The notes beneath the pieces were generated by a model that ran no database searches, was not told the DNA's origin, and was given only the letters and a program-made list of their open reading frames with translations. A program made the position numbers and the translations under genes. From contig KB235926.1 in the NCBI GenBank assembly GCA_000332255.1, forward strand, positions 2,306,734-2,370,733: 64,000 bases of DNA, given 5' to 3'. Within the stretch, counting starts at the first letter, position 1. Each line of letters opens with the position of its first letter. Positions 1 through 64,000 of the stretch are shown one piece after another. This stretch comes from a cyanobacterium PCC 7702 (GTDB lineage Bacteria; Cyanobacteriota; Cyanobacteriia; Cyanobacteriales; Nostocaceae).

Positions 1-765
1 AAAGTTTTGCCTCAAAGCTTTGAACACGCTGGCTTTGGAGTTTTCGGACAGGTCTACAGCATAGATGAGCGAGATGAAATTGCTCGCCAAAGAGAAGATT
101 TTGTTTCTCGTTTGACTCACGATTTGCGCACTCCCTTGGTAGCGGCGGATCGGATGCTGATGTTATTTCAACAGGGAGCTTTGGGACAGCTATCACCGCA
201 AATGCAAGAAGTGATTGAGATTATGGCTCGCAGTAACAGCAACCTGCTAGCGATGGTAAATACTTTACTAGAAGTTTATCGTTTTGAAGCGGGTCGCAAG
301 GCATTGGCATTTCAACCTGTGTATTTGAATCGATTGCTTGAGGAGGTAACAGCAGAATTAACTCCCCTTGCTCAACAAAAGGAGCTAGCGATAAATTTGT
401 TTGTTGGTAAGGATTCAACCACAATTATGGGCGATCGCTTGGAACTGCATCGTCTTTTCACCAATTTAATCAGCAATGCGATCAAATTTACTGATACCGG
501 TACTGTCAGCATCTATTTGAAACCACCTGTTGCTTGCGATGGCGTTGTTACCGTCAAAGTAGCAGATACGGGAGTTGGTATTCCCCCGGAAGAACAAGCA
601 ACTTTGTTTGAAAGATTTCGCCAAGGAAGTCACAAACGTTCTGGTAGTGGTTTAGGATTGTACCTTTCTCGACTTATTGTCGAGGCTCATCAAGGTACTA
701 TTCAAGTTAATTCTGAGGTAGGTAAAGGTAGTGTGTTTGTTGTGAATTTACCTATTAAACAGTAA
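1..765 (+). CDS. Sensor histidine kinase, C-terminal part (5' end outside window)
   Basis: The reading frame is open from the first base, so this is the 3' end of a longer gene; the TTG at 7 is not a convincing start. The visible part holds a HisKA segment with H-box (THDLRTPL, His codon at 118-120) followed by a complete HATPase domain: N-box (NLISNAIKFT), G1 (DTGVGIP) and G2 (GSGLGLYLS). It therefore autophosphorylates a conserved His and should pass the phosphate to a response regulator. No receiver domain follows before the stop. The sensor region lies upstream and cannot be seen, so the signal is unknown. The aldehyde dehydrogenase gene follows after 27 bases. Confidence 0.93.
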   Translation, partial: KVLPQSFEHAGFGVFGQVYSIDERDEIARQREDFVSRLTHDLRTPLVAADRMLMLFQQGALGQLSPQMQEVIEIMARSNSNLLAMVNTLLEVYRFEAGRKALAFQPVYLNRLLEEVTAELTPLAQQKELAINLFVGKDSTTIMGDRLELHRLFTNLISNAIKFTDTGTVSIYLKPPVACDGVVTVKVADTGVGIPPEEQATLFERFRQGSHKRSGSGLGLYLSRLIVEAHQGTIQVNSEVGKGSVFVVNLPIKQ

Positions 766-792
766 GATTATTCCTAGATTTTTCAGATCAAA

Positions 793-2172
793 ATGATGGT
801 TGCTAAATTATCAATTTCTGAACTACTTTGCAAGCAACGGGATTTTTTTCAAACGGGTAAGACTAAACCAGTAGACTTTCGTCTGCAGATGTTGAAGAAT
901 TTAAAAAAAACAATTCTGGAGCATAAAAAAGCAATTTTAAAAGCGTTAGCAGCAGATTTACACAAGCCGGTATTTGAAAGTTACATAACAGAAATCGTTA
1001 CCCTTAAAGAAATTGATTATGCTATCAAAAATCTCCGTCGTTGGACTAAACCTCGGAAAGTACGAGTTCCTTTAGAATTGTTTCCTTATTCTGGGCGAAT
1101 TCAAGCAGAACCGCTAGGAGTAGTTTTAATTATCAGTCCTTGGAACTATCCATTTCATCTGCTAATTTCACCCTTAGTAGGTGCGATCGCTGCCGGCAAT
1201 TGTGCTGTTCTCAAACCATCCGAATTTGCTCCTTACACCTCTGGTTTGATAGCCAATCTCATAGAAAAAACTTTTGAGCCAGCATATATTGCTGTAGTAG
1301 AAGGTGGAGTAGAAACAAGCCAAACACTACTAGCGGAGAAATTTGATTATATCTTTTTTACCGGTGGAAATGCTGTGGGTAAAATTGTCATGGCAGCAGC
1401 AGCCAAACATCTTACACCGGTAACATTGGAATTAGGAGGCAAAAGTCCTTGTCTTGTTGATACCGAAATTGATGTTGAGAAAACGGCCAGAAGAATTTGT
1501 TGGGGTAAATTTATTAATGCCGGACAAACTTGTATTGCACCAGATTATCTTTTAGTTAATAAAAATATTAAAAATTCTTTGCTAGATAGTATCAAAAAAT
1601 GCTTGTTAGAATTTTACGGCGAACATCCGGCAAACAGTCCAGATTACGCCCGCATAATTCATCAAAACCACTTCGATCGCCTGGTCAAGTTTTTACAAGA
1701 TGGGGAAATACTAATTGGCGGAGAAATTAATCGAGATGAGCTTTATATTTCTCCGACAGTAATTGATAAAGTGTCCTGGGAAGCTCCCATCATGCAGGAG
1801 GAAATTTTTGGCCCGATTCTACCTGTGATTGAATATACAGATATTGCCGAGGCGATCGCCAAGATCAACTCTCGACCCAAACCGCTAGCTTTATATTTAT
1901 TTTCCGACAATAAAAATCTGCAACAGTACGTTTTGCAGTCTACTTCGTCCGGTGGGGTTTGTCTTAACGATACCCTCATCCAATCTGGAGTACCATCACT
2001 ACCATTTGGAGGTGTTGGTGATAGCGGTATTGGCAGTTATCACGGTAAAGCTAGTTTTGACACCTTTTCCCATTACAAAAGCGTGGTACAAAATTCCTTT
2101 TGGCTGGATTTGAAATGGCGTTATCCTCCCTACGAAGGTAAGTTATCTTTCCTAAAGCGACTGATTGGTTAA
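793..2172 (+). CDS. NAD(P)-dependent aldehyde dehydrogenase (AldE/Slr0091-like)
   Basis: A 459-residue aldehyde dehydrogenase superfamily protein that oxidises aldehydes to carboxylic acids. The catalytic Cys247 sits in NAGQTC and the general base Glu213 in LELGGKSP; the cofactor-binding motif SPWNYPF (about 115-121) and FTGG (about 189-192) are present. Length and the C-terminal hydrophobic stretch fit the class 3/fatty-aldehyde group. The cyanobacterial relative Slr0091 is known to oxidise apocarotenals and alkanals; a similar role here is inference. Two ATGs are adjacent (793 and 796), so the start is uncertain by one codon. It may be co-transcribed with the upstream kinase. Confidence 0.93.
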   Translation: MMVAKLSISELLCKQRDFFQTGKTKPVDFRLQMLKNLKKTILEHKKAILKALAADLHKPVFESYITEIVTLKEIDYAIKNLRRWTKPRKVRVPLELFPYSGRIQAEPLGVVLIISPWNYPFHLLISPLVGAIAAGNCAVLKPSEFAPYTSGLIANLIEKTFEPAYIAVVEGGVETSQTLLAEKFDYIFFTGGNAVGKIVMAAAAKHLTPVTLELGGKSPCLVDTEIDVEKTARRICWGKFINAGQTCIAPDYLLVNKNIKNSLLDSIKKCLLEFYGEHPANSPDYARIIHQNHFDRLVKFLQDGEILIGGEINRDELYISPTVIDKVSWEAPIMQEEIFGPILPVIEYTDIAEAIAKINSRPKPLALYLFSDNKNLQQYVLQSTSSGGVCLNDTLIQSGVPSLPFGGVGDSGIGSYHGKASFDTFSHYKSVVQNSFWLDLKWRYPPYEGKLSFLKRLIG

Positions 2173-2196
2173 ACTTTAGCCACTCTTTATAAATTT

Positions 2197-2790
2197 TCAA
2201 AGGCTATAGCGTTCTTCTCTCCAGGGATCGCCTCGTTTGTGATAACCGTTGCGTTCCCAAAAACCAAGTTCTTCGCGTGCAAGAAACTCTAAGCCATTAA
2301 TCCATTTAGCGCTTTTCCAAGCATAAAGGTGGGGAACAACTAACCGCACCGGGCCACCGTGTTCTGCTGGTAACGGTTCGCCAAATAATTTCCAGGCAAA
2401 GAAATTTTCATCTCGTACAAAGTCTACCATGGAAAGATTGGTAGTGTAGCCACCATAGCAGTGTGCCATAACATAGGCTGCTTTCGGCTCGACTGCAATT
2501 AATTTCATCAAGTCTGTAACCTGAATGCCAGTCCACTTCACATCTAATTTCGACCAGCGGGTTACGCAATGAAAGTCAGCAGTAAATTCGTGGTGGGGTA
2601 GCGCCATGAAATCTGACCAAGTAAATGTCTTTGGTTGTACCAGACCCCACACTTGTAGCTCCCACGCATCGGTGCTGACTTGGGGAGTCGTACCGTAAGT
2701 TAAGACGGGGAAACCTTTGGTTAGGTATTGACCGGGTGGAACGCGTTCGCTTTGTTGTGGCGTCGGTTTTTGAAAGTATTTTCCTGACAT
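2197..2790 (-). CDS. Sulfite oxidase-like molybdopterin oxidoreductase
   Basis: A 197-residue single-domain protein of the oxidoreductase molybdopterin-binding (SUOX/MsrP) fold. The Moco-ligating cysteine is visible at Cys75 (FHCVTRWS), with downstream pterin-contact motifs (GGYTTNLS, PAEHGGPVRLVVPHLYAWKS). There is no heme or dimerisation domain and no obvious signal peptide, so it is the short soluble type whose substrate is unknown. I chose the ATG at 2790 over a TTG four codons upstream because the protein then begins MSGKYF with a GGAA motif a few bases upstream. Confident in family, not in substrate. Confidence 0.9.
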   Translation of the reverse strand: MSGKYFQKPTPQQSERVPPGQYLTKGFPVLTYGTTPQVSTDAWELQVWGLVQPKTFTWSDFMALPHHEFTADFHCVTRWSKLDVKWTGIQVTDLMKLIAVEPKAAYVMAHCYGGYTTNLSMVDFVRDENFFAWKLFGEPLPAEHGGPVRLVVPHLYAWKSAKWINGLEFLAREELGFWERNGYHKRGDPWREERYSL

Positions 2791-2835
2791 CGTTAATTCC
2801 AAAACGAGTCTTTTTCAGGGAACTCAGCAACAAAT

Positions 2836-2887
2836 TCAGAGCTAACGGCCAATAATAATGTGCAAAACTATTAGCTATTAGCTCTGA
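2836..2887. terminator. Hairpin downstream of rpmF containing ATTAGCT heptamers
   Basis: A perfect 10-bp inverted repeat, TCAGAGCTAA (2836-2845) and TTAGCTCTGA (2878-2887), lies between rpmF and the oxidoreductase gene, both minus strand. The right arm is embedded in repeated ATTAGCT heptamers. It could end rpmF transcription, but the loop is long and there is no clear U-tract. A related sequence occurs at 63846-63890. Confidence 0.4.
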
Positions 2888-2893
2888 GTAATT

Positions 2894-3073
2894 TTATGAC
2901 TCCTGTTGTTCTTCTTCTTCTTCCGCGGATGGATAGACGAATTTAGAACGTCCGGTCAAAATCGATTTCCCTAGAGAAAGAGCTTTTTGAGCTTCCACAG
3001 CGGCCTTACGCTTCCAAGTAGCTCGACGGTGGTCGCGTTTTGACTTAGATGTTTTCTTCTTTGGAACAGCCAT
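2894..3073 (-). CDS. rpmF: 50S ribosomal protein L32
   Basis: A 59-residue protein, too short for many ORF callers. It starts [21 protein letters not shown], the typical basic N-terminus of bacterial L32, and ends with a very acidic EEEEEQQES tail. It is a component of the large ribosomal subunit. The zinc-binding cysteines found in some L32 proteins are absent, as in other cyanobacterial and plastid L32. The ATG at 3073 is the only sensible start. A 45-base gap separates it from the hypothetical gene upstream (ending at 3119), so the two may share a transcript. Confidence 0.95.
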
Positions 3074-3118
3074 AATAGCAGCTTAGGCAATTTTCAACAG
3101 CCTCACTATTTTAATTCA

Positions 3119-3631
3119 TTAACGCCTTTGTGGTGGAGGTGAAAGATCTGGTTTTGTTTGGGGAACATTGGTGGGTTGTGGTTCTAAAGCTGGTGGAGGT
3201 GTAGTAGTTGCTTGAGTGGCGATGGGAGTTTTGAAATTATCTCCGAAAAATAGCAACGAGCGAGCGCTTTTGAAGTATTTGGCCCAACGTTGTGGATCCG
3301 GACGAGTACGCCATTGTTGGCGACTTACCGCCAGTTCTAAAACGGGTGCGATCGCTCCGTAATTTTGTACGCATACCACTACGGATACATCGGATACTAG
3401 TATATCCGCATCAAAACTGCGTTGCGCTGCTGCTCTGGCTGCCGCTTCTGCTCTTCGCAGCAAACTTTCGTAGTTATCTTCCGGTAGGCGATCGATAAGC
3501 AGGTCGGTTCTGGCGGTATAGGCTTGTACAATTGGAGGCGCGATCGCTTCTGTTACCAACCACAAAGGAACTGCTGCACTCAATAAAACTAATGCATAAC
3601 CTATCCGGATTTTCTGAGCGATCGTTGGCAT
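3119..3631 (-). CDS. Conserved hypothetical membrane-anchored protein
   Basis: A 170-residue protein beginning MPTIAQKIRIGYALVLLSAA, with one N-terminal hydrophobic segment (about residues 10-28) that reads as a signal anchor. An Ala/Arg-rich helical stretch (RRAEAAARAAAQRSF) follows, then a mixed domain containing the segment QQWRTRPDPQRWAKYFKSA. The C-terminus is a Pro/Thr-rich tail (about 145-170) likely to be disordered. I do not recognise a functional domain. I prefer the ATG at 3631 over one at 3709 because it puts the hydrophobic segment near the N-terminus; the extra residues otherwise look like untranslated sequence. It sits directly upstream of rpmF. Confidence 0.75.
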   Translation of the reverse strand: MPTIAQKIRIGYALVLLSAAVPLWLVTEAIAPPIVQAYTARTDLLIDRLPEDNYESLLRRAEAAARAAAQRSFDADILVSDVSVVVCVQNYGAIAPVLELAVSRQQWRTRPDPQRWAKYFKSARSLLFFGDNFKTPIATQATTTPPPALEPQPTNVPQTKPDLSPPPQRR

Positions 3632-3916
3632 AAGTGGAATGAACCTTGGGAAAGGATTTCCCTTCCCCAAAGAAAATCTGCTTAAAGATTGATGGCAAAA
3701 ACTTCTCATGATCCATATACTCCTGGCTAGGAATGACTAAAGGAAATTTTTAAGTATTTTCTCGGTTAACGTGGAAATAAAAGCAACAATGCTATCGGCA
3801 TGAGATGATAGTTAGCTTGACTATAAAACATAGGTTAGCTTTGTTTTTCGGCAAAGCCAACCGCGATTTCAAGTATGCGGAAAATAGTTAGTAAAAAATA
3901 ACTGGCAGAGAGCGCG

Positions 3917-5710
3917 ATGGCAAACAACTGGGCGATCGCCATAGGCATAAATCAATATCAGTTTTTTCAACCTTTAGGGTGTGCACAAGCTGATGCGGAG
4001 GCCTTAAAGGATTTTTTAATAGTGGAAGCAGGGTTTTTACAACAACAGTGTCTGTTGATGACAGATACTTCCCCACCTTTGGGAGATAGATCTACCTATC
4101 CAACAAAGGATAATATTCAGCTTTTAATAGAAGATTTGGCGGCAGCCTGCTTGCAACCCCAGGATCGACTGTGGTTTTTCTTTAGTGGTTACGGCGTTAA
4201 CTACAAAGGCCAAGATTATTTAATGCCAGTCGAAGGAAATCCTGAGGAGGTGGAAGAAACTGGTATACAAGTCAAAACACTAATGCAAACTTTCCTCATA
4301 GCAGAGCTAGAAATAGTGCTGCTGTTGGATATGAACCGTGCTTTTGCCAACCAAGGAAATACCTCCGCTGGTCAAGAAACCATTGAACTAGCTCAGGAAT
4401 TAGAAATTCCAACAATTGTGTCTTGTCAACCAGAGCAATTCTCTCACGAAAGCAGAGAATTAGGCCACGGATTTTTTACAGCAGCGTTATTAGAAGGTTT
4501 GCGTTCTGGTCACGGTAATTCCTTAGAAGGTTTAGAAAGATACCTGAGTTTGCGTACGCCAGAACTATGTCAGCACTACTGGCGTCCTACGCAAAATCCT
4601 GTAACTGTTATTCCTCGCAGACAACAGGAAATTTTGCCACCCTTGTCAGTCAGCGAAAACACACAAGCAACGCCGAGGATTACTTCTCGAGAAATCTTAG
4701 CTGCTGCACTTCCAGCTCCTTCCCTGCATCCTAATTCTCACACAAATTATTCGGCACAACAGTTAGTTACAAATCACAACACCAGCACTAACAAGGATAA
4801 ACAAACAATTTCCACTAATAACTTGGGTGGCTCCTTATCGTCCTCAACTCCAGCAAACCAGAACAAAAAGATAGCCAACACCTGGTTTTGGCGTCGATGG
4901 TGGTTGTGGAGTACAAGTACGATATTCATATCAATTCTAATCGCAGCATTTTATCTAGACCGTCAAGCAATTTTCAAAGTAGCACTGCAATTGTTGCCAG
5001 CAACATCCAACTCTGTTAACGATGACGCTGAAACGGAAATTCTTCCTTTGTCACCCCAACCGACCTACGATCGCAAGGTAATCAAATCATCTCCCACTAC
5101 TTCCGCTAATTCCCAAGCAATAACACGCAAGCAAGCTTTGTTGGATTTGGCAAGAATGTCGCTACAACCAACTCAAGCAAGCGATCTAAGTTTAGCGATT
5201 GCCAAAGCACGAAAAATTAAACCTGGCGATCCACTTTATCAAAGGGCCCAGCAGGATATGCAACTTTGGAGTCGGATGATTTTAGATTTAGCTGAAAGTC
5301 GTGCCAAGCAAAAACAGTATGCTCAAGCTATAGCAGCAGCGAAATTGATTGCTAAAGACCAGCTTATTTATCCGCAAGCGCAAGCAGCAATTAATCTCTG
5401 GCGAATTAGGGCTAAGCAGTACGTGGCAAACAAAACTCTTTTGGATGCAGCAAATGCCTTAATTGTAACTGGACAGGCTTCTACTTACAATCGCGCCATC
5501 GAAGTAGCCAAAAAAGTAGCGCCGGGCGAACCAGGTTTCGATCAAGCCCAAAAACTTATCAACCAATGGAGCGAAAAAATCTTGGTTTTGGCTTGGAAGC
5601 GAGCTTCCCAAGGAAAGTTTGCAGCAGCGATCGCTACGGCTAATTTAGTTCCAGAAGGAACATCGGCTTACAAAAAAGCTCAGCAAGCACTGCAAAAGTG
5701 GCGAAGGTAG
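3917..5710 (+). CDS. Caspase-like protein lacking the His/Cys pair (pseudo-orthocaspase), membrane-anchored
   Basis: A 597-residue protein. Residues 1-225 form a C14-type caspase domain: AIAIGINQY strand, FFFSGYG where active members have SGHG, and LLLDMNRA where active members have a D-x-C motif. The catalytic His is thus Tyr92 and the catalytic Cys is Asn140. A low-complexity Ser/Thr/Asn linker (about 240-320) leads to one transmembrane helix (about 328-350). The C-terminus (about 400-597) has three degenerate helical repeats of roughly 60-70 residues with recurrent AQ..(I/M)..W and Y..AI..A motifs. Cyanobacteria are known to encode orthocaspases with Tyr replacing His; proteolysis is not expected here. 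A scaffold or peptide-binding role is inference. Confidence 0.9.
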   Translation: MANNWAIAIGINQYQFFQPLGCAQADAEALKDFLIVEAGFLQQQCLLMTDTSPPLGDRSTYPTKDNIQLLIEDLAAACLQPQDRLWFFFSGYGVNYKGQDYLMPVEGNPEEVEETGIQVKTLMQTFLIAELEIVLLLDMNRAFANQGNTSAGQETIELAQELEIPTIVSCQPEQFSHESRELGHGFFTAALLEGLRSGHGNSLEGLERYLSLRTPELCQHYWRPTQNPVTVIPRRQQEILPPLSVSENTQATPRITSREILAAALPAPSLHPNSHTNYSAQQLVTNHNTSTNKDKQTISTNNLGGSLSSSTPANQNKKIANTWFWRRWWLWSTSTIFISILIAAFYLDRQAIFKVALQLLPATSNSVNDDAETEILPLSPQPTYDRKVIKSSPTTSANSQAITRKQALLDLARMSLQPTQASDLSLAIAKARKIKPGDPLYQRAQQDMQLWSRMILDLAESRAKQKQYAQAIAAAKLIAKDQLIYPQAQAAINLWRIRAKQYVANKTLLDAANALIVTGQASTYNRAIEVAKKVAPGEPGFDQAQKLINQWSEKILVLAWKRASQGKFAAAIATANLVPEGTSAYKKAQQALQKWRR

Positions 5711-5740
5711 TTAGTAGGAAATAACTACTACCTACTAACT
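5709..5740. terminator. Hairpin between convergent genes
   Basis: A perfect 10-bp inverted repeat, AGTTAGTAGG (5709-5718) and CCTACTAACT (5731-5740), with a 12-base loop. It begins at the stop codon of the caspase-like gene and lies 13 bases from the end of the convergent gene. It is probably a bidirectional terminator. No strong T-run is present on the plus strand. Confidence 0.55.
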
Positions 5741-5753
5741 ACTCAATATTTCT

Positions 5754-6131
5754 TTAACAGTAGTGCGATATATCCTCGCCGCATTCCTCGGCTAGATAGC
5801 ACAGAGCTCGAAAGCGCAAGCTCACCACTTCTTCGTACAGGGGATTGAGTTTGCACATGGGTGGAACGTGCAGAAAAATTCTGCCAAATAACTTCACATC
5901 GCGCTCGAACGGACACTGAGCAGGTATTAACTGACACAAGCGATGAGCCAGTCGGCGATCGCGGATTTGGATGTTATCTAGCCAATAACGTAAAGGTTGA
6001 AGAAGATCGAAGCGCAGCTTGCAGGTAGAACGGTCTAGCTGAGCAGCATCAGCACTCGTTGCTTCCGTGGGATTGAGGGATACCCAGCTAGCCAAAAAAA
6101 ACTTTTTTGTGGTATTCTCAAATACCTTCAT
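5754..6131 (-). CDS. Mo-dependent nitrogenase C-terminal-domain family protein
   Basis: A 125-residue protein matching the Mo-dependent nitrogenase C-terminus family (Mo-nitro_C). The body RRLAHRLCQLIPAQCPFERD, then PPMCKLNPLYEE and RFRALCYLAEECGED, is the conserved core, with several cysteines. The name comes from a domain attached to nitrogenase-related proteins; in cyanobacteria it often occurs, as here, as a free-standing protein of unknown role. No nif gene lies nearby. The start ATG at 6131 opens with MKVFENTTKKFF. The cysteine pattern suggests metal or cluster binding, which is inference. Confidence 0.85.
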   Translation of the reverse strand: MKVFENTTKKFFLASWVSLNPTEATSADAAQLDRSTCKLRFDLLQPLRYWLDNIQIRDRRLAHRLCQLIPAQCPFERDVKLFGRIFLHVPPMCKLNPLYEEVVSLRFRALCYLAEECGEDISHYC

Positions 6132-6723
6132 GATTTACTCCTCTTTTTTTGTGAGGCTCTTCACCACATAGATGTCAAAATATACAAGCTAACAATGGTA
6201 TTTCCTGGAAAAATCTCGTGCAGACAGTAGCTCGATGTTATGTTTCTCTAGCCTTTGGCATCAGAATCTACTTGTCGATAAGTCAAGTTAATCGTAATTT
6301 TCCTAGAATCGGAAGGGCGATCGTACTATTTTGTTCATAACTTGATTTAGTTAAAATCTCGATAAAGCCATCCACCTTTAGATAGATATTACTGTAGCAT
6401 TTACAAAACTATATGTGCAGAAAAACCATATCTATTTCTTATGGCGATTGTCTTTAGGTAGAAATACTTTCTAAGCCGTCAGAGCAGTGTTTTCTTTTGG
6501 CTGGAAGTTTAACCACCCGAGTTTGAGCTTGCAGGTCAAATGTTATGGAGTGTAGTTGGGCAAGATTACGGGCAAATATAAAAACTTTCGACCAAAAATA
6601 TGTCAGTAATTTGGCTGGGATGGTGTTTGGCGATCGCAATGGCTGCTAGTCTGTTGCTATGAACCAAATACCATCATACAAGCGAGTTTGGTAACAGGCG
6701 CCGTGGTCTGCAAATACTAAAAT
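6132..6723. other. Gene-free stretch
   Basis: About 590 bases with no convincing gene. A 61-codon minus-strand frame (6454-6639) has no recognisable composition. A 20-codon plus-strand frame at 6600-6662 encodes a hydrophobic peptide (MSVIWLGWCLAIAMAASLLL) resembling a signal or membrane segment, but nothing continues it. HIP1-like sites occur near 6320 and 6630. Confidence 0.5.
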
Positions 6724-6753
6724 AGTTGGGTTTGGCTCGCACTTAACCCAACT
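6724..6753 (-). terminator. Probable terminator of rnj
   Basis: Inverted repeat AGTTGGGTT (6724-6732) / AACCCAACT (6745-6753) with a 12-base loop, 30 bases beyond the rnj stop. Read on the minus strand, the stem is followed by ATTTTAG, a short U-rich tail. Confidence 0.6.
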
Positions 6754-6782
6754 TGCACAACAAGAGTATATGATTGAAAATT

Positions 6783-8555
6783 TTAGGAGGCTACCTGAGC
6801 TGTCGTACGCGTGCGTCGCCTTCTACCATCAGCAGCTTTGACGGGAGGTTCTTCGGGAATTTGCATCAATAATGTTACCGATGGCTGACATTGCAGTTCC
6901 CGACGAATGGAACGTATCATTTCCCGCTCTAACACTTCTTGCAATCCACCCCAATCTACTTCGGGTTGTTCACCATCAAAAGCTTGGGCAAATTCTAACC
7001 AGCGCAGGCTAAGGACTTCTTCTATTCGCTGCTGCACCCACTTTTGCAACAGCGATCGCTCGATGCTTGTGACCACGCCTCGCAAATGAATTTCTGGTTT
7101 TGCCATCAGCTTACCACTCCAATCAATAGCAGTGGCAATGGTGACAATACCCTCTTCTGCCATTTTTTGCCGTTCCTGCAATACTTTGGCACTAACCATT
7201 CCCGAACTAGAAGTATCCACAAGCTCCAGACCCGCTGGAACTTTTCCGATCACGCGAATCGATTGTGGCGTCAATTCTACGATATCGCCATTTTGGACAA
7301 TCACCATATTCTCGGCGGGAATACCCATGCTTTGCGCTGTTTGGGCGTGCTTGACCAACATGCGATGCTCGCCGTGAACGGGTAAGAAGAACTTGGGTCG
7401 GGTCAGGGCTAACATTAATTTTTGGTCTTCCTGACAACCGTGACCGGAGACGTGAATGCCTTTTTCCCGACCATAAATTACGTTTGCGCCTTGCATCATC
7501 AATTTATCGATGATGTTAACTACAGCTATGGTATTTCCGGGAATTGGGTTAGCTGAAAATACTACTGTGTCTCCCGGGCGAATTTTGATATGGGGATGTT
7601 CTTGATTAGCTATGCGTGTTAGAGCTGACATCGGCTCGCCCTGGGAACCAGTAGTTAAGATTAATACATTTTCATCCGGTAGATTGCGTATAGCCGCCAG
7701 CGGTTGCAACAAGTCGTCTTTACACTTGATGTAACCAAGATTGCGAGCGTGGGCAATCAAATTCAGCATGGAACGCCCAACTACTGTTACCACTCGATTA
7801 TATTTTTGCGCTAGCTGCAAAATAATATTGATGCGATGTACGCTAGAGGCAAAGGTAGTGACGAAAAGTCGCCCGCAAGCTTGAGAAAAAACTCGGTCGA
7901 GATTGCCAATCACAGAAGTTTCTGAAGGTGTAAATCCAGGTACTTCTGAGTTGGTAGAATCACTCATCAAACAAAGAACGCCTTTTTCCCCATGTTCGGC
8001 TAATCTTTGCAAGTCAAAACGTTCGCCATCTACGGGAGTATGGTCAAATTTAAAGTCTCCTGTGTGGATGATGACACCTAATGGTGTATGTATGGCGACG
8101 CTGAAGCTATCGGCAATGGAGTGGGTGTTGCGAATGTATTCGACAAAAAAATGTTTGCCAATACGTACCACATCGCGGGGAAGAACGGTCCTCAATTCCG
8201 TGCGATCGCGCACTCCCGCCTCTTCTAATTTACCTTCTAGCATGGCTAGAGCCAATCTCGGCCCGTAAATTACCGGAATTTCAAATTGCTTGAGATGAAA
8301 GGCAACTCCACCAATGTGGTCTTCATGACCGTGGGTAACAATCATGCCTTTGATTTTATGGCGATTTTCTCGCACGTAGGTCATGTCTGGAAGTACAATG
8401 TTGACTCCGTGCATGCCATCCGTGGGAAAGGCTAAACCTGCATCCAACAGAATAATTTCATCATCATATTCGAAAACACAAGTATTTTTACCAATTTCAT
8501 GCAAGCCGCCCAATGGAATAATTTTTAGGGCGGAGGTAATTTCGTTTTTAGCCAT
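6783..8555 (-). CDS. rnj: Ribonuclease J
   Basis: A 590-residue metallo-beta-lactamase/beta-CASP ribonuclease that matures and degrades RNA by endo- and 5'-3' exonucleolytic cleavage. Zinc-ligand motif HGHEDH is at residues 75-80 (after MIVT), further metal ligands are seen in HTGDFKFDH, and the beta-CASP motifs (SGHGCQED, PVHGEHR) are present. The C-terminal RNase J domain ends in a basic RRRRTRT tail. Length is normal for the family. It is the third gene of the minus-strand run asd-dapA-rnj, an order also known in Synechocystis, but the 293-base gap after dapA leaves room for its own promoter. Confidence 0.97.
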   Translation of the reverse strand: MAKNEITSALKIIPLGGLHEIGKNTCVFEYDDEIILLDAGLAFPTDGMHGVNIVLPDMTYVRENRHKIKGMIVTHGHEDHIGGVAFHLKQFEIPVIYGPRLALAMLEGKLEEAGVRDRTELRTVLPRDVVRIGKHFFVEYIRNTHSIADSFSVAIHTPLGVIIHTGDFKFDHTPVDGERFDLQRLAEHGEKGVLCLMSDSTNSEVPGFTPSETSVIGNLDRVFSQACGRLFVTTFASSVHRINIILQLAQKYNRVVTVVGRSMLNLIAHARNLGYIKCKDDLLQPLAAIRNLPDENVLILTTGSQGEPMSALTRIANQEHPHIKIRPGDTVVFSANPIPGNTIAVVNIIDKLMMQGANVIYGREKGIHVSGHGCQEDQKLMLALTRPKFFLPVHGEHRMLVKHAQTAQSMGIPAENMVIVQNGDIVELTPQSIRVIGKVPAGLELVDTSSSGMVSAKVLQERQKMAEEGIVTIATAIDWSGKLMAKPEIHLRGVVTSIERSLLQKWVQQRIEEVLSLRWLEFAQAFDGEQPEVDWGGLQEVLEREMIRSIRRELQCQPSVTLLMQIPEEPPVKAADGRRRRTRTTAQVAS

Positions 8556-8848
8556 TTTCTCCTGAGATTGTTTTTGTTACAAATAATGAATGTTGGAATT
8601 TAGGAGTCTTTTCAGACAGGTGTAAATATCTTTATTACTAAGACCGATAGAGAGATTTAGTTTTAATCCGAATTTTCTCTTGTGCGATTTTTTCAATACA
8701 AAGTGAACTTGATACAAATATTCAAATAGATTTAGAAGTAATTTTTCTGTGGTAGCATAATTTTTTAACTGCCACATTGTCAAAATTACCTATTATTTTA
8801 GTGATGTTAAGTTGGTGAGAAAAGCCTCTGAAATTTTGGCAGTTTCTG
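8556..8848. other. AT-rich spacer between dapA and rnj
   Basis: Almost 300 bases, AT-rich, probably holding the rnj promoter or 5' leader. A 68-codon minus-strand frame (8577-8783) does not look like a protein. I see no strong hairpin. Confidence 0.4.
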
Positions 8849-9730
8849 TTAAATTAAACCAAGTTCTTTCATGACTGCCTCTAATTTTTGAGTTACTTTT
8901 GCATCTGCTTCGCAAAGAGGTGGGCGAGTCGAACCAACTTGCCAGCCTTGAAGTTGTAAAGCTTTTTTGATCGGTATGGGATTTGATGTAACAAACAAAG
9001 CTTTAAATAAGGGAAAAAGCCGCAGATGAATTTCCGTTGCCGCTTGAACTTGACCAGAACTGAAATATTGGATCAACTGCTGCAATTGGCTACCTACCAA
9101 ATGGGAAGCAACGCTAACTACGCCCTTTGCCCCAATGGCTAACATCGGCAAGGTTAAAGAATCATCTCCAGAGTAGATCTGAAATTCTTTCGGTGTCAAG
9201 CGGCGAATTTCACTTACTTGGTCTAAGTTTCCACTGGCTTCTTTGATACCAACAATGTTTTTTATTTCCGCTAACCGAGCGACCGTTTCCGCGTTAAGAT
9301 TTTGACCAGTACGACTCGGGACGTTATATAACAACAAAGGTAAATCACCAGAGGCAGCTATTGCCTGAAAGTGGCGGTATAGTCCCTCTTGGGGTGGTTT
9401 GTTGTAGTAAGGGACAACTTGTAAAGCACCATGTACTCCTATTTTAGCTGCTTTTTGAGTAGCAGCGATCGCTTCTTGAGTAGAATTAGAACCACATCCT
9501 GCCATTACAAGTGCCTTTCCTGCCACAGCTTCCAGCACTACGGAAAACAGTTGATACTCCTCTTCCCAGCTCAAAGTCGGAGATTCTCCAGTTGTACCGC
9601 AAACCACAACTGTATCCGTTCCCGTATTTGCTAAATGTTCTGCCAGCTTTGCTGCCACATCGTAATTAACGCTGCCGTCTTCTTTAAACGGCGTAATCAT
9701 TGCTGTGAGAACTCTACCAAAATCTACCAC
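8849..9730 (-). CDS. dapA: 4-hydroxy-tetrahydrodipicolinate synthase
   Basis: A 293-residue class I aldolase of the lysine/diaminopimelate pathway. It condenses pyruvate with aspartate semialdehyde. The Schiff-base Lys163 is in GIKEASG, Tyr135 in [10 protein letters not shown], and the Thr-Thr pair in [10 protein letters not shown]. Full length. It lies directly downstream of asd (85-base gap), which makes its substrate; the two are probably co-transcribed. Start ATG at 9730 ([15 protein letters not shown]) is standard for cyanobacterial DapA. Confidence 0.97.
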
Positions 9731-9815
9731 CCTTTTTACACTCCTGATATATGTTTTTTGCTTTTGGTGGTTTTCTATTGTGATAACCTATCTACCACTA
9801 TCTTTCCAGCAGTAA

Positions 9816-10865
9816 TCAGTTGACTTTTGTCCCAACTGCCAACTTTTTCAGCAAACCTTTTTCTACTAATAATTCGGCTATTTGTACGGCGTTCAATGCT
9901 GCACCTTTGCGAATTTGATCGCCACACAACCATAATTCCAAACCACAAGGATGAGAAATATCTTGCCGAATTCTACCTACTAAAACTTCGTCCTTCCCCG
10001 TTGCTTCTACGGGCATAGGAAAATAATTTTTTTGCCAATCTTCCACTAATTTAATGCCAGGAGCTTTCTGCAGAATTTCTTTAGCTTCTTCTGGGCTCAA
10101 AGGATTTTCAAATTCTAGATTAATTGCTTCTGAGTGAGCGCGAAGTACGGGAACCCGCACGCAAGTAGCAGTAATTCTAATCTGTTGATTGTCAAAAATT
10201 TTTCGCGTTTCATTAACCATTTTCATTTCTTCTTCGCAATATCCCCAATCATTCAACGGGGAGTTGTGCGGAAATAAATTAAATGCCAGTGGATAAGGAA
10301 ACACTTGCGAAGTTGGTTGTTTACCTTCTAAAATTTCCCTCGCCTGAGCTTTCAGTTCTGCCATGGCTTTGGCACCTGCACCGCTCGCCGACTGATAAGT
10401 TGCAGCTACAATTCGTTTTACGGGTTGAGCTTGGTGTAGCGGCCATACTGCCACTGTCATTAAAATTGTTGTGCAGTTCGGGTTGGCAATAATACCTTTA
10501 TGGTTCGCAACAGCTTCTCCATTAACCTCTGGAACAACCAAAGGCACTTCTGGATGCATGCGAAAGGCACTAGAATTATCGATGACTACAGCACCCTTTT
10601 CTACTGCTATGGGAGCCCAGGTTTTTGATGTGGAACTTCCTGCACTTGCCAATACTAAATCCACATTTTTAAATATCGCCTCCGACTTTACCGCTTCTAC
10701 AGGCAAATTTTCACCTCGAAACGGTAGAGTTTGACCAGCACTGCGCTCGGACGCTAGCAATTTCAAGTCGGAAACAGGAAAATTACGGCTTTCTAGCAAT
10801 TCCAAAATTTCTCTGCCAACAGCACCTGTTGCTCCCAAAATAGCTACACTATAGGAATTAGACAA
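9816..10865 (-). CDS. asd: Aspartate-semialdehyde dehydrogenase
   Basis: A 349-residue enzyme that reduces aspartyl phosphate to aspartate semialdehyde with NADPH, feeding lysine, threonine and methionine synthesis and peptidoglycan. The Rossmann motif GATGAVG is at residues 11-17, catalytic Cys131 in ANPNCTT, and the substrate-site segment RVPVLRAHSEAINLEF carries the acid-base His. First gene of asd-dapA-rnj on the minus strand. The 750-base region upstream is shared with the divergent tig gene. Confidence 0.97.
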   Translation of the reverse strand: MSNSYSVAILGATGAVGREILELLESRNFPVSDLKLLASERSAGQTLPFRGENLPVEAVKSEAIFKNVDLVLASAGSSTSKTWAPIAVEKGAVVIDNSSAFRMHPEVPLVVPEVNGEAVANHKGIIANPNCTTILMTVAVWPLHQAQPVKRIVAATYQSASGAGAKAMAELKAQAREILEGKQPTSQVFPYPLAFNLFPHNSPLNDWGYCEEEMKMVNETRKIFDNQQIRITATCVRVPVLRAHSEAINLEFENPLSPEEAKEILQKAPGIKLVEDWQKNYFPMPVEATGKDEVLVGRIRQDISHPCGLELWLCGDQIRKGAALNAVQIAELLVEKGLLKKLAVGTKVN

Positions 10866-11618
10866 ATTTGCTTCCTCCTTTCTCAGTTATTTGCTTTTTG
10901 ATGACATTCTAGACTTTATCCATAGCTCTCTAATTATTTAATTTTTGACACACAATTATAAATATAGAAATACAATTTTATTCAATACAGTTATTTTTAG
11001 CTTTTACTTTTATAACAAGTAACATCGCATTGTATAATAACTGGCTATTATTATGTAGATATATAAATTACATATTTACATAATATTTACATACATTATA
11101 CAGCAAATTGCAATTTTGCTTGGAAATAAAACTGCGAGTAGCTGCTCTGAGGTTAATAAGAAAAATCCCATCAAAAATATGCAAGTTATCTAGACTGGTG
11201 GATGTAATATGATTCAAAGGGGCTAGTAGTAATGGGATATAAGCTAAGGCAGGATCAACTGTACTCCTTTTTCCAATCGCCCGAAAACAATAACAAAGGG
11301 GATAACAGCAATTGCAAACGGCAATAACTGGTTGAAAACCAGGATATCATGCCAGCAGAGATCTGGTAAAAGCTACTCAGGAGGTTAGACTCGAGATCAA
11401 TTCTCTCAGCGCATTTGCACAGACATTAAACTTGGGTTGAGGAACACCCGTGGTTTTGGAAAATAAATAAAGCCTGGGGAGAAAATTTCAACCCAAATTT
11501 GAGAAATAACAATCGGATGCGGCTAGGCTTTGAGGTTCGTTGCCAAAGCTATAAATTCGTATCTGAGTGTTATCACCAAAAATAAGGATAGTGATTACAC
11601 GAGCAATAGAGACTAAGC
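10866..11618. other. Long divergent intergenic region asd/tig
   Basis: The left part (about 10910-11110) is very AT-rich and probably carries promoters. The right part (about 11160-11600) is less AT-rich and has small inverted repeats, such as CTGGTT-gaa-AACCAG (11328-11342), suggesting a long structured tig leader. A 31-codon frame at 11232-11327 is not convincing. I recognise no known RNA family. Confidence 0.45.
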
Positions 11619-13049
11619 ATGAAAGTTACCCAGGAAAAACTTCCCGCCAGTCAAATAGGTCTGGAAATAGAGATTACGCCTGAAAAAACCAAGCAAACCT
11701 ACGAACAAGTAATTCAAAACTTAACTCGTTCTGCCAACATTCCTGGGTTTCGTAAAGGCAAAGTGCCGCGGCAAATATTGCTACAACGCCTGGGAATAAA
11801 TCGCATCAAGGCAGCAGCACTGGAAGAGTTAATTCAGGATGTCATAACAGAAGCGGTAAAACAAGAAGAAATTAAGGCGATCGGACAACCGCGACTGCGT
11901 TCCTCCTTTGAGGATTTGATTAGCAATTACGAACCGGGTAAAGCCTTGACTATTTCTGCTACTGTGGATGTGCCACCAGAAGTGAATTTGCTTCAGTATA
12001 CCGATTTACAAATTCAGGCAGAGGAAATTAAGTACGATCCGCAGCAAGTGGATAAAGTCTTGGAAAACGAGCGCCAACAAATGGCAACGTTAATTCCCGT
12101 AGAAGGGCGTCCAGCACAATGGAAAGATGTGGCTGTAGTTGATTTTAAAGGAGTGCTTGCTAAGGGCGAGGGTGAAGAGGAAGCAGAACCAAAAGTTATT
12201 CCTGGTGGAGAAGCTAGCGATTTTCAAGTGGAGTTGCAAGAGGATAAATTTATCCCTGGTTTTGTTCAGGGAATTGTGGGTATGAGTCCCGGGGAAACCA
12301 AAGAAATTTCCGTGACTTTTCCAGATTCCTACGCTAACCGGGATTTAGCTGGAAAAGCAGCCATTTTCACAGTGACTCTCAAAGAACTCAAGGAAAAAGA
12401 GCTACCAGAACTTAACGATGACTTTGCTCGAGAAGTCAGCGAATTTGAGACTTTAGCCGAACTACGCGCTTCTTTAGAAGAAAGATTTCAAAAAGAAGCA
12501 CAGCAAAAGACCAAAGAAAATAAGCAACAAGCTTTGCTCGAGGAACTTCTCAAGCATGTAGAAGTAGAATTACCAGAAACGATGATTGAGCAAGAAATCG
12601 ATAACATGCTAACTCAGACTGCTATTCGGTTATCGCAGCAAGGGTTGGATGTCAAGAAGGTATTTACCCCCGATTTAATTCCTCAATTGCGCCAACGCTC
12701 TCGTGACGAAGCTATAGAACGCTTAAAGCGATCGCTGGTGTTAGAAGAAATTGGAAAGCGCGAATCCATCACAGTCAGCGATGAAGAAGTTGCCGCTAGA
12801 GTCAAAGAAATTCTGGAACAATACTCTCAAAAAGAAGACATTGACCAACAGCGACTCCAAGAAGTAGTTAAAAACGAACTGTTAACTGAAAAAATCATCG
12901 ATTGGCTATTAGAACGCTCAAAAATTGAACTGGTACCCGCAGGTACTTTGAAAAGCGCACAACAAGAATCACCAACACCCCAAACCGAACAAACAAGCAG
13001 CGAAACTATTTCAAGTGCACAAGAAAACGCTGCTACACAAGCACAGTAA
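11619..13049 (+). CDS. tig: Trigger factor
   Basis: A 476-residue ribosome-associated chaperone and peptidyl-prolyl isomerase. The N-terminal ribosome-binding signature GFRKGKVPR is at about residues 44-52. An FKBP-like domain follows (about 160-245, with VVDFKG and FVQGIVGMSPGE), then the long helical C-terminal chaperone arms. The tail is Gln/Thr/Ser-rich and disordered (about 440-476), common in cyanobacteria. It heads the plus-strand group tig-clpP-clpX, which couples folding of nascent chains with proteolysis. The gap to clpP is about 220 bases. Confidence 0.97.
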   Translation: MKVTQEKLPASQIGLEIEITPEKTKQTYEQVIQNLTRSANIPGFRKGKVPRQILLQRLGINRIKAAALEELIQDVITEAVKQEEIKAIGQPRLRSSFEDLISNYEPGKALTISATVDVPPEVNLLQYTDLQIQAEEIKYDPQQVDKVLENERQQMATLIPVEGRPAQWKDVAVVDFKGVLAKGEGEEEAEPKVIPGGEASDFQVELQEDKFIPGFVQGIVGMSPGETKEISVTFPDSYANRDLAGKAAIFTVTLKELKEKELPELNDDFAREVSEFETLAELRASLEERFQKEAQQKTKENKQQALLEELLKHVEVELPETMIEQEIDNMLTQTAIRLSQQGLDVKKVFTPDLIPQLRQRSRDEAIERLKRSLVLEEIGKRESITVSDEEVAARVKEILEQYSQKEDIDQQRLQEVVKNELLTEKIIDWLLERSKIELVPAGTLKSAQQESPTPQTEQTSSETISSAQENAATQAQ

Positions 13050-13268
13050 CTCCTTGCAGCCCCAAATTTCTTCCAAGGCGGAAGATTCAAGGAAACTTAA
13101 ACAAGTAGCCTGACATTTTACCGCCTTGGCTTGACACCGGGCCTACACGAGGAGAATTTAGATGAGGCATAATGGTTAACACATACCTAACAATACAAAT
13201 CTAGCCGCTATCATAGTCAGCGTAGGCTGTCAGAACCACCGTTACTATTGGTTATTAAACATTAATCT

Positions 13269-13964
13269 ATGCTTGTATCGCAGTCGGGAAATTATCCCAT
13301 CAGCAGCTTAAGTAGATTCGAAATTCGCTCCCAGAGCGGTCCCAGCAACATCATACCCATGGTGGTAGAGCAATCTGGCATGGGAGAACGAGCCTTTGAC
13401 ATTTACTCTCGCTTGCTGCGAGACCGGATCGTTTTTTTAGGAAGTCAAATAGACGACACCGTAGCCAACTTAATTGTTGCCCAATTATTGTTTCTAGACG
13501 GCGAAGATCCAGAAAAAGACATCCAATTGTACATAAACTCCCCTGGCGGCTCTGTAACAGCAGGAATGGCGATATACGATACCATTCAACAGATTCGCCC
13601 TGATGTGATCACCATCTGTTTTGGTCTGGCCGCGAGCATGGGAGCATTTTTACTGGCTGCTGGTACCCCGGGTAAACGCATGTCTCTACCAGATTCCCGG
13701 ATTATGATTCACCAACCGCTAGGCGGTGCTCAGGGACAGGCAGTAGATATCGAGATACAAGCCAAAGAAATTCTTTATCATAAATCTAAGTTGAATCAGT
13801 TACTTGCTAAACATACTGGTCAACCGTTAGAAAAAGTAGAAGCTGACACCGAACGGGACTTTTTTATGTCGGCTGAAGAAGCCAAAAACTATGGACTGAT
13901 CGATCAGGTCATCTACAGACAAAATCTTCCCGCAGCAGGGGAAAACGTCACCATTCTGAAATAA
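13269..13964 (+). CDS. clpP: ATP-dependent Clp protease proteolytic subunit (ClpP2 type)
   Basis: A 231-residue serine peptidase that forms the barrel of the Clp protease. The triad is visible: Ser123 (AASMGAF), His148 (MIHQPLGG) and Asp197 (DTERDFF). Residues 1-30 are an N-terminal extension compared with E. coli ClpP; translation could instead begin at Met31 (13359), which gives the conserved MVVEQ start. Only nine bases separate it from clpX, so it is the partner subunit of that unfoldase. Cyanobacteria usually carry several clpP genes; position beside clpX fits the one called clpP2. Confidence 0.96.
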
Positions 13965-13973
13965 GAGGCTGGT

Positions 13974-15314
13974 ATGTCTAAGTACGACTCCCATTTAAAA
14001 TGTTCGTTTTGCGGCAAATCTCAGGAGCAGGTGCGTAAACTAATCGCTGGTCCGGGAGTCTACATTTGCGATGAATGCGTTGACTTGTGCAATGAAATAT
14101 TAGACGAAGAATTGCTAGACACGAATAATACGGCGTCACAACCGACACCCCGGTCCGAACCTCCTCAAAAGCGTCGTTCCCGCTCCACCAGTCTCTCGTT
14201 CCATCAAATCCCCAAACCGCGAGAGATTAAAAAATATTTAGACGAGCACGTCATCGGTCAAGACGAAGCCAAAAAAGTACTGTCGGTAGCTGTTTACAAT
14301 CACTACAAAAGGTTGTCGCTAATTCAGTCCAAAAATAATGGTAAAGGATTAGCCGATGATGCTGTAGAACTGCAAAAGTCTAATATTCTGCTGATTGGTC
14401 CTACCGGTTGCGGCAAAACTCTGCTGGCGCAAACTCTAGCAAAAATATTAGATGTACCTTTTGCTGTTGCCGATGCTACCACTCTGACGGAAGCAGGATA
14501 CGTAGGTGAAGATGTAGAAAATATTTTGCTGCGACTGCTGCAGGTAGCAGACTTAGATGTGGAGGAAGCGCAGCGGGGAATTATCTACATTGACGAAATC
14601 GACAAAATTGCCCGCAAGAGCGAAAATCCCTCTATTACGCGAGATGTATCTGGTGAAGGCGTTCAGCAAGCATTGTTGAAAATGCTAGAGGGAACGATCG
14701 CAAACGTTCCACCCCAAGGCGGACGCAAGCACCCCTATCAAGACTGTATTCAAATTGATACTAGCAACATCCTGTTTATTTGCGGCGGTGCTTTTGTCGG
14801 TCTGGAAAAAGTAGTAGAGCAGAGAATCGGCAAAAAGTCAATAGGCTTTGTGCAGCCGAAAGAAGGACAAACAAAAGAAAAGCGAGCAGCAGATACTCTC
14901 CGCCACTTGGAACCAGAAGACTTAGTGAAGTTCGGTATGATTCCAGAATTCATTGGTAGAGTACCAATGATAGCGGTGGTAGATCCTCTCGATGAAGAAG
15001 CTTTGATGGCAATACTGACCCAACCTCGCAGTGCTTTGGTCAAGCAGTATCAAAAACTGCTGAAGATGGATAACGTTCAGTTAGACTTCAAACCAGAAGC
15101 CTTGCGAGCGATTGCCCAAGAAGCCTACCGCCGCAAAACAGGTGCCAGAGCACTGCGGGGTATTGTGGAAGAACTGATGCTGGATGTAATGTACGAGTTA
15201 CCTTCCCGCAAAGATGTAACTCGCTGCACGGTGACAAAGGAAATGGTCGAGAAGCGTTCTACTGCTGAGCTGCTTATACATCCGTCCACGTTGCCCAAGC
15301 CAGAATCGGCTTAG
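13974..15314 (+). CDS. clpX: ATP-dependent Clp protease ATP-binding subunit ClpX
   Basis: A 446-residue AAA+ unfoldase. The N-terminal C4 zinc-binding domain has Cys10, Cys13, Cys32 and Cys35. Walker A GPTGCGKT is at 142-149, Walker B in IIYIDEID (about residues 203-210), and the ClpP-docking IGF loop in KKSIGFVQP. Arginine-finger and sensor segments (EFIGRVP, GARALR) are intact. A GAGG ribosome-binding site lies just before the ATG. It feeds substrates to the ClpP encoded immediately upstream. Confidence 0.97.
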
Positions 15315-15407
15315 TCAACCTTCAGGAGCGGTTAGTAAGAAAATGTAATCATCACAAACGGACATTTGACTATAAACTTGTGACCGTGGACTTCTAACTG
15401 TGTACTA

Positions 15408-16313
15408 ATGCCATACATTAATGTTCGTGGCGTTGAACACTACTACGAGTGGGTGCGAAAATCATCTACTTTCCGGGAAAAACCAGTAATGGTTTTTATT
15501 CATGGTTGGGCTGGTTCGGCTAGGTATTGGCGAAGTACCGCCACCGCCTTGGCCGAACACTTTGACTGTTTGCTCTACGATTTGCGAGGATTTGGGCGTT
15601 CCCACGGTCAGCCCACCGCGGTAGTTAAAGCGAGCGAAGCTGCCCGACAGGAATCACAAGCGGTAGCAAAGTTAACCTACGAATTAGAGGAATACGCCCA
15701 CGATTTGGCAGTGTTGCTCAACGAGTTGCAAATTTCCCGTGCCTGTGTTCACGCCCACTCCATGGGTGCTTCCATAGGTATCTTATTTCTCAACCGCTAC
15801 CCCGAGCGAGCAGAAAAAGCAATACTAACCTGTAGCGGTATTTTTGAGTACGACGAAAAAGCATTTGCAGCCTTTTACAAATTTGGCAGCTACGTCGTCA
15901 AATTTCGCCCCAAATGGCTAGAAAAAATACCATTAGTAGATCGAATTTTTATGGCGCGATTTTTGCACAGTCCCATACCTGCTCAAGAGCGTCGGGCTTT
16001 TCTACAAGATTTTCTCATTGCAGACTATGATGCTGCACTAGGGACAATTTTTACTTCCGTTAGCAAAGCAGCTGCGGAGTTGATGCCGCGGGAATTTGCT
16101 CGGATCATGCAACCAACACTACTAATATCAGGGGAATACGACAAAATTATCCCCGCCTACATGGGACGTCAAGCAGCAGCATTAAACGACAAAATTAAGT
16201 TTGTGGTCATTCCCAATACTGCTCATTTCCCAATGTTAGAAGATCCACCCAGTTATTTGCGGCAAGTACGAGAATTTTTACAAATTGAGATATCACAAGC
16301 GCAAGTCAGTTAA
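15408..16313 (+). CDS. Alpha/beta hydrolase
   Basis: A 301-residue alpha/beta-hydrolase fold protein. HGWAGSARYW forms the oxyanion region (about 32-41). The nucleophile Ser118 lies in AHSMG, where the usual first Gly of G-x-S-x-G is Ala. The acid is in SGEYDKIIP and the catalytic His in NTAHFPM near the C-terminus. No signal peptide is seen. The substrate cannot be inferred. It follows clpX by 93 bases on the same strand and could be read from the same transcript. Confidence 0.9.
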   Translation: MPYINVRGVEHYYEWVRKSSTFREKPVMVFIHGWAGSARYWRSTATALAEHFDCLLYDLRGFGRSHGQPTAVVKASEAARQESQAVAKLTYELEEYAHDLAVLLNELQISRACVHAHSMGASIGILFLNRYPERAEKAILTCSGIFEYDEKAFAAFYKFGSYVVKFRPKWLEKIPLVDRIFMARFLHSPIPAQERRAFLQDFLIADYDAALGTIFTSVSKAAAELMPREFARIMQPTLLISGEYDKIIPAYMGRQAAALNDKIKFVVIPNTAHFPMLEDPPSYLRQVREFLQIEISQAQVS

Positions 16314-16624
16314 TAAAGTACCCAGCTAGCTGCACGGGTGATGCTGCTAAGTGGTTGTTCAACGCTGCACCAAGCTGGGGATTAAGTATATGCGTGCAGG
16401 GTGCGAGAAGCGCGATCGCCCTTTGATTTAGAATTAATTATTTTTATAATTTTTTCTTATATCTAAGATAAGATATCGTTTCCAGTTTTTCGTAGCTTTA
16501 ACTACAGATTTTTTTTATTTTCAGTTATCCTGAAAAACGAAAAGATTTTTGTTGCTCATTAATTTCAATTTAGAAACACTTTTCAGATTGCCGAAGAGAG
16601 TTTCATACTGATTCTCATCCCTGT
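16314..16624. other. Intergenic region with a large inverted repeat
   Basis: The first 70 bases can fold: CCCAGCT (16321-16327) pairs with AGCTGGG (16373-16379) around smaller GC-rich pairings. This may terminate the hydrolase transcript. The rest is AT-rich and probably holds the promoter of the HPP gene. No gene seen. Confidence 0.4.
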
Positions 16625-17215
16625 ATGACAAATACTTTACCAAGGCGAAAAAAGCACTTGATTCATACACCAAGACAAAAACGTCAACTCATTCTCAGAC
16701 GATTATTTAGAAAATATTTATCTAAAATTCACGGCAGTCGAATTCATCAACCAAAGTTTTCTTTCAAACAAATTTTGTTTTCTTTTCTCGGCAGTTTATT
16801 TGGTATAGGCACGTTAGCTTATATTACAGCTACTAGCAATCATCCTTTTATTGCAGCGCCCTTGGGTGCTACAGCTGTACTTGTTTTTGGAGTGCCTGAG
16901 AGTCCTTTAGCACAACCTCGCAATGTCATCGGAGGAAATTTTTTGGGCGCTTTGGTAAGCGTATTTTTAGTGCATTTATTTGGTCCTCAACCCTGGGTAA
17001 TGGCTTTAGCTGTTGCGATCGCTATTAAGCTAATGCAACTTACCAAAACTGTCCATCCTCCAGCTGGTGCTGTTGCCTTGTTGGGAGTGCTTACTCAAGC
17101 AGATTGGAATTATGTTTTGACACCAATTCTAGCCGGTTCTATTACTATAGTACTTTGTACTTTTTTCTTCCATAATATGGTTCCGGGAAAAAATTATCCC
17201 TTGCATTGGTTGTAA
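16625..17215 (+). CDS. HPP family membrane protein
   Basis: A 196-residue integral membrane protein of the HPP family. After a basic N-terminal region (about 1-50), four hydrophobic segments are seen at about 55-75, 78-95, 115-145 and 155-185. The family motif appears as TKTVHPPAGAVALL, with NHPFIAAPLGATAVLVFG in the first half. Plant HPP homologues have been linked to nitrite transport into chloroplasts; that function here is only a possibility. The start ATG at 16625 is the first in frame. Confidence 0.88.
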   Translation: MTNTLPRRKKHLIHTPRQKRQLILRRLFRKYLSKIHGSRIHQPKFSFKQILFSFLGSLFGIGTLAYITATSNHPFIAAPLGATAVLVFGVPESPLAQPRNVIGGNFLGALVSVFLVHLFGPQPWVMALAVAIAIKLMQLTKTVHPPAGAVALLGVLTQADWNYVLTPILAGSITIVLCTFFFHNMVPGKNYPLHWL

Positions 17216-17227
17216 TTATTTAAAAGC

Positions 17228-17267
17228 AAAAAAGCTGCTCCTTGAAAATTAGAAGCAGCTGTTTTTT
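17228..17267. terminator. Bidirectional rho-independent terminator (HPP gene / groL)
   Basis: Stem AGCTGCT (17233-17239) / AGCAGCT (17254-17260), preceded by an A-run and followed by a T-run (TTTTTT, 17262-17267). The A-run gives a U-tract on the minus strand as well, so it serves both the plus-strand HPP gene and the minus-strand groL. Confidence 0.85.
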
Positions 17268-17301
17268 ACTTACACGGACTGTAAAGGCATCTTATAGCAT
17301 C

Positions 17302-18936
17302 CTAGTAATCGAAGTCGCCGCCACCCATACCAGCACCAGCAGGAGCATTTTCCTTGGGCTCAGGCTTGTCAACAACGATACATTCAGTTGTTAGCACCAT
17401 ACCAGCGATGGAAGCTGCATTTTGCAGAGCAGAACGAGTCACTTTCGCAGGATCGACGATACCAGCAGCAAACAAATCCACAAACTCGTTCTTAGCAGCA
17501 TCGTAACCAACGTTAAACTCTTTTTCCTTGACGCGCTCGGCAATGACAGCACCATTTTGACCAGCGTTCTCAGCAATGCGCTTGAGGGGAGCAGACAGAG
17601 CGCGAGCTACAATCAAGGCTCCAGTCAATTCTTCGCCTTTGAGGTTGCTGTTAGCCCACTCTTCTAGTTGCGGAGCAAGGTGAGCAAGAGTTGTACCACC
17701 ACCAGGGACGATACCTTCTTCTACCGCAGCTTTGGTAGCGTTGATAGCATCTTCTAGGCGCAGCTTTTTATCTTTCATTTCTGTTTCGGTAGCTGCACCA
17801 ACTTTGATTACAGCTACGCCACCAGCCAATTTCGCCAAGCGTTCTTGCAGTTTTTCTTTGTCGTAGGAAGATTCCGTTTCTTCGATTTGGCGGCGGATTT
17901 GTTCGCAACGAGCTTTGACTGCTTGTTCGTTACCTTCAGCAACAATTGTGGTGTTGTCTTTGGTAATGGTAACGCGGCGAGCTTTACCCAGGGAATCTAG
18001 TTTGGTATTTTCTAGCTTCAGGCCAGCATCTTCGCTAATGACTTGACCACCAGTGAGGATGGCGATGTCTTCGAGCATTGCTTTGCGGCGATCGCCAAAT
18101 CCAGGAGCTTTCACCGCAGCTACATTCAGGACACCACGCAGGCGATTGACTACCAAAGTTGCCAAAGCTTCTTTCTCAATGTCTTCGGCAATAATTACTA
18201 AAGGACGACCAGCACGAGCTACTTGCTCTAGTATGGGTACAAGGTCTTGTACCAAGGCAATTTTCTTGTCGGTAATGAGTATAAAAGGCTCCTCGAAGAC
18301 CGCTTCCATCCGTTCTGGGTCCGTGGCAAAGTAGGGAGAAATATAGCCTTTGTCAAAGCGCATCCCTTCTGTGATTTCCAGCTCGGTGGTCATGGACTTC
18401 CCTTCTTCTAGGGAAATTACACCTTCTTTGCCCACCTTATCCATGGCTTCGGCTATCATTTTGCCAACTTCTTCGTCGTTACCAGCAGAGATGGCGCCTA
18501 CTTGGGCGATCGCTTTCGAGTCTTCAACCGGACGGGCGTGTTCTTTAATTTTGTCTACCAAAAAGTGAGTAGCTTTATCTATACCGCGCTTGAGCAAAAT
18601 GGCATTCGCACCAGCTGCAACGTTGCGCAAGCCTTCTTTGACCATTGCGTGCGCCAATACGGTAGCAGTGGTAGTACCGTCACCGGCAGCATCGTTTGTT
18701 TTGGAAGCAGCTTGACGAATTAGAGAAACACCGGTGTTTTCTACGTGGTCTTCTAATTCTATCTCTTTGGCGATGGTTACACCATCATTGACAATTTGTG
18801 GTGCACCAAACTTCTTTTCTAGTACGACGTTGCGACCTTTAGGACCGAGGGTAACAGCTACGGCCTCAGCTAAAATATCCATTCCCCTTTCTAAGGCGCG
18901 ACGAGCGTTTTCGTTGTAGATAATGCGCTTTGCCAT
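17302..18936 (-). CDS. groL: 60 kDa chaperonin GroEL
   Basis: A 544-residue type I chaperonin forming the ATP-driven folding cage with GroES. The ATP-binding signature [15 protein letters not shown] is near residues 31-45, [11 protein letters not shown] near 85-95, and the family signature [12 protein letters not shown] near 404-415. The C-terminus ends GMGGGDFDY instead of the repeated GGM tail of E. coli. It is downstream of groES (57-base gap) in a groESL operon, so this is the GroES-linked copy; cyanobacteria usually have a second groEL elsewhere. Control elements lie upstream of groES. Confidence 0.98.
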
Positions 18937-18993
18937 AATTTTTTCTATGCCTAGGTAAGCTTTTGTCTTTTTGTACTAATTGTCTGGAAGTGA

Positions 18994-19305
18994 TTAGCTG
19001 ACGATCGCTAAAATGTCTTTTTCCGAAAGCAGTACGTACTCGTCGGTACCAAGTTTAATATCGGTACCGGCATACTTGGAATAAAGGACTTTGTCTCCTA
19101 CCTTCACATCTAATGGCAAGCGACTGCCATCTTCTTTGAGTTTGCCATTACCAACTGCAACTACTTCGCCAACTTGCGGCTTTTCTTTAGCAGTGTCTGG
19201 TAGATACAAACCACCTGCTGTTTTTTCTTCTGAGGCGCTCACCTTCACAAATACGCGATCGCCTAAAGGTTTAACGGTAGAAACGCTTAAAGATACGGCT
19301 GCCAT
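18994..19305 (-). CDS. groS: 10 kDa co-chaperonin GroES
   Basis: A 103-residue co-chaperonin that caps GroEL. The protein starts [18 protein letters not shown], with the mobile-loop region ([20 protein letters not shown]) and the C-terminal motif [25 protein letters not shown] chose the ATG at 19305; a longer frame reaches a GTG at 19329, but that lies inside the CIRCE element and adds residues not typical of GroES. First gene of the groESL operon, with a readable promoter and operator immediately upstream. Confidence 0.97.
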
Positions 19306-19322
19306 ACGCTTTTCATGCCTTT

Positions 19323-19349
19323 TTAGCACTCTCTGTTCCTGAGTGCTAA
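19323..19349 (-). promoter_or_regulatory. CIRCE operator (HrcA site)
   Basis: Perfect match to TTAGCACTC-N9-GAGTGCTAA (arms 19323-19331 and 19341-19349). This is the established binding site of the heat-shock repressor HrcA. It lies 17 bases upstream of the groES ATG and overlaps the predicted transcription start. Confidence 0.97.
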
Positions 19350-19377
19350 TTTAGCGAAGGGCGATGTGCAATGGCAA
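19349..19377 (-). promoter_or_regulatory. groESL sigma70-type promoter
   Basis: On the minus strand, TTGCCA (19377-19372) and CTAAAT (19354-19349) are spaced by exactly 17 bases. The predicted start falls inside CIRCE, as expected for a promoter blocked by HrcA. Confidence 0.7.
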
Positions 19378-19388
19378 CCTTTCCATTT

Positions 19389-19404
19389 GTACGGGTTCCC
19401 GAAC
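19389..19404 (-). promoter_or_regulatory. K-box-like element upstream of groESL
   Basis: The minus strand reads GTTCGG-GAAC-CCGTAC. As I recall it, the K-box described upstream of cyanobacterial groE genes has the form GTTCGG-NNAN-CCNNAC and acts in HrcA-independent light/heat control; this matches at every fixed position. It sits 11 bases upstream of the -35 hexamer, a suitable place for an activator. Confidence 0.65.
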
Positions 19405-20169
19405 TTGGCAATGGTAACGCTGTTTGAGTAGAAATACTCGGATTTTCTTGCAGTTAAGAATATTCATATATATTCAAAATTATTTGCAAACCAGAGAAAT
19501 TGTTATAAAACAGAAATGAAACAGCACCATAATGGGCAACAACAAATCATGATTGCATCAAGGCTAGAAATGCGAAAAAACATTAAATTATTAGGACTAA
19601 AAAATAGCGGCGACACATTCCTAAAGTCGTGGAGAGCAAACCAACAAGCTAATCTGAAAGCATGAAAATCAAAAAATAAGCGATTAAAATAGCTATAGCT
19701 AGATTAACTTTACTAAAGCCCTCTCGGTTGCGCAAATCCTCAGCACAAGCTAATTGCTTGTCTGGTTTATCATTGCAGGTGTATAAAAAAAGAAGGTGGT
19801 TGAAGAATATGCTTTAGTTTTTTGCACAAACTGACACCAGCTTAACATCCTTGAGATGTGCCGTGACTCTAAGCTAGAGAAAGGGCGGGTTAATTGTTAA
19901 CCGGGAGCATCTTTAGCCGATAAGAATTTGATAATCTCAAATATTATTATTCAATTGAAGTTTTTTGCCCGCTCCTTTCAAAGCGATATATAATAACGCA
20001 TTATAAATACTAATGCTCTACGTATCCTTACTGGACTTTTGCCATTGATATAGTAGTTTCTCAAGAGAGAATATTTCTTTTGAGACATTCACCAAGCAAA
20101 GGCAAGTTAAGTGGGAAAAAGCACACAATTACAACAAACCACCAAAAAGGATCGCTATTCAAGACCTTG
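19405..20169. other. Intergenic region groES / response regulator
   Basis: About 760 bases between divergent genes. It contains a palindromic GGTTAA-ttg-TTAACC (19888-19902) and AT-rich promoter-like sequence. A TTG-initiated extension of the regulator frame reaches 20080, but I judge it untranslated. No known RNA or gene recognised. Confidence 0.4.
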
Positions 20170-20847
20170 ATGGATCTCAGCGCGACAAGTGCCACTGCTA
20201 TGAAAGAACCCAGCATGAAAGATCACAAACGACTTCTACTCATTGATGACGACCCCAACCTGATTTTGCTGGTGAAGGATTACTTGGAATTTCGGGGATA
20301 TGAAGTCATCACCGCAGAAAATGGTCGAGAAGCTCTGGAAATTTTAGAGCAAGAAGTTCCAGATATGATCATTTGTGATGTGATGATGCCAGAGATGGAC
20401 GGATATACTTTTGTCGAACAAGTCCGTCAAAACGAGCGCACCAGTTGGATTCCCGTTTTATTCCTTTCGGCCAAGGGACAAAGCGCAGACCGAGTTAAAG
20501 GTCTGAATAAAGGTGCTGATGTCTATATGGTCAAGCCCTTCGAGCCAGAGGAACTAGTAGCGCAGGTAGAATCTTCTCTGAAGCAAACAATTCGTTGGAA
20601 AGAACATCAAGCCAAAGGAGGAGAAAACGGTTCCCGCATCCAAGTTCCCTTCGACGTGCAGCTAACACCCACAGAACTGAAAGTAGTGCAATTTGTAGCT
20701 AGAGGTTTGGCAAACCGCGAAATTGCTGAAGAATTAAATGTAAGTCAACGCACAGTTGAAAGCCACGTATCTAACATGCTAGGCAAAACAAACCTACACA
20801 ACCGTACAGAACTAGCACGTTGGGCGATTGAAAATCAAATGGCATAA
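20170..20847 (+). CDS. ycf29: NarL-family response regulator, Ycf29/Rre1-like
   Basis: A 225-residue two-component regulator. The receiver domain (about 20-135) has the acidic pocket Asp26-28, phosphoacceptor Asp70 (IICDVMMPEMDG) and Lys122 (MVKPFEP). A LuxR-type helix-turn-helix occupies the C-terminus (about 155-220; LTPTELKVVQFVARGLANREIAEEL). The highly conserved receiver and HTH sequences look like Ycf29, the Synechocystis Rre1 group, known as partner of Hik2 and a controller of heat-shock genes. It lies divergent from groESL, which would be a natural target. Start uncertain: ATGs at 20170, 20200 and 20215 are all possible and none has a clear ribosome-binding site. Confidence 0.88.
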   Translation: MDLSATSATAMKEPSMKDHKRLLLIDDDPNLILLVKDYLEFRGYEVITAENGREALEILEQEVPDMIICDVMMPEMDGYTFVEQVRQNERTSWIPVLFLSAKGQSADRVKGLNKGADVYMVKPFEPEELVAQVESSLKQTIRWKEHQAKGGENGSRIQVPFDVQLTPTELKVVQFVARGLANREIAEELNVSQRTVESHVSNMLGKTNLHNRTELARWAIENQMA

Positions 20848-20864
20848 ATTTAGAGTGCTAAATG

Positions 20865-20918
20865 ATGAGTATTGAGTTATGAAAGTGTTTGTTTTCAAAC
20901 CCATAACTCAAAACTCAT
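20865..20918 (+). terminator. Long hairpin after the response regulator
   Basis: Nested inverted repeats: ATGAGT/ACTCAT, TTGAGTTATG/CATAACTCAA and inner GTTTG-tttt-CAAAC, together a nearly continuous 54-base hairpin 18 bases after the stop. No T-run follows. It may terminate or stabilise the transcript. Confidence 0.55.
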
Positions 20919-21051
20919 GCTCCAAACGTTTATCGCTTTTGCCAACAAAACTAACTGCACGTACACAAAAAGTATAGTACAGGCAGAAAAAATTTCATAG
21001 ATCGAAGACGGTAGTATTCCCATTTGACAAAAACACCCGCCTACACGCACA

Positions 21052-21072
21052 AAGCCTGCTAAAAGCAGGCTT
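21052..21072. terminator. Terminator between convergent genes
   Basis: Perfect 9-bp stem AAGCCTGCT-aaa-AGCAGGCTT followed on the plus strand by an AT-rich, T-containing tail. It lies between the response regulator (plus) and the ATPase (minus). Confidence 0.65.
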
Positions 21073-21135
21073 GATCTTAAAATTTGTATTTTGCTTTTAG
21101 AGTGCTTGTTTTCTCAAATCCCGGTACTAACTTTT

Positions 21136-23901
21136 TTAGGGAAAGCGGGTTTTTCTTTTATTAAGCAAGCACTTTTCTAGTTCTGCAGCCCAAAAAACAA
21201 TCGAACTCAGAAGCAAACATATAATTAAATCCTGGAATGATAAGGGTTGGGTAGCGAAAATTTTTTGCAAAAAAGGAATGTATACAACAGCTAGTTGCAA
21301 CACTAACGTCAATAGCACAGCTGCTAAAAGTACTTTGTTGGAAAACAGACCAATTTGAAATAGAGAATCCCTAGCAGAACGACTGGCTAGAGCATTTCCC
21401 ATTTGCGAAAGGGTAAGGTTAGTAAACACCATAGTTTGCCAACCGGGATTACCGTGGCGCCAGTACAAATAGCCTGTGCCAAAAGATACTAGACCCATAA
21501 GCAGACCAATCCAAACTATGCTTTTGGCCATTCCTCGCGCAAAGAAATTTTCATCAGGAGGATAGGGAGGTCGATCCATAATATTTCGTTCTGCTGGCTC
21601 CAAACCCAAAGCCAAAGCTGGTAAACCATCTGTTGTCAAGTTAATCCAAAGAATTTGCAGTGGTAAAAGCGGTAATGGCATACCAAACAAGGGAGCCAGC
21701 AGCATTACCCAAAGTTCACCAGCGTTGCTGCTGAGAAGATATTTGATGAACTTGCGGATATTTTCGTATATGACCCGTCCTTCTTTAACTGCGGCTACGA
21801 TTGTGGCAAAGCTTTCGTCTAGCAGTACTATATCTGCTGCATTTTTGGCGGCATCGGTACCGCTAATTCCCATGGCTATGCCAATATCAGCTGCTTTGAG
21901 AGCAGGTGTGTCGTTGACACCATCGCCGACCATAGCCACGATATGTCCTTGCTTTTGTAGGGTCTGAATAACGTCTAGCTTTTGTTGGGGAGAAAGTTGC
22001 GTGTAAATAGATACTTCATTGAGGAGTTGTTTGAATTCCTCCAAAGAAGATACGTGGGAAATATCTTCGCTGGTAAGGACGATCTCGTTAGTAGCAATAC
22101 CGACTTGGCGAGCAATATATCCGGCAAAAACAGAGCGATCGTCTGTAATCAGTATGGGACGAATACCAGCTGATTTACAGGTGGCGATCGCATCTGCTGC
22201 TTCTGGTCGTAAGGGATCGGTCAACCCTACCAAACCAACAAAAGTCAGGTCTTGCTCTAAGTTTTCCCGATACTCGCCCCCATCAAACGCCAAAAGTCGA
22301 AAAGCAGCACCCAAAACTTGCAGTCCGTTTTGTACAAGCTGTTCGTGGGCAATGCTAATGCGTTGGCGCCAGTTTTGATCTAAGGGTTTGGCTTCTCCAT
22401 TTACCCAAATGCAATCACAAACTTCTAATAAGCTATTTACCCTTCCTTTGCTAAAAGCAACGCTGCTTGCTGGAATAAGAGCAGCTTGACTCCAATGCCA
22501 CAAACTTGCCAAAGCATAGGGAACTTGAGAAAGTTGCACGGGGAATTGGTGGATGGTTGTCATCCGCTGTCGCCTGGAGTCGAAGGGTATTTCAGATATA
22601 CGGGGAAAGGCTTGTTCTAGTTTTGCTTTCCACAATCCGCAACTAGCAGCGGCGATCGCCAGCGCTACTTCTCTAGGATCGCCGCCAGGCTTTAAGTACT
22701 GTGACTCGTTTGCATCACAATCTAATCGAGCATTATTGCACAAAGTACAGCTAGCTAAAAGCAAAGCTATATCTGGTGATTGCTGGAGCGCAAATGCTTG
22801 TTCTTGTGGATGGGAAGCTAGTGTTGGTAACGTCTTGTCCAGTTGGGCGGTTAAATCTAATCTGTGACCAGCCACATCCAAGACAGTAACTGTCATGCGG
22901 TTAGCAGTTAACGTCCCCGTTTTCCCAGAGCAGATCGCCGTCACCAGTCCTAAGGCTTCTACAGCGGGAAGGTTGCGGATCAAAGCTCGATATTTGAGCA
23001 TTCGCTGCGCTCCTAAAGCTAGAGCAATAGTGACCACAGCTGGTAATCCTTCTGGCAAAGCGGCCACCATCAGAGTAATGGCAGTCAGGAAAATTAACTT
23101 GATATCTTCTCCCTGCCACACCTCCAGAAGTACAATCAATCCTACAAGGCTCAGGCAAGCAATTATTAACAGGTGTCCCAACCGGTCCAAGCGTTTTTGC
23201 AGTGGAGTTGGCTCGGGTTCTACCGCGGCGCTGATGCTGGTGATACGTCCTAACTCAGTATCGCTCCCGGTTTCCGTGACAACTGCCTTCCCCCGCCCGT
23301 AGGTAACAACCGTGCCCATGTATACCATATTGTGGCGATGCCAAATCTGGGGAATTGGTTGCTTTGAGGTTTGCGGGTCTTTATCTACAGGCTCTAGTAT
23401 TCCTGTGAGATTTGCCTGCTGGACTTGTAATCCCCAACTTTCCAACAACCGACAATCCGCCGGAACCGTGTCTCCTGTTTCCAAAAGGACGATATCCCCA
23501 GGTACGAGCAGGCGAGCAGAAATTTGCTGAATGCGGTTGTCACGCCGGACTTTGACTGTAGGAACAACTAGCTGTTGGAGCTTGGCGATCGCTTTTTGCG
23601 CCCGATACTCTTGAATAAAACCCAAAAAAGCAATCAATACAACAATGGCGATAATGCCTATAGCATCTTTGCAATCACCCAGAAGATTGGAGAAAATTGC
23701 TGCCACGATTAATATAATTACTAACGTTTCGCTCAGTTGCTCCCACAAAATGTCCCAGGGTGTTTTTCCCTTTGCAATTAACTCGTTAAAACCATACTTT
23801 TCTAAACGATAGTTAGCTTCTGTTGTACTCAGTCCTAAACAAATATCAGTGTTCAATTTTTGCAATACATCTTTAGCATCCAATTGATACCAACTGCTCA
23901 T
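21136..23901 (-). CDS. P2-type cation ATPase homologue with degenerate catalytic motifs
   Basis: A 921-residue protein with full P-type ATPase architecture: cation_ATPase_N domain, actuator domain, about ten membrane segments, and P and N domains. Ion-site motifs of Ca2+-type pumps are intact (PEGLPAVVT near 283-291; [16 protein letters not shown] in the sixth helix), as is the hinge [11 protein letters not shown] (659-669). However, the phosphorylation motif reads CSGKTGT, so the Asp is Gly326; actuator TGES reads TGIL (166-169); and TGD reads TDD (586-588). KGAPE is also altered (KGRVN). It probably cannot form the aspartyl-phosphate, so active pumping is doubtful. The frame is otherwise intact, arguing against simple decay. 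Confidence 0.93.
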
Positions 23902-24005
23902 TCAACCGTACCGTTTCTGGAAATTTTCTCGCGCCAGCAAAAAACAGTTCTGCTTTACGATCGCTATGAATAAAACCAACTTTTAACCTTCTGCCACTAG
24001 TTTAT

Positions 24006-24680
24006 TTAAATTAACCCGGCGATTATATTTATACTCATAGCTAAAATCATCGTATTAAAAAAGAAAGACAACACGCTATGCAGCAGTGCCAGTCGCCGCA
24101 GTGAACGAGAATTGATTTGTACATCTGAAACTTGGCTGGTCATGCCAATCACGAAAGAAAAGTACAGAAAATCCCAATAATCAGGGTCATTTTCGCCAGG
24201 AAAATCTAAACCAGTTGTTTTCCATTCATTTAAAGGCTTGTCCTCACGATAGTAGGCATTAGCATAGTGGAAAGCAAAAATTGTATGCACCAGCAGCCAA
24301 GACCCGACAATTGTCACTACTGAAAGCGTTAGGTGCAGAAACAATAATTTGCGCTCCGCACCCTTGTCGTGTAAGATAAAGCCAATGGCGAACAAACTGG
24401 CACATGCTGCCATCATAATTAAGCTCAAAATTACCAGGCGTCCTATGTCTTCCTGGCGAGCATAACGGCGCATCTTATCTGGAGTCGCTTCTAGCATGGC
24501 TCTCCACGTCAAGCCTAAAAAACCAACCATACCCGTATCCCACACGCAAAGTATTCGGGTTGGCAAATGAAACCAAGGTGGCAATAGCAGCGAAACTACC
24601 CCTGCTAGCAGCACAGATAACAGAGATATCTTGCGAAAACTCCATCGCGCTGATTTTTGTGGTTTGGGTGCAGATTTCAC
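24006..24680 (-). CDS. DUF1345 family membrane protein
   Basis: A 224-residue integral membrane protein. Hydrophobic segments are seen at about 17-34, 45-60, 85-105, 115-135, 165-180 and 197-222. The signature stretch DFLYFSFVIGMTSQVSDVQ, followed by RRLALLHSVLSFFFNT, is characteristic of DUF1345. Function unknown. The apparent start is GTG at 24680, with a basic N-terminus before the first membrane helix. It lies between the ATPase-like gene and the phosphoesterase on the same strand. Confidence 0.88.
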   Translation of the reverse strand: MKSAPKPQKSARWSFRKISLLSVLLAGVVSLLLPPWFHLPTRILCVWDTGMVGFLGLTWRAMLEATPDKMRRYARQEDIGRLVILSLIMMAACASLFAIGFILHDKGAERKLLFLHLTLSVVTIVGSWLLVHTIFAFHYANAYYREDKPLNEWKTTGLDFPGENDPDYWDFLYFSFVIGMTSQVSDVQINSRSLRRLALLHSVLSFFFNTMILAMSINIIAGLI

Positions 24681-24764
24681 ATCTTTTACTGGTCTGGTAT
24701 GGGTCTATGACTGTAAAGTATAGCGCCTGAACACGCAGAGAAATTAAAGATAGATAAAAAGAAA

Positions 24765-27340
24765 TTAGGGGTAAATGAGTTTTTTGTCAGCATCAGTGAG
24801 ATAGTTAGAAGGATGAGCAAAAACATAGCCACGATAGTTCGGCTGTGGCTGAAAAATACTGAACATTGGCACTGCTAAACCATCGTTGACATTCATGGGA
24901 TCGACTCCCAAAATGACTTCCACAGTGCGCAGTAAACTGAGTTGGTCGTAGCGATCGCTGATTACTGCTTGACGTTTCACATAAGGACCAACCGCTAAAG
25001 CAACGGTGCGCGTAGCATCTACATGATCCGGTCCATTTTGGGCATCATCTTCTACAATTAAAATCAAGCTGTTTTTCCAAATCGGACTTTTAGCGATCGT
25101 TTCTACAATTTTTCCCAAAGCTGCGTCGTTCTGGGCTAATAATTGGTAAGGGTTGAGAAAATTGGGATTTGTTCCTGCTGTATGATCGTTAGGTAGCCAA
25201 ATGTAATGAAATGCGGCTACTTTTTTCGATTGCAGTTGTTTGTCGAAATCTTTTTTCCAATCAAGAAAACGCTGTAGATCTGAGTATTTCAAATCATAGT
25301 AATGATAGTTGAAAGGATAGTGGTAGAGAAAATCTGCTTCCTTGCGCCTAAAAGCTGGGTATTTGCGCCAAGCTTCGGCTAAGCTATTGTCACCAGTAAA
25401 TAATTTCGACAATGAGGTGGCAAACTGGGGATTTTCAATTAACCGCAGCGCATCCTCCACCGTATCTGCTTTGCCGTAGTATAACTTGAAAAGTTCGCTT
25501 GCGGCTTTACCTCTATCTGTCTGAGCAGCCAAGCGCATGCTTTGAGCGTAAAATTTTTTCGCCAGCGTACTATCTGCTCCAAAAGCTTCCACTATCAATT
25601 GATAGGAGCGTGTAAAGATATAGTAAGGTTCACCGTAAATGCGATAATCTATCTTTTTTGCTGCCAAAGCATTCCACAGATAGGTGGGAGAATAAGTTAC
25701 AGGTACTATTCCGAAGGGATAGCCTTTGTAACGCCCTTGATACTGTGTATTACCCAGCCATTCTAAAAAAGGACTAGCATAACCACTGGTAGTAAAACTG
25801 TGACCCAAAACGCTGATTTCGCCATTGACAAAGAAGTTATCCAGAGTAACAAAATCTTCTGCTAGCTTGTGATGGTTGGGAGTGATATCCCGTCCAAATA
25901 AAGTTAGAGATTTATCGCCATTACCCCGTCCCAAATCTCCCAGAATTTGATCGTAGGTGCGGTTTTCTTTGACGATATAAAAAATGTAACGGATGGGTAG
26001 TTTAAAACCTCCTTTAGGACTGTAAAGGGGTGAACCCTCTTCTGTTTGCTTGGTCCACTGTGATAAAGAAGAAGCGATCGCGTCTTTTGGAATAATAGAA
26101 ACCGCACCCCTAAGCAAACTTAATACATAATCCCGGCCACCTTTTTCAGGGATAGCTTGCGGTCCGTGGGGATTAGGACGACGAGAATGAATTCCTTTGG
26201 CACTTACTACCAGCATCTGCTTTTGGTTAAACAATACTTTTGTCGGATACCAACCGCTGGGAATCAATCCTTCTAACCGCTTTTTGACAAGATCGAATAC
26301 TGCTACTGCTTGAATTTCCGCTTGAGTAACATACAAGTGTTTGCCATCAATCGTACAAGAAGTTGGGGAACTACCAAAACGAAATCCTTCATGGCGAACA
26401 TCGATACGATCCACCACCACATCTTGTTTGCTGTCTACTACTGCAATATTGTCAGAAGCAGTGTTCACAACGTATAATTTCCCGTCGCCTATACATAAAT
26501 TTTGGGGATTTTGTCCTACAACCAAGCTTTTTAAAAGTTTGAGTTGGCGATCAAAAACCAAAAGTTTGTTTTCTCCTAGCAAAGTCAGATAAAGCTTACC
26601 GTTGAGAAATTCCGCTGCATAGGGGAAATACCCGACTGTAACCTCCTTTTGTATTCGTCCAGTTTCGGTGTTCAAAATGGCCAGCTTCCCTTGGGTGTAA
26701 CTCCGATCATTTTCCGCAACCATGTATGCTACCGCCAAATGCTTGCTATCTATGGAAGCAATTCCTGCTGTATATCCTTGCAATTGATACTCGCGTACTA
26801 AGTTAAACTGTTTGTTGAGGCGATAAATCTTTTGTCCGAATCCACCACTGATGTAAAGGTCACCGTCCCATCCCTGCTTCGCACTGGGGAAAAGAGATTG
26901 ATATCGCAGAGTTTTGATGACTTTACCGATCTTAGTATCTACCACCGAGACTTCTTGCGCATCTTTGCCATACCAACCTGTGTTCAGCACCACTAGTTTA
27001 CCTGCATAAAAAATTGCTTCGTAGGGAAGTCTACCAACTTCTACTTGAGTCCCAGCAGGAGAAAGCTTCCAACCGTTAGGCAGGCTTATCTCTGCTTTGG
27101 TGCTATCCTGTCTTTTAGCTATTGTGCGAGGATACGGAGTTTTTTTGCAAATTCCCACAGTTCCCGGTTTAAATTTTCTTCTTCTGTTGGTTGATCGGGA
27201 GCATCTTCTCTCCATGTTGGTTGGGAGCAAGTAATCCTATTTGTACTTGTCGCCAAGCTGAGACTTAATATGGCTACAACTAACCACTTTTGGTTCTTTT
27301 TCACTTTTAGCAGCGATCGCGTTGCAGATTTGATTTTCAT
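24765..27340 (-). CDS. YncE-like beta-propeller plus phosphoesterase; signal peptide in a different frame
   Basis: The main frame (24765-27230) encodes a beta-propeller half of YncE-type repeats (for example YVVNTASDNIAVVDSKQDVV) followed by a phosphoesterase/alkaline-phosphatase-like domain (VKENRTYDQILGDLG, NFFVNGEISVLGHS, EDDAQNGPDHVDATR). It is probably periplasmic or outer-surface and acts on phosphate esters. Its first 40 or so residues look out of frame. The frame 27119-27340 instead supplies a basic start and hydrophobic signal peptide (WLVVAILSLSLATS). The two join by a -1 shift at an A7 run (27140-27146) in codons GCA AAA AAA. Programmed slippage, a real mutation or a sequencing error are all possible. 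Confidence 0.8.
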
Positions 27341-27613
27341 AATTTACAGGTGTCCTGTTACACGCACTCAAATCTTTGATTATGGCTGAGTTGTTATGTC
27401 ATCAGCCAACTGCAGTACTATCATGTTTTTTTGAGATATTTTTATATTTTCATCTTTAAAATATAGTAACAGTAACATCGAAAATCTCTCCAAATACATA
27501 GAAAATTAATAACTTTTACATCAAAAAGTCATAAGCAGTAGATAGTTTTTAAATAATTTATCGATAGCATATCAATAGCATTTTTATTCTGATAATTACA
27601 ATTTTATTGAAAA

Positions 27614-27928
27614 ATGAGAAAAGCTAAGACGCCACAAAGACAAATAAGCAGAGAACTTTCTCACCATATTATGCCTACTGCTTCTACAATGATTGGCGCA
27701 TGTATAACAGTCATTACTTTTTTGAAAACGATTAACTTTCACATGAAAAGCTATGCCGATGAAATCTTGGGGTGTGATACTTTTGTATTTATTACTGCTT
27801 GTTTTTTATCTTACATATCAATTAGAAACAATAATGCTCAAAATCTAGAAATCATAGCAGATAACTTGTTTTTAATCGGTATGGTAATTATGGTTGGGGT
27901 TGGTTTGTTAATTGTATTTTTAGAATGA
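27614..27928 (+). CDS. Small hypothetical membrane protein
   Basis: A 104-residue protein with three hydrophobic segments (about 19-40, 57-70 and 84-103) and a basic N-terminus (MRKAKTPQRQISREL). Composition and hydropathy look like a genuine small membrane protein. I recognise no family. It is the only plus-strand gene in this stretch and is convergent with the AI-2E-family gene, with 40 bases between their ends. The AT-rich upstream region (27341-27613) could hold its promoter. Confidence 0.65.
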   Translation: MRKAKTPQRQISRELSHHIMPTASTMIGACITVITFLKTINFHMKSYADEILGCDTFVFITACFLSYISIRNNNAQNLEIIADNLFLIGMVIMVGVGLLIVFLE

Positions 27929-27968
27929 AATGTAAATTTATGAAAAATTTACGGGTAAATTTAGCTTA

Positions 27969-29018
27969 TTATTCTTCAGTTATTGTTTCGTCTACGCTAG
28001 ATTTTAGCGTTAATTCATCGATGAGGGTAAGCGTAACAGCTGCTGCTGGAACTGCGAGTAAAATTCCTAAAAATCCAAATAATTTACCCATAACTAAAAA
28101 TATCACGATCACCATCACAGGGTGTATATTAACTTGTTGACCCATCACCAATGGTTGAACAATATGAGCATCAACTTGATTTAAAACTAAAAATAGTATG
28201 AGTACCAATACCAGCTTGAATGGTGAAATACTAAGAGCAACTAATGCTGGCAAAAATGTACCGATAATAGAACCAAAATAAGGAATAATTTCGAATAAAC
28301 CAGCAATAATACCAAAAGCTAAGGCTGAGGGAATGTTCAAAATCCAAAGTCCCAATGTGGCGCCAGCACCAAGAAATATCATGGCAATTGCTGTACCAAA
28401 GATCCAACCACGCAGTCTGATTTGGCAAGCTTTCAGAACTCGTTTAAACTGTTGGTGATGTCGGCGAGGTACTAGGCGTAAAATACCGTTTACTAAAGAA
28501 TCAGGATCATAAGCCATGTATAGTGCTAAAATCAATGTCGCTACCAACTCTAGTGTTAAGCTAAAGGCTTGACCCAAAAAAACTGGTACCCCGCTCAGCA
28601 ATTGATTGATAAAATTTCGCAATTGTATTAATGCTTGGGAAATATCAGGAATAAAAGTGAATTTGTGGCGCAGTTGCTCTACATCTTTTGTTAGCGTACC
28701 TAGATAAGTCGGCAATGTAGTTAGTAATTTTTGTACCTCAAATGTGGCGCTGGGTATAACTATTATGGCAAGCAAGGCACCAAAGCTAACGATAAATCCA
28801 ATTAATAACAGAACTGCAAGATCCTGCGATTTAATCAGCTTCTGCAAAAACCGTAGCAGCGTTCGCAAAATTAAAGCAATTAAGGCAGCTACGGCTACAA
28901 GTTCTAACACTGGCAAAAGTTGGTATAAAATGTAAAGTATTACTGCAAGTATTACTGCTAATGGTGCACCATGAGTTAGGCGAGACCACCCGTTGTCTCT
29001 GTCCCCAGAATTTGCCAT
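27969..29018 (-). CDS. AI-2E family transporter (PerM/UPF0118)
   Basis: A 349-residue membrane protein with about eight transmembrane helices and the typical large soluble segment between helices 3 and 4 (about 100-150). Conserved motifs include LVPRRHHQQFKRVL, GIIAGLFEIIPYFGSIIG and HIVQPLVMGQQVNIHPVMVI. The family exports small molecules such as AI-2 in some bacteria or couples Na+/H+; the substrate in cyanobacteria is unknown. Start ATG at 29018. Confidence 0.92.
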   Translation of the reverse strand: MANSGDRDNGWSRLTHGAPLAVILAVILYILYQLLPVLELVAVAALIALILRTLLRFLQKLIKSQDLAVLLLIGFIVSFGALLAIIVIPSATFEVQKLLTTLPTYLGTLTKDVEQLRHKFTFIPDISQALIQLRNFINQLLSGVPVFLGQAFSLTLELVATLILALYMAYDPDSLVNGILRLVPRRHHQQFKRVLKACQIRLRGWIFGTAIAMIFLGAGATLGLWILNIPSALAFGIIAGLFEIIPYFGSIIGTFLPALVALSISPFKLVLVLILFLVLNQVDAHIVQPLVMGQQVNIHPVMVIVIFLVMGKLFGFLGILLAVPAAAVTLTLIDELTLKSSVDETITEE

Positions 29019-29116
29019 TTTTTGTGGTCTTTGAGATGGAAGTTAATTTTCTTTCCACATCATCACACAATCATTAACCGAATTTGTGGTTTTTCAAAGA
29101 AATTTACGATTTCAGG

Positions 29117-29136
29117 CGGACTTGCGCACAAGTCCG
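29117..29136 (-). terminator. Hairpin downstream of asnS
   Basis: Perfect 8-bp stem CGGACTTG-cgca-CAAGTCCG, 23 bases past the asnS stop. No U-tract follows, so termination is likely but not certain. Confidence 0.5.
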
Positions 29137-29159
29137 TTGAGAAACCGAGGAATTCGAAA

Positions 29160-30554
29160 TTAAAATTCTGCATTTTCCGGGGTGCGCGGAAAGGGAATTA
29201 CATCACGGATATTTCCCATTCCCGTCATAAATTGTATAAGCCTTTCAAAACCTAATCCAAAGCCAGCGTGAGGAACAGTACCGTAACGGCGCAAATCAAG
29301 GTACCACCACAAATCTTCTGTTTTCATTCCTTGGGCTTTTATCCGTTTTTCCAATATTTCCAAGCGTTCTTCCCGCTGCGAGCCTCCGATAATTTCACCA
29401 ATTTTTGGTGCTAAGATATCCATGGCAGCGACGGTTTTTTCGTCGTCGTTGACACGCATGTAAAAAGCTTTAATTTCGATAGGATAGTCTGTGACTATAA
29501 CTGGCTTTTTAAACAGTTGTTCGCAAAGATAGCGTTCGTGTTCTGACTGTAAATCTAATCCCCATTTGACTGGATATTCAAATTTCGCATCGGCTTTTTC
29601 GAGAAGTTTTATGGCTTCTGTATAAGTGATGCGTTCGAAGTTATTATTAATAATATTATCTGCGGTTGCTAGCACTGTGTTATCAATGCGTTGGTTAAAA
29701 AATTCCATGTCTTCTGGACATTTTTCTATCACATATTTGAAAATGTACTTGAGAAATTCTTCAGCTAAATCCATGTCGCCGTGAAGGTCGCAAAAAGCCA
29801 TTTCTGGTTCGATCATCCAAAATTCTGCTAGGTGACGAGAAGTATTGGAGTTTTCGGCGCGAAAGGTAGGACCGAAAGTATAGACTTTACTAAAAGCCAT
29901 GGCCAGAATTTCTGCTTCTAGTTGACCGCTAACTGTTAAGTAGGTTGGTCTGGCAAAAAAGTCTTTACTGTAATCTACCTCCTGTTGATTTTCTGTGCGG
30001 GGAATATTTTTTAAATCAAAGCTAGTAACGCTAAAAAGTTCTCCTGCACCTTCGCAGTCATTTGCAGTGATGATGGGAGTGTGTACCCACAAAAAACCGC
30101 GTTCTTGGAAAAATTGGTGAATAGCTACAGCACAAGCATTGCGGATGCGGAAAACTGCACCAAAGGAGTTGGTGCGCGCTCGTAAATGGCCAATGCTACG
30201 CAGAAATTCAAAGGAGTGGCGTTTCTTTTGCAAAGGATAAGTTTCGGGATCGGCTTCTCCGTAGACGATAATGTTGTTGGCTTTTAATTCAAGACGCTGT
30301 CCTTTCGCTGGGGAAGCTACCAGTACTCCTGATATTTCCACAGAAGCACCTGTATTTAGTTTTTTTAAAATAAGTTCGTAATCTGGTAAATCTTGGTTGA
30401 CCACTACTTGCAAGTTTGCCAGACAAGAACCGTCATTTACTTCGATGAAAGCAAAACCTTTTAACTCGCGTTTGGTGCGAACCCAACCTTGGACCTTTAC
30501 TGATTCATCAGGTTGACCTTTTCTTAATATTTCTGCAATCCTTGAAGCTATCAT
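29160..30554 (-). CDS. asnS: Asparaginyl-tRNA synthetase
   Basis: A 464-residue class IIb aminoacyl-tRNA synthetase charging tRNA-Asn. The N-terminal OB-fold anticodon-binding domain opens [27 protein letters not shown]. Class II motif 2 ([21 protein letters not shown]) and motif 3 ([13 protein letters not shown]) are intact, the latter near the C-terminus. I prefer the ATG at 30554 to a GTG at 30566, because it begins one base after the stop codon of the preceding gene and matches the usual N-terminus. It is probably translationally coupled to that gene. Confidence 0.96.
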
Positions 30555-30555
30555 A

Positions 30556-30924
30556 TCATCCAGCACAAGACTTTAATATCCAGCCTATGATAACGCCCAA
30601 TCCACCAAAGCGGACGGCTTGCCAAAAAGGATCTTTAAAAGCGCGCCAAGAAAACAGCTGACTCTCTAAAGATACTTCCAGTATTTCTAGCTGCTGTTGA
30701 ATTTGTTGCAATTGAGCTTTCATCTCTGCTGTGAGAGGTTTGTGTTGCTTGAGTTGAGTGAGTTGTTGTTGCAATTGCTGTTGTTGGTGGCGATCGCGCT
30801 TTATTTGTCTGTAGCGCTGTCTGAGTGCTGCAAGCGAGCGTCCAACTTCCAAAAGCTGTTGTTCAAAATCCTGCAGTGGATTGTCCTGCGGCGATGGCTG
30901 TGGTGATGCGGGAGGCTGCTTCAT
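30556..30924 (-). CDS. Hypothetical coiled-coil protein with C-terminal membrane helix
   Basis: A 122-residue protein. A Pro-rich start ([13 protein letters not shown]) leads into a long Gln-rich coiled coil (about 20-90; repeated [13 protein letters not shown] pattern), then [24 protein letters not shown], a single C-terminal membrane segment. It looks like a tail-anchored protein. I chose the ATG at 30924; a longer frame to 31002 would overlap the divergent gene's start. Its stop abuts asnS, suggesting an operon. Function unknown. Confidence 0.78.
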
Positions 30925-30966
30925 GAAAGTAGTACAGTAAAGATAAGTGTAACTGGGTGAAAATGT

Positions 30967-31254
30967 ATGTCTCAATTTACACACCTGCCCCCTAACAGTC
31001 AACTTAGAGAATTCACATCTTTAGAGCTAGCTCAAGCTTTAATGGAAAAACTGAGCATTTCCGCTCAAGATTGGCATCGTCTCAAGTCTAATCCTCAAGC
31101 TCGCGCTGGTGAACAAATAGCAGCAGCTATGGTCTTTCTTCTCAAGGAGCGACCGCAAGAAGCTCTTGTGAGATTAGAAGTAGCAGCAGGTTGGTTAAAC
31201 CACTCTCTGACAGCACCACCTTGTCCAGATCGCCAGCAAAAAGCAAACGACTAG
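30967..31254 (+). CDS. Small conserved cyanobacterial protein (possibly DUF6439)
   Basis: A 95-residue, mostly helical soluble protein. The core ELAQALMEKLSISAQDWHRL, then NPQARAGEQIAAAMVFLLKE and a C-terminal ALVRLEVAAGWLNHS, is the kind of sequence conserved across cyanobacteria; I believe it is the DUF6439 family but cannot verify this. Function unknown. It is divergent from the coiled-coil gene, with only 42 bases between their starts, so the promoters must overlap. Confidence 0.8.
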   Translation: MSQFTHLPPNSQLREFTSLELAQALMEKLSISAQDWHRLKSNPQARAGEQIAAAMVFLLKERPQEALVRLEVAAGWLNHSLTAPPCPDRQQKAND

Positions 31255-31261
31255 TTGCTAG

Positions 31262-31298
31262 TGGCTAATGTTTAATTACGTTCCTAAACAATTAGCCA
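31262..31298. terminator. Hairpin between convergent genes
   Basis: TGGCTAAT (31262-31269) pairs with ATTAGCCA (31291-31298), with inner TTTA/TAAA pairing. It lies between the small conserved gene and the RsbW-like gene. Its arms match those of the hairpin at 63846-63890. Confidence 0.55.
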
Positions 31299-31312
31299 TT
31301 AATTAATTGTTT

Positions 31313-31768
31313 CTAATTGCGCAGTAGGGGAATTCGGGGTCGGTGATGATCTAGGAATTTACAAAGTCTTAACTCCGTACCTTTTTTATTCCACTCTACT
31401 TGATCGAAAATTTGGTGTAAGATCGATAAACCACGACCACTTTCAGCTTCTTCTGACGGTAAGAATTCCGTGGGATCGCTGTTGCAATTACACGATGGGG
31501 TAAAACCTTTTCCTTGATCTGAGATAACCCACCAATATTGATTGTCTATTAAGGAAAAACGTACTACGACTTTTTTACCGGGATCTAGGTTATTGCCGTG
31601 TTTAGCTGCATTTACTAAGGCTTCTTGCAATCCTAGTCGCAGTTCGGCTTGCATTTTCGCTGGAACTTCTGCCAACAGTAAATCTAGTATCGGACAGAGA
31701 TATAAAGTTGAAGCAAAGCTAATTGTACCCCAATTACGTCCACTAGGACGAAGTGAAATGGTAATCAC
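31313..31768 (-). CDS. RsbW-like ATP-binding anti-sigma regulatory kinase
   Basis: A 151-residue GHKL ATPase-domain protein. The N-box-like motif LGLQEALVNAAKHGN (about residues 49-63), G1 motif ISDQGKGF and G2 motif SGRGLSILHQIFDQVEW place it in the HATPase_c_2 (RsbW/SpoIIAB) group, which bind or phosphorylate anti-sigma antagonists. I chose the GTG at 31768, giving a protein starting VITISLRPSGRNWGTISF, typical for cyanobacterial homologues; an upstream extension to 31825 looks unrelated. Partner sigma factor or antagonist is not encoded nearby. Confidence 0.85.
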   Translation of the reverse strand: MITISLRPSGRNWGTISFASTLYLCPILDLLLAEVPAKMQAELRLGLQEALVNAAKHGNNLDPGKKVVVRFSLIDNQYWWVISDQGKGFTPSCNCNSDPTEFLPSEEAESGRGLSILHQIFDQVEWNKKGTELRLCKFLDHHRPRIPLLRN

Positions 31769-32164
31769 AAGAGAAACCCCGTAGCTGAGCAAGTTAGCTA
31801 GACATCGGTTTGGTGTTACAGGCACCTTGACTGTTTTTGAGGTGGTCGTGTTGCCTTCAAACTTAAGTCTTCAGAACTAAATTTTGAAAATGCTAGGGAG
31901 CACTTACTCTCTTTGTGAAATTGGTTTTGTCTCATATAAAGCGGCTTGGTGTCTGTTTGCTACAGCAGTTAGCAGCTAGTTTCAAAATTGTTTTGTATTT
32001 ATAAATAAATAGAGTATCAACATACTCTTTCAGTGCCGATTTATATTTTAGACAACCCAATTTCTCTTTTAGAGTAGCCCATACTACTTCAATTTATTAT
32101 GCACAAGAGGAATTATGTTCTTACCTTAATTCTAGTTTAGCATTGTTACTATGCATTAGACTAC
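31769..32164. other. Gene-free stretch
   Basis: About 400 bases between the RsbW-like gene start and the rlmD terminator, presumably holding the RsbW-like promoter. AT-rich; no gene or strong repeat seen. Confidence 0.4.
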
Positions 32165-32193
32165 AAAAATTCGCCTTGCCCAGGCGAAATTTT
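32165..32193 (-). terminator. Rho-independent terminator of rlmD
   Basis: Stem TTCGCCT (32170-32176) / AGGCGAA (32182-32188), extended by AAAA/TTTT after one mismatch. On the minus strand it ends in a T-run. It lies 23 bases after the rlmD stop. Confidence 0.85.
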
Positions 32194-32215
32194 GAATTTG
32201 AGTTTTACTGAAAGA

Positions 32216-33598
32216 CTAAGTACCTTTTTCCGAATCCGAGCGCAGGAGAAATGCTGCTGCTTCCACATGGGCGGTTTGAGGGAAGAAGTCAGCCGGTTGT
32301 ACCAAAGTGAGGTTGTAGGCTTTGTTTTCACAAAGTAACTTCAGGTCCCGAGCAAGGGTAGCTGGTTTGCAGCTGACGTAGACTATTCGAGAAGGCTTAG
32401 TTGCCAATAAAGTTTCTATGACCTGGCGATCGCATCCTTTGCGTGGCGGATCTAGTAGCACGATATCTGGTTTTATTTTTAGCTTTGGCAATAGATTTTC
32501 TACTGTCCCAGTCTCAAAAGTTACATTATCTATACCGTTAGCCCGGGCATTAGCAACGGCTTGTGCCACTGCTTCTGGTTGCCTTTCAATGCCGATGGCT
32601 GTGCGGACTTGTTTCGCTAAAGGCAAAGTCAGCGTGCCTATGCCGCAATAAGTATCAATCAATACCTCATGTCCCCGAAGCTGCAACTGGGATTGGATCG
32701 CCTGCAACAATGCTTCCGCAGTTTCTGTGTAAATCTGAAAAAAGGTATCCGGTCGCACTTGAAATTCCAATCCCGCCAATTTTTCTCGTAGGTATGGAAC
32801 ACCTGCAACGCAGCGAGTTTCAGCTCCAAAGATAACATTTGTGCGTTCCGGGTTGCGGTTTAAACAAACTCCCACCACATCGGGATAGTGGTGGAGCCAC
32901 TTTTGTGCTTGCTGTTCGATCCCGGGTAAATTCCAGTCTTTGACCACCAAAGTTAACAAGATTTCCCCAGTACGACGACCGATACGCAATCCTAGATGAC
33001 GTATTACTCCCGTGTGGCGCTGTTCGTTGTAAATCTCCCAACCCCGCTTTTGAATATCTTGTTTGACTTGAGCTAATAAAGGATTTAACCGTACATCTTG
33101 TACCGGACATTGATTTAAATTAATTAATTCGTGGCTACCTTTTTGGTAATAACCTGCTTGTACGTTTCCAGTTGCTGATAAACCCACAGGATAGGTGGCT
33201 TTATTGCGGTAGCCAAAAGCGTTTGCAGAAGCTAAAACTGGATTGACTGGGGGTTGGATAAAGCCACCGATGCGTTCTAACGCTTGAATAACTAAATTGC
33301 GTTTGGCTAGAAGTTGATATTCATAATTTATGTGCTGCCACTGACAACCACCACATTTGTCTGCTACGATACAATTGGGTCGAAGGCGGTAACAAGAAGG
33401 TTGTAACAGTTTTTGAAGTTTGCCGCGAGCAAACTGGGGTTTGACGTACACTAAGCGCACAACAGCGCGATCGCCCGGTACAGTATCGGGTACAAACACC
33501 ACCCGCTGCTCCCAGCGTCCTACGCCGTCGCCCGTATCGCTCAAATCTGTAATGTTAACTTCTATTAATTCACCTTGCTTCCAAATAGTTTTTGTCAT
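32216..33598 (-). CDS. rlmD: 23S rRNA (uracil-5-)-methyltransferase RlmD
   Basis: A 460-residue SAM-dependent RNA methyltransferase of the RumA/TrmA family, expected to make m5U in 23S rRNA. An N-terminal TRAM domain (about 5-60) is followed by the [4Fe-4S] cysteines Cys76, Cys82, Cys85 and Cys164. The SAM motif LIDTYCGIGTLTLPLA and the catalytic region (LDPPRKGCDR, YVSCKPATLARDL) are intact. The exact target uridine cannot be told from sequence; RlmC/RlmD-type specificity is assigned by similarity. Confidence 0.9.
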   Translation of the reverse strand: MTKTIWKQGELIEVNITDLSDTGDGVGRWEQRVVFVPDTVPGDRAVVRLVYVKPQFARGKLQKLLQPSCYRLRPNCIVADKCGGCQWQHINYEYQLLAKRNLVIQALERIGGFIQPPVNPVLASANAFGYRNKATYPVGLSATGNVQAGYYQKGSHELINLNQCPVQDVRLNPLLAQVKQDIQKRGWEIYNEQRHTGVIRHLGLRIGRRTGEILLTLVVKDWNLPGIEQQAQKWLHHYPDVVGVCLNRNPERTNVIFGAETRCVAGVPYLREKLAGLEFQVRPDTFFQIYTETAEALLQAIQSQLQLRGHEVLIDTYCGIGTLTLPLAKQVRTAIGIERQPEAVAQAVANARANGIDNVTFETGTVENLLPKLKIKPDIVLLDPPRKGCDRQVIETLLATKPSRIVYVSCKPATLARDLKLLCENKAYNLTLVQPADFFPQTAHVEAAAFLLRSDSEKGT

Positions 33599-33767
33599 CG
33601 CTGATTTTTTTTAGTCGTTAACTGTAAATAAGAACGTTAGCTTTCAGGAAGAATACAGCAATTAAGAATTTTTCTGCACCTTTTGCGGCCTGCTGCTGCC
33701 TCCTCTTCACTTGTGTCCACAAGACTCGTTAAACTAGCAAATAATAAATCTCGTGATTTCAATAATC

Positions 33768-34253
33768 ATGACTGTAGTAAGCCAAGTTATTCTCAAAGCT
33801 GACGACGAACTGCGCTATCCCAGCAGCGGTGAGCTCAAAAGTATCAAAGAGTTTTTGCAAACTGGTGAACAGCGGGTACGCATTGCTAGTACCCTCGCTG
33901 AAAACGAGAAAAAAATAGTTCAGGAAGCTACTAAGCAGCTTTGGCAAAAACGCCCTGATTTTATTTCGCCAGGAGGCAATGCTTACGGAGAGCGCCAGCG
34001 TGCTCTTTGTATCCGTGATTTTGGCTGGTACTTGCGCCTGATTACCTACGGTGTACTTGCTGGTGATAAAGAACCAATCGAACAAATTGGTTTGGTGGGT
34101 GTTCGGGAAATGTATAATTCCCTGGGCGTTCCTATCGCTGGAATGGTGGAAGCCATTAATTGTTTGAAAAAAGCTTCCCTCGAGCTACTTAGCGTTGAAG
34201 ACGCAGATGAAACTGCTCCTTACTTTGATTACATCATTCAAGCGATGTCTTAA
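33768..34253 (+). CDS. apcD: Allophycocyanin alpha-B subunit
   Basis: A 161-residue phycobiliprotein. It begins [20 protein letters not shown], the ApcD signature, and Cys81 ([13 protein letters not shown]) is the phycocyanobilin attachment site. ApcD is a terminal energy emitter in the phycobilisome core, linked to energy transfer to photosystem I and to state transitions. It stands alone, away from the apcAB operon, as usual. I chose the ATG at 33768 over an in-frame ATG-less extension to 33753. The upstream region is short (about 170 bases to rlmD). Confidence 0.97.
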
Positions 34254-34273
34254 AGTAAGTGCCTTTTGTGGTT

Positions 34274-34295
34274 CAGTGCTCAACTGTTAGCACTG
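34274..34295 (+). terminator. Possible apcD terminator hairpin
   Basis: CAGTGCT (34274-34280) / AGCACTG (34289-34295), 21 bases after the apcD stop. No T-run. Confidence 0.45.
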
Positions 34296-34439
34296 GATGT
34301 GGACTGCATTTCTCAATACCATCATACTCCTCACAATTGGTAATGGCTGTGGCAAGATTTGTGTCAGGTTATTAACTGGTTGTGAGGATATTTTATTAGC
34401 GTTCTGTTTTCTTAGTAGTTGCTATTTGCAAACAAAATA

Positions 34440-34469
34440 CCGACACTATTCTGTAAAGAATACTGTCGG
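34440..34469. repeat. Strong inverted repeat
   Basis: CCGACA-c-TATTCT / AGAATA-c-TGTCGG with a 4-base loop (gtaa): 13-base arms with a single C:C mismatch. No T-run follows, so it may be a repeat element, an RNA structure or a protein site rather than a terminator. Confidence 0.7.
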
Positions 34470-34568
34470 CAACTCGTGTGTTCCCTATTAATGACTCGGC
34501 TAGAGTTCAGTTAACTGTTATTCTCTCAATTCGTCGATAATAGCAGTACGATCTCAATCATGAATATT

Positions 34569-34584
34569 TGTGATAATAATCACA
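34569..34584. promoter_or_regulatory. CRP-class binding site
   Basis: TGTGA-TAATAA-TCACA matches the TGTGA-N6-TCACA consensus of CRP proteins exactly, and the 16 bases are almost fully palindromic. Cyanobacterial SyCRP1/AnCrpA proteins are known to use this consensus. The nearest downstream gene is purL, about 350 bases away. Confidence 0.6.
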
Positions 34585-34936
34585 TACAAATTTTTGTCCC
34601 TTTTACCGAATTCTTTGAAATAGAATTCCTCTAGCTTGATAAATTAGTAATTTTGCTTATATTAATGTGTATTTATTATTATTTTGCTGGCATGGATACT
34701 TACACGGCTCTAGTTTTTAGCAGTTAGTGCCAAGGAATGTGTAATGGTTTTTGAAATATCCGAAAAAGTTAAGTATTTTTGCAGTTGTCAGAATTTGTTT
34801 ATTTTATTAATAAGAGAGTGTATCCCAGTGCTAACACTGAATAACAGTAAACATCAGTTCATTGCGAGTAAGTATTTTACGGGAAGGAATTAGAAACAGA
34901 TAAAATAGAGCTTTGTTCCCTCGGTGCATTACTGAT

Positions 34937-37306
34937 ATGACCAGCTCCGAAATTCCCTTTTCCTCCAAAGAACTTGCATCTTTTGGTATTAAACCTGAAG
35001 AATACCAGGAAATAGTGCGGCGCTTAGGACGCCATCCAAACAAAACAGAACTGGGAATGTTTGGGGTAATGTGGTCAGAACATTGCTGTTACAAAAATTC
35101 TCGACCCTTACTAAAACAATTTCCCACCACAGGCGATCGCATTGTTGTCGGTCCAGGTGAAAATGCGGGTGTGGTAGATTTGGGCGAAGGATTGCGACTT
35201 GCCATGAAAATAGAGTCCCACAACCATCCTTCTGCCGTAGAACCTTTTCAAGGAGCTGCCACAGGGGTAGGAGGTATTTTGCGCGACATATTTACAATGG
35301 GTGCGCGTCCGATAGCGATTTTAAATTCCTTACGCTTCGGTAAATTAGAGGATGCCAAAACACAAAGACTTTTTAGCGGCGTAGTAGCAGGTATCAGCCA
35401 TTACGGAAATTGCGTAGGTGTTCCTACTGTAGGTGGTGAAGTATACTTCGATGCTGCATATTCCGGCAATCCTTTAGTGAACGTAATGGCACTAGGATTG
35501 ATGGAAACGCAAGAAATAGTGAAATCAGCTGCATCTGGAATTGGCAATCCCGTATTGTACGTTGGTTCTACCACCGGACGGGATGGAATGGGTGGTGCTA
35601 GCTTTGCCAGTGCAGAACTGAGCGATGGCTCCAAAGACAATCGTCCTGCAGTGCAAGTCGGCGATCCCTTTTTAGAAAAATCATTAATTGAAGCTTGTTT
35701 GCAAGCGTTTCAAACCGGTGCAGTAGTTGCAGCACAGGACATGGGTGCAGCTGGTATTACTTGCTCTACCTCAGAAATGGCAGCTAAAGGAAATGTGGGA
35801 ATTGAATTAGATTTGGACAAAATTCCTGTAAGAGAAAGCGGGATGGCCCCTCATGAGTACTTGCTTTCCGAGTCCCAAGAAAGAATGTTATTAGTTGCTC
35901 AAAAAGGACGCGAGCAAGAGTTAATCACCATCTTTCACCGCTGGGGACTTCATGCTGTGGTTGCAGGTACAGTAATAGCTGAGCCAGTGGTACGAATCTT
36001 CTTTGACGGTAAAGTAGCAGCAGAAGTTCCTGCCAAAGCTTTAGCAGAAAATACCCCCGTCTACGAGCGAGAAATTTTGCCAGAACCACCAGAGTACGTG
36101 CGTCAAGCTTGGGAGTGGACAGCTGCTTCTATTGGCGAGTGCACAACTGCTGGAATTGAAATTCAAGGGCGCCTACACAGCTGGAACAGTATTCTTTTGA
36201 CTTTGCTAGATACTCCCACCATCGCTTCCAAACGTTGGGTTTACCGCCAGTACGACTATCAAGTGCAGAATAACACCGTCATGCTACCAGGCAACGCCGA
36301 TGCTGCTGTTATCCGCCTGCGTCCTTTAGATCCTTGTTCTTTTCCAACCCAATTTGCAACTGCAACCAGCAAGAAAGCTATAGCTGCTACAGTTGACTGC
36401 AACTCTCGTTACGTTTATCTTGACCCTTACGAAGGAGCAAAAGCAGTCGTAGCAGAAGCAGCACGCAACCTCAGCTGCGTAGGTGCAGAACCTTTAGCAG
36501 TAACAGATAACCTGAATTTCGGCAGTCCTGAAAAACCAATTGGTTACTGGCAATTAGCACAAGCTTGTCGCGGTCTGGCAGAAGGCTGTCGAGAAATGGG
36601 AACTCCCATTACTGGTGGTAATGTTTCTTTATACAACGAAACGTTAGATTGCCAAGGACTACCCCAACCAATTTATCCGACTCCTGTTGTGGGAATGGTA
36701 GGACTAATACCCGACTTTACCAAAATTTGCGGTTTAGCTTGGCAAGCGCAAAAAGATGTGATTTATTTATTGGGTGAACTATCGTCGTTTCACTGCAGTT
36801 TAGGTGGTTCAGAATATTTAGCCGCAATTCACAATCTTGTAGCAGGAAAACCACCCCGAGTCAATTGGGAGTGGGAGCGACGGGTACAAAAAGTTTGTCG
36901 GGAAGGGATTGCGCGAGGATGGATACGCTCGGCCCATGATTGTGCTGAAGGTGGATTGATAATTGCCATTGCTGAAAGTTGTATAACAAGCAAACTTGGT
37001 GCACAACTGAACTTAGATTTAACTGCAATTGCTTCCCAACGATTGGACGAAGTATTGTTTGGTGAAGGTGGCGGACGCATAGTAGTTTCCGTGGCACCAG
37101 AACAACAAAAGATGTGGGAATCTTACTTAAGAGAAAATCTCGGCCAACAGTGGCAAAAATTAGGTAAAGTAGAAAATTCCCAAACAGGTTTGCGGGTTTT
37201 CACCTCTCAAGGAGAATTGTTAATAGACGCTAGTATTGAACAGATGAGCGATCGCTATGGACGTGCCATTGAAAAACGTTTAGCCATTTATTCTACAACT
37301 CCCTAA
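34937..37306 (+). CDS. purL: Phosphoribosylformylglycinamidine synthase subunit PurL
   Basis: A 789-residue ATP-dependent FGAM synthase of purine biosynthesis (step 4). It is the small PurL type that works with separate PurS and PurQ subunits. Conserved motifs: [21 protein letters not shown] near the N-terminus, [35 protein letters not shown] and the C-terminal HDCAEGGL. I chose the ATG at 34937 ([13 protein letters not shown]) over an upstream in-frame start at 34913. purF, the first enzyme of the pathway, follows on the same strand after about 190 bases. Confidence 0.97.
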
Positions 37307-37494
37307 CTGCTTGTTGAAAAAGCAAGAACTAAACATTAACAGTAAGGGTTTTAACAAACAACTCCTTACTTATACTGGCTTCCACAACCGCAATTAAGGT
37401 ACTGTTTTAATGGATGGTTAAACTCTGATTAAAGTAGGAACCATCCCCCGACACGATTCCAGTGACTTGATACCCCGACCAGGAGCAAGCTAGC

Positions 37495-38997
37495 ATGATT
37501 CCCAAGCATCCCGCAACCCCGGATGATGACTCTCAAGAGAATGACAACTTCACTTCTTCCAAGCCAGAAATTCAACCAGATAAGCCAGAAGAAGCTTGTG
37601 GTGTTTTTGGCGTTTACGCACCAGAGGAAGATGTGGCCAAACTTACCTATTTTGGATTGTACGCCCTCCAGCATCGGGGACAAGAATCTGCTGGTATAGC
37701 CACATTTGCAGGTGAACAAGTACACCTGCACAAAGAAATGGGTTTGGTATCTCAAGTGTTCAACGAAGCAATTTTGAAAGAGCTCCCCGGTGCAATTGCC
37801 GTTGGCCACACTCGTTATTCCACCACTGGTTCCAGCCGCAAAGTCAACGCCCAACCCGCTGTAGTTGATACTCGATTGGGAAAATTAGCATTGGCACATA
37901 ACGGTAATTTAGTCAACGTTACGCAACTGCGAGAAGAACTGTTGCAACAAAACTGCAACTTAGTCACGACCACTGATTCCGAGATGATTGCTTTGGCGAT
38001 CGCCCAAGAAATCAACGCCGGTAAGGATTGGCTTGCAGGCTGCATTCAAGCTTGCAGTCGCTGTCAAGGAGCCTTTAGTTTAGTCATTGGTACGCCGGTC
38101 GGGCTTATAGGCATTCGCGATCCTAACGGTATTCGTCCTTTGGTAATAGGTACTTTGGGAAGCAATCCAGCACGCTATGTCCTGGCTTCAGAAACCTGCG
38201 CCTTAGATATTATTGGCGCTAATTACCTGCGAGACGTGCAACCAGGCGAGTTAGTTTGGATTACAGAAGATAGTCTCACCTCCCAGCAATGGAGCCAACA
38301 GCCCCAAAGAAAGCTGTGTATTTTTGAGATGATTTACTTTGCTCGCCCAGATAGTATCATGCATAATGAAAGTTTGTACAGTTACCGCATGCGACTGGGA
38401 CAGCAACTAGCACAAGAATCTCCTGCAGATGCCGATATCGTGATCGGCGTTCCCGATTCTGGCGTACCAGCAGCGATTGGATTTTCACAAGCCTCGGGAA
38501 TTCCCTACGTAGAAGGACTGATTAAAAATCGCTATGTAGGGCGCACCTTTATTCAGCCTACCCAATCCATGCGCGAGTCGGGCATTCGCATGAAATTAAA
38601 CCCGCTCAAAGATGTACTGTATGGTAAACGAGTCGTGATTGTTGATGACTCAATCGTGCGGGGAACTACCAGTCGAAAATTGGTGAAAACTTTACGCGAA
38701 GCTGGTGCGCTAGAAGTGCACATGCGAATTTCCTCGCCACCGGTTACCCACCCCTGTTTTTACGGAATCGATACTGATTCTCAAGAGCAACTAATTGCTG
38801 CAACCAAGTCAGTAGAAGAAATTACCAAGCAATTAGAGGTGGATAGCCTTGCCTACCTGAGTTGGGAAGGAATGCTAACAGCAACACGAGAAGATCCGCA
38901 AAGTTTTTGCTCCGCTTGCTTTACCGGAGACTATCCCATTCCTGTCCCGGAACCGATAAAACGCACGAAGTTGATGTTTGAAAAAGTAGCGGTTTAA
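37495..38997 (+). CDS. purF: Amidophosphoribosyltransferase
   Basis: A 500-residue enzyme catalysing the first committed step of purine synthesis. Residues 1-34 are a propeptide ending PEEA; cleavage exposes Cys35 (CGVFG), the glutaminase nucleophile. The PRPP-binding motif VVIVDDSIVRGTT lies in the C-terminal half, and the cysteines near SFCSACFTGDYP, with others, fit the [4Fe-4S] Bacillus-type enzyme. Adjacent to purL on the same strand. Confidence 0.97.
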   Translation: MIPKHPATPDDDSQENDNFTSSKPEIQPDKPEEACGVFGVYAPEEDVAKLTYFGLYALQHRGQESAGIATFAGEQVHLHKEMGLVSQVFNEAILKELPGAIAVGHTRYSTTGSSRKVNAQPAVVDTRLGKLALAHNGNLVNVTQLREELLQQNCNLVTTTDSEMIALAIAQEINAGKDWLAGCIQACSRCQGAFSLVIGTPVGLIGIRDPNGIRPLVIGTLGSNPARYVLASETCALDIIGANYLRDVQPGELVWITEDSLTSQQWSQQPQRKLCIFEMIYFARPDSIMHNESLYSYRMRLGQQLAQESPADADIVIGVPDSGVPAAIGFSQASGIPYVEGLIKNRYVGRTFIQPTQSMRESGIRMKLNPLKDVLYGKRVVIVDDSIVRGTTSRKLVKTLREAGALEVHMRISSPPVTHPCFYGIDTDSQEQLIAATKSVEEITKQLEVDSLAYLSWEGMLTATREDPQSFCSACFTGDYPIPVPEPIKRTKLMFEKVAV

Positions 38998-39036
38998 CCT
39001 TCTGAGGGCAATTAAATTCTGCAAATTTCAAGTTAG

Positions 39037-39071
39037 GTTGGCGATAAGCACCTTTTGTGCTTGCGACCAAC
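39037..39071 (+). terminator. Probable purF terminator
   Basis: Nested hairpin: GTTGG/CCAAC outside and AGCAC-ctttt-GTGCT inside, about 40 bases after the purF stop. Confidence 0.5.
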
Positions 39072-39124
39072 TGCTACTTTTAGGAGCAAAAAAGCCGCGA
39101 GGAAGATGTCATCTGTATCTTAAC

Positions 39125-39406
39125 TTAATCTTTCTGCAAAAATTCAATTTTTGGTAATAAAGGATCGGAAACTACACCCACACCATTGAAATCCCAACGC
39201 TTTAGCAAATTGCCTATTTGCGATCCGGGAACAGATTCCACTGCAAAACGATTTGCCACTTCTGTCGCATGGGTGTTGAGATAGGTCAGAGCATCAAAAT
39301 GTTCGCGAAACAACAATAAATAACCAGTCCGGTCAGAGTTGATTTTAGCTGCAAGGTAGCGACCGTCAGTTTTTGACCGTACTAAATAATAAATTTCAGA
39401 AAACAT
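39125..39406 (-). CDS. Conserved hypothetical protein
   Basis: A 93-residue soluble protein beginning MFSEIYYLVRSKTDGRYLAA, with predicted mixed alpha/beta structure (strand-rich N-terminus, helix ALTYLNTHATEVANRF, then SVPGSQIGNLLKRWDF). It looks like a real, conserved small protein but I do not recognise a family. It is upstream of nothing obvious; the ABC permease gene, same strand, ends about 85 bases before its start on the far side. Confidence 0.75.
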   Translation of the reverse strand: MFSEIYYLVRSKTDGRYLAAKINSDRTGYLLLFREHFDALTYLNTHATEVANRFAVESVPGSQIGNLLKRWDFNGVGVVSDPLLPKIEFLQKD

Positions 39407-39490
39407 GGTTCGTGGATAACAAAAGTGCGTGTTTGGGGATAGGATTTCACCTCAGAGCCATTTTTGCCGCTTGCCTTTTTACTTAAGTAT

Positions 39491-40537
39491 TTAATTGAGA
39501 TTTTCTAAACGGATACGAGGATCGGCAAATTTAAGCAGCAAATCTGCTATTAAGTTACCAACTATAAGCAAAACCGCCCCCATAACTAAACTAGCCATAA
39601 GCAAATAAAGATCCTGAGCTTGCACTGCTTGTAAGGTCAATCTTCCCAAACCAGGCCAGTTAAAGAAAAATTCTGCGATAAATGCACCGCTGAGTAAACC
39701 TGCTAATTCGAATCCCAACAAAGTGATTAGGGGGTTGATGGCATTACGCAAAGCGTGAACGTAAATGACTCGATTTTCTGGCAATCCCTTAGCACGAGCT
39801 GTTTGAATATAATCTTGGCGCAGCACATCCAGCATCTCACCGCGAGTAATGCGCTGCAAACCAGCAAAACTAGTGATACTCAAGGCCATGGTAGGTAAAA
39901 TCATGTGCCAGGCGATATCCATGATTTTGCCAAACCATGTCAGGTCGTTGTGGTTGATGCTAGTCATACCACCAACTGGAAATAAAGGGGCGGTGATTTG
40001 GGCAAAAATCAGCAGTAACAAAGCGGTGATAAAGCTGGGAAATCCTTGTCCAGCATAGCTAAGTAGTTGCAAAACCCGATCTAGCAACTGATTTTGCTTG
40101 ACTGCGGCTATAATTCCTAAAGGAATAGCGATCGCCCAGGTGACAAGCAAAGATGCGATCGCTAATAACAACGTTGCCGGTACTCGTTCCCAAATCAGAG
40201 AGGCTACAGAGCGCTGGTAAACAAAACTCGTGCCAAAATCGCCCTTAGTTATTATTTGCCGAAGCCAAAGAACATACTGCTCAGGCCAAGACTTGTCCAA
40301 CCCAAATTGTCGCTTCAGTTCCTCAATTCGCTCTGGGGAAATTTTTGGGTTTTGTCGCAACGTATCCACGTAATCACCAGGAGCAAGTTGAATAATAAAA
40401 AATGACAACGCTGAAGCTAACAACAAAGTTAACAATGCCTGCAATACCCGCTTGAGAATATAAAGGAAAGTCTCGCTCGTAACTAGCCCCATCAGCCAAT
40501 CCCGACTGGCTTGCAAGGAAATTTTTGTTGTAATCAT
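39491..40537 (-). CDS. Peptide-type ABC transporter permease (DppB/OppB family)
   Basis: A 348-residue inner-membrane permease subunit with about six transmembrane helices. Hallmarks are the N-terminal FFIIQLAPGDYVDTLRQNP segment, FGTSFVYQRSV, and the EAA-like cytoplasmic motif YIQTARAKGLPENRVIYVHALRNA. It should form the channel of a dipeptide/oligopeptide (or related) importer with a DppC-type partner, a binding protein and ATPases. None of these partners is nearby; in cyanobacteria such genes are often dispersed. Substrate unknown. Confidence 0.92.
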   Translation of the reverse strand: MITTKISLQASRDWLMGLVTSETFLYILKRVLQALLTLLLASALSFFIIQLAPGDYVDTLRQNPKISPERIEELKRQFGLDKSWPEQYVLWLRQIITKGDFGTSFVYQRSVASLIWERVPATLLLAIASLLVTWAIAIPLGIIAAVKQNQLLDRVLQLLSYAGQGFPSFITALLLLIFAQITAPLFPVGGMTSINHNDLTWFGKIMDIAWHMILPTMALSITSFAGLQRITRGEMLDVLRQDYIQTARAKGLPENRVIYVHALRNAINPLITLLGFELAGLLSGAFIAEFFFNWPGLGRLTLQAVQAQDLYLLMASLVMGAVLLIVGNLIADLLLKFADPRIRLENLN

Positions 40538-40617
40538 TTGCCAATTCCGAGAGTAAGTTACCTGAAAAGAATTTATATTTTTTAAATATCATTAAATCTC
40601 CAGCCGGTGACCGTTGA

Positions 40618-41136
40618 CTAATATTCGACCAGGGTAATAATTGGCACATCCGGCAGATTTTGACGCCCTTGTAAATCTCGTAGCTCGATGATAAACCCAA
40701 ATCCTACCAGTTGACAGCCAATTTTATTTACCAGTTGGGCTGTGGCTTTTGCAGTTCCGCCGGTGGCAATCAAATCATCTACAATTAACACTCGACTGTC
40801 TGGATTTAAAGCATCCTGATGCACTTGCAAACAGTCTGTACCGTACTCTAGCTGATATTCTATAGAATGTACTGCTGCTGGTAGCTTACCTGGTTTGCGA
40901 ACAGGAATAAAGCCAGCTCCAATTTTATATGCCAAGGGGGTTCCGAACATAAAGCCCCGCGACTCTATTCCTACCACGTAGTCTGCCTTGAGTTGAGCAT
41001 CGAGAATTTTTTGGGCAAACAAATCAATGGTATAGCGTAGTCCTTCTGGATGCCGTAAAAGTGTAGTGATGTCTCGAAATAAAATTCCAGGCTTAGGAAA
41101 ATCTGGAATATCGCGAATTAAAGATTTGAGATCCAT
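40618..41136 (-). CDS. apt: Adenine phosphoribosyltransferase
   Basis: A 172-residue purine salvage enzyme converting adenine and PRPP to AMP. The PRPP-binding motif [14 protein letters not shown] and the segments [15 protein letters not shown] and [10 protein letters not shown] are characteristic. Full length. It lies 80 bases upstream of the peptide permease on the minus strand. Purine synthesis genes purL and purF are a few kilobases away. Confidence 0.97.
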
Positions 41137-41564
41137 ACATGTAAGCTCGCTGGAATTAAGGTATACTTTTTCACTCTAGACTAGGGGAAAAATCGGCATG
41201 CAATCGGAACTAAAAGGTTAAACCCACTTTTTCTTGAGCCTTATCCTTTTATGTTATGTATGCAGTGGTTGCGGGCGTGTACCTGACAAATCGTACACTA
41301 TAATGTCATACGCGTGGAACTGGCACTGTTTTGCTATCCATTGACGATTATCCCGATCTACACCAAGCTAAAAATGATTGGAACCAAACAGGAGATAAAT
41401 TTATGCTTTGAAAACTTTCATTTGGAACTTAAAAACTTATCAATGGAACCCGTCAGCAATGTAATTGTATCTAGCAGTATGTAATTGCTGCAAACATTGT
41501 GGAAGCGAACTATCTTCTCAAATGAGTTTTAACAAGTCTATTACTGTTGTACAAGGTATTTATA
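41137..41564. promoter_or_regulatory. Divergent intergenic region with inverted repeat beside a TATAAT
   Basis: About 430 bases between apt and the DUF3038 gene. GTGTAC (41277-41282) and GTACAC (41293-41298) form an inverted repeat with a 10-base spacer, directly followed by TATAAT (41299-41304). This could be an operator overlapping a -35 region. It does not fit the NtcA GTA-N8-TAC spacing. Confidence 0.4.
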
Positions 41565-42191
41565 ATGAATGTCTCCACTAGTTTAACGCCTTATAGCAAT
41601 CCTACTTCTCAGTCGCCGCCAATGATTTTAGATACTTTACCCGATCCTGCCATAGAAGGACAGGGATGCCCTAGAAGAGCGCGAGTAGAAATCGACTTGA
41701 TTTTACTGGCGATAGAAGCTTTAGAGCTTGGCGGTTCCGAGGCAATATTGGCGTTTGCCGAAGAGTTAGATTTAAAAGGAATTATTAAAGATAGGGTGAA
41801 TTTGTGGCGAATGCGTAGCAGCAATCCTTTGAGAAGGGCGCATATCCGTCGTTCTTTAAGTATTGTAGAAGCAAAAGCCTTAGTGATTATTGCTTGTTAC
41901 TTAGCACGTCGGTTAACAGCTGTCATTCGCCAGTTGCTCGTGATTTATCAACAGCTGAGTGAAAAACAAATTCCTCTGGAGCAAAATTTGCGCTTATCTA
42001 GTTATCTAGAACGCTTTAGAGCTCATTTTAAAAGTCGTATGAATCCGCGACGTTCCAGTGTACTAGCATTAAATTCAGATGAAGATTTAGATCGGTTGGC
42101 GATAGAATTGTTAGCTAAATTACTATTCTGTACTGGTACGGCTGGAATGCAGCGATTGTGGATTAGTCTTTTTGACGGTGAAGTAGAATGA
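41565..42191 (+). CDS. DUF3038 domain protein
   Basis: A 208-residue mostly helical protein. The core (CPRRARVEIDLILLAIEALE, then RVNLWRMRSSNPLRR and VEAKALVIIACYLA) matches DUF3038, a family confined largely to cyanobacteria. Function unknown. I chose the ATG at 41565 over a TTG at 41547. Its stop overlaps the next gene's ATG by four bases (ATGA at 42188), so the two are translationally coupled; DUF3038 and DUF4335 genes are commonly adjacent, suggesting a shared role. Confidence 0.88.
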   Translation: MNVSTSLTPYSNPTSQSPPMILDTLPDPAIEGQGCPRRARVEIDLILLAIEALELGGSEAILAFAEELDLKGIIKDRVNLWRMRSSNPLRRAHIRRSLSIVEAKALVIIACYLARRLTAVIRQLLVIYQQLSEKQIPLEQNLRLSSYLERFRAHFKSRMNPRRSSVLALNSDEDLDRLAIELLAKLLFCTGTAGMQRLWISLFDGEVE

Positions 42192-43648
42192 ATATTCAAC
42201 GTAAGTACAGCCTACCTAATTGCACGTTAATCTTAGAGGGTTTAAGTGATGTTACCAGGACGTCGCAGTACCAAGAACTGCGTCCGACGCTATTAATATT
42301 AGTGAATGCAGAATGTCATTTATCTGGCTGCAATCAACCTTTATCTGGAGGAAGGGAATTTTTTGAGAGTTTGGTGAGAACAGTTAGTGCTTACGCGCAG
42401 GAATTTTTGAGCAACGTTACTCATCCCCAAGCCCATAATTTTGAGTCAGAGTTAGTGCAATTGCAAAGAATTGATACTAACTGCCACAGGCTAATCGTGC
42501 ATTCAGAAAATTCTGGGTCGGATTCGCAGCTGCCAGGTGGTGAAAATGGTAAGCAGCCCATCCAAATAGATTTAAATATAGTGCAGTTATTCGACTTGGT
42601 AGAGGCTGTCGACCAATTTTTTGCCGATAGCCAAACTTTACCAGAGCTATCGCTGGAATTGCAACCTGTACCCAGACGCTATGGTGCCAACAATCAAGCT
42701 TTAGCCAAACAGGTATTGCCAGCTAGTGTTGGGTTAACAAGTTTAGCAGCAGCAGCGATCGCTTTTGGCATGATATCGCCTCCGGAAGTTCGTCCACCTC
42801 AGCCTAGAGTACCCCAGCGTTCGAACTCCCCTACATCGAATGTCAATACTTCTACGCCTGCAACTGCTAAAGATCCCCAAATAGCTGCTACTTCTTCGGC
42901 ATCACCTTTGGCAACAACTAAAAGTCTTACACCTACCTCTTCTCCTGCTGCTGTTCCAAATTTAGAAGCACTTTTAAACACAGTTCCAGAAATTACTGAT
43001 GCATCTCAATTACGTGCATTAAATCGACAAATTTATAATCAAATCAACCCTGCTTGGAACAATCGCCAAGCAATCAAGCAGGATGCAGTTTTTCGCGTCG
43101 GTGTGGCAGCAGATGGTGCAATTATCGGTTACAAAGCTGTTAATTCCCAAGCTAATCAAGTTGTCGATTTTACTCCTTTACCTAGCTTGCTTTACAATCC
43201 TGCCAATCGGGTTTCCGTGACCAAGGAACCGATCGCCCAGTTTAAAGTAGTTTTTACCAAAGAAGGCATTCTCCAAGTTAGCCCTTGGCGGGGATATACT
43301 AAAACTCCAGATGTAGTTGGCAACAAAATTACTGACCCCAATCAAATTCAACAGTTAAGTCAAAAACTCTACAGCGTTCTTCGCGAAAATTGGCACGGAA
43401 CTCCTACTTTCACCCGAGACTTGAAGTATCGAGTAGCAGTCAATCAAGATGGTGTAATTGCTGATTACGAACCACTTAACCAACCAGCCTTTGATTATTT
43501 TCGCGAGACTCCTTTACCGCAGATGTTCCAAAGTATTTATGGATCTAATTCTGCTCCTCCAAACACCAAACAACCCCTTGCTCACTTGGAAGTGATATTT
43601 CAACCCAGCGGGAAATTGCAGGTTATGCCTTGGCGGGGTTATAAATAA
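42188..43648 (+). CDS. DUF4335 domain protein
   Basis: A 486-residue protein. The N-terminal 170 or so residues (RKYSLPNCTLILEGLSD, LRPTLLILVNAECHLSG) match DUF4335. A hydrophobic helix (about 182-200, ASVGLTSLAAAAIAFGMI) anchors it in a membrane. A Pro/Ser/Thr-rich linker (about 200-260) leads to two repeated C-terminal modules (about 270-375 and 385-486), each with a pattern of N-QIN-P or NWHGTPTF, Y-V-V..DG.I..Y and ending in PWRGY(T/K). The repeat is clear by eye. Coupled to the DUF3038 gene. Function unknown. Confidence 0.87.
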   Translation: MNIQRKYSLPNCTLILEGLSDVTRTSQYQELRPTLLILVNAECHLSGCNQPLSGGREFFESLVRTVSAYAQEFLSNVTHPQAHNFESELVQLQRIDTNCHRLIVHSENSGSDSQLPGGENGKQPIQIDLNIVQLFDLVEAVDQFFADSQTLPELSLELQPVPRRYGANNQALAKQVLPASVGLTSLAAAAIAFGMISPPEVRPPQPRVPQRSNSPTSNVNTSTPATAKDPQIAATSSASPLATTKSLTPTSSPAAVPNLEALLNTVPEITDASQLRALNRQIYNQINPAWNNRQAIKQDAVFRVGVAADGAIIGYKAVNSQANQVVDFTPLPSLLYNPANRVSVTKEPIAQFKVVFTKEGILQVSPWRGYTKTPDVVGNKITDPNQIQQLSQKLYSVLRENWHGTPTFTRDLKYRVAVNQDGVIADYEPLNQPAFDYFRETPLPQMFQSIYGSNSAPPNTKQPLAHLEVIFQPSGKLQVMPWRGYK

Positions 43649-43661
43649 GATTATCTGTTAT

Positions 43662-45935
43662 CTAACGAACTATTCTGCGCATGTAATTTCCCCATAATTG
43701 GGCGGCTTGAGCACTACTACCAAAGGTGGGGGAGTTATTGTCGTTACCCAGCCAGACACCGGTGACCAAGCGGCGACTGGGAATAAAACCAATAAACCAC
43801 AGGTCAACATTTTTATCTGTGGTACCTGTTTTCCCGGATACTGCCAGGTCGTCAATGGCAGCATTGGTACCAGTACCGCTTGTTACTACTCCACGCAGCA
43901 AACGAGTCATGGTATCGGCTACCTCCGTTCGCAGCACGCGTCTGTTAGCATCGCTATCTTGATCGAAGGAGTAGATAACGCGGCAAGTTTTTAAGTTATT
44001 GCGGTCTTTGCAATCGCTGCTGTCTAGGATGCGGTTGATAGCGTGGGGACGGTTCCAGACCCCGCGATTGGCAATAGCGCCAAAAGCACCAGTCATTTCC
44101 AAAACATTGACCACGCTTTGACCCAATACCAAGCCGGGAACTGGGTCTAGCTCTGATTTGATTCCCAAGCGCCTGGCCATACTAACAACTTTATTCAATC
44201 CTATTTGTCTGGCAACTCTGAGGGCAATAGGGTTTTCTGATTGGGCTAGTCCGGTGGCAATATCTAAACTAACATCAGCACCCGCCCGACAAGGTTTGTA
44301 GGTAAAACCTTGCCATGTCAAAGGAGCGCAGGAGTAGGTTGTATCTGGCGAAATTCCTTGCTCTATGGCTGCAGTATAGGTAAAAATTTTAAAGGTTGAG
44401 CCTGGCTGTCTTTGAGCTTGAACAGCGCGATTGAACTGACTTTTTGTGTAGTCGGTACCGCCCACCATTGCCAAGATGGCGCCAGTACTGGAATCTAGGG
44501 TAACTATTGCTCCTTGAGAAAAACGGAAATTGCTACCAGCGCCTTTGATGTAGTTGCGCAAAGCTGTTTCTGCCTGTGATTGCATGGCAGGGTCGAGCTG
44601 AGTTTCAATAATAAAATTGCCTTCGCTTGCTATGTCTTTTCCCAGGATAGATTCTAGTTCTTGGAAGACGTAACTGTAAAAATAGGGGGCAATGGTTTTG
44701 GCTTGGCGTTCGCAGACTCTGGGGCTAACTTCCACAGGCGATCGCCTCGCTCGGTTGTACTCGTCCTGTTTAATTTTGCCTGCATCCAGCATCCGCCGCA
44801 GTACGCGATTGCGGTATTCAATTATTCTTCTTTTACTTTCGTTATCGCCGCAAAAGTTAAAGCTGTTCGGTCCTGGTAAAATGCCTACTAATGTGGCTGC
44901 TTCCGCTAGAGTTAATTCTTTGGCTGATTTATCAAAGTAGTATTTAGCAGCGTCTTCAAATCCGGAAGTGTCGGCTCCTAAAAACACTCGATTTAAATAG
45001 GTCAGCAGAATGTCGTCTTTGCTATAAAATACTTCTAGCTTTAACGAGACAATTGCTTCTCTTAATTTTCGACCTAAAGAATCCTGTCTGCCTACATATT
45101 CACGGAATAAACTCCGAGCTACTTGCTGGGTTACGGTACTGGCTCCTTGCTGAAAATCGCCGCTTTTGGTATTGATAATTATGGCTCGCAAAATTCCATA
45201 GGGATCGACGCCAAAGTGCCAGTAGTAGCGACTGTCTTCTGAAGCGATGACAGCAGCTGGTAAGTAGGGACCAAAGTCTTGCAGGCGCTTCATGTCAACG
45301 TGAGAAGTGGTGCGCGGCTGGCGCAGTGGTGTTTCTCCATCACGGGCGTATACAATGACTGGAGCGCGGGTTGCTGTTGGTAGGGGTCTGACGGAGAATT
45401 TGAGCCATTCTACACCGATAATTAATGCTATCAAGGCGCTAACACCGCCAATTCCGTAAGCTCCCCAAGTGGCTGCTTTGATGTACCAAGGAGGTGGATC
45501 TACGTATTGCAGGCGCACGGAAGCAGCAAGTTCTGGTGGTCCCAAAGTCAGAATATCGCCGTGACGAAGTTCCAAGGAGGTAATGCGCCGCTTTCCACGA
45601 TAAATTCCGTTGGTGGAGTTTTCGTCTTTGATGACGAAGACTGGTTTCCTTTGCGTAGAGTCTCGTGATAGCGACAGGTGAATTTGGCTGACAACCGGAT
45701 TGCGTACCACAATGTCGCAGGATTTAGAACTGCGACCGAGTACGTAGCGATCGCCTAACAGAGGATATACTTCTGCTTTATCTGTTCCCGCATCCTGTAC
45801 CCAAAGTTCTGGTACTCTCGCATTGGGCTTGAGTGCTAGTTTGGAAAAATCTACCCTAGCTTGAATTGTTTGCACTGCTTGGGTTATCTGACCAAGCAAT
45901 GTTTGTGGTTTGTGAGGAGGTTGGGGGGAACTCAT
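43662..45935 (-). CDS. Class A penicillin-binding protein (PBP1A family) with N-terminal FHA domain
   Basis: A 757-residue bifunctional peptidoglycan synthase. Residues about 55-145 form an FHA phosphothreonine-binding domain (LGRSSKSCDIVV, SQIHLSL, NSTNGIYRG). One transmembrane helix (about 155-176) precedes the GT51 glycosyltransferase domain with catalytic Glu233 (ASEDSRYY) and STVTQQVAR. The transpeptidase follows, with Ser513 in STFK and a KTGTT motif near the C-terminus. The cytoplasmic FHA domain suggests control by Ser/Thr kinases; FHA-PBP fusions are known in other cyanobacteria. It is convergent with the DUF4335 gene, with 13 bases between stops. Confidence 0.95.
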   Translation of the reverse strand: MSSPQPPHKPQTLLGQITQAVQTIQARVDFSKLALKPNARVPELWVQDAGTDKAEVYPLLGDRYVLGRSSKSCDIVVRNPVVSQIHLSLSRDSTQRKPVFVIKDENSTNGIYRGKRRITSLELRHGDILTLGPPELAASVRLQYVDPPPWYIKAATWGAYGIGGVSALIALIIGVEWLKFSVRPLPTATRAPVIVYARDGETPLRQPRTTSHVDMKRLQDFGPYLPAAVIASEDSRYYWHFGVDPYGILRAIIINTKSGDFQQGASTVTQQVARSLFREYVGRQDSLGRKLREAIVSLKLEVFYSKDDILLTYLNRVFLGADTSGFEDAAKYYFDKSAKELTLAEAATLVGILPGPNSFNFCGDNESKRRIIEYRNRVLRRMLDAGKIKQDEYNRARRSPVEVSPRVCERQAKTIAPYFYSYVFQELESILGKDIASEGNFIIETQLDPAMQSQAETALRNYIKGAGSNFRFSQGAIVTLDSSTGAILAMVGGTDYTKSQFNRAVQAQRQPGSTFKIFTYTAAIEQGISPDTTYSCAPLTWQGFTYKPCRAGADVSLDIATGLAQSENPIALRVARQIGLNKVVSMARRLGIKSELDPVPGLVLGQSVVNVLEMTGAFGAIANRGVWNRPHAINRILDSSDCKDRNNLKTCRVIYSFDQDSDANRRVLRTEVADTMTRLLRGVVTSGTGTNAAIDDLAVSGKTGTTDKNVDLWFIGFIPSRRLVTGVWLGNDNNSPTFGSSAQAAQLWGNYMRRIVR

Positions 45936-46736
45936 CGGCTAAACAGACCACATTTAGTAACGGAAGAATTGGGCGAACTGCAATCTCAATATTTGTACTC
46001 CACCATTGTACTCATAAGCCCATGAAGACTTTGGCTGTACAGATTCGTTCTCTATTTCCCAAATAATATTGTAGTCTGCCTTGTTTTGTTAATTTTGTCA
46101 CTTGTTTTTGTAGCTTCATAATTTTTCTTCTTTTGGAAAATTTCTATTTATAAAGCTGCTTTGAAAACGACAAAAGACAAAACAGTATAGTTCCAACTTG
46201 TGACAGGGAAATGGCAATTTTGCCCGGTCTTGGCTTTAATTGATACATTTGCCACTGTTTGACTACTACTTATTCTTGTCTGATTTTTGACCGTCTTGCC
46301 AGCTTCTTAGAAGTGGCAGCTTTTGAGTGTAGGTTTTCCATTACCCTTGGAAATGCGATCGCCGCACAGAAAGAATCATTTTTCACCAGTGGTCTTTTGC
46401 TTGTGTTGAAACTTTGTTACTTGTTTTTTTAAATTTTTTTAAAAAAGCGATAGCTTCCGCTGATACAGCAACCACCGGTGGAGACTTTTTGTATCTTGTT
46501 GACCAAAATCGCAGGATAATGTAGGTGCTAGCGGCTTTTTCTCACCTACATTAAGTATATATACTTTTGTATAGTAATATAAAATAAAAGATATAAAGTA
46601 ACTTTTAGTAAAGTTTGACTAAATTCCACGAAGCAACATGGGAATAGTCGAACTAGTATTTGTTGAGCTGATAAGATGCCGAATGGCAGAACTGGGGAAA
46701 AAATTTTCATTATAAATCGAAGAGGTAAATAAGGGA
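45936..46736. other. Long divergent intergenic region
   Basis: About 800 bases between the PBP gene and the UbiB-like gene. It contains the palindrome CCACCGGTGG (46472-46481) followed by a T-run, the 11-bp inverted repeat listed next and the palindrome AAGTATATATACTT (46553-46566). The right end is strongly AT-rich and likely holds the UbiB-like promoter. No gene seen. Confidence 0.45.
46517..46553. repeat. Perfect 11-bp inverted repeat
   Basis: TAATGTAGGTG (46517-46527) and CACCTACATTA (46543-46553) with a 15-base spacer, directly adjoining AAGTATATATACTT. It may be an operator, an RNA hairpin or a repeat element. Confidence 0.7.
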
Positions 46737-48458
46737 GTGAATCCGCAAACCCTTACACAAAATAGTCTACGCTACGATCCAGATGCGATTGCTCGCTACT
46801 ACCGCTATCGTCCCTGGCTAGTCTGGGCAAGGGCAATAGTAATTATTTGGAATTTTGCAAGTTTTATTCTTAGCCTGAAGTGGGATGAATGGCGTGAGCG
46901 AGTAGAGGAAAATAAATACAAACGAGCTGCCCAACTGCGGCAAATACTAACACGCCTGGGTCCTACTTTCATTAAGGTTGGTCAAGCTTTATCCACACGA
47001 CCGGACTTAGTACGCAAAGATTTCTTAGAGGAACTGGTAAAATTGCAAGATCAACTACCGCCGTTCGATAACGCGATCGCCTACCAATTGATCGAAACTG
47101 AACTAGGTCGCCCAGTCAACGAAATTTTTAGCGAACTGTCTCCCACTCCTGTTGCTGCTGCTAGCTTGGGTCAAGTATACCGAGGACGCTTGCACAGCGG
47201 CGAAGAAGTAGCAGTCAAAGTACAACGTCCGAACTTACGTCCGGTTCTGAGTCTCGATCTTTATTTATTGCGATGGGCCGCTAACTGGCTGTCTCCTTGG
47301 TTACCTCTCAATCTTGGTCACGACCTCACTTTGATTGTAGATGAATTTGGTACCAAGCTATTCGAGGAGATAGATTATCTCAACGAAGGTCGCAATGCCG
47401 AAAAATTTGCTACTAACTTCCGCAACGATCCGCGCATCAAAGTTCCGGTAATTTACTGGCGTTATACTTCCAGGCGCGTTTTAACTCTAGAGTGGCTCAA
47501 CGGTTTCAAGCTTACCGACACTCAAAGAATCCGCGAAGCCGGTTTAGACCCAGAATCAATTATAGAAATTGGCGTCACTTCAGGTTTGCAGCAATTATTG
47601 GAACATGGTTTCTTTCATGCCGATCCCCATCCCGGCAATTTATTTGCCATGCCCGATGGTAGAATGGGCTACATAGACTTCGGCATGATGGATCAGTTGG
47701 ATGAAGTCACCAAGGAAACTCTCGTAGATGCGATAGTGCATCTGATCAACAAAGACTACGCCGACCTAGCCCAAGATTATGTCAAGTTAGGTTTCCTGAC
47801 CCCAGAAACAGATATTCGCCCCATCATACCAGCATTAGAAGCACTGTTGGGAGATGCTATTAGCAAAAATGTTGGCGATTTTAACTTCAAAACGATTACA
47901 GATAAATTCTCGGAATTAATGTACGACTATCCTTTCCGAGTACCCGCCAAATTTGCTTTAATTATCCGTTCCTTAGTGACGCAAGAAGGTATTGCTCTTA
48001 GCCTCAACCCAAATTTCAAAATTGTGGAAGTGGCCTATCCCTACGTAGCACGACGGTTGCTAACAGGTGAATCTCCTCAGCTGCGACGACGCTTGCTCAA
48101 CGTCCTGTTTAAGGATGGTAAATTCCAATGGCAGCGGCTAGAAAATATGATCGCGATCGCCCGCACCAATACAGATTTTGATGTGTTACCCACAGCTAAA
48201 TTAGGATTGCAATATCTCCTGTCAGATGAAGGAAAGTTTTTGCGCCGACAACTAGTATTAGCCCTGACTGAAGACGATCGCCTGCATACGGAGGAAGTAC
48301 AGCGTTTGTGGAATCTAGTCAAAGATGACTTTACCCCAGATCGGTTGTTAAACGTGGCGATCGGGGTTTTGACAGAGTTATCTAGAGAGGGAGTTGCAGC
48401 TATCTTACCATCGGTTACTGCTCTGACTACTTCTGGATTATTAACAGGGAAAAAGTAG
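46737..48458 (+). CDS. ABC1/UbiB-family atypical kinase (AarF)
   Basis: A 573-residue protein of the ABC1/ADCK/UbiB family. The KxGQ motif appears as FIKVGQALSTRPD (about 80-92), the Ala-rich loop as AASLGQVYRG, the Lys of VAVKVQRP follows, and the metal-binding HADPHPGNLF and DFGMMDQLD motifs are intact. Hydrophobic C-terminal residues may contact membrane. Members support prenylquinone metabolism, here possibly plastoquinone or tocopherol; cyanobacteria carry several paralogues. The start is GTG at 46737; the purine-rich AAGGGAG is very close, so an alternative nearby start cannot be excluded. Confidence 0.92.
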   Translation: MNPQTLTQNSLRYDPDAIARYYRYRPWLVWARAIVIIWNFASFILSLKWDEWRERVEENKYKRAAQLRQILTRLGPTFIKVGQALSTRPDLVRKDFLEELVKLQDQLPPFDNAIAYQLIETELGRPVNEIFSELSPTPVAAASLGQVYRGRLHSGEEVAVKVQRPNLRPVLSLDLYLLRWAANWLSPWLPLNLGHDLTLIVDEFGTKLFEEIDYLNEGRNAEKFATNFRNDPRIKVPVIYWRYTSRRVLTLEWLNGFKLTDTQRIREAGLDPESIIEIGVTSGLQQLLEHGFFHADPHPGNLFAMPDGRMGYIDFGMMDQLDEVTKETLVDAIVHLINKDYADLAQDYVKLGFLTPETDIRPIIPALEALLGDAISKNVGDFNFKTITDKFSELMYDYPFRVPAKFALIIRSLVTQEGIALSLNPNFKIVEVAYPYVARRLLTGESPQLRRRLLNVLFKDGKFQWQRLENMIAIARTNTDFDVLPTAKLGLQYLLSDEGKFLRRQLVLALTEDDRLHTEEVQRLWNLVKDDFTPDRLLNVAIGVLTELSREGVAAILPSVTALTTSGLLTGKK

Positions 48459-48519
48459 GAATGAAAAAGGTAAAATCTTTTTACTGCCTTTGTACTTTTT
48501 CATCAAAATTTGGAGTTTC

Positions 48520-48897
48520 ATGTACTACTCTTCTCCCCTACAACCACCATATTTACTACTAGTTTTTGGGCTGTTGATCGCGTTAACTTCTGGTTTAGCT
48601 CTTGCTGGAACGCTGAAATTAATAGCAGAGAAATGGCAAAGTAAGGATGCGCCCAATTCTAGCCAGAAGCGGTTAAATAACCAATTACAACTACCATTTC
48701 TGGGAATAACCGCTGGTGTAGGTTTATTTTTGTGTTCAGGTTTTGAAATATTTGGTTTTCCACCCTTACTTTCCTATGGAATGGGTATACCATTGACGAT
48801 TTTCACTTGCTTGTTTGTGTGGTTACAACTAAAAAGTATGTTAGTTTATGTAGAACAGCGAGGAATCAAGTCTCTAGATTTAGATTCTTTCAGTTAG
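48520..48897 (+). CDS. Conserved hypothetical membrane protein
   Basis: A 125-residue protein with three hydrophobic segments (about 10-33, 56-75 and 78-100), the first two separated by a hydrophilic loop (EKWQSKDAPNSSQKRL). I recognise no named family but it looks like a typical small cyanobacterial membrane protein. The ATG at 48520 has a GGAG seven bases upstream, which decides against a longer in-frame start at 48490. It follows the UbiB-like gene by about 60 bases, possibly in the same transcript. Confidence 0.78.
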   Translation: MYYSSPLQPPYLLLVFGLLIALTSGLALAGTLKLIAEKWQSKDAPNSSQKRLNNQLQLPFLGITAGVGLFLCSGFEIFGFPPLLSYGMGIPLTIFTCLFVWLQLKSMLVYVEQRGIKSLDLDSFS

Positions 48898-48989
48898 TAG
48901 CAGCAATAATGAGGATGAATTTGTTTGTAATTTAGTAGAAGGTCAGTTTAGCTTTCTACTATTTTTTTATAGGAATTAAAAGGTAGTTT

Positions 48990-49073
48990 AAGTCCTAAGT
49001 GAGAATTTTTTCTGGGCTCAAGCCCTAACTACAAACTTTTTTTGGGTGTTCAAGTCCTGACTAAAAAAATTTT
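48990..49073. repeat. Degenerate tandem repeat, about 30-32 bp unit
   Basis: Three units begin at 48990, 49020 and 49052, each starting AAGYCCTRA and continuing through an A-rich part into a T-run and GGG. The third overlaps the 3' end of the glycosyltransferase gene. Similar 'AAGCCCTAACTACAAAC' phrases are, from memory, common intergenic repeats in filamentous cyanobacteria. Confidence 0.6.
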
Positions 49074-49840
49074 AACTTCATGACTCTATAAAAATGCATC
49101 ATAACTTGGACTAATTTGTTTAAACCTTTTTCCAATTTAGATTGGGGAGGATGTAGAATTTTTCTATGTTCTTCAAAATAGCTGGACATTTCTTCCATAC
49201 AGGATTGACCCTTTTGAATTCTAACTAATTCAATTTTGTTATTAAAAAATGAAATGCCTGGCATTTCGCTCCATCTTACTTGCAAGCCAGCCTTAAAAGC
49301 AGCTAAACCGATAGCATTTCCTTCTCCAGCATAAACTCCGTTTAACTCAAAATAATTGGCAAGGCGATCCCATTCTTGTAAAAACTTAACTTCTTTCCCG
49401 GCATCCTTGGTAACTGCAAATAAATATTCATGAAGAAAATAAATTTTTTCCCATTCGGTGTCTATATTGAGATTTTGGGCAGCTTTTTTAACTACTTGCA
49501 ATTCTTTAATCAACTTTTTATCTGCATTTTTTAAAGAAACTTTGGCAAATTTTTGTGGCATATTGACACAGGCTCTAGCTGTAATTCCTGGTAATTTTAG
49601 CCATTCCATGTTTTCTGGTACTGATGCTACAATTCGCATATCTGCATCTAGGAAAATGCATGAATTAGATAGTGATAAAGCCTTGGTAATTGCAAATCTC
49701 TTGTCGTGGAAACACTTAACACCTTGTTGTTGATGTTTAAAAGCTAAAACTTGAGGGAAGTGACTAAATTCTTGTGGACGATCGGTTAATACGATCAAAG
49801 GAGTATGAGGTGAATATTTCTCTATATCTTTAGCTAGCAA
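49061..49840 (-). CDS. GT-A fold glycosyltransferase-like protein, probably 5'-disrupted
   Basis: A 259-residue frame with a DxD-type motif in CIFLDADMRIVAS (about residues 58-70), the metal/nucleotide-sugar site of GT-A enzymes. The frame starts with TTG, which is unlikely. In frame upstream, an ATG (49912) begins MTKKES, then TAA (49894-49892), then sequence that reads naturally as the first strand and helix of the fold (TLALGKKYRALAFLLAKD). Codon 7 therefore looks like a nonsense mutation, and the TTG form would lack the first beta strand. Last gene of the glycan block. It may be a pseudogene. Confidence 0.7.
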   Translation of the reverse strand: MLAKDIEKYSPHTPLIVLTDRPQEFSHFPQVLAFKHQQQGVKCFHDKRFAITKALSLSNSCIFLDADMRIVASVPENMEWLKLPGITARACVNMPQKFAKVSLKNADKKLIKELQVVKKAAQNLNIDTEWEKIYFLHEYLFAVTKDAGKEVKFLQEWDRLANYFELNGVYAGEGNAIGLAAFKAGLQVRWSEMPGISFFNNKIELVRIQKGQSCMEEMSSYFEEHRKILHPPQSKLEKGLNKLVQVMMHFYRVMKLKFF

Positions 49841-49939
49841 GAAAGCGAGAGCACGATATTTTTTGCCTAAGGCTAAAGTACAAAAACAAAATTAACTTTC
49901 TTTTTTCGTCATTTCATTATTGTTGTTAGAAAACAAAAG

Positions 49940-50761
49940 TTACGGCTGTGATTTAAAAAAAATTTCATGAGGTAAGAAAAATCGCCAGAGAAAACCGTGG
50001 GGAAGTACGGGGCTAGATTGAGGATCTATTGGTAAATATTGAGAACGGTAAGTTTGAATAGCCTGGTTTTTTTTAGATTGCACGGTATGAATAGCTACTC
50101 GATAAGCACCTGTTAATTCCTCAAACTTTAAGTTGTGAAACAGCAAGCATTTCCAAAGTAGCCAGATAGGATATTGCCACAAATCAACTTTGAGTTCAGC
50201 TTTTGCGATCGCAGCTTTAACAAGTTGATAAGCAGTTTCGTGATCTTGACTGCGGTCTTTGCTGTGAGTAACATATACCTCTTGAGGTTGAAAGACACGC
50301 AGTAACTGAGCCATTTCCTCAATGAGTTGCTGCTGTTCGACTTCTGTCATGCGATGCAATTTACCATCAGCTCGGTCCAGAAAGTGAATATCTTGTGGTT
50401 CAACACCTAAAATAGTTAAAGCCTGGAGTGCTTCTTGCTTGCGGATTTTAATAATTTCCTGGCGAGTAATTCTAGGATGACCTTTATGGGAAGCGCCTCC
50501 GTCTGTGATGAAAACAACCTTTACAGATACGCCTTGTTCTCGTTTCAGTGCAATTATGCCACCACAACCAAGTGCTTCATCATCTTGATGAGGTGCAAAT
50601 ACGATCGCCGATTTCTGACTTAAATCTGTTAATTGACTACCCCTGTGCACAAGCCAATAAAATTGTAATTTGATTTGTAATACTCGCAAGCGGTAGTTAA
50701 GTAAATATCGTTTGTTATGCAAACCAACCCTGAGACGGTGAAACAGAGACTGTATTTTCAT
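49940..50761 (-). CDS. PIG-L family deacetylase
   Basis: A 273-residue LmbE/PIG-L-like zinc deacetylase, expected to remove N-acetyl groups from sugars such as N-acetylglucosamine. The metal motif is APHQDDEALGCGG (the usual PHPDDE with Gln for Pro; His and both Asp present), VFITDGG follows, and the later His ligand region is THSKDRSQDHETAYQL. About 40 extra N-terminal residues precede the domain. Start ATG at 50761 or 50776. Set among glycosyltransferases, it probably modifies the same glycan. Confidence 0.88.
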   Translation of the reverse strand: MKIQSLFHRLRVGLHNKRYLLNYRLRVLQIKLQFYWLVHRGSQLTDLSQKSAIVFAPHQDDEALGCGGIIALKREQGVSVKVVFITDGGASHKGHPRITRQEIIKIRKQEALQALTILGVEPQDIHFLDRADGKLHRMTEVEQQQLIEEMAQLLRVFQPQEVYVTHSKDRSQDHETAYQLVKAAIAKAELKVDLWQYPIWLLWKCLLFHNLKFEELTGAYRVAIHTVQSKKNQAIQTYRSQYLPIDPQSSPVLPHGFLWRFFLPHEIFFKSQP

Positions 50762-50954
50762 AGTGTTTTTGATCACAAACAGACAGCTTTTGCGATCGCA
50801 GCGGTCTGCTGCAGCTACTCCAGCTTATAAAAAGTTTGCAAAGATGAGGTGAGAAAATCTACTGATTTTTTGTTATTTATTGATAATTCCAAATCAATAT
50901 TCAGTATTTTTGTGTACTCAAACTAAGTATGCTGTAACTCACTATTCATGCAAT

Positions 50955-51872
50955 TTAAAATAGTCTTTTCCTCAAGTTATTAAAATTTTGTTGCCAGCGA
51001 TTTTTATTTGATGATATCGATAAATTTACTTGATTTAACGCCGGATTGAGATAACGGTAATATTCCCAAATTTCCCAGTAGGGACAGCCCGGTTCAATGC
51101 GAATTCCAGCCCAATGAAGATATTGTAATGGTTGATTGACATTGGGATCAAACAGTATATTTCCCTGGCGCTGAAAATAGGAAGTTCCAGCCCAATTACC
51201 TGGCGCTTTTCCGGGTCTGCGGACAATATTAAAGCGATGGGGAATTCGCTTGAGAAGCATATAATTTATAATTGGCTGGTCGGAAGTTTTTTGAGAAAAG
51301 TCAAAGTATTCTAAATGAGAAGCACATTCGCTAAAAATTTCGTACAAATCCTGTTCGGAAATGAGATTTTTTTTTGCACCCCAAAAACCACAATTAAAAA
51401 TGTCTTTTAGTTCTGTTTGCGTAAATATTTTCTCTCCTATAACTTTCTCTGTAAAGATATTAGTAATTCCACCCATATGCTGGTAATCACAACAAATAAA
51501 ATCTGTAAAGGCTAAGTAGTTAAGGTTATCAATTATTTTTTCAAATACGACTATATCTGTATCTAGATATAAGAATTCCTCAAAAGGACCGAACCAACAA
51601 GCTTGTTTGCGAAATTGATGAGGACGGGCAAAAATTTTGCCGCCAAAAATTTCGTGCAATTTTTTTGATAAGCGCTCAATCAAAGTTAAATCTTCGTACA
51701 GAAGGACTCCATAATATTTGTTTAGTATCTCTGCTATTTGGTGATAATTTTCGTCATAGGGAATCATAATTATGGGAGTATCGGTATCGTACAATCGAAT
51801 GCTGTTGAGCAGAGCGATCGCCTGGTCTGTTACCTTGTTATTAGCAATGATATAAATTCCTCGATTCACCAC
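50955..51872 (-). CDS. Glycosyltransferase-like protein (Npun_R2821/R2822 type), copy B
   Basis: A 305-residue GT-A-like protein with LYLDTDIVVFE as its DxD region (about residues 97-107) and a late acceptor-side motif LQYLHWAGIR. It is a clear paralogue of the gene just upstream: both open with (I/C)-x-x-(I/L)AN-(N/D)-(K/R)V-x-DQ-x-IALLNSI and share PYD-(E/D)-N. I believe both belong to the family NCBI names Npun_R2821/Npun_R2822. Donor and acceptor unknown. The GTG start at 51872 abuts the TAA of copy A, so translation is coupled. Confidence 0.82.
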   Translation of the reverse strand: MVNRGIYIIANNKVTDQAIALLNSIRLYDTDTPIIMIPYDENYHQIAEILNKYYGVLLYEDLTLIERLSKKLHEIFGGKIFARPHQFRKQACWFGPFEEFLYLDTDIVVFEKIIDNLNYLAFTDFICCDYQHMGGITNIFTEKVIGEKIFTQTELKDIFNCGFWGAKKNLISEQDLYEIFSECASHLEYFDFSQKTSDQPIINYMLLKRIPHRFNIVRRPGKAPGNWAGTSYFQRQGNILFDPNVNQPLQYLHWAGIRIEPGCPYWEIWEYYRYLNPALNQVNLSISSNKNRWQQNFNNLRKRLF

Positions 51873-52874
51873 TTATACCTCAACCATTACTCCTAATTTT
51901 TTTAAAATTCTTGTAGCCCAATTCTCTAAAGTTTTATAAGCTTTGGACTTGTTTGGAAATTGGGGTCGCTTGTTTGGCTCGTGAAGATAGCGATAATGTA
52001 AAAAAATCTCTCGATAGGGAAAGTCAATATTTTTTCCGTTACAAACCTGACTAAATAATTGAGATGAAAGACCGATGTAATGAATATAAGTTAAACGTTT
52101 ATTGTTATCATACAAAATACTATCTCTAGCTTGAAAGTGAGTAGAAGTTACACAACAACCAGTAACTACATTTTCTGGGAAATAAAGGGCGCAGTTATAA
52201 CTACAAATTTCTGCACGCATGACCATGTAATTAAGAATTGTTTGATCCGGGGCCATTTCATAGAGAATTTCTACTTCTCCTTGACGCAAATTTTCTAGTA
52301 ACCATTCTCGCTGTTGGACAGTAAATATATTCTTTTTAGTAGCATAAAAACCGGAACAAAATATTTCGGTTTGGAGTCGAGATAAAGGAAAGATTTTTGT
52401 TAATTTTGGAGAGGAAATATTATAAACATGAGATAAATCTTTAAACTGAAAATCGTAGACTACCCAATCATTGCACTCGAGGAGAGTAAAAATTGATTCC
52501 AGCGGACTCATTAATAAAGTGTCTGCATCCATGTATACAAAGCGGTCAAAAGGACCATCAAAGGCGCAGTAACGTCTGTGAGTACCAAATCGATAATATT
52601 GCTCGCGACTAATTTTTTGCCAAGATTTTTTAGCAGTGGGGTGAGCGTCCCAAATTTGGCGTGCAAAATTATCCCATGCTTGTATAGACTTTTGATTGTC
52701 ATAGAGTTGGACGTGGGGGCGGCGAGAAATTTCAGTTTGAATTTGGGTTATATTATCGTCATAAGGATAGATGCATACGGGAATTTGTTGTCCGTAAATT
52801 GCCTCTATGCTGTTTAATAAAGCGATAAGTTGATCGTAAACGCGGTCGTTAGCAAGAGTACAAATCCCATCCAT
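51873..52874 (-). CDS. Glycosyltransferase-like protein (Npun_R2821/R2822 type), copy A
   Basis: A 333-residue GT-A-like protein. The nucleotide-sugar site is FVYMDADTLLMSP (about residues 115-127); the conserved HYIGL near 270 matches the HWAG of its paralogue. Starts ATG at 52874 (MDGICTLANDRVYDQ). The two paralogues are adjacent without a gap, suggesting duplication followed by divergence and perhaps two successive sugar additions. Confidence 0.82.
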   Translation of the reverse strand: MDGICTLANDRVYDQLIALLNSIEAIYGQQIPVCIYPYDDNITQIQTEISRRPHVQLYDNQKSIQAWDNFARQIWDAHPTAKKSWQKISREQYYRFGTHRRYCAFDGPFDRFVYMDADTLLMSPLESIFTLLECNDWVVYDFQFKDLSHVYNISSPKLTKIFPLSRLQTEIFCSGFYATKKNIFTVQQREWLLENLRQGEVEILYEMAPDQTILNYMVMRAEICSYNCALYFPENVVTGCCVTSTHFQARDSILYDNNKRLTYIHYIGLSSQLFSQVCNGKNIDFPYREIFLHYRYLHEPNKRPQFPNKSKAYKTLENWATRILKKLGVMVEV

Positions 52875-52901
52875 AACAAGTCCGTAATTGGAAATAAAAA
52901 T

Positions 52902-53861
52902 CTAGAATTTAGCGACCAGATCTGACAACCAGTTGAGCAAATTAAGTTTATGGATAATAATTTTTCTAGCTTCAGCGATCGCGTCTTTTGCTTGATACCA
53001 TGCATCGGGAGTAGCTGTTACTTGTTGAATGTAAGCAATTCCTTTTTCATCTAGGCTGGGTAAACGTAAAAAACTCCCGGTTGGTAATAATTTATCAGCT
53101 GCAGGACCGCCATAATAGATTGGTAAACACCATGCTAGCAGCGCATCCCATAATTTTTCACTTACATACCAATTATTGCTGCTATAATTTTCAATTGCTA
53201 AATTATAATAATAGGGCGCCATTCCATACCATTTGTTATTTAATTCTCCTAATGATTTAGCCCAAACAGGTAAATTACGTCCGTATAAATCGAATTTAAT
53301 TGTACTTGATTGCAGAGTTTTTAAAAATTCTAAACGTTGGCGATGATTGGCTGTGCGGCTAATTCCAGAAGTAATCCAACTGCAAGAAATAACTTTTTGA
53401 GGTGGTGGCATTTCATCTAATTCTCGAAAAGAATTAGAGTGATACCAAATGGCAGGCATATAATCAGGAATAGGAGCAAAATCATCAGGTCCGGAAACAT
53501 AACCACAATACTGCTGCGCTTGCTGATAATTGTATTTATTTCGTTCTACAATCTCGTCTAAAGGAGGTTCGCGTAAAAGATAAATTACTCGTTCTTTAGG
53601 AACTCCGCGGCAAAAAGAGGTAATATTTAATTGGGGTTGATTGTGTTTGTGAGAAAGTATTTTTAACCAAGATTGATGTTGTTTTTGAGGTAGGGGAAAA
53701 TCAAACTGATACATGAGCAGAAAATCAGGCTTTTCTGCTAGGGCTTGTAATTGGATATTTTTCCAAATTCCGAAGGGATAAGGAGTTTGTTGCCACAGCC
53801 AATCGCTTTTGTTTTCTAAATTGGGATAGCTGCTAATCATACCAATAGTTTGAATTTTCAT
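52902..53861 (-). CDS. GT10-like (alpha-1,3-fucosyltransferase family) glycosyltransferase
   Basis: A 319-residue GT-B protein. Its C-terminal half carries the GT10 signature: KFDLYGRNLPVW, then YYYNLAIENYSSNNWYVSEKLWDALLAWCLPIYYGG, closely following the family pattern FxLxxENS...YVTEKL..A...G.VPVYWG. Earlier, REPP (about 118-121) and an SxI/ISR segment match acceptor-side motifs. Donor is likely GDP-fucose or a related GDP-sugar, by family. I chose the ATG at 53861 (MKIQTIG); starts at 53867 and 53921 are possible, the last overlapping the preceding gene. Confidence 0.83.
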   Translation of the reverse strand: MKIQTIGMISSYPNLENKSDWLWQQTPYPFGIWKNIQLQALAEKPDFLLMYQFDFPLPQKQHQSWLKILSHKHNQPQLNITSFCRGVPKERVIYLLREPPLDEIVERNKYNYQQAQQYCGYVSGPDDFAPIPDYMPAIWYHSNSFRELDEMPPPQKVISCSWITSGISRTANHRQRLEFLKTLQSSTIKFDLYGRNLPVWAKSLGELNNKWYGMAPYYYNLAIENYSSNNWYVSEKLWDALLAWCLPIYYGGPAADKLLPTGSFLRLPSLDEKGIAYIQQVTATPDAWYQAKDAIAEARKIIIHKLNLLNWLSDLVAKF

Positions 53862-53889
53862 GGACATGCTCCCTAGATAGAAAGTTGTT

Positions 53890-55101
53890 TTAAGCAAGAA
53901 GTGGAGGACGTAGAGATTCATCTACATAACTGATGATTTTTGCTGCTCGATTTTCCCAAGAAAACTGCTTGACAAATTCTATACCTTCAAAATAACCTTC
54001 TATTTTACGAGGATGGGTTTGAAAAACTCGCCTGAGACATTCAGCAAATTTGATGGGGTTATCTGGTTCGCACCAAGCAGCGATCGCTGGAGTATTTTTA
54101 AACTCTATTAAAGAAGGAATTTCTGTAGCTACTATAGGAGTACCGGAAGCCAAGTAATCAAATAATTTCAAAGGAGATGTAAAAGTTGCTGCTGGTCCGG
54201 AACAATGGGGATGAGCTAGAACGTCTGCTGCTTGAAGCAATGATGGTAAATTTTCGTGCCAGATGTAGCCTAAAAATGTTATGTTTGTAGCTTGAGTTTC
54301 CCGGGCTAATTGCTGATAGTACAGTACTTCTATTTCAGTACCCCCCGCACATGCAAATTGAACATCTTGCATTTCCCTGGCTACATCAATAAGAATATCT
54401 ATGCCTTTAAATTTTTTCAGCGCTCCTGCATAAACTACTAATTTTTCTCGTCCATCTTGAAGTAGTTTTTGGCGCCATTGTGCTGCTTTTTCTGGCTGTC
54501 TTTTGAGAAATAAATGATTGTAGCCATTGTGGAGCTTTATAACTTTTTCTGGCGGCATTCCGTGTTGAATCATACTGTCGCGAATTGTATCAGCAACTGT
54601 CACCGCAATTTGAAACAACGGGTGCCGAACAATTTCTAACTCAAATAATTTATCTTCATGATGGTGATGCTCGTAAATTGCAGGAACATTATTTTTAATA
54701 GCAGCTTTGACAAAATTCCAGTTTCGGCTGTGGACAAGTTTAGTATGAGGTAGTATGTAGAAAGGAAAATAATATTTGGTGGCAATGGTATTAGAATTAG
54801 TGAATTTAGTTAAGAAACGGTCAACAGGCCAGGGCATTGCTAAGGGAGCAACTTTTAATTTTTCATCGAGATTATAATATTTGCTAAGGGTTTCTGGTAC
54901 TCGCTGAGGGTGAAAAGGACAAATAAAATTAACTATATTTAGCTGTGCTAATTTTTTACAAGGATAGACTAAAACTGCCGGATAACCTAAGTTCGCTGCT
55001 GCATTTGCTGCATTGGTAAATTGCACTATGTGAGCTTCTGGCTTGGGTAAATCGTCTAGAAGGAAAAAGATATAGTGTTTTTGAGAACTAGAAGATTTCA
55101 T
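53890..55101 (-). CDS. GT4-type glycosyltransferase
   Basis: A 403-residue GT-B retaining glycosyltransferase. The C-terminal donor domain shows VVYAGALKKFKGIDILI (about 219-235), FLGYIWHENLPSLLQAADVLAHP and the E-x7-E region at SPLKLFDYLASGTPIVATEIPS. An unusual His run (EHHHHEDK) sits in the acceptor half. Four bases separate it from the ABC exporter gene upstream, so the two are co-expressed. Probably transfers a sugar on the cytoplasmic face before export. Confidence 0.88.
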   Translation of the reverse strand: MKSSSSQKHYIFFLLDDLPKPEAHIVQFTNAANAAANLGYPAVLVYPCKKLAQLNIVNFICPFHPQRVPETLSKYYNLDEKLKVAPLAMPWPVDRFLTKFTNSNTIATKYYFPFYILPHTKLVHSRNWNFVKAAIKNNVPAIYEHHHHEDKLFELEIVRHPLFQIAVTVADTIRDSMIQHGMPPEKVIKLHNGYNHLFLKRQPEKAAQWRQKLLQDGREKLVVYAGALKKFKGIDILIDVAREMQDVQFACAGGTEIEVLYYQQLARETQATNITFLGYIWHENLPSLLQAADVLAHPHCSGPAATFTSPLKLFDYLASGTPIVATEIPSLIEFKNTPAIAAWCEPDNPIKFAECLRRVFQTHPRKIEGYFEGIEFVKQFSWENRAAKIISYVDESLRPPLLA

Positions 55102-55105
55102 AAAT

Positions 55106-57355
55106 TTATGATTTCAGGTATTTCATACTATCCTCAATACTTTCTAGGGTTTTAAAAAGATGCATCGCCGACTGCAAAGCTTGTTCTAGCAATTCATTTT
55201 CTGCCTCCCAATTTGTTGCCGAATTATTAATAACACTGTTGATTAAGTTTATGATTTCCTTGATATCTTTTTGCAGATAAGATATACTAAGAGAAATGAG
55301 ATGATGGATGGCTAAATCGTAATTTTGCTGTGCCAAAAATTGGGGTTGCCATTGAATTTGTAGATGGACAAGATCGTCTAAAATATCAATAATATTAAGA
55401 AGGCTTAAGGCTGCTTTTTGAGTATCTACAATTAATTCTTGCCGTTCTTGTGGCTTCTGTAAGTCATCTAGAAGTAAAAGCAAAAACCCAATCATCGAGT
55501 GCAGTCGCGTGCGAATTTCGTGGGAAATACGAATGAAACTGCGCTGACTTTTACTAGGAGATAGTTCCCGATCTCCAAATTGAATTGAATACAAGCGTGA
55601 GTAGTAACCACCTTTTTGTAAAAGTTCCTCGTGGGTTCCCACTTCGACAACGCATCCTCGCTCCAGTACAGCTATTTGCTCTGCTCTTTGCACTGTAGAC
55701 AAGCGATGAGCGATGACTAAGGTAGTGCGATCGCGACTGAGATCGTCAATTGCTGCTTGTACCAGACGCTCGGAAACGGTATCCAAAGCACTGGTAGCTT
55801 CATCAAGGATGAGTATTTCCGGATCTTGCAAAAGAGCGCGTGCGATCGCTAAACGCTGTCTTTGTCCCCCGGACAACATCACACCGCGATCGCCAATGGT
55901 TGTGTCTAATCCCTGGGGTAATTTATTAATAAACTCGTAAGCATGAGCTCGTTTGGCTGCAGTAATAATTTCATCTTCGCTGGCGTCTGGTTTTCCATAA
56001 GCGATGTTATATCGCACCGAATCATTGAACAAAAAAGTTTCTTGACTGACAATTCCCATCGCTTTTCGCACCGATGTCAGAGAAAACTCCCGCAAATCAA
56101 CGCCATCAATGGTGATGGAACCGCAAGTTGGGTCGTAAAATCTAGGTAACAAATCTGCAAGTGTTGATTTACCTGCACCGGAGCTACCTACCAAAGCCAA
56201 AGTTGTTCCCCGTGGCAAGTATAAATTCACATTTTGGAGTACCATCTTTTCATGGCCTGGATAGGCAAAGGATACATTGTTGAAACTAATACCTTTTTTT
56301 AAACCAGTAAAAGGAATGCTACCACTACTCATCCGGGGTTTGTTATCGTAGCGTAAAAAATCGGTCACCAGCTCTACGCTGCTGGATGTATTAGCAAAGC
56401 TATTGCGAAGAGTATTTAACTGAGAAATCAGTGGTAGCAATCGCAGCAGTATTAATAAATATGTCAGAAGTACAGCTGATAAGGAGACAATTTGGTCTTT
56501 AAAAAATGTCCGACTTAAAAAGACTATTAGTAATAAAGCAGCAATTCCCATCACTTCGCTAGTTGGGGCGATCGCCTCCGAATTCATCTGCGACTGAAAA
56601 TCTGCTTTTTCGCGATCGCGAATTAGCTTTTTAATCTTTTGGAATTCTCTTTCTTCATTTCCTGTCGCTTTGACCAGCTTAATTCCGCTTAAAGTTTCCA
56701 GCACAGCAATTGAGTATGCAGTTGACATTTCACTTAGCTGCTTACCAAGTCTTCGAGAACGACTGATAGCGTACTGATTGGCGAAGGTAATCAAAGACAA
56801 TAAAAAAGTAGCAGCTATAGTTAATTGCCAGGAAATCGATAATAGCAAACCAACAAAAATTAAAATTGTAATTCCTAAAATAATTAATTTGATAGTATTA
56901 CCAATAGTACTGGCAGCTCGACTAATTTCTCCTCCCAAACGGTTGATCAAATCGCCGATATTCATCTTGACATAATAATCTATGTCAATTGCCAGTAATA
57001 ACTGCAATCCTGCTTCCCGCATATCGGAAGTCAACCGTCTTGTGAGATAATTAGATGCCAGCGTACTGGAATATATTGCTAAATTCTTGAAAAAAATTAT
57101 CAGTATAATTGCCCCTGCCATGATTAACAAGCTATAGTTTTCTGGTAAATTCTCAAAGGAATGCATAATTACTTTGAGAACGGGAGGAGCACTACTTAAA
57201 TTTACTTCTTGTCCCACAATTTTTAAAATTACTGGCACAATTAAAGCTGTGCCAATTCCGTTAAAAAAAGCTCCTGAAAATCCCAAAAATATTGCGATAA
57301 TAATTAAAGCAGGATAAGGTTTGGCAAATCTTAGTAACAGCTTTATATTAGACAT
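55106..57355 (-). CDS. MsbA-type ABC exporter fused to a C-terminal HisKA domain
   Basis: A 749-residue protein. Residues 1-330 are a six-helix ABC_membrane domain; 355-595 a nucleotide-binding domain with Walker A (GSSGAGKST, 390-398), signature LSGGQ (494-498), Walker B (ILILDEA, 514-520) and His550. It then continues for about 150 residues beyond the normal end. This tail opens FIRISHEIRTRLHSMIGF, an H-box with His612 (codon 55520-55522), and a helical hairpin ending in LLNIIDILDDLVHL: a HisKA dimerisation/phosphoacceptor domain. No HATPase domain follows; the rest is helical. Among glycosyltransferases, the likely cargo is a lipid-linked glycan or glycolipid. Phosphorylation of His612 by another protein is inference. 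Confidence 0.93.
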   Translation of the reverse strand: MSNIKLLLRFAKPYPALIIIAIFLGFSGAFFNGIGTALIVPVILKIVGQEVNLSSAPPVLKVIMHSFENLPENYSLLIMAGAIILIIFFKNLAIYSSTLASNYLTRRLTSDMREAGLQLLLAIDIDYYVKMNIGDLINRLGGEISRAASTIGNTIKLIILGITILIFVGLLLSISWQLTIAATFLLSLITFANQYAISRSRRLGKQLSEMSTAYSIAVLETLSGIKLVKATGNEEREFQKIKKLIRDREKADFQSQMNSEAIAPTSEVMGIAALLLIVFLSRTFFKDQIVSLSAVLLTYLLILLRLLPLISQLNTLRNSFANTSSSVELVTDFLRYDNKPRMSSGSIPFTGLKKGISFNNVSFAYPGHEKMVLQNVNLYLPRGTTLALVGSSGAGKSTLADLLPRFYDPTCGSITIDGVDLREFSLTSVRKAMGIVSQETFLFNDSVRYNIAYGKPDASEDEIITAAKRAHAYEFINKLPQGLDTTIGDRGVMLSGGQRQRLAIARALLQDPEILILDEATSALDTVSERLVQAAIDDLSRDRTTLVIAHRLSTVQRAEQIAVLERGCVVEVGTHEELLQKGGYYSRLYSIQFGDRELSPSKSQRSFIRISHEIRTRLHSMIGFLLLLLDDLQKPQERQELIVDTQKAALSLLNIIDILDDLVHLQIQWQPQFLAQQNYDLAIHHLISLSISYLQKDIKEIINLINSVINNSATNWEAENELLEQALQSAMHLFKTLESIEDSMKYLKS

Positions 57356-57470
57356 TGGGGACTAATATTACAATTTTGCTTTTAGGGAAATTTCGATCAT
57401 ATTTAAATACTTTCACACTCAGCTTTCTGGCTCTAATTACTCTTTAATTTTCAACACTTAACCCCAGGAA

Positions 57471-58640
57471 CTACAACCGAGAAATTACCGAGTTTAGCGT
57501 GGAAGCCATCGCTTCTATGCTGTATTTTTCTACACATCTTTCCCTAGCTTTTTTTCCACGTTCATTGGCTGCATCTAAATATTGAAATATCAATTGAATT
57601 TGTTCGGCAATTTGCTCGGGAGAATTAGGGTCGACTAAATATCCAGTTTCACCTAAAATTTCTGGAATGTCTCCTACTTTCGTTGCTAGTACGGGTTTGG
57701 CCATTGCCATACCGTCGGTTATTTTCAAAGGAAATTGAGCGCGAGTTTCTAGGGTATCTCGTTGCGGAACAACAATAATATCAGCAGCAGCTACCACATC
57801 AGGCATGATATCTACTGGATAATTTGGCAGTTTCACAATCCAACGTCCCCAGCATTGTTGCAGTTTTTTGTCATAATCATCATAGGGACTACCACCGACG
57901 ATCACCAGTTTTAACTGCGGCTGATTAATTCGATCTAATGCTATAAGAACATCTTCTAAACCTTTATAAGGTCTTGGTGCACCAGGAAACATCAAGATTT
58001 TGTATTCTGATAAACCATAGCGAATTTTACTAGTATTGCCATTATATTTAGCAGGATCAAATAAGAAGATATCCTTGCCATTAGGAACAAGCGTACCTCC
58101 AAAACGTTGCTGCAAAAATTTTGTATTTACTGTCACAGCGTTAGCTTCTTTGACGAAATTTTCTATCCATTTAATATATAAAGGATGATTGGGATTTCTC
58201 AACGCACCATCCGGTTTGAGTAAATCTCTAATCAATTGCCTTGGTTTAGGATGGTAAGACCAATTATCGCCACCATGCCAGCTCATTTCCCAATCGTCAA
58301 CATCTAAAATAATTGGTCTTTTAGTAAAAAGTTTCTTTAAGAGTGCAACTCCAAAACTCGCTGGTTGAGGCTTGATCGCATAAACAATATCTCCTTCTAT
58401 ATAGGTTAATAGTTTGTTAATTGATTTCCAAAAACCTGGGTAATTTCCACCTTCTACAACCTTTATTTTCAAGTTTTTCGGAATTGCTTTATATAAATCA
58501 TTTCCAAACTTAAATCCTAAAATTTCTATTTGATATCCTAATTTCTCCAAGGCATTTTTCAATAAAAAAGCCCTCAAAAATCCATCATTAGTTGATAAAT
58601 TCCAAACTAAAATAGAAATACTTTTTTTAAACATATACAA
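57471..58640 (-). CDS. GT4-type glycosyltransferase
   Basis: A 389-residue GT-B glycosyltransferase. The acceptor half includes GDIVYAIKPQPASFG and PIILDVDDWEMSWHGGDNW; the donor half has ILMFPGAPRPYKGLEDVLIAL and the ADIIVVPQRDTLETRAQFPLKITDGMAMAKPVLATKVGDIPE region typical of GT4. ATG at 58640 lies directly against the stop of the upstream gene; Met3 (58634) is an alternative. Part of the continuous minus-strand glycan block; 115 bases separate it from the exporter gene. Confidence 0.88.
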   Translation of the reverse strand: MYMFKKSISILVWNLSTNDGFLRAFLLKNALEKLGYQIEILGFKFGNDLYKAIPKNLKIKVVEGGNYPGFWKSINKLLTYIEGDIVYAIKPQPASFGVALLKKLFTKRPIILDVDDWEMSWHGGDNWSYHPKPRQLIRDLLKPDGALRNPNHPLYIKWIENFVKEANAVTVNTKFLQQRFGGTLVPNGKDIFLFDPAKYNGNTSKIRYGLSEYKILMFPGAPRPYKGLEDVLIALDRINQPQLKLVIVGGSPYDDYDKKLQQCWGRWIVKLPNYPVDIMPDVVAAADIIVVPQRDTLETRAQFPLKITDGMAMAKPVLATKVGDIPEILGETGYLVDPNSPEQIAEQIQLIFQYLDAANERGKKARERCVEKYSIEAMASTLNSVISRL

Positions 58641-59489
58641 TCAAATTTTTCGCCAAGGATTTTTAATTTGATTTGGCAACAATAACTGAGCAAATTTATT
58701 AAACAATTTCGTATATAAAGAGCTAGTAATATCTTTAGCGTATTGGGGCCTGTAAGGATAAGTGCAGTGAAGTACTTTAATAGGTTCGTTAATTGGTGGA
58801 TAATAATTCTTCCACTTACTAAGATAATTGTAGGAAGGTGGCAAGATTTTAAATTTTGGTTTAACTGCGGCGATCGCGCAAGCAAATGCACCTTGATCCT
58901 TCAAGAGTAATTTATCTTGATGACTGCGTACAATTTCAAAATAATATTTAAATTTTTCAAACAATAATTTAGTAGTTTCGCATTTCCGAAAAGCTATAAA
59001 ACCCCCATTGTACTGAATACTGTCTTCCTGTAACGGCAAACCAGCAGATTGTAAAATTGACAGCACGTTTGGATACGTTTTGTATGAATTTCTTCGTACT
59101 AAGTTTGTAGCTTTGGCAATCTGAGGCTGTACGTCTTCGGTTAACAACAAATCATATTCATCTAAATAATCAAACACATCATTGATGTCAGAAAGTAAGC
59201 AAGTATCTGCATCTAAATATATAGTCTTTTCAAATTGAGCAGATACTTCGTATAAAGCTAGCTTCGCTAAACGAGATGATAAAACGGTATTTTCACTTGC
59301 AGGAGCTGGTTTAAGAATAATATTTTTAAAACCTGTAAGTAAAGGGTATAAAATCTTAGGAACGCAGTGGAGGAGAATAATTATTGGTTCTTGATGAAAT
59401 TTTCTCACCGATGCTAAAAAATGAATGCAATCTTGAAAGGAATAAAGACCTGTTAAAATAGTAATAAATACTCTGTTATTTCTGGTCAT
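58641..59489 (-). CDS. GT8-like/nucleotide-diphospho-sugar glycosyltransferase
   Basis: A 282-residue GT-A protein with DxD motif KTIYLDADTCLLSD (about residues 84-97) and a later segment IQYNGGFIAFRKCE that resembles the 'NSGV' motif of GT8-type enzymes, then KDQGAFACAIA. Start chosen at the ATG at 59489 (MTRNNRVFITILTG), where the first beta strand begins; a longer frame to 59591 would run back into the preceding gene. Sugar unknown. Confidence 0.83.
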   Translation of the reverse strand: MTRNNRVFITILTGLYSFQDCIHFLASVRKFHQEPIIILLHCVPKILYPLLTGFKNIILKPAPASENTVLSSRLAKLALYEVSAQFEKTIYLDADTCLLSDINDVFDYLDEYDLLLTEDVQPQIAKATNLVRRNSYKTYPNVLSILQSAGLPLQEDSIQYNGGFIAFRKCETTKLLFEKFKYYFEIVRSHQDKLLLKDQGAFACAIAAVKPKFKILPPSYNYLSKWKNYYPPINEPIKVLHCTYPYRPQYAKDITSSLYTKLFNKFAQLLLPNQIKNPWRKI

Positions 59490-59511
59490 ATACTTTTCAA
59501 ATTTTTTTGAG

Positions 59512-60435
59512 TTAATGTGTCCATTCCCAGTAGGTTTTACTCCAGTCTTCATGATAATGAAAAACACCCTTCCATTGGTAAAAGTGAACAAAATTTTTAA
59601 TATCTAAAGTTTGCTCGACCTTTCTGAGCATATAAAGCGGTCTTTCTCCATAGAAAGAAGCCCACATTGTATAACTACTAGGAGGACCGATGATATAATC
59701 GCATTCAGCTAAGGAATATAAGTCTTCAATTATATGATTGTTGCCAAATGTGCAAGATAAATGTTGAAAATGCTGCTGAGTTTGGGCAGCATTAGAACAA
59801 ATTAAAAATGCGACTTTTTGATTGGGAAATAAAGTTTGTGCTGACTGCATTACCTTGACATATTGTTCAGTTTCAAAAAAATATTTACCATTTTGATGGT
59901 GGCGATAATCCCCATGTCGGATATGAACACCAATAATAATATCAGCTTCTTGACGCAGACGAGATATTAGTTTAAATATGTTTTCTTGGTATTTTTTTAA
60001 AGGGCGGAAATAAGCACGAATTGCTTCTCTATGTTTGTAAAGTTTATCCACTTCAGCAATAAACCAGCCGTCTCTAAATAACCATCCTTGAAAAAAAATA
60101 AGCTTTCTTGGCTGTAATTTTTCTACCAGGTCTAAGTTACTCCAATTAAAGGGACGATTTCGCTGAATGTTAATTACCTGAAAACGTCCGCTTTCGACTA
60201 AATAGCGATTGAATTTATAGTAGTATTGGCGCCAGCGTTGAGGAGCTGGAAAAGAAAAGAATAAAGGGGGATAACAACAGAATAAATCCCTAGCCGTTGA
60301 CTGAAAAAACTCGGCATACTCCTCAAAGGCTGGATTTAACACTGTGAAATTATTTTCCCGAGCAAATGCTATAAAATTTGCAAATAATAACAACCTATTT
60401 CCCAATTGCCCAGACTTAGCAGATATGATTAACAT
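59512..60435 (-). CDS. GT11-like (alpha-1,2-fucosyltransferase-type) glycosyltransferase
   Basis: A 307-residue protein. The N-terminus MLIISAKSGQLGNRLLLFA matches the glycine-rich start of fucosyltransferases of the NodZ/GT11 superfamily (GQLGN). The donor-site motif GVHIRHGDYRHHQNGKYFF (about 168-186) corresponds to the HxRRGDY motif, and DYIIGPPSSYTMWASFYG to the conserved C-terminal SSFS-W-A motif. Likely donor GDP-fucose, by family. Starts ATG at 60435. Confidence 0.84.
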   Translation of the reverse strand: MLIISAKSGQLGNRLLLFANFIAFARENNFTVLNPAFEEYAEFFQSTARDLFCCYPPLFFSFPAPQRWRQYYYKFNRYLVESGRFQVINIQRNRPFNWSNLDLVEKLQPRKLIFFQGWLFRDGWFIAEVDKLYKHREAIRAYFRPLKKYQENIFKLISRLRQEADIIIGVHIRHGDYRHHQNGKYFFETEQYVKVMQSAQTLFPNQKVAFLICSNAAQTQQHFQHLSCTFGNNHIIEDLYSLAECDYIIGPPSSYTMWASFYGERPLYMLRKVEQTLDIKNFVHFYQWKGVFHYHEDWSKTYWEWTH

Positions 60436-60485
60436 ATGTGAAAATTTCAGAAATAGTCGAGCAATGATATATTTATACTTCTAAG

Positions 60486-60701
60486 CTACCAATCAACTAA
60501 CTTAAGACGACTTGTTTGTATATAATCAAATATACGGTTGATGTGGCGACGAGTTTCTGTACTCATTTCACCATTTTTAACCGCAACAGAGGTAAGTAAA
60601 ATGTGATCTTGGCGGCTCATTTTTCCAGAAGAAATAATGCGATTAACTATTTCTTCGATGGCTAATTCTGGTTGTTTATATCTATTTTCTTGATCATTCA
60701 T
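60486..60701 (-). CDS. Small conserved cyanobacterial protein
   Basis: A 71-residue soluble helical protein. The C-terminal half (RRHINRIFDYIQTSRLKLVD) and the middle (KMSRQDHILLTSVAVKNGEMS) look like a small family widespread in cyanobacteria, function not known to me. It is the first gene of the minus-strand run leading into the glycosyltransferases, 50 bases upstream of the GT11-like gene; co-transcription is possible but it may be an older neighbour. Confidence 0.82.
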   Translation of the reverse strand: MNDQENRYKQPELAIEEIVNRIISSGKMSRQDHILLTSVAVKNGEMSTETRRHINRIFDYIQTSRLKLVDW

Positions 60702-60942
60702 ACTATTTAATAAAAATGTTCGAGAAGGTTTTTGTCGTCATGTAAAATTATGAGCTTTCTATCCAGACACCTGCGTAACAGTGAATATCAGTATATTGTT
60801 GTGTTTACTTTTAAACCTAGAGAAAATTTACTGAGAAATCGATATACTCTAGTTGTAGAAAAAATTTTTCAGTATAAATACAGTTTGGTCGGCAAATATT
60901 GTGAGTGTTTATTTGTTGCTAATGAGAAAAAAGGTGTAGAAA

Positions 60943-61716
60943 ATGCAAATACTTCGTTTGGAAGCACTTTTAGACAATTACATTTTTTTGCTTTATGACC
61001 GTCAAAAAAATATTGCTGTTGTTGTTGATCCAGCAGAAGCGGAACCTGTTCTTAAAAAACTTTATGAATTAGGGTTAAAATTAGTAGCGATATTTAATAC
61101 GCATCATCATTGGGATCACGTTGGCGGAAACAAAGAATTGATACGAAAGTTTCCGGAAGTGAAAGTATACGGTGGAGCGGAGGATCGAGGAAGAATACCG
61201 GGACAGCAGGTATTTTTACAAGAAGGAGCGCGCGTTGAGTTTGCACAGCGAGTAGCGGAAACGATATTTGTTCCCGGACATACTCGTGCTCACATCGCCT
61301 ACTATTTTCCTCCTCAAAATCTGGGAGAAGCAGGAGAGTTATTCTGCGGCGACACGCTTTTTGCTGGTGGTTGCGGTCGTTTATTTGAAGGTACGCCAAA
61401 ACAAATGATGGAATCTTTAGATAAACTCCGCCGCTTACCCGAGAATACACGAGTTTGGTGCGCCCATGAATATACTTTAAAAAATTTACAGTTTGCCTTG
61501 ACAGTGGATGGTGAAAACCCTGACTTACAACAAAGATACCGGGAAGTCAAAGCTCTTCGCAGTCGACAAGAAGCTACAGTTCCTTCCCTGTTGGGAATAG
61601 AAAAACGCACAAATCCCTTTTTGCGCTGGGAGCAACCAGCATTACAATTAGCAACTAACACCAAAGATCCAGTGCAAACCTTTGCTCGTCTGCGGGAGAT
61701 GAAAGATAGATTTTAA
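60943..61716 (+). CDS. gloB: Hydroxyacylglutathione hydrolase (glyoxalase II)
   Basis: A 257-residue metallo-beta-lactamase-fold hydrolase that cleaves S-lactoylglutathione in methylglyoxal detoxification. The dinuclear metal site is visible: THHHWDH (residues 53-59), [25 protein letters not shown] and [10 protein letters not shown]. The C-terminal substrate domain ends [17 protein letters not shown]. An AAGGTG ribosome-binding site precedes the ATG. Divergent from the glycan block. Confidence 0.95.
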
Positions 61717-61934
61717 TGCAGAAGATAGAGGATACAAGACCTGAAGTACGGGCACAATCTTAAAAATGAATAGAGGAGTTTTTGGACTTGCGATCGCACC
61801 CTAGATTTCGCTAGGATCGGAAGGTTGATCGGCAAAAAGCAAAACTTTTGGGGACAAAGCGAGACTCTTTATGAACTATTTTGCTCAAACCCCAAAACCT
61901 TAAGAATTGACAAGCGATACAAAAAAGAAAAACA

Positions 61935-62393
61935 ATGGCGAAACGCGTGCAGTTAGTTTTAACTCAGGATGTCAAGAAGCTGGGTAAGTCTGGCGACTTA
62001 GTAGAAGTAGCACCCGGTTATGCTCGTAATTACCTAATTCCCAAAAGTTTGGCAACTTTTGCAACTCCTGGTATTCTCAAACAAGTAGAACGCCGTCGGG
62101 AATTAGAACGCCAGCGACAGTTAGAACTCAAACAAAAAGCAGCTGAACAAAAAGCGGCTATAGAAAAAGTTGGCACCTTTAATATTGCCAAACAAGTGGG
62201 CGAAAAACAAGCTATCTTCGGTACCGTTACTACTCAAGATGTCGCTGATGTAATTCAACAAATCACAGGTATCGAAGTGGATCGGCGCGGTATTACCATA
62301 CCTGATATAGGTATGTTGGGAACCTACGAAGCACAAATCAAGCTACACTCAGAAGTAACGGCAAAAATCAACATTCAAGTTGTAGCTAGCTAA
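61935..62393 (+). CDS. rplI: 50S ribosomal protein L9
   Basis: A 152-residue protein with the L9 signature near the start ([33 protein letters not shown]), a long connecting helix (about 45-75, RREL...[13 protein letters not shown]) and the globular C-terminal domain. It binds 23S rRNA. It is followed by dnaB, an order common in bacteria. Confidence 0.97.
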
Positions 62394-62421
62394 AAATCTA
62401 CAGCAAACAGATATCTTTTGG

Positions 62422-62445
62422 AGACGTTGCACTGCAACGTCTTTA
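62422..62445 (+). terminator. Hairpin between rplI and dnaB
   Basis: Perfect stem AGACGTTGC-act-GCAACGTCT followed by TTT. From memory, very similar GAGACGTTGC hairpins are a common dispersed repeat in filamentous cyanobacteria, so it may be both repeat and terminator. Confidence 0.6.
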
Positions 62446-62472
62446 TGTATTGAAAGCAAAAATTATCCACCT

Positions 62473-63825
62473 ATGTCTGAACAACTGAATTTTCAGGGAA
62501 TAGGTAGCGATCGCCTACCTCCTCAAAATATCGAAGCAGAAGAAGCGATACTAGGAGGTATATTACTCGATCCAGAAGCCATAAGCAGAGTTAGCGATCG
62601 CTTGGTACCGGAAGCATTTTACATCAGCGCTCACAAGGATATATATCAAGCAGCACTGCACCTTTACGAAGCTCGCAAACCCACAGACTTGCTTTCGGTT
62701 GCCAACTGGCTAGATGATAACGACATGCTTACTCGCGTGGGTGGAAGAAATAAACTAGCCTCTCTTGTAGACAGAACAGTTTCAGCAGTTAACATTGACG
62801 CCTTAGCATCATTGGTAATGGAAAAATACCTGCGACGTCAGTTAATTAAAGCAGGTAACGAAATTGTTCAGTTAGGGTACCAAACAGAAAACGAGTTACC
62901 CCACATTCTCGATCTCGCAGAACAAAAAGTTTTTGCGATCGCCCAGGAACGTCCCCAGTCTGGTTTAGTTCACATTGGGGAGACCTTGGTCAATGCTTTT
63001 CAGGAGATAGAAACTCGCCACCAGGGTTTAGCTTTACCAGGTGTACCGAGTGGATTTTACGATCTAGACGCCATGACCAGCGGTTTCCAGCCTTCTGATT
63101 TAATTATCGTTGCTGGTAGACCATCTATGGGAAAAACAGCTTTTTGCTTGAATCTCACCTATAATGTTGCAGCTACCTATAAGCTACCAGTTGCTATTTT
63201 CAGCTTGGAAATGTCAAAAGAGCAATTGGTACAACGCCTGCTAGCAAGCGAAGCAGAAATTGAAAGCGGTTATTTGCGCAGCGGACGTATCAGCCAATCG
63301 CAGTGGGAACCTTTAAGCCGTGCTATCAGCTTGCTTTCAGAAATGCCAATTTACATTGACGATACACCAAATATTACAGTTACAGAAATGCGCAGTCAAG
63401 CGCGGCGTTTGCAAGCAGAACTAGGAACCAATTTAGGATTAATTGTTATTGATTACTTGCAGCTGATGGAAGGAGCAGGTGACAACCGCGTCCAGGAATT
63501 ATCCAGAATTACTCGCAGTATTAAAGGTTTAGCACGGGAATTATCCGTACCGGTAATTGCTTTGTCTCAGTTAAGTCGAGGGGTAGAAGCGCGTACTAAC
63601 AAGCGTCCCATGTTGTCCGATTTGCGAGAGTCAGGTTCTATCGAACAAGATGCAGACTTAGTAATCATGTTATACAGGGATGAATACTACCACCCTGACA
63701 CTCCCGATAGAGGTATTGCAGAAGTTGTCATCGCCAAGCACCGCAACGGTCCGACAGGAACGATTAAACTTTTATTCGAACCACAATTTACAAAGTTTAA
63801 AAACTTAGCCAAACCAATTGCTTAA
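62473..63825 (+). CDS. dnaB: Replicative DNA helicase DnaB
   Basis: A 450-residue hexameric 5'-3' helicase of the replication fork. The N-terminal primase-interacting domain starts LPPQNIEAEEAILGGILLDPEA; the RecA-like C-terminal domain has Walker A GRPSMGKT (215-222), Walker B in LIVIDYLQLM, and SQLSRGVE plus SDLRESGSIEQDAD motifs. The protein is continuous, with no intein, although several cyanobacterial dnaB genes carry one. Likely co-transcribed with rplI. Confidence 0.97.
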   Translation: MSEQLNFQGIGSDRLPPQNIEAEEAILGGILLDPEAISRVSDRLVPEAFYISAHKDIYQAALHLYEARKPTDLLSVANWLDDNDMLTRVGGRNKLASLVDRTVSAVNIDALASLVMEKYLRRQLIKAGNEIVQLGYQTENELPHILDLAEQKVFAIAQERPQSGLVHIGETLVNAFQEIETRHQGLALPGVPSGFYDLDAMTSGFQPSDLIIVAGRPSMGKTAFCLNLTYNVAATYKLPVAIFSLEMSKEQLVQRLLASEAEIESGYLRSGRISQSQWEPLSRAISLLSEMPIYIDDTPNITVTEMRSQARRLQAELGTNLGLIVIDYLQLMEGAGDNRVQELSRITRSIKGLARELSVPVIALSQLSRGVEARTNKRPMLSDLRESGSIEQDADLVIMLYRDEYYHPDTPDRGIAEVVIAKHRNGPTGTIKLLFEPQFTKFKNLAKPIA

Positions 63826-63845
63826 TTTAGCTCGCAGTTAAAGCT

Positions 63846-63890
63846 AATGGCTAATTGAAACCAGCAATTAGCTATTAGCTATTAGCCATT
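63846..63890. repeat. Hairpin with ATTAGCT heptamer repeats
   Basis: AATGGCTAAT (63846-63855) pairs with ATTAGCCATT (63881-63890). The right side is (ATTAGCT)2-ATTAGCC (63867-63887). It lies between convergent dnaB and the FKBP gene, and its right arm includes two bases of the FKBP stop codon. Confidence 0.65.
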
Positions 63891-64000
63891 AACTCGCTTT
63901 CAAAAGCTCGACATCAAAAATTAAAGTAGCATTAGGAGGAATGATACCACCAGCACCACGAGCACCATAACCCAACTCTGGCGGGATAATTAATTGACGG
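63889..64000 (-). CDS. FKBP-type peptidyl-prolyl isomerase, C-terminal part
   Basis: The gene runs off the window; only its last 36 codons are present. They read [18 protein letters not shown], then [18 protein letters not shown], the characteristic end of the FKBP fold (Y-G motif in [19 protein letters not shown]). It catalyses proline isomerisation in protein folding. Location (cytoplasm, lumen or periplasm) cannot be judged without the N-terminus. Confidence 0.93.

Follow-up and report, generated by a model that had tools for sequence, protein, structure and literature searches.

The 64,000-nucleotide stretch of cyanobacterial DNA analyzed here (the window) encodes a member of a clade of P2A-type Ca2+-ATPase relatives in which, judging from the residues that remain, the proteins are very probably dead as phosphorylating pumps. 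We give roughly even chances to the fuller reading that the clade represents a retained, catalytically dead P2A-type Ca2+-ATPase (pseudo-pump) working as a cytosolic Ca2+-binding switch, that is, as a sensor or regulatory partner. The features on which the argument draws are listed below, with Ca2+-site and ATP-site residues named by their presumed SERCA equivalents, which we assigned by motif alignment.

21136 to 23901, minus strand: pseudo-P2A-type ATPase gene, 921 aa, with A, P, and N domains and M1 to M10 (full-length P-type fold)
21628 to 21642, minus strand: NLTTD of M6, equivalents of Ca2+ ligands Asn796, Thr799, and Asp800 (16/16 clade members)
21715 to 21726, minus strand: N-x-x-E of M5, equivalents of Ca2+ ligands Asn768 and Glu771 (16/16)
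21910 to 21927, minus strand: GDGVND hinge, intact (G, D, G, N, and D invariant in 16/16)
22138 to 22146, minus strand: TDD in place of TGD, residues 586 to 588 (window lineage only)
22318 to 22320, minus strand: Gln528, equivalent of ATP-contacting Arg560 (Gln in the window copy only)
22567 to 22569, minus strand: Gln445, equivalent of the SERCA ATP-site Lys492 (Gln in 16/16 clade members)
22906 to 22932, minus strand: CSGKTGTLT, degenerate phosphorylation loop, residues 324 to 332 (Gly326 for the phospho-acceptor Asp)
23041 to 23055, minus strand: PEGLP of M4, cation-binding motif intact (16/16)
23395 to 23406, minus strand: TGIL, degenerate TGES dephosphorylation loop of the A domain, residues 166 to 169 (Ile168 for Glu)
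24006 to 24680, minus strand: DUF1345 membrane protein gene, co-oriented, 104 bp upstream of the pseudo-pump (PF07077, E value of 5.9e-67)

The 921-codon frame contains no internal stop, and its product matches the Pfam families Cation_ATPase_N, E1-E2_ATPase, Cation_ATPase, Hydrolase, and Cation_ATPase_C; by sequence, it is a complete P2A (SPCA/SERCA/PMR1-like) ATPase. An AlphaFold model built with 45 related rows (pLDDT, 83.9; pTM, 0.78) has SPCA1 as its best solved match (7yam; Z score, 42.6; rmsd, 4.9 Å over 850 residues), which together with the Pfam domains assigns the protein to the P-type ATPase superfamily fold. The model also matches LMCA1 and SERCA over its whole length. Because it resembles pump structures in both E1 and E2, we claim no conformational state for it, and the predicted P2A fold by itself shows no function. 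The top NCBIfam model is the PMR1-type Ca2+-ATPase TIGR01522, at 672 bits (cutoff, 798.3), and TIGR01116 scores 577.9 bits (cutoff, 703.4); the curated equivalog cutoff for P2A Ca2+-ATPases of the PMR1/SERCA type is missed. Automatic annotation likely labels the genes of this clade as Ca2+ pumps.

What marks a P-type ATPase as an enzyme, the phospho-acceptor Asp of DKTGT and the Glu of TGES, is absent. The phosphorylation loop is encoded as TGC TCT GGG AAA ACG GGG ACG (C S G K T G T), and codon 326 (22926 to 22924) specifies Gly. A sequence-only reading of the window had reported this change of DKTGT to GKTGT at codon GGG (22924 to 22926), along with TGIL for TGES and TDD for TGD, and all three can be read directly from the frame and its translation. 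Its statement that PEGLP, GDGVND, NLTTDGLP, and the whole 921-codon frame are intact also holds; NLTTDGLP is unaltered in the window protein.

Relatives were gathered from a scan of species genomes, from searches at the genus, family, order, and phylum levels, and from two additional family searches, and the matching frames were extracted and aligned. Gly occupies the Asp position in 19 sequences including the window copy (GKTGT in 17, GKKGT in L016 and L090), a set that contains copies from the same or near-identical genomes (L016/L090 and L017/L110). The Glu of TGES is replaced by Val, Ile, Ala, or Thr in every member with a readable site and is present in all active relatives; in L099, this A-domain site is absent from the frame used, having been cut by a frameshift. 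The conservation that the sequence-only reading had proposed to look for was found at Gly326 in all 19 sequences, and Glu was found in none of the readable sites. Close orthologues do not carry DKTGT and TGES: those with at least 61% identity, as well as L098 (55%), have GKTGT or GKKGT. The nearest relatives beyond the clade (57% identity at most) carry DKTGT and TGES or TGEA, and all active relatives examined have Asp at the position of Gly326. Active relative L100 and clade member L091 lie in one genome, as do L131 and L112. The clade spans four families of the order (f1, f5, f7, and f11), and the phylum sample yielded no member from any other order. Its distribution is patchy, with strict-cutoff matches in 13 of the 145 genomes sampled in the family.

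Three catalytic losses had been proposed from the window alone. Two of them, Asp to Gly and Glu to a non-acidic residue, are clade-wide, but TDD occurs only in the window copy and L016/L090, the remaining members having kept TGD; we therefore rejected TDD as a clade-defining trait and regard it as lineage specific. Similarly, the observation that GGG lies two base changes from an Asp codon is correct for the window, but the codon in other members is GGT or GGC, a single substitution away from GAT or GAC; the second change reflects drift of the third base.

In a quick tree, the clade forms one side of a fully supported branch. A careful tree computed without residues 168, 326, and 445 gave it support of 100/100 (bootstrap/aLRT), and it was recovered in all 200 bootstrap trees, nested among active pumps and adjoining L114 to L127. 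Monophyly and this nested position indicate a single loss of both the dephosphorylating Glu and the phospho-acceptor Asp, in the ancestor of this cyanobacterial clade.

The clade is under strong selection that has eased slightly in the catalytic domains. On the tree, codon 326 (GGT, GGC, or GGG) underwent at least five synonymous changes and no amino acid change, while the former Glu168 position underwent seven amino acid changes with no return to Glu. Pairwise NG86 dN/dS values were 0.083 to 0.123 for eight clade pairs and 0.099 to 0.128 for six pairs among the nearer active relatives, so the dN/dS check suggested in the sequence-only reading points to purifying selection. In a one-omega codon model, the clade had a value of 0.157, the active sisters 0.127, and the remaining active relatives 0.115. 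The excess over the sisters was clearest in the A domain (0.167 versus 0.121) and P domain (0.104 versus 0.070) and smaller in the transmembrane region (0.133 versus 0.110) and N domain (0.196 versus 0.188). We attribute some relaxation to the clade because omega is slightly above that of active relatives and because the window copy has accumulated extra ATP-site changes. With a monophyletic clade under purifying selection, the earlier proposal of a retained, repurposed pseudo-pump gains support, and we are nearly certain that the pseudo-pump is kept by selection.

The alignment has 142 columns in which 32 active sequences agree throughout (two are gap columns). Just two of these columns differ in all members of the clade: residue 168, where the dephosphorylating Glu would be, and residue 326, the site of the phospho-acceptor Asp. 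All ten listed Ca2+-site positions are invariant in the clade, compared with 42% of membrane columns (141/333), and the equivalents of E309, N768, E771, N796, T799, and D800, the ligands expected of a P2A Ca2+-ATPase, are present in 16/16 members. The ATP- or phosphate-site positions are less constant, with 11/21 invariant in the clade versus 18/21 in the active set. Several of these changes were absent from the sequence-only reading: the position of Lys492 is Gln in 16/16 members tested and Lys or Arg in 23/23 active sequences, and the window copy has Gln for Arg560 (Arg in the other 15 members), Arg for Thr441, and Gln for Arg678. The window copy also has Asp for Gly626, and most other members retain the original residues at these positions. 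Given such pocket changes, ATP binding by the window copy may be weak. Separately, 15 of 23 active relatives (non-sisters among L100 to L131) carry Ala in place of Thr799 and Arg in place of Glu908 of M8, which suggests an ion stoichiometry or substrate unlike that of the clade's sisters.

The phospho-acceptor Asp is needed for the P-type catalytic cycle, and without it no aspartyl phosphate forms. Canonical pumps bind cytosolic Ca2+ and undergo the E2-to-E1 shift without needing phosphorylation. A protein of this clade would reach neither E1P nor E2P; ATP would then drive no transport, and phosphorylation would not open the extracytoplasmic gate. Because no aspartyl phosphate can form, the protein should not pump. 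Ca2+ from the cytosol could still bind the kept membrane site and bring about the E2-to-E1 shift. Since the Ca2+ site has been selectively kept and both catalytic carboxylates have been lost, we infer that Ca2+ binding is the retained function, and use as a sensor or regulatory partner would be its simplest application. The resulting cytosolic Ca2+-binding conformational switch might act on the active PacL-type Ca2+-ATPase, a paralogue present in all 17 carrier genomes and located nearby in three of them. That the protein is a Ca2+-binding sensor or regulator rather than a channel or something else is close to an even call, if not slightly below it. In its broadest form, the reading is a hitherto unrecognized bacterial P-type pseudo-pump family that has shed ATP-driven transport and kept the Ca2+ site as a Ca2+-operated membrane switch controlling cyanobacterial Ca2+ handling, to which we assign a little less than an even chance.

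In another reading, the protein is a regulatory pseudo-subunit. Its partner would be a small DUF5132 membrane protein or the active PacL-type Ca2+-ATPase, and whether it binds ions itself would matter little. A PacL-type Ca2+-ATPase is encoded in 17/17 carrier genomes, and in three genomes of one genus (L137 to L139) a few kilobases, holding recF and a DUF5132 gene, separate it from the pseudo-pump. A DUF5132 small membrane protein gene adjoins eight clade members (L132, L133, L135, L137, L138, L139, L142, and L143) and is also found at L015 and L088, both P-type ATPase loci, and beside three of the sisters that are active pumps (L121, L124, and L126). However, PacL proximity is limited to that one genus, and PacL-type pumps may be common outside the carriers. 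DUF5132 genes occur in 17/17 carriers, but the two copies in the window genome are away from the pseudo-pump. A perfectly conserved Ca2+ site would also be needless in a mere scaffold, and we regard this pairing without ion sensing as unlikely. DUF5132 itself is a probable membrane protein of ∼95 aa that turns up next to diverse P-type ATPases and may serve them generally as a small partner; the literature searched contains no mention of it by name. In L137, L138, and L139, recF, the DUF5132 gene, the PacL-type pump, and the pseudo-pump lie on one strand within ∼9 kb.

The DUF1345 gene listed above is paired with the pseudo-pump also in the nearest relative, L134, and does not adjoin other members; DUF1345 relatives occur in only 6/17 carrier genomes, and the gene is a possible lineage-specific operon partner. 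A universal operon partner was rejected, as DUF5132 lies beside eight members only (one subclade) and DUF1345 beside two. No neighbor gene conserved across the whole clade was found, so no output partner was identified.

Somewhat less likely than the regulatory pseudo-subunit is a passive, gated cation channel or uniporter, in which two gates uncoupled from phosphorylation would let ions run down their gradient. The fully retained ion site is compatible with this, and the fold can conduct, since nonspecific leak currents arise in Na,K-ATPase from a single missense change (PMC8637647). Against it, the outer gate of canonical pumps opens in E2P, a state the clade protein should be unable to reach, and the membrane positions that differ consistently from active pumps are few (e.g., residues 90, 257, 275, and 276), with none shown to be a gate.

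Continued transport by a non-phosphorylating or altered ATP mechanism, or with another nucleophile, is highly improbable: most members keep GDGVND, Lys327, Lys485, and most of the N-domain pocket, but both catalytic carboxylates are lost, Lys492 is Gln throughout, and the window copy also lacks Arg560. Ser325 was rejected as a substitute nucleophile, as active pumps have it too. Least credible is a decaying gene or assembly error. In its favor are the slightly raised omega, the extra pocket changes of the window copy, and one frameshifted member; on the other side, 19 sequences share the change, omega is low, frames are intact, and codon 326 has drifted synonymously. Indeed, the 19 concordant sequences and low dN/dS rule out an assembly error or recent pseudogene for the clade; the window copy alone could be in early decay. 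The frameshifted member, L099 (L143:8190-10927), has a single frameshift between query residues 269 and 270; the two halves can otherwise be aligned, and the cause is either decay or a sequencing error.

Known systems help to place the pseudo-pump. SPCA1/PMR1, SERCA, and Listeria LMCA1 share with the clade the fold, domain order, PEGLP of M4, Ca2+ ligands of M5 and M6, and GDGVND, at ∼30 to 36% identity in whole-length structural alignments. Unlike these pumps, the clade lacks the phospho-acceptor Asp and the TGES Glu and has Gln for Lys492; to judge from these residues, it cannot run the Post-Albers cycle by known chemistry. The active cyanobacterial sister pumps (L114, L115, L121, L123, L124, L126, and L127) are 54 to 57% identical with identical ion-site residues, and they keep DKTGT and TGES or TGEA, which the clade does not.

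The closest conceptual parallel is animal TMEM94/ERMA, which has a P-type architecture without TGES and a disputed activity: one group found no ATPase activity (PMC12134183), and another reported Mg2+ uptake (PMC13322241). TMEM94 keeps the Asp (DKQGI) and has lost GDGVND (GSSANL; PMC13322241), whereas the clade shows the reverse, GKTGT with GDGVND intact. TMEM94 is a human and animal protein and the clade is bacterial, and we claim no close relationship. Pump-independent functions of a P-type protein have been proposed for C. elegans CATP-1 and in Na,K-ATPase signalling (PMC11631496 and PMC6152704); both proteins keep the Asp and are regarded as pumps, in contrast to the clade. The P4-ATPase domain of apicomplexan guanylyl cyclases was rejected as a precedent, as the P. 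falciparum domain keeps the Asp (PMC7858053). No bacterial pseudo-pump precedent was found in the literature searched, which left most subscription journals outside its scope, so that absence is unproven.

The Asp is taken to define P-type ATPases, and the clade lost it once and has been retained since. With the ion site untouched, the clade separates, in nature, the binding of ions from energy coupling. It makes testable whether a P-type protein that does not pump can serve as an ion sensor or partner, which in the literature searched was argued only for animal proteins such as TMEM94 and Na,K-ATPase.

We note several further loci. In Hydrococcus-type genomes, a second P-type ATPase, truncated or apparently broken, lies directly upstream of the pseudo-pump (L145:7529-8815 and L017/L144:26-832); that of L145 reads CTDKTGTLA. 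Upstream of DUF1345 in the window is a gene for an 821-aa protein with beta-propeller repeats and a C-terminal phosphoesterase domain (24765 to 27230, minus strand). The window also encodes a 597-aa metacaspase/orthocaspase-like protein with an N-terminal caspase (Peptidase_C14) domain (3917 to 5710, plus strand) and a penicillin-binding protein with an N-terminal FHA domain (43662 to 45935, minus strand).
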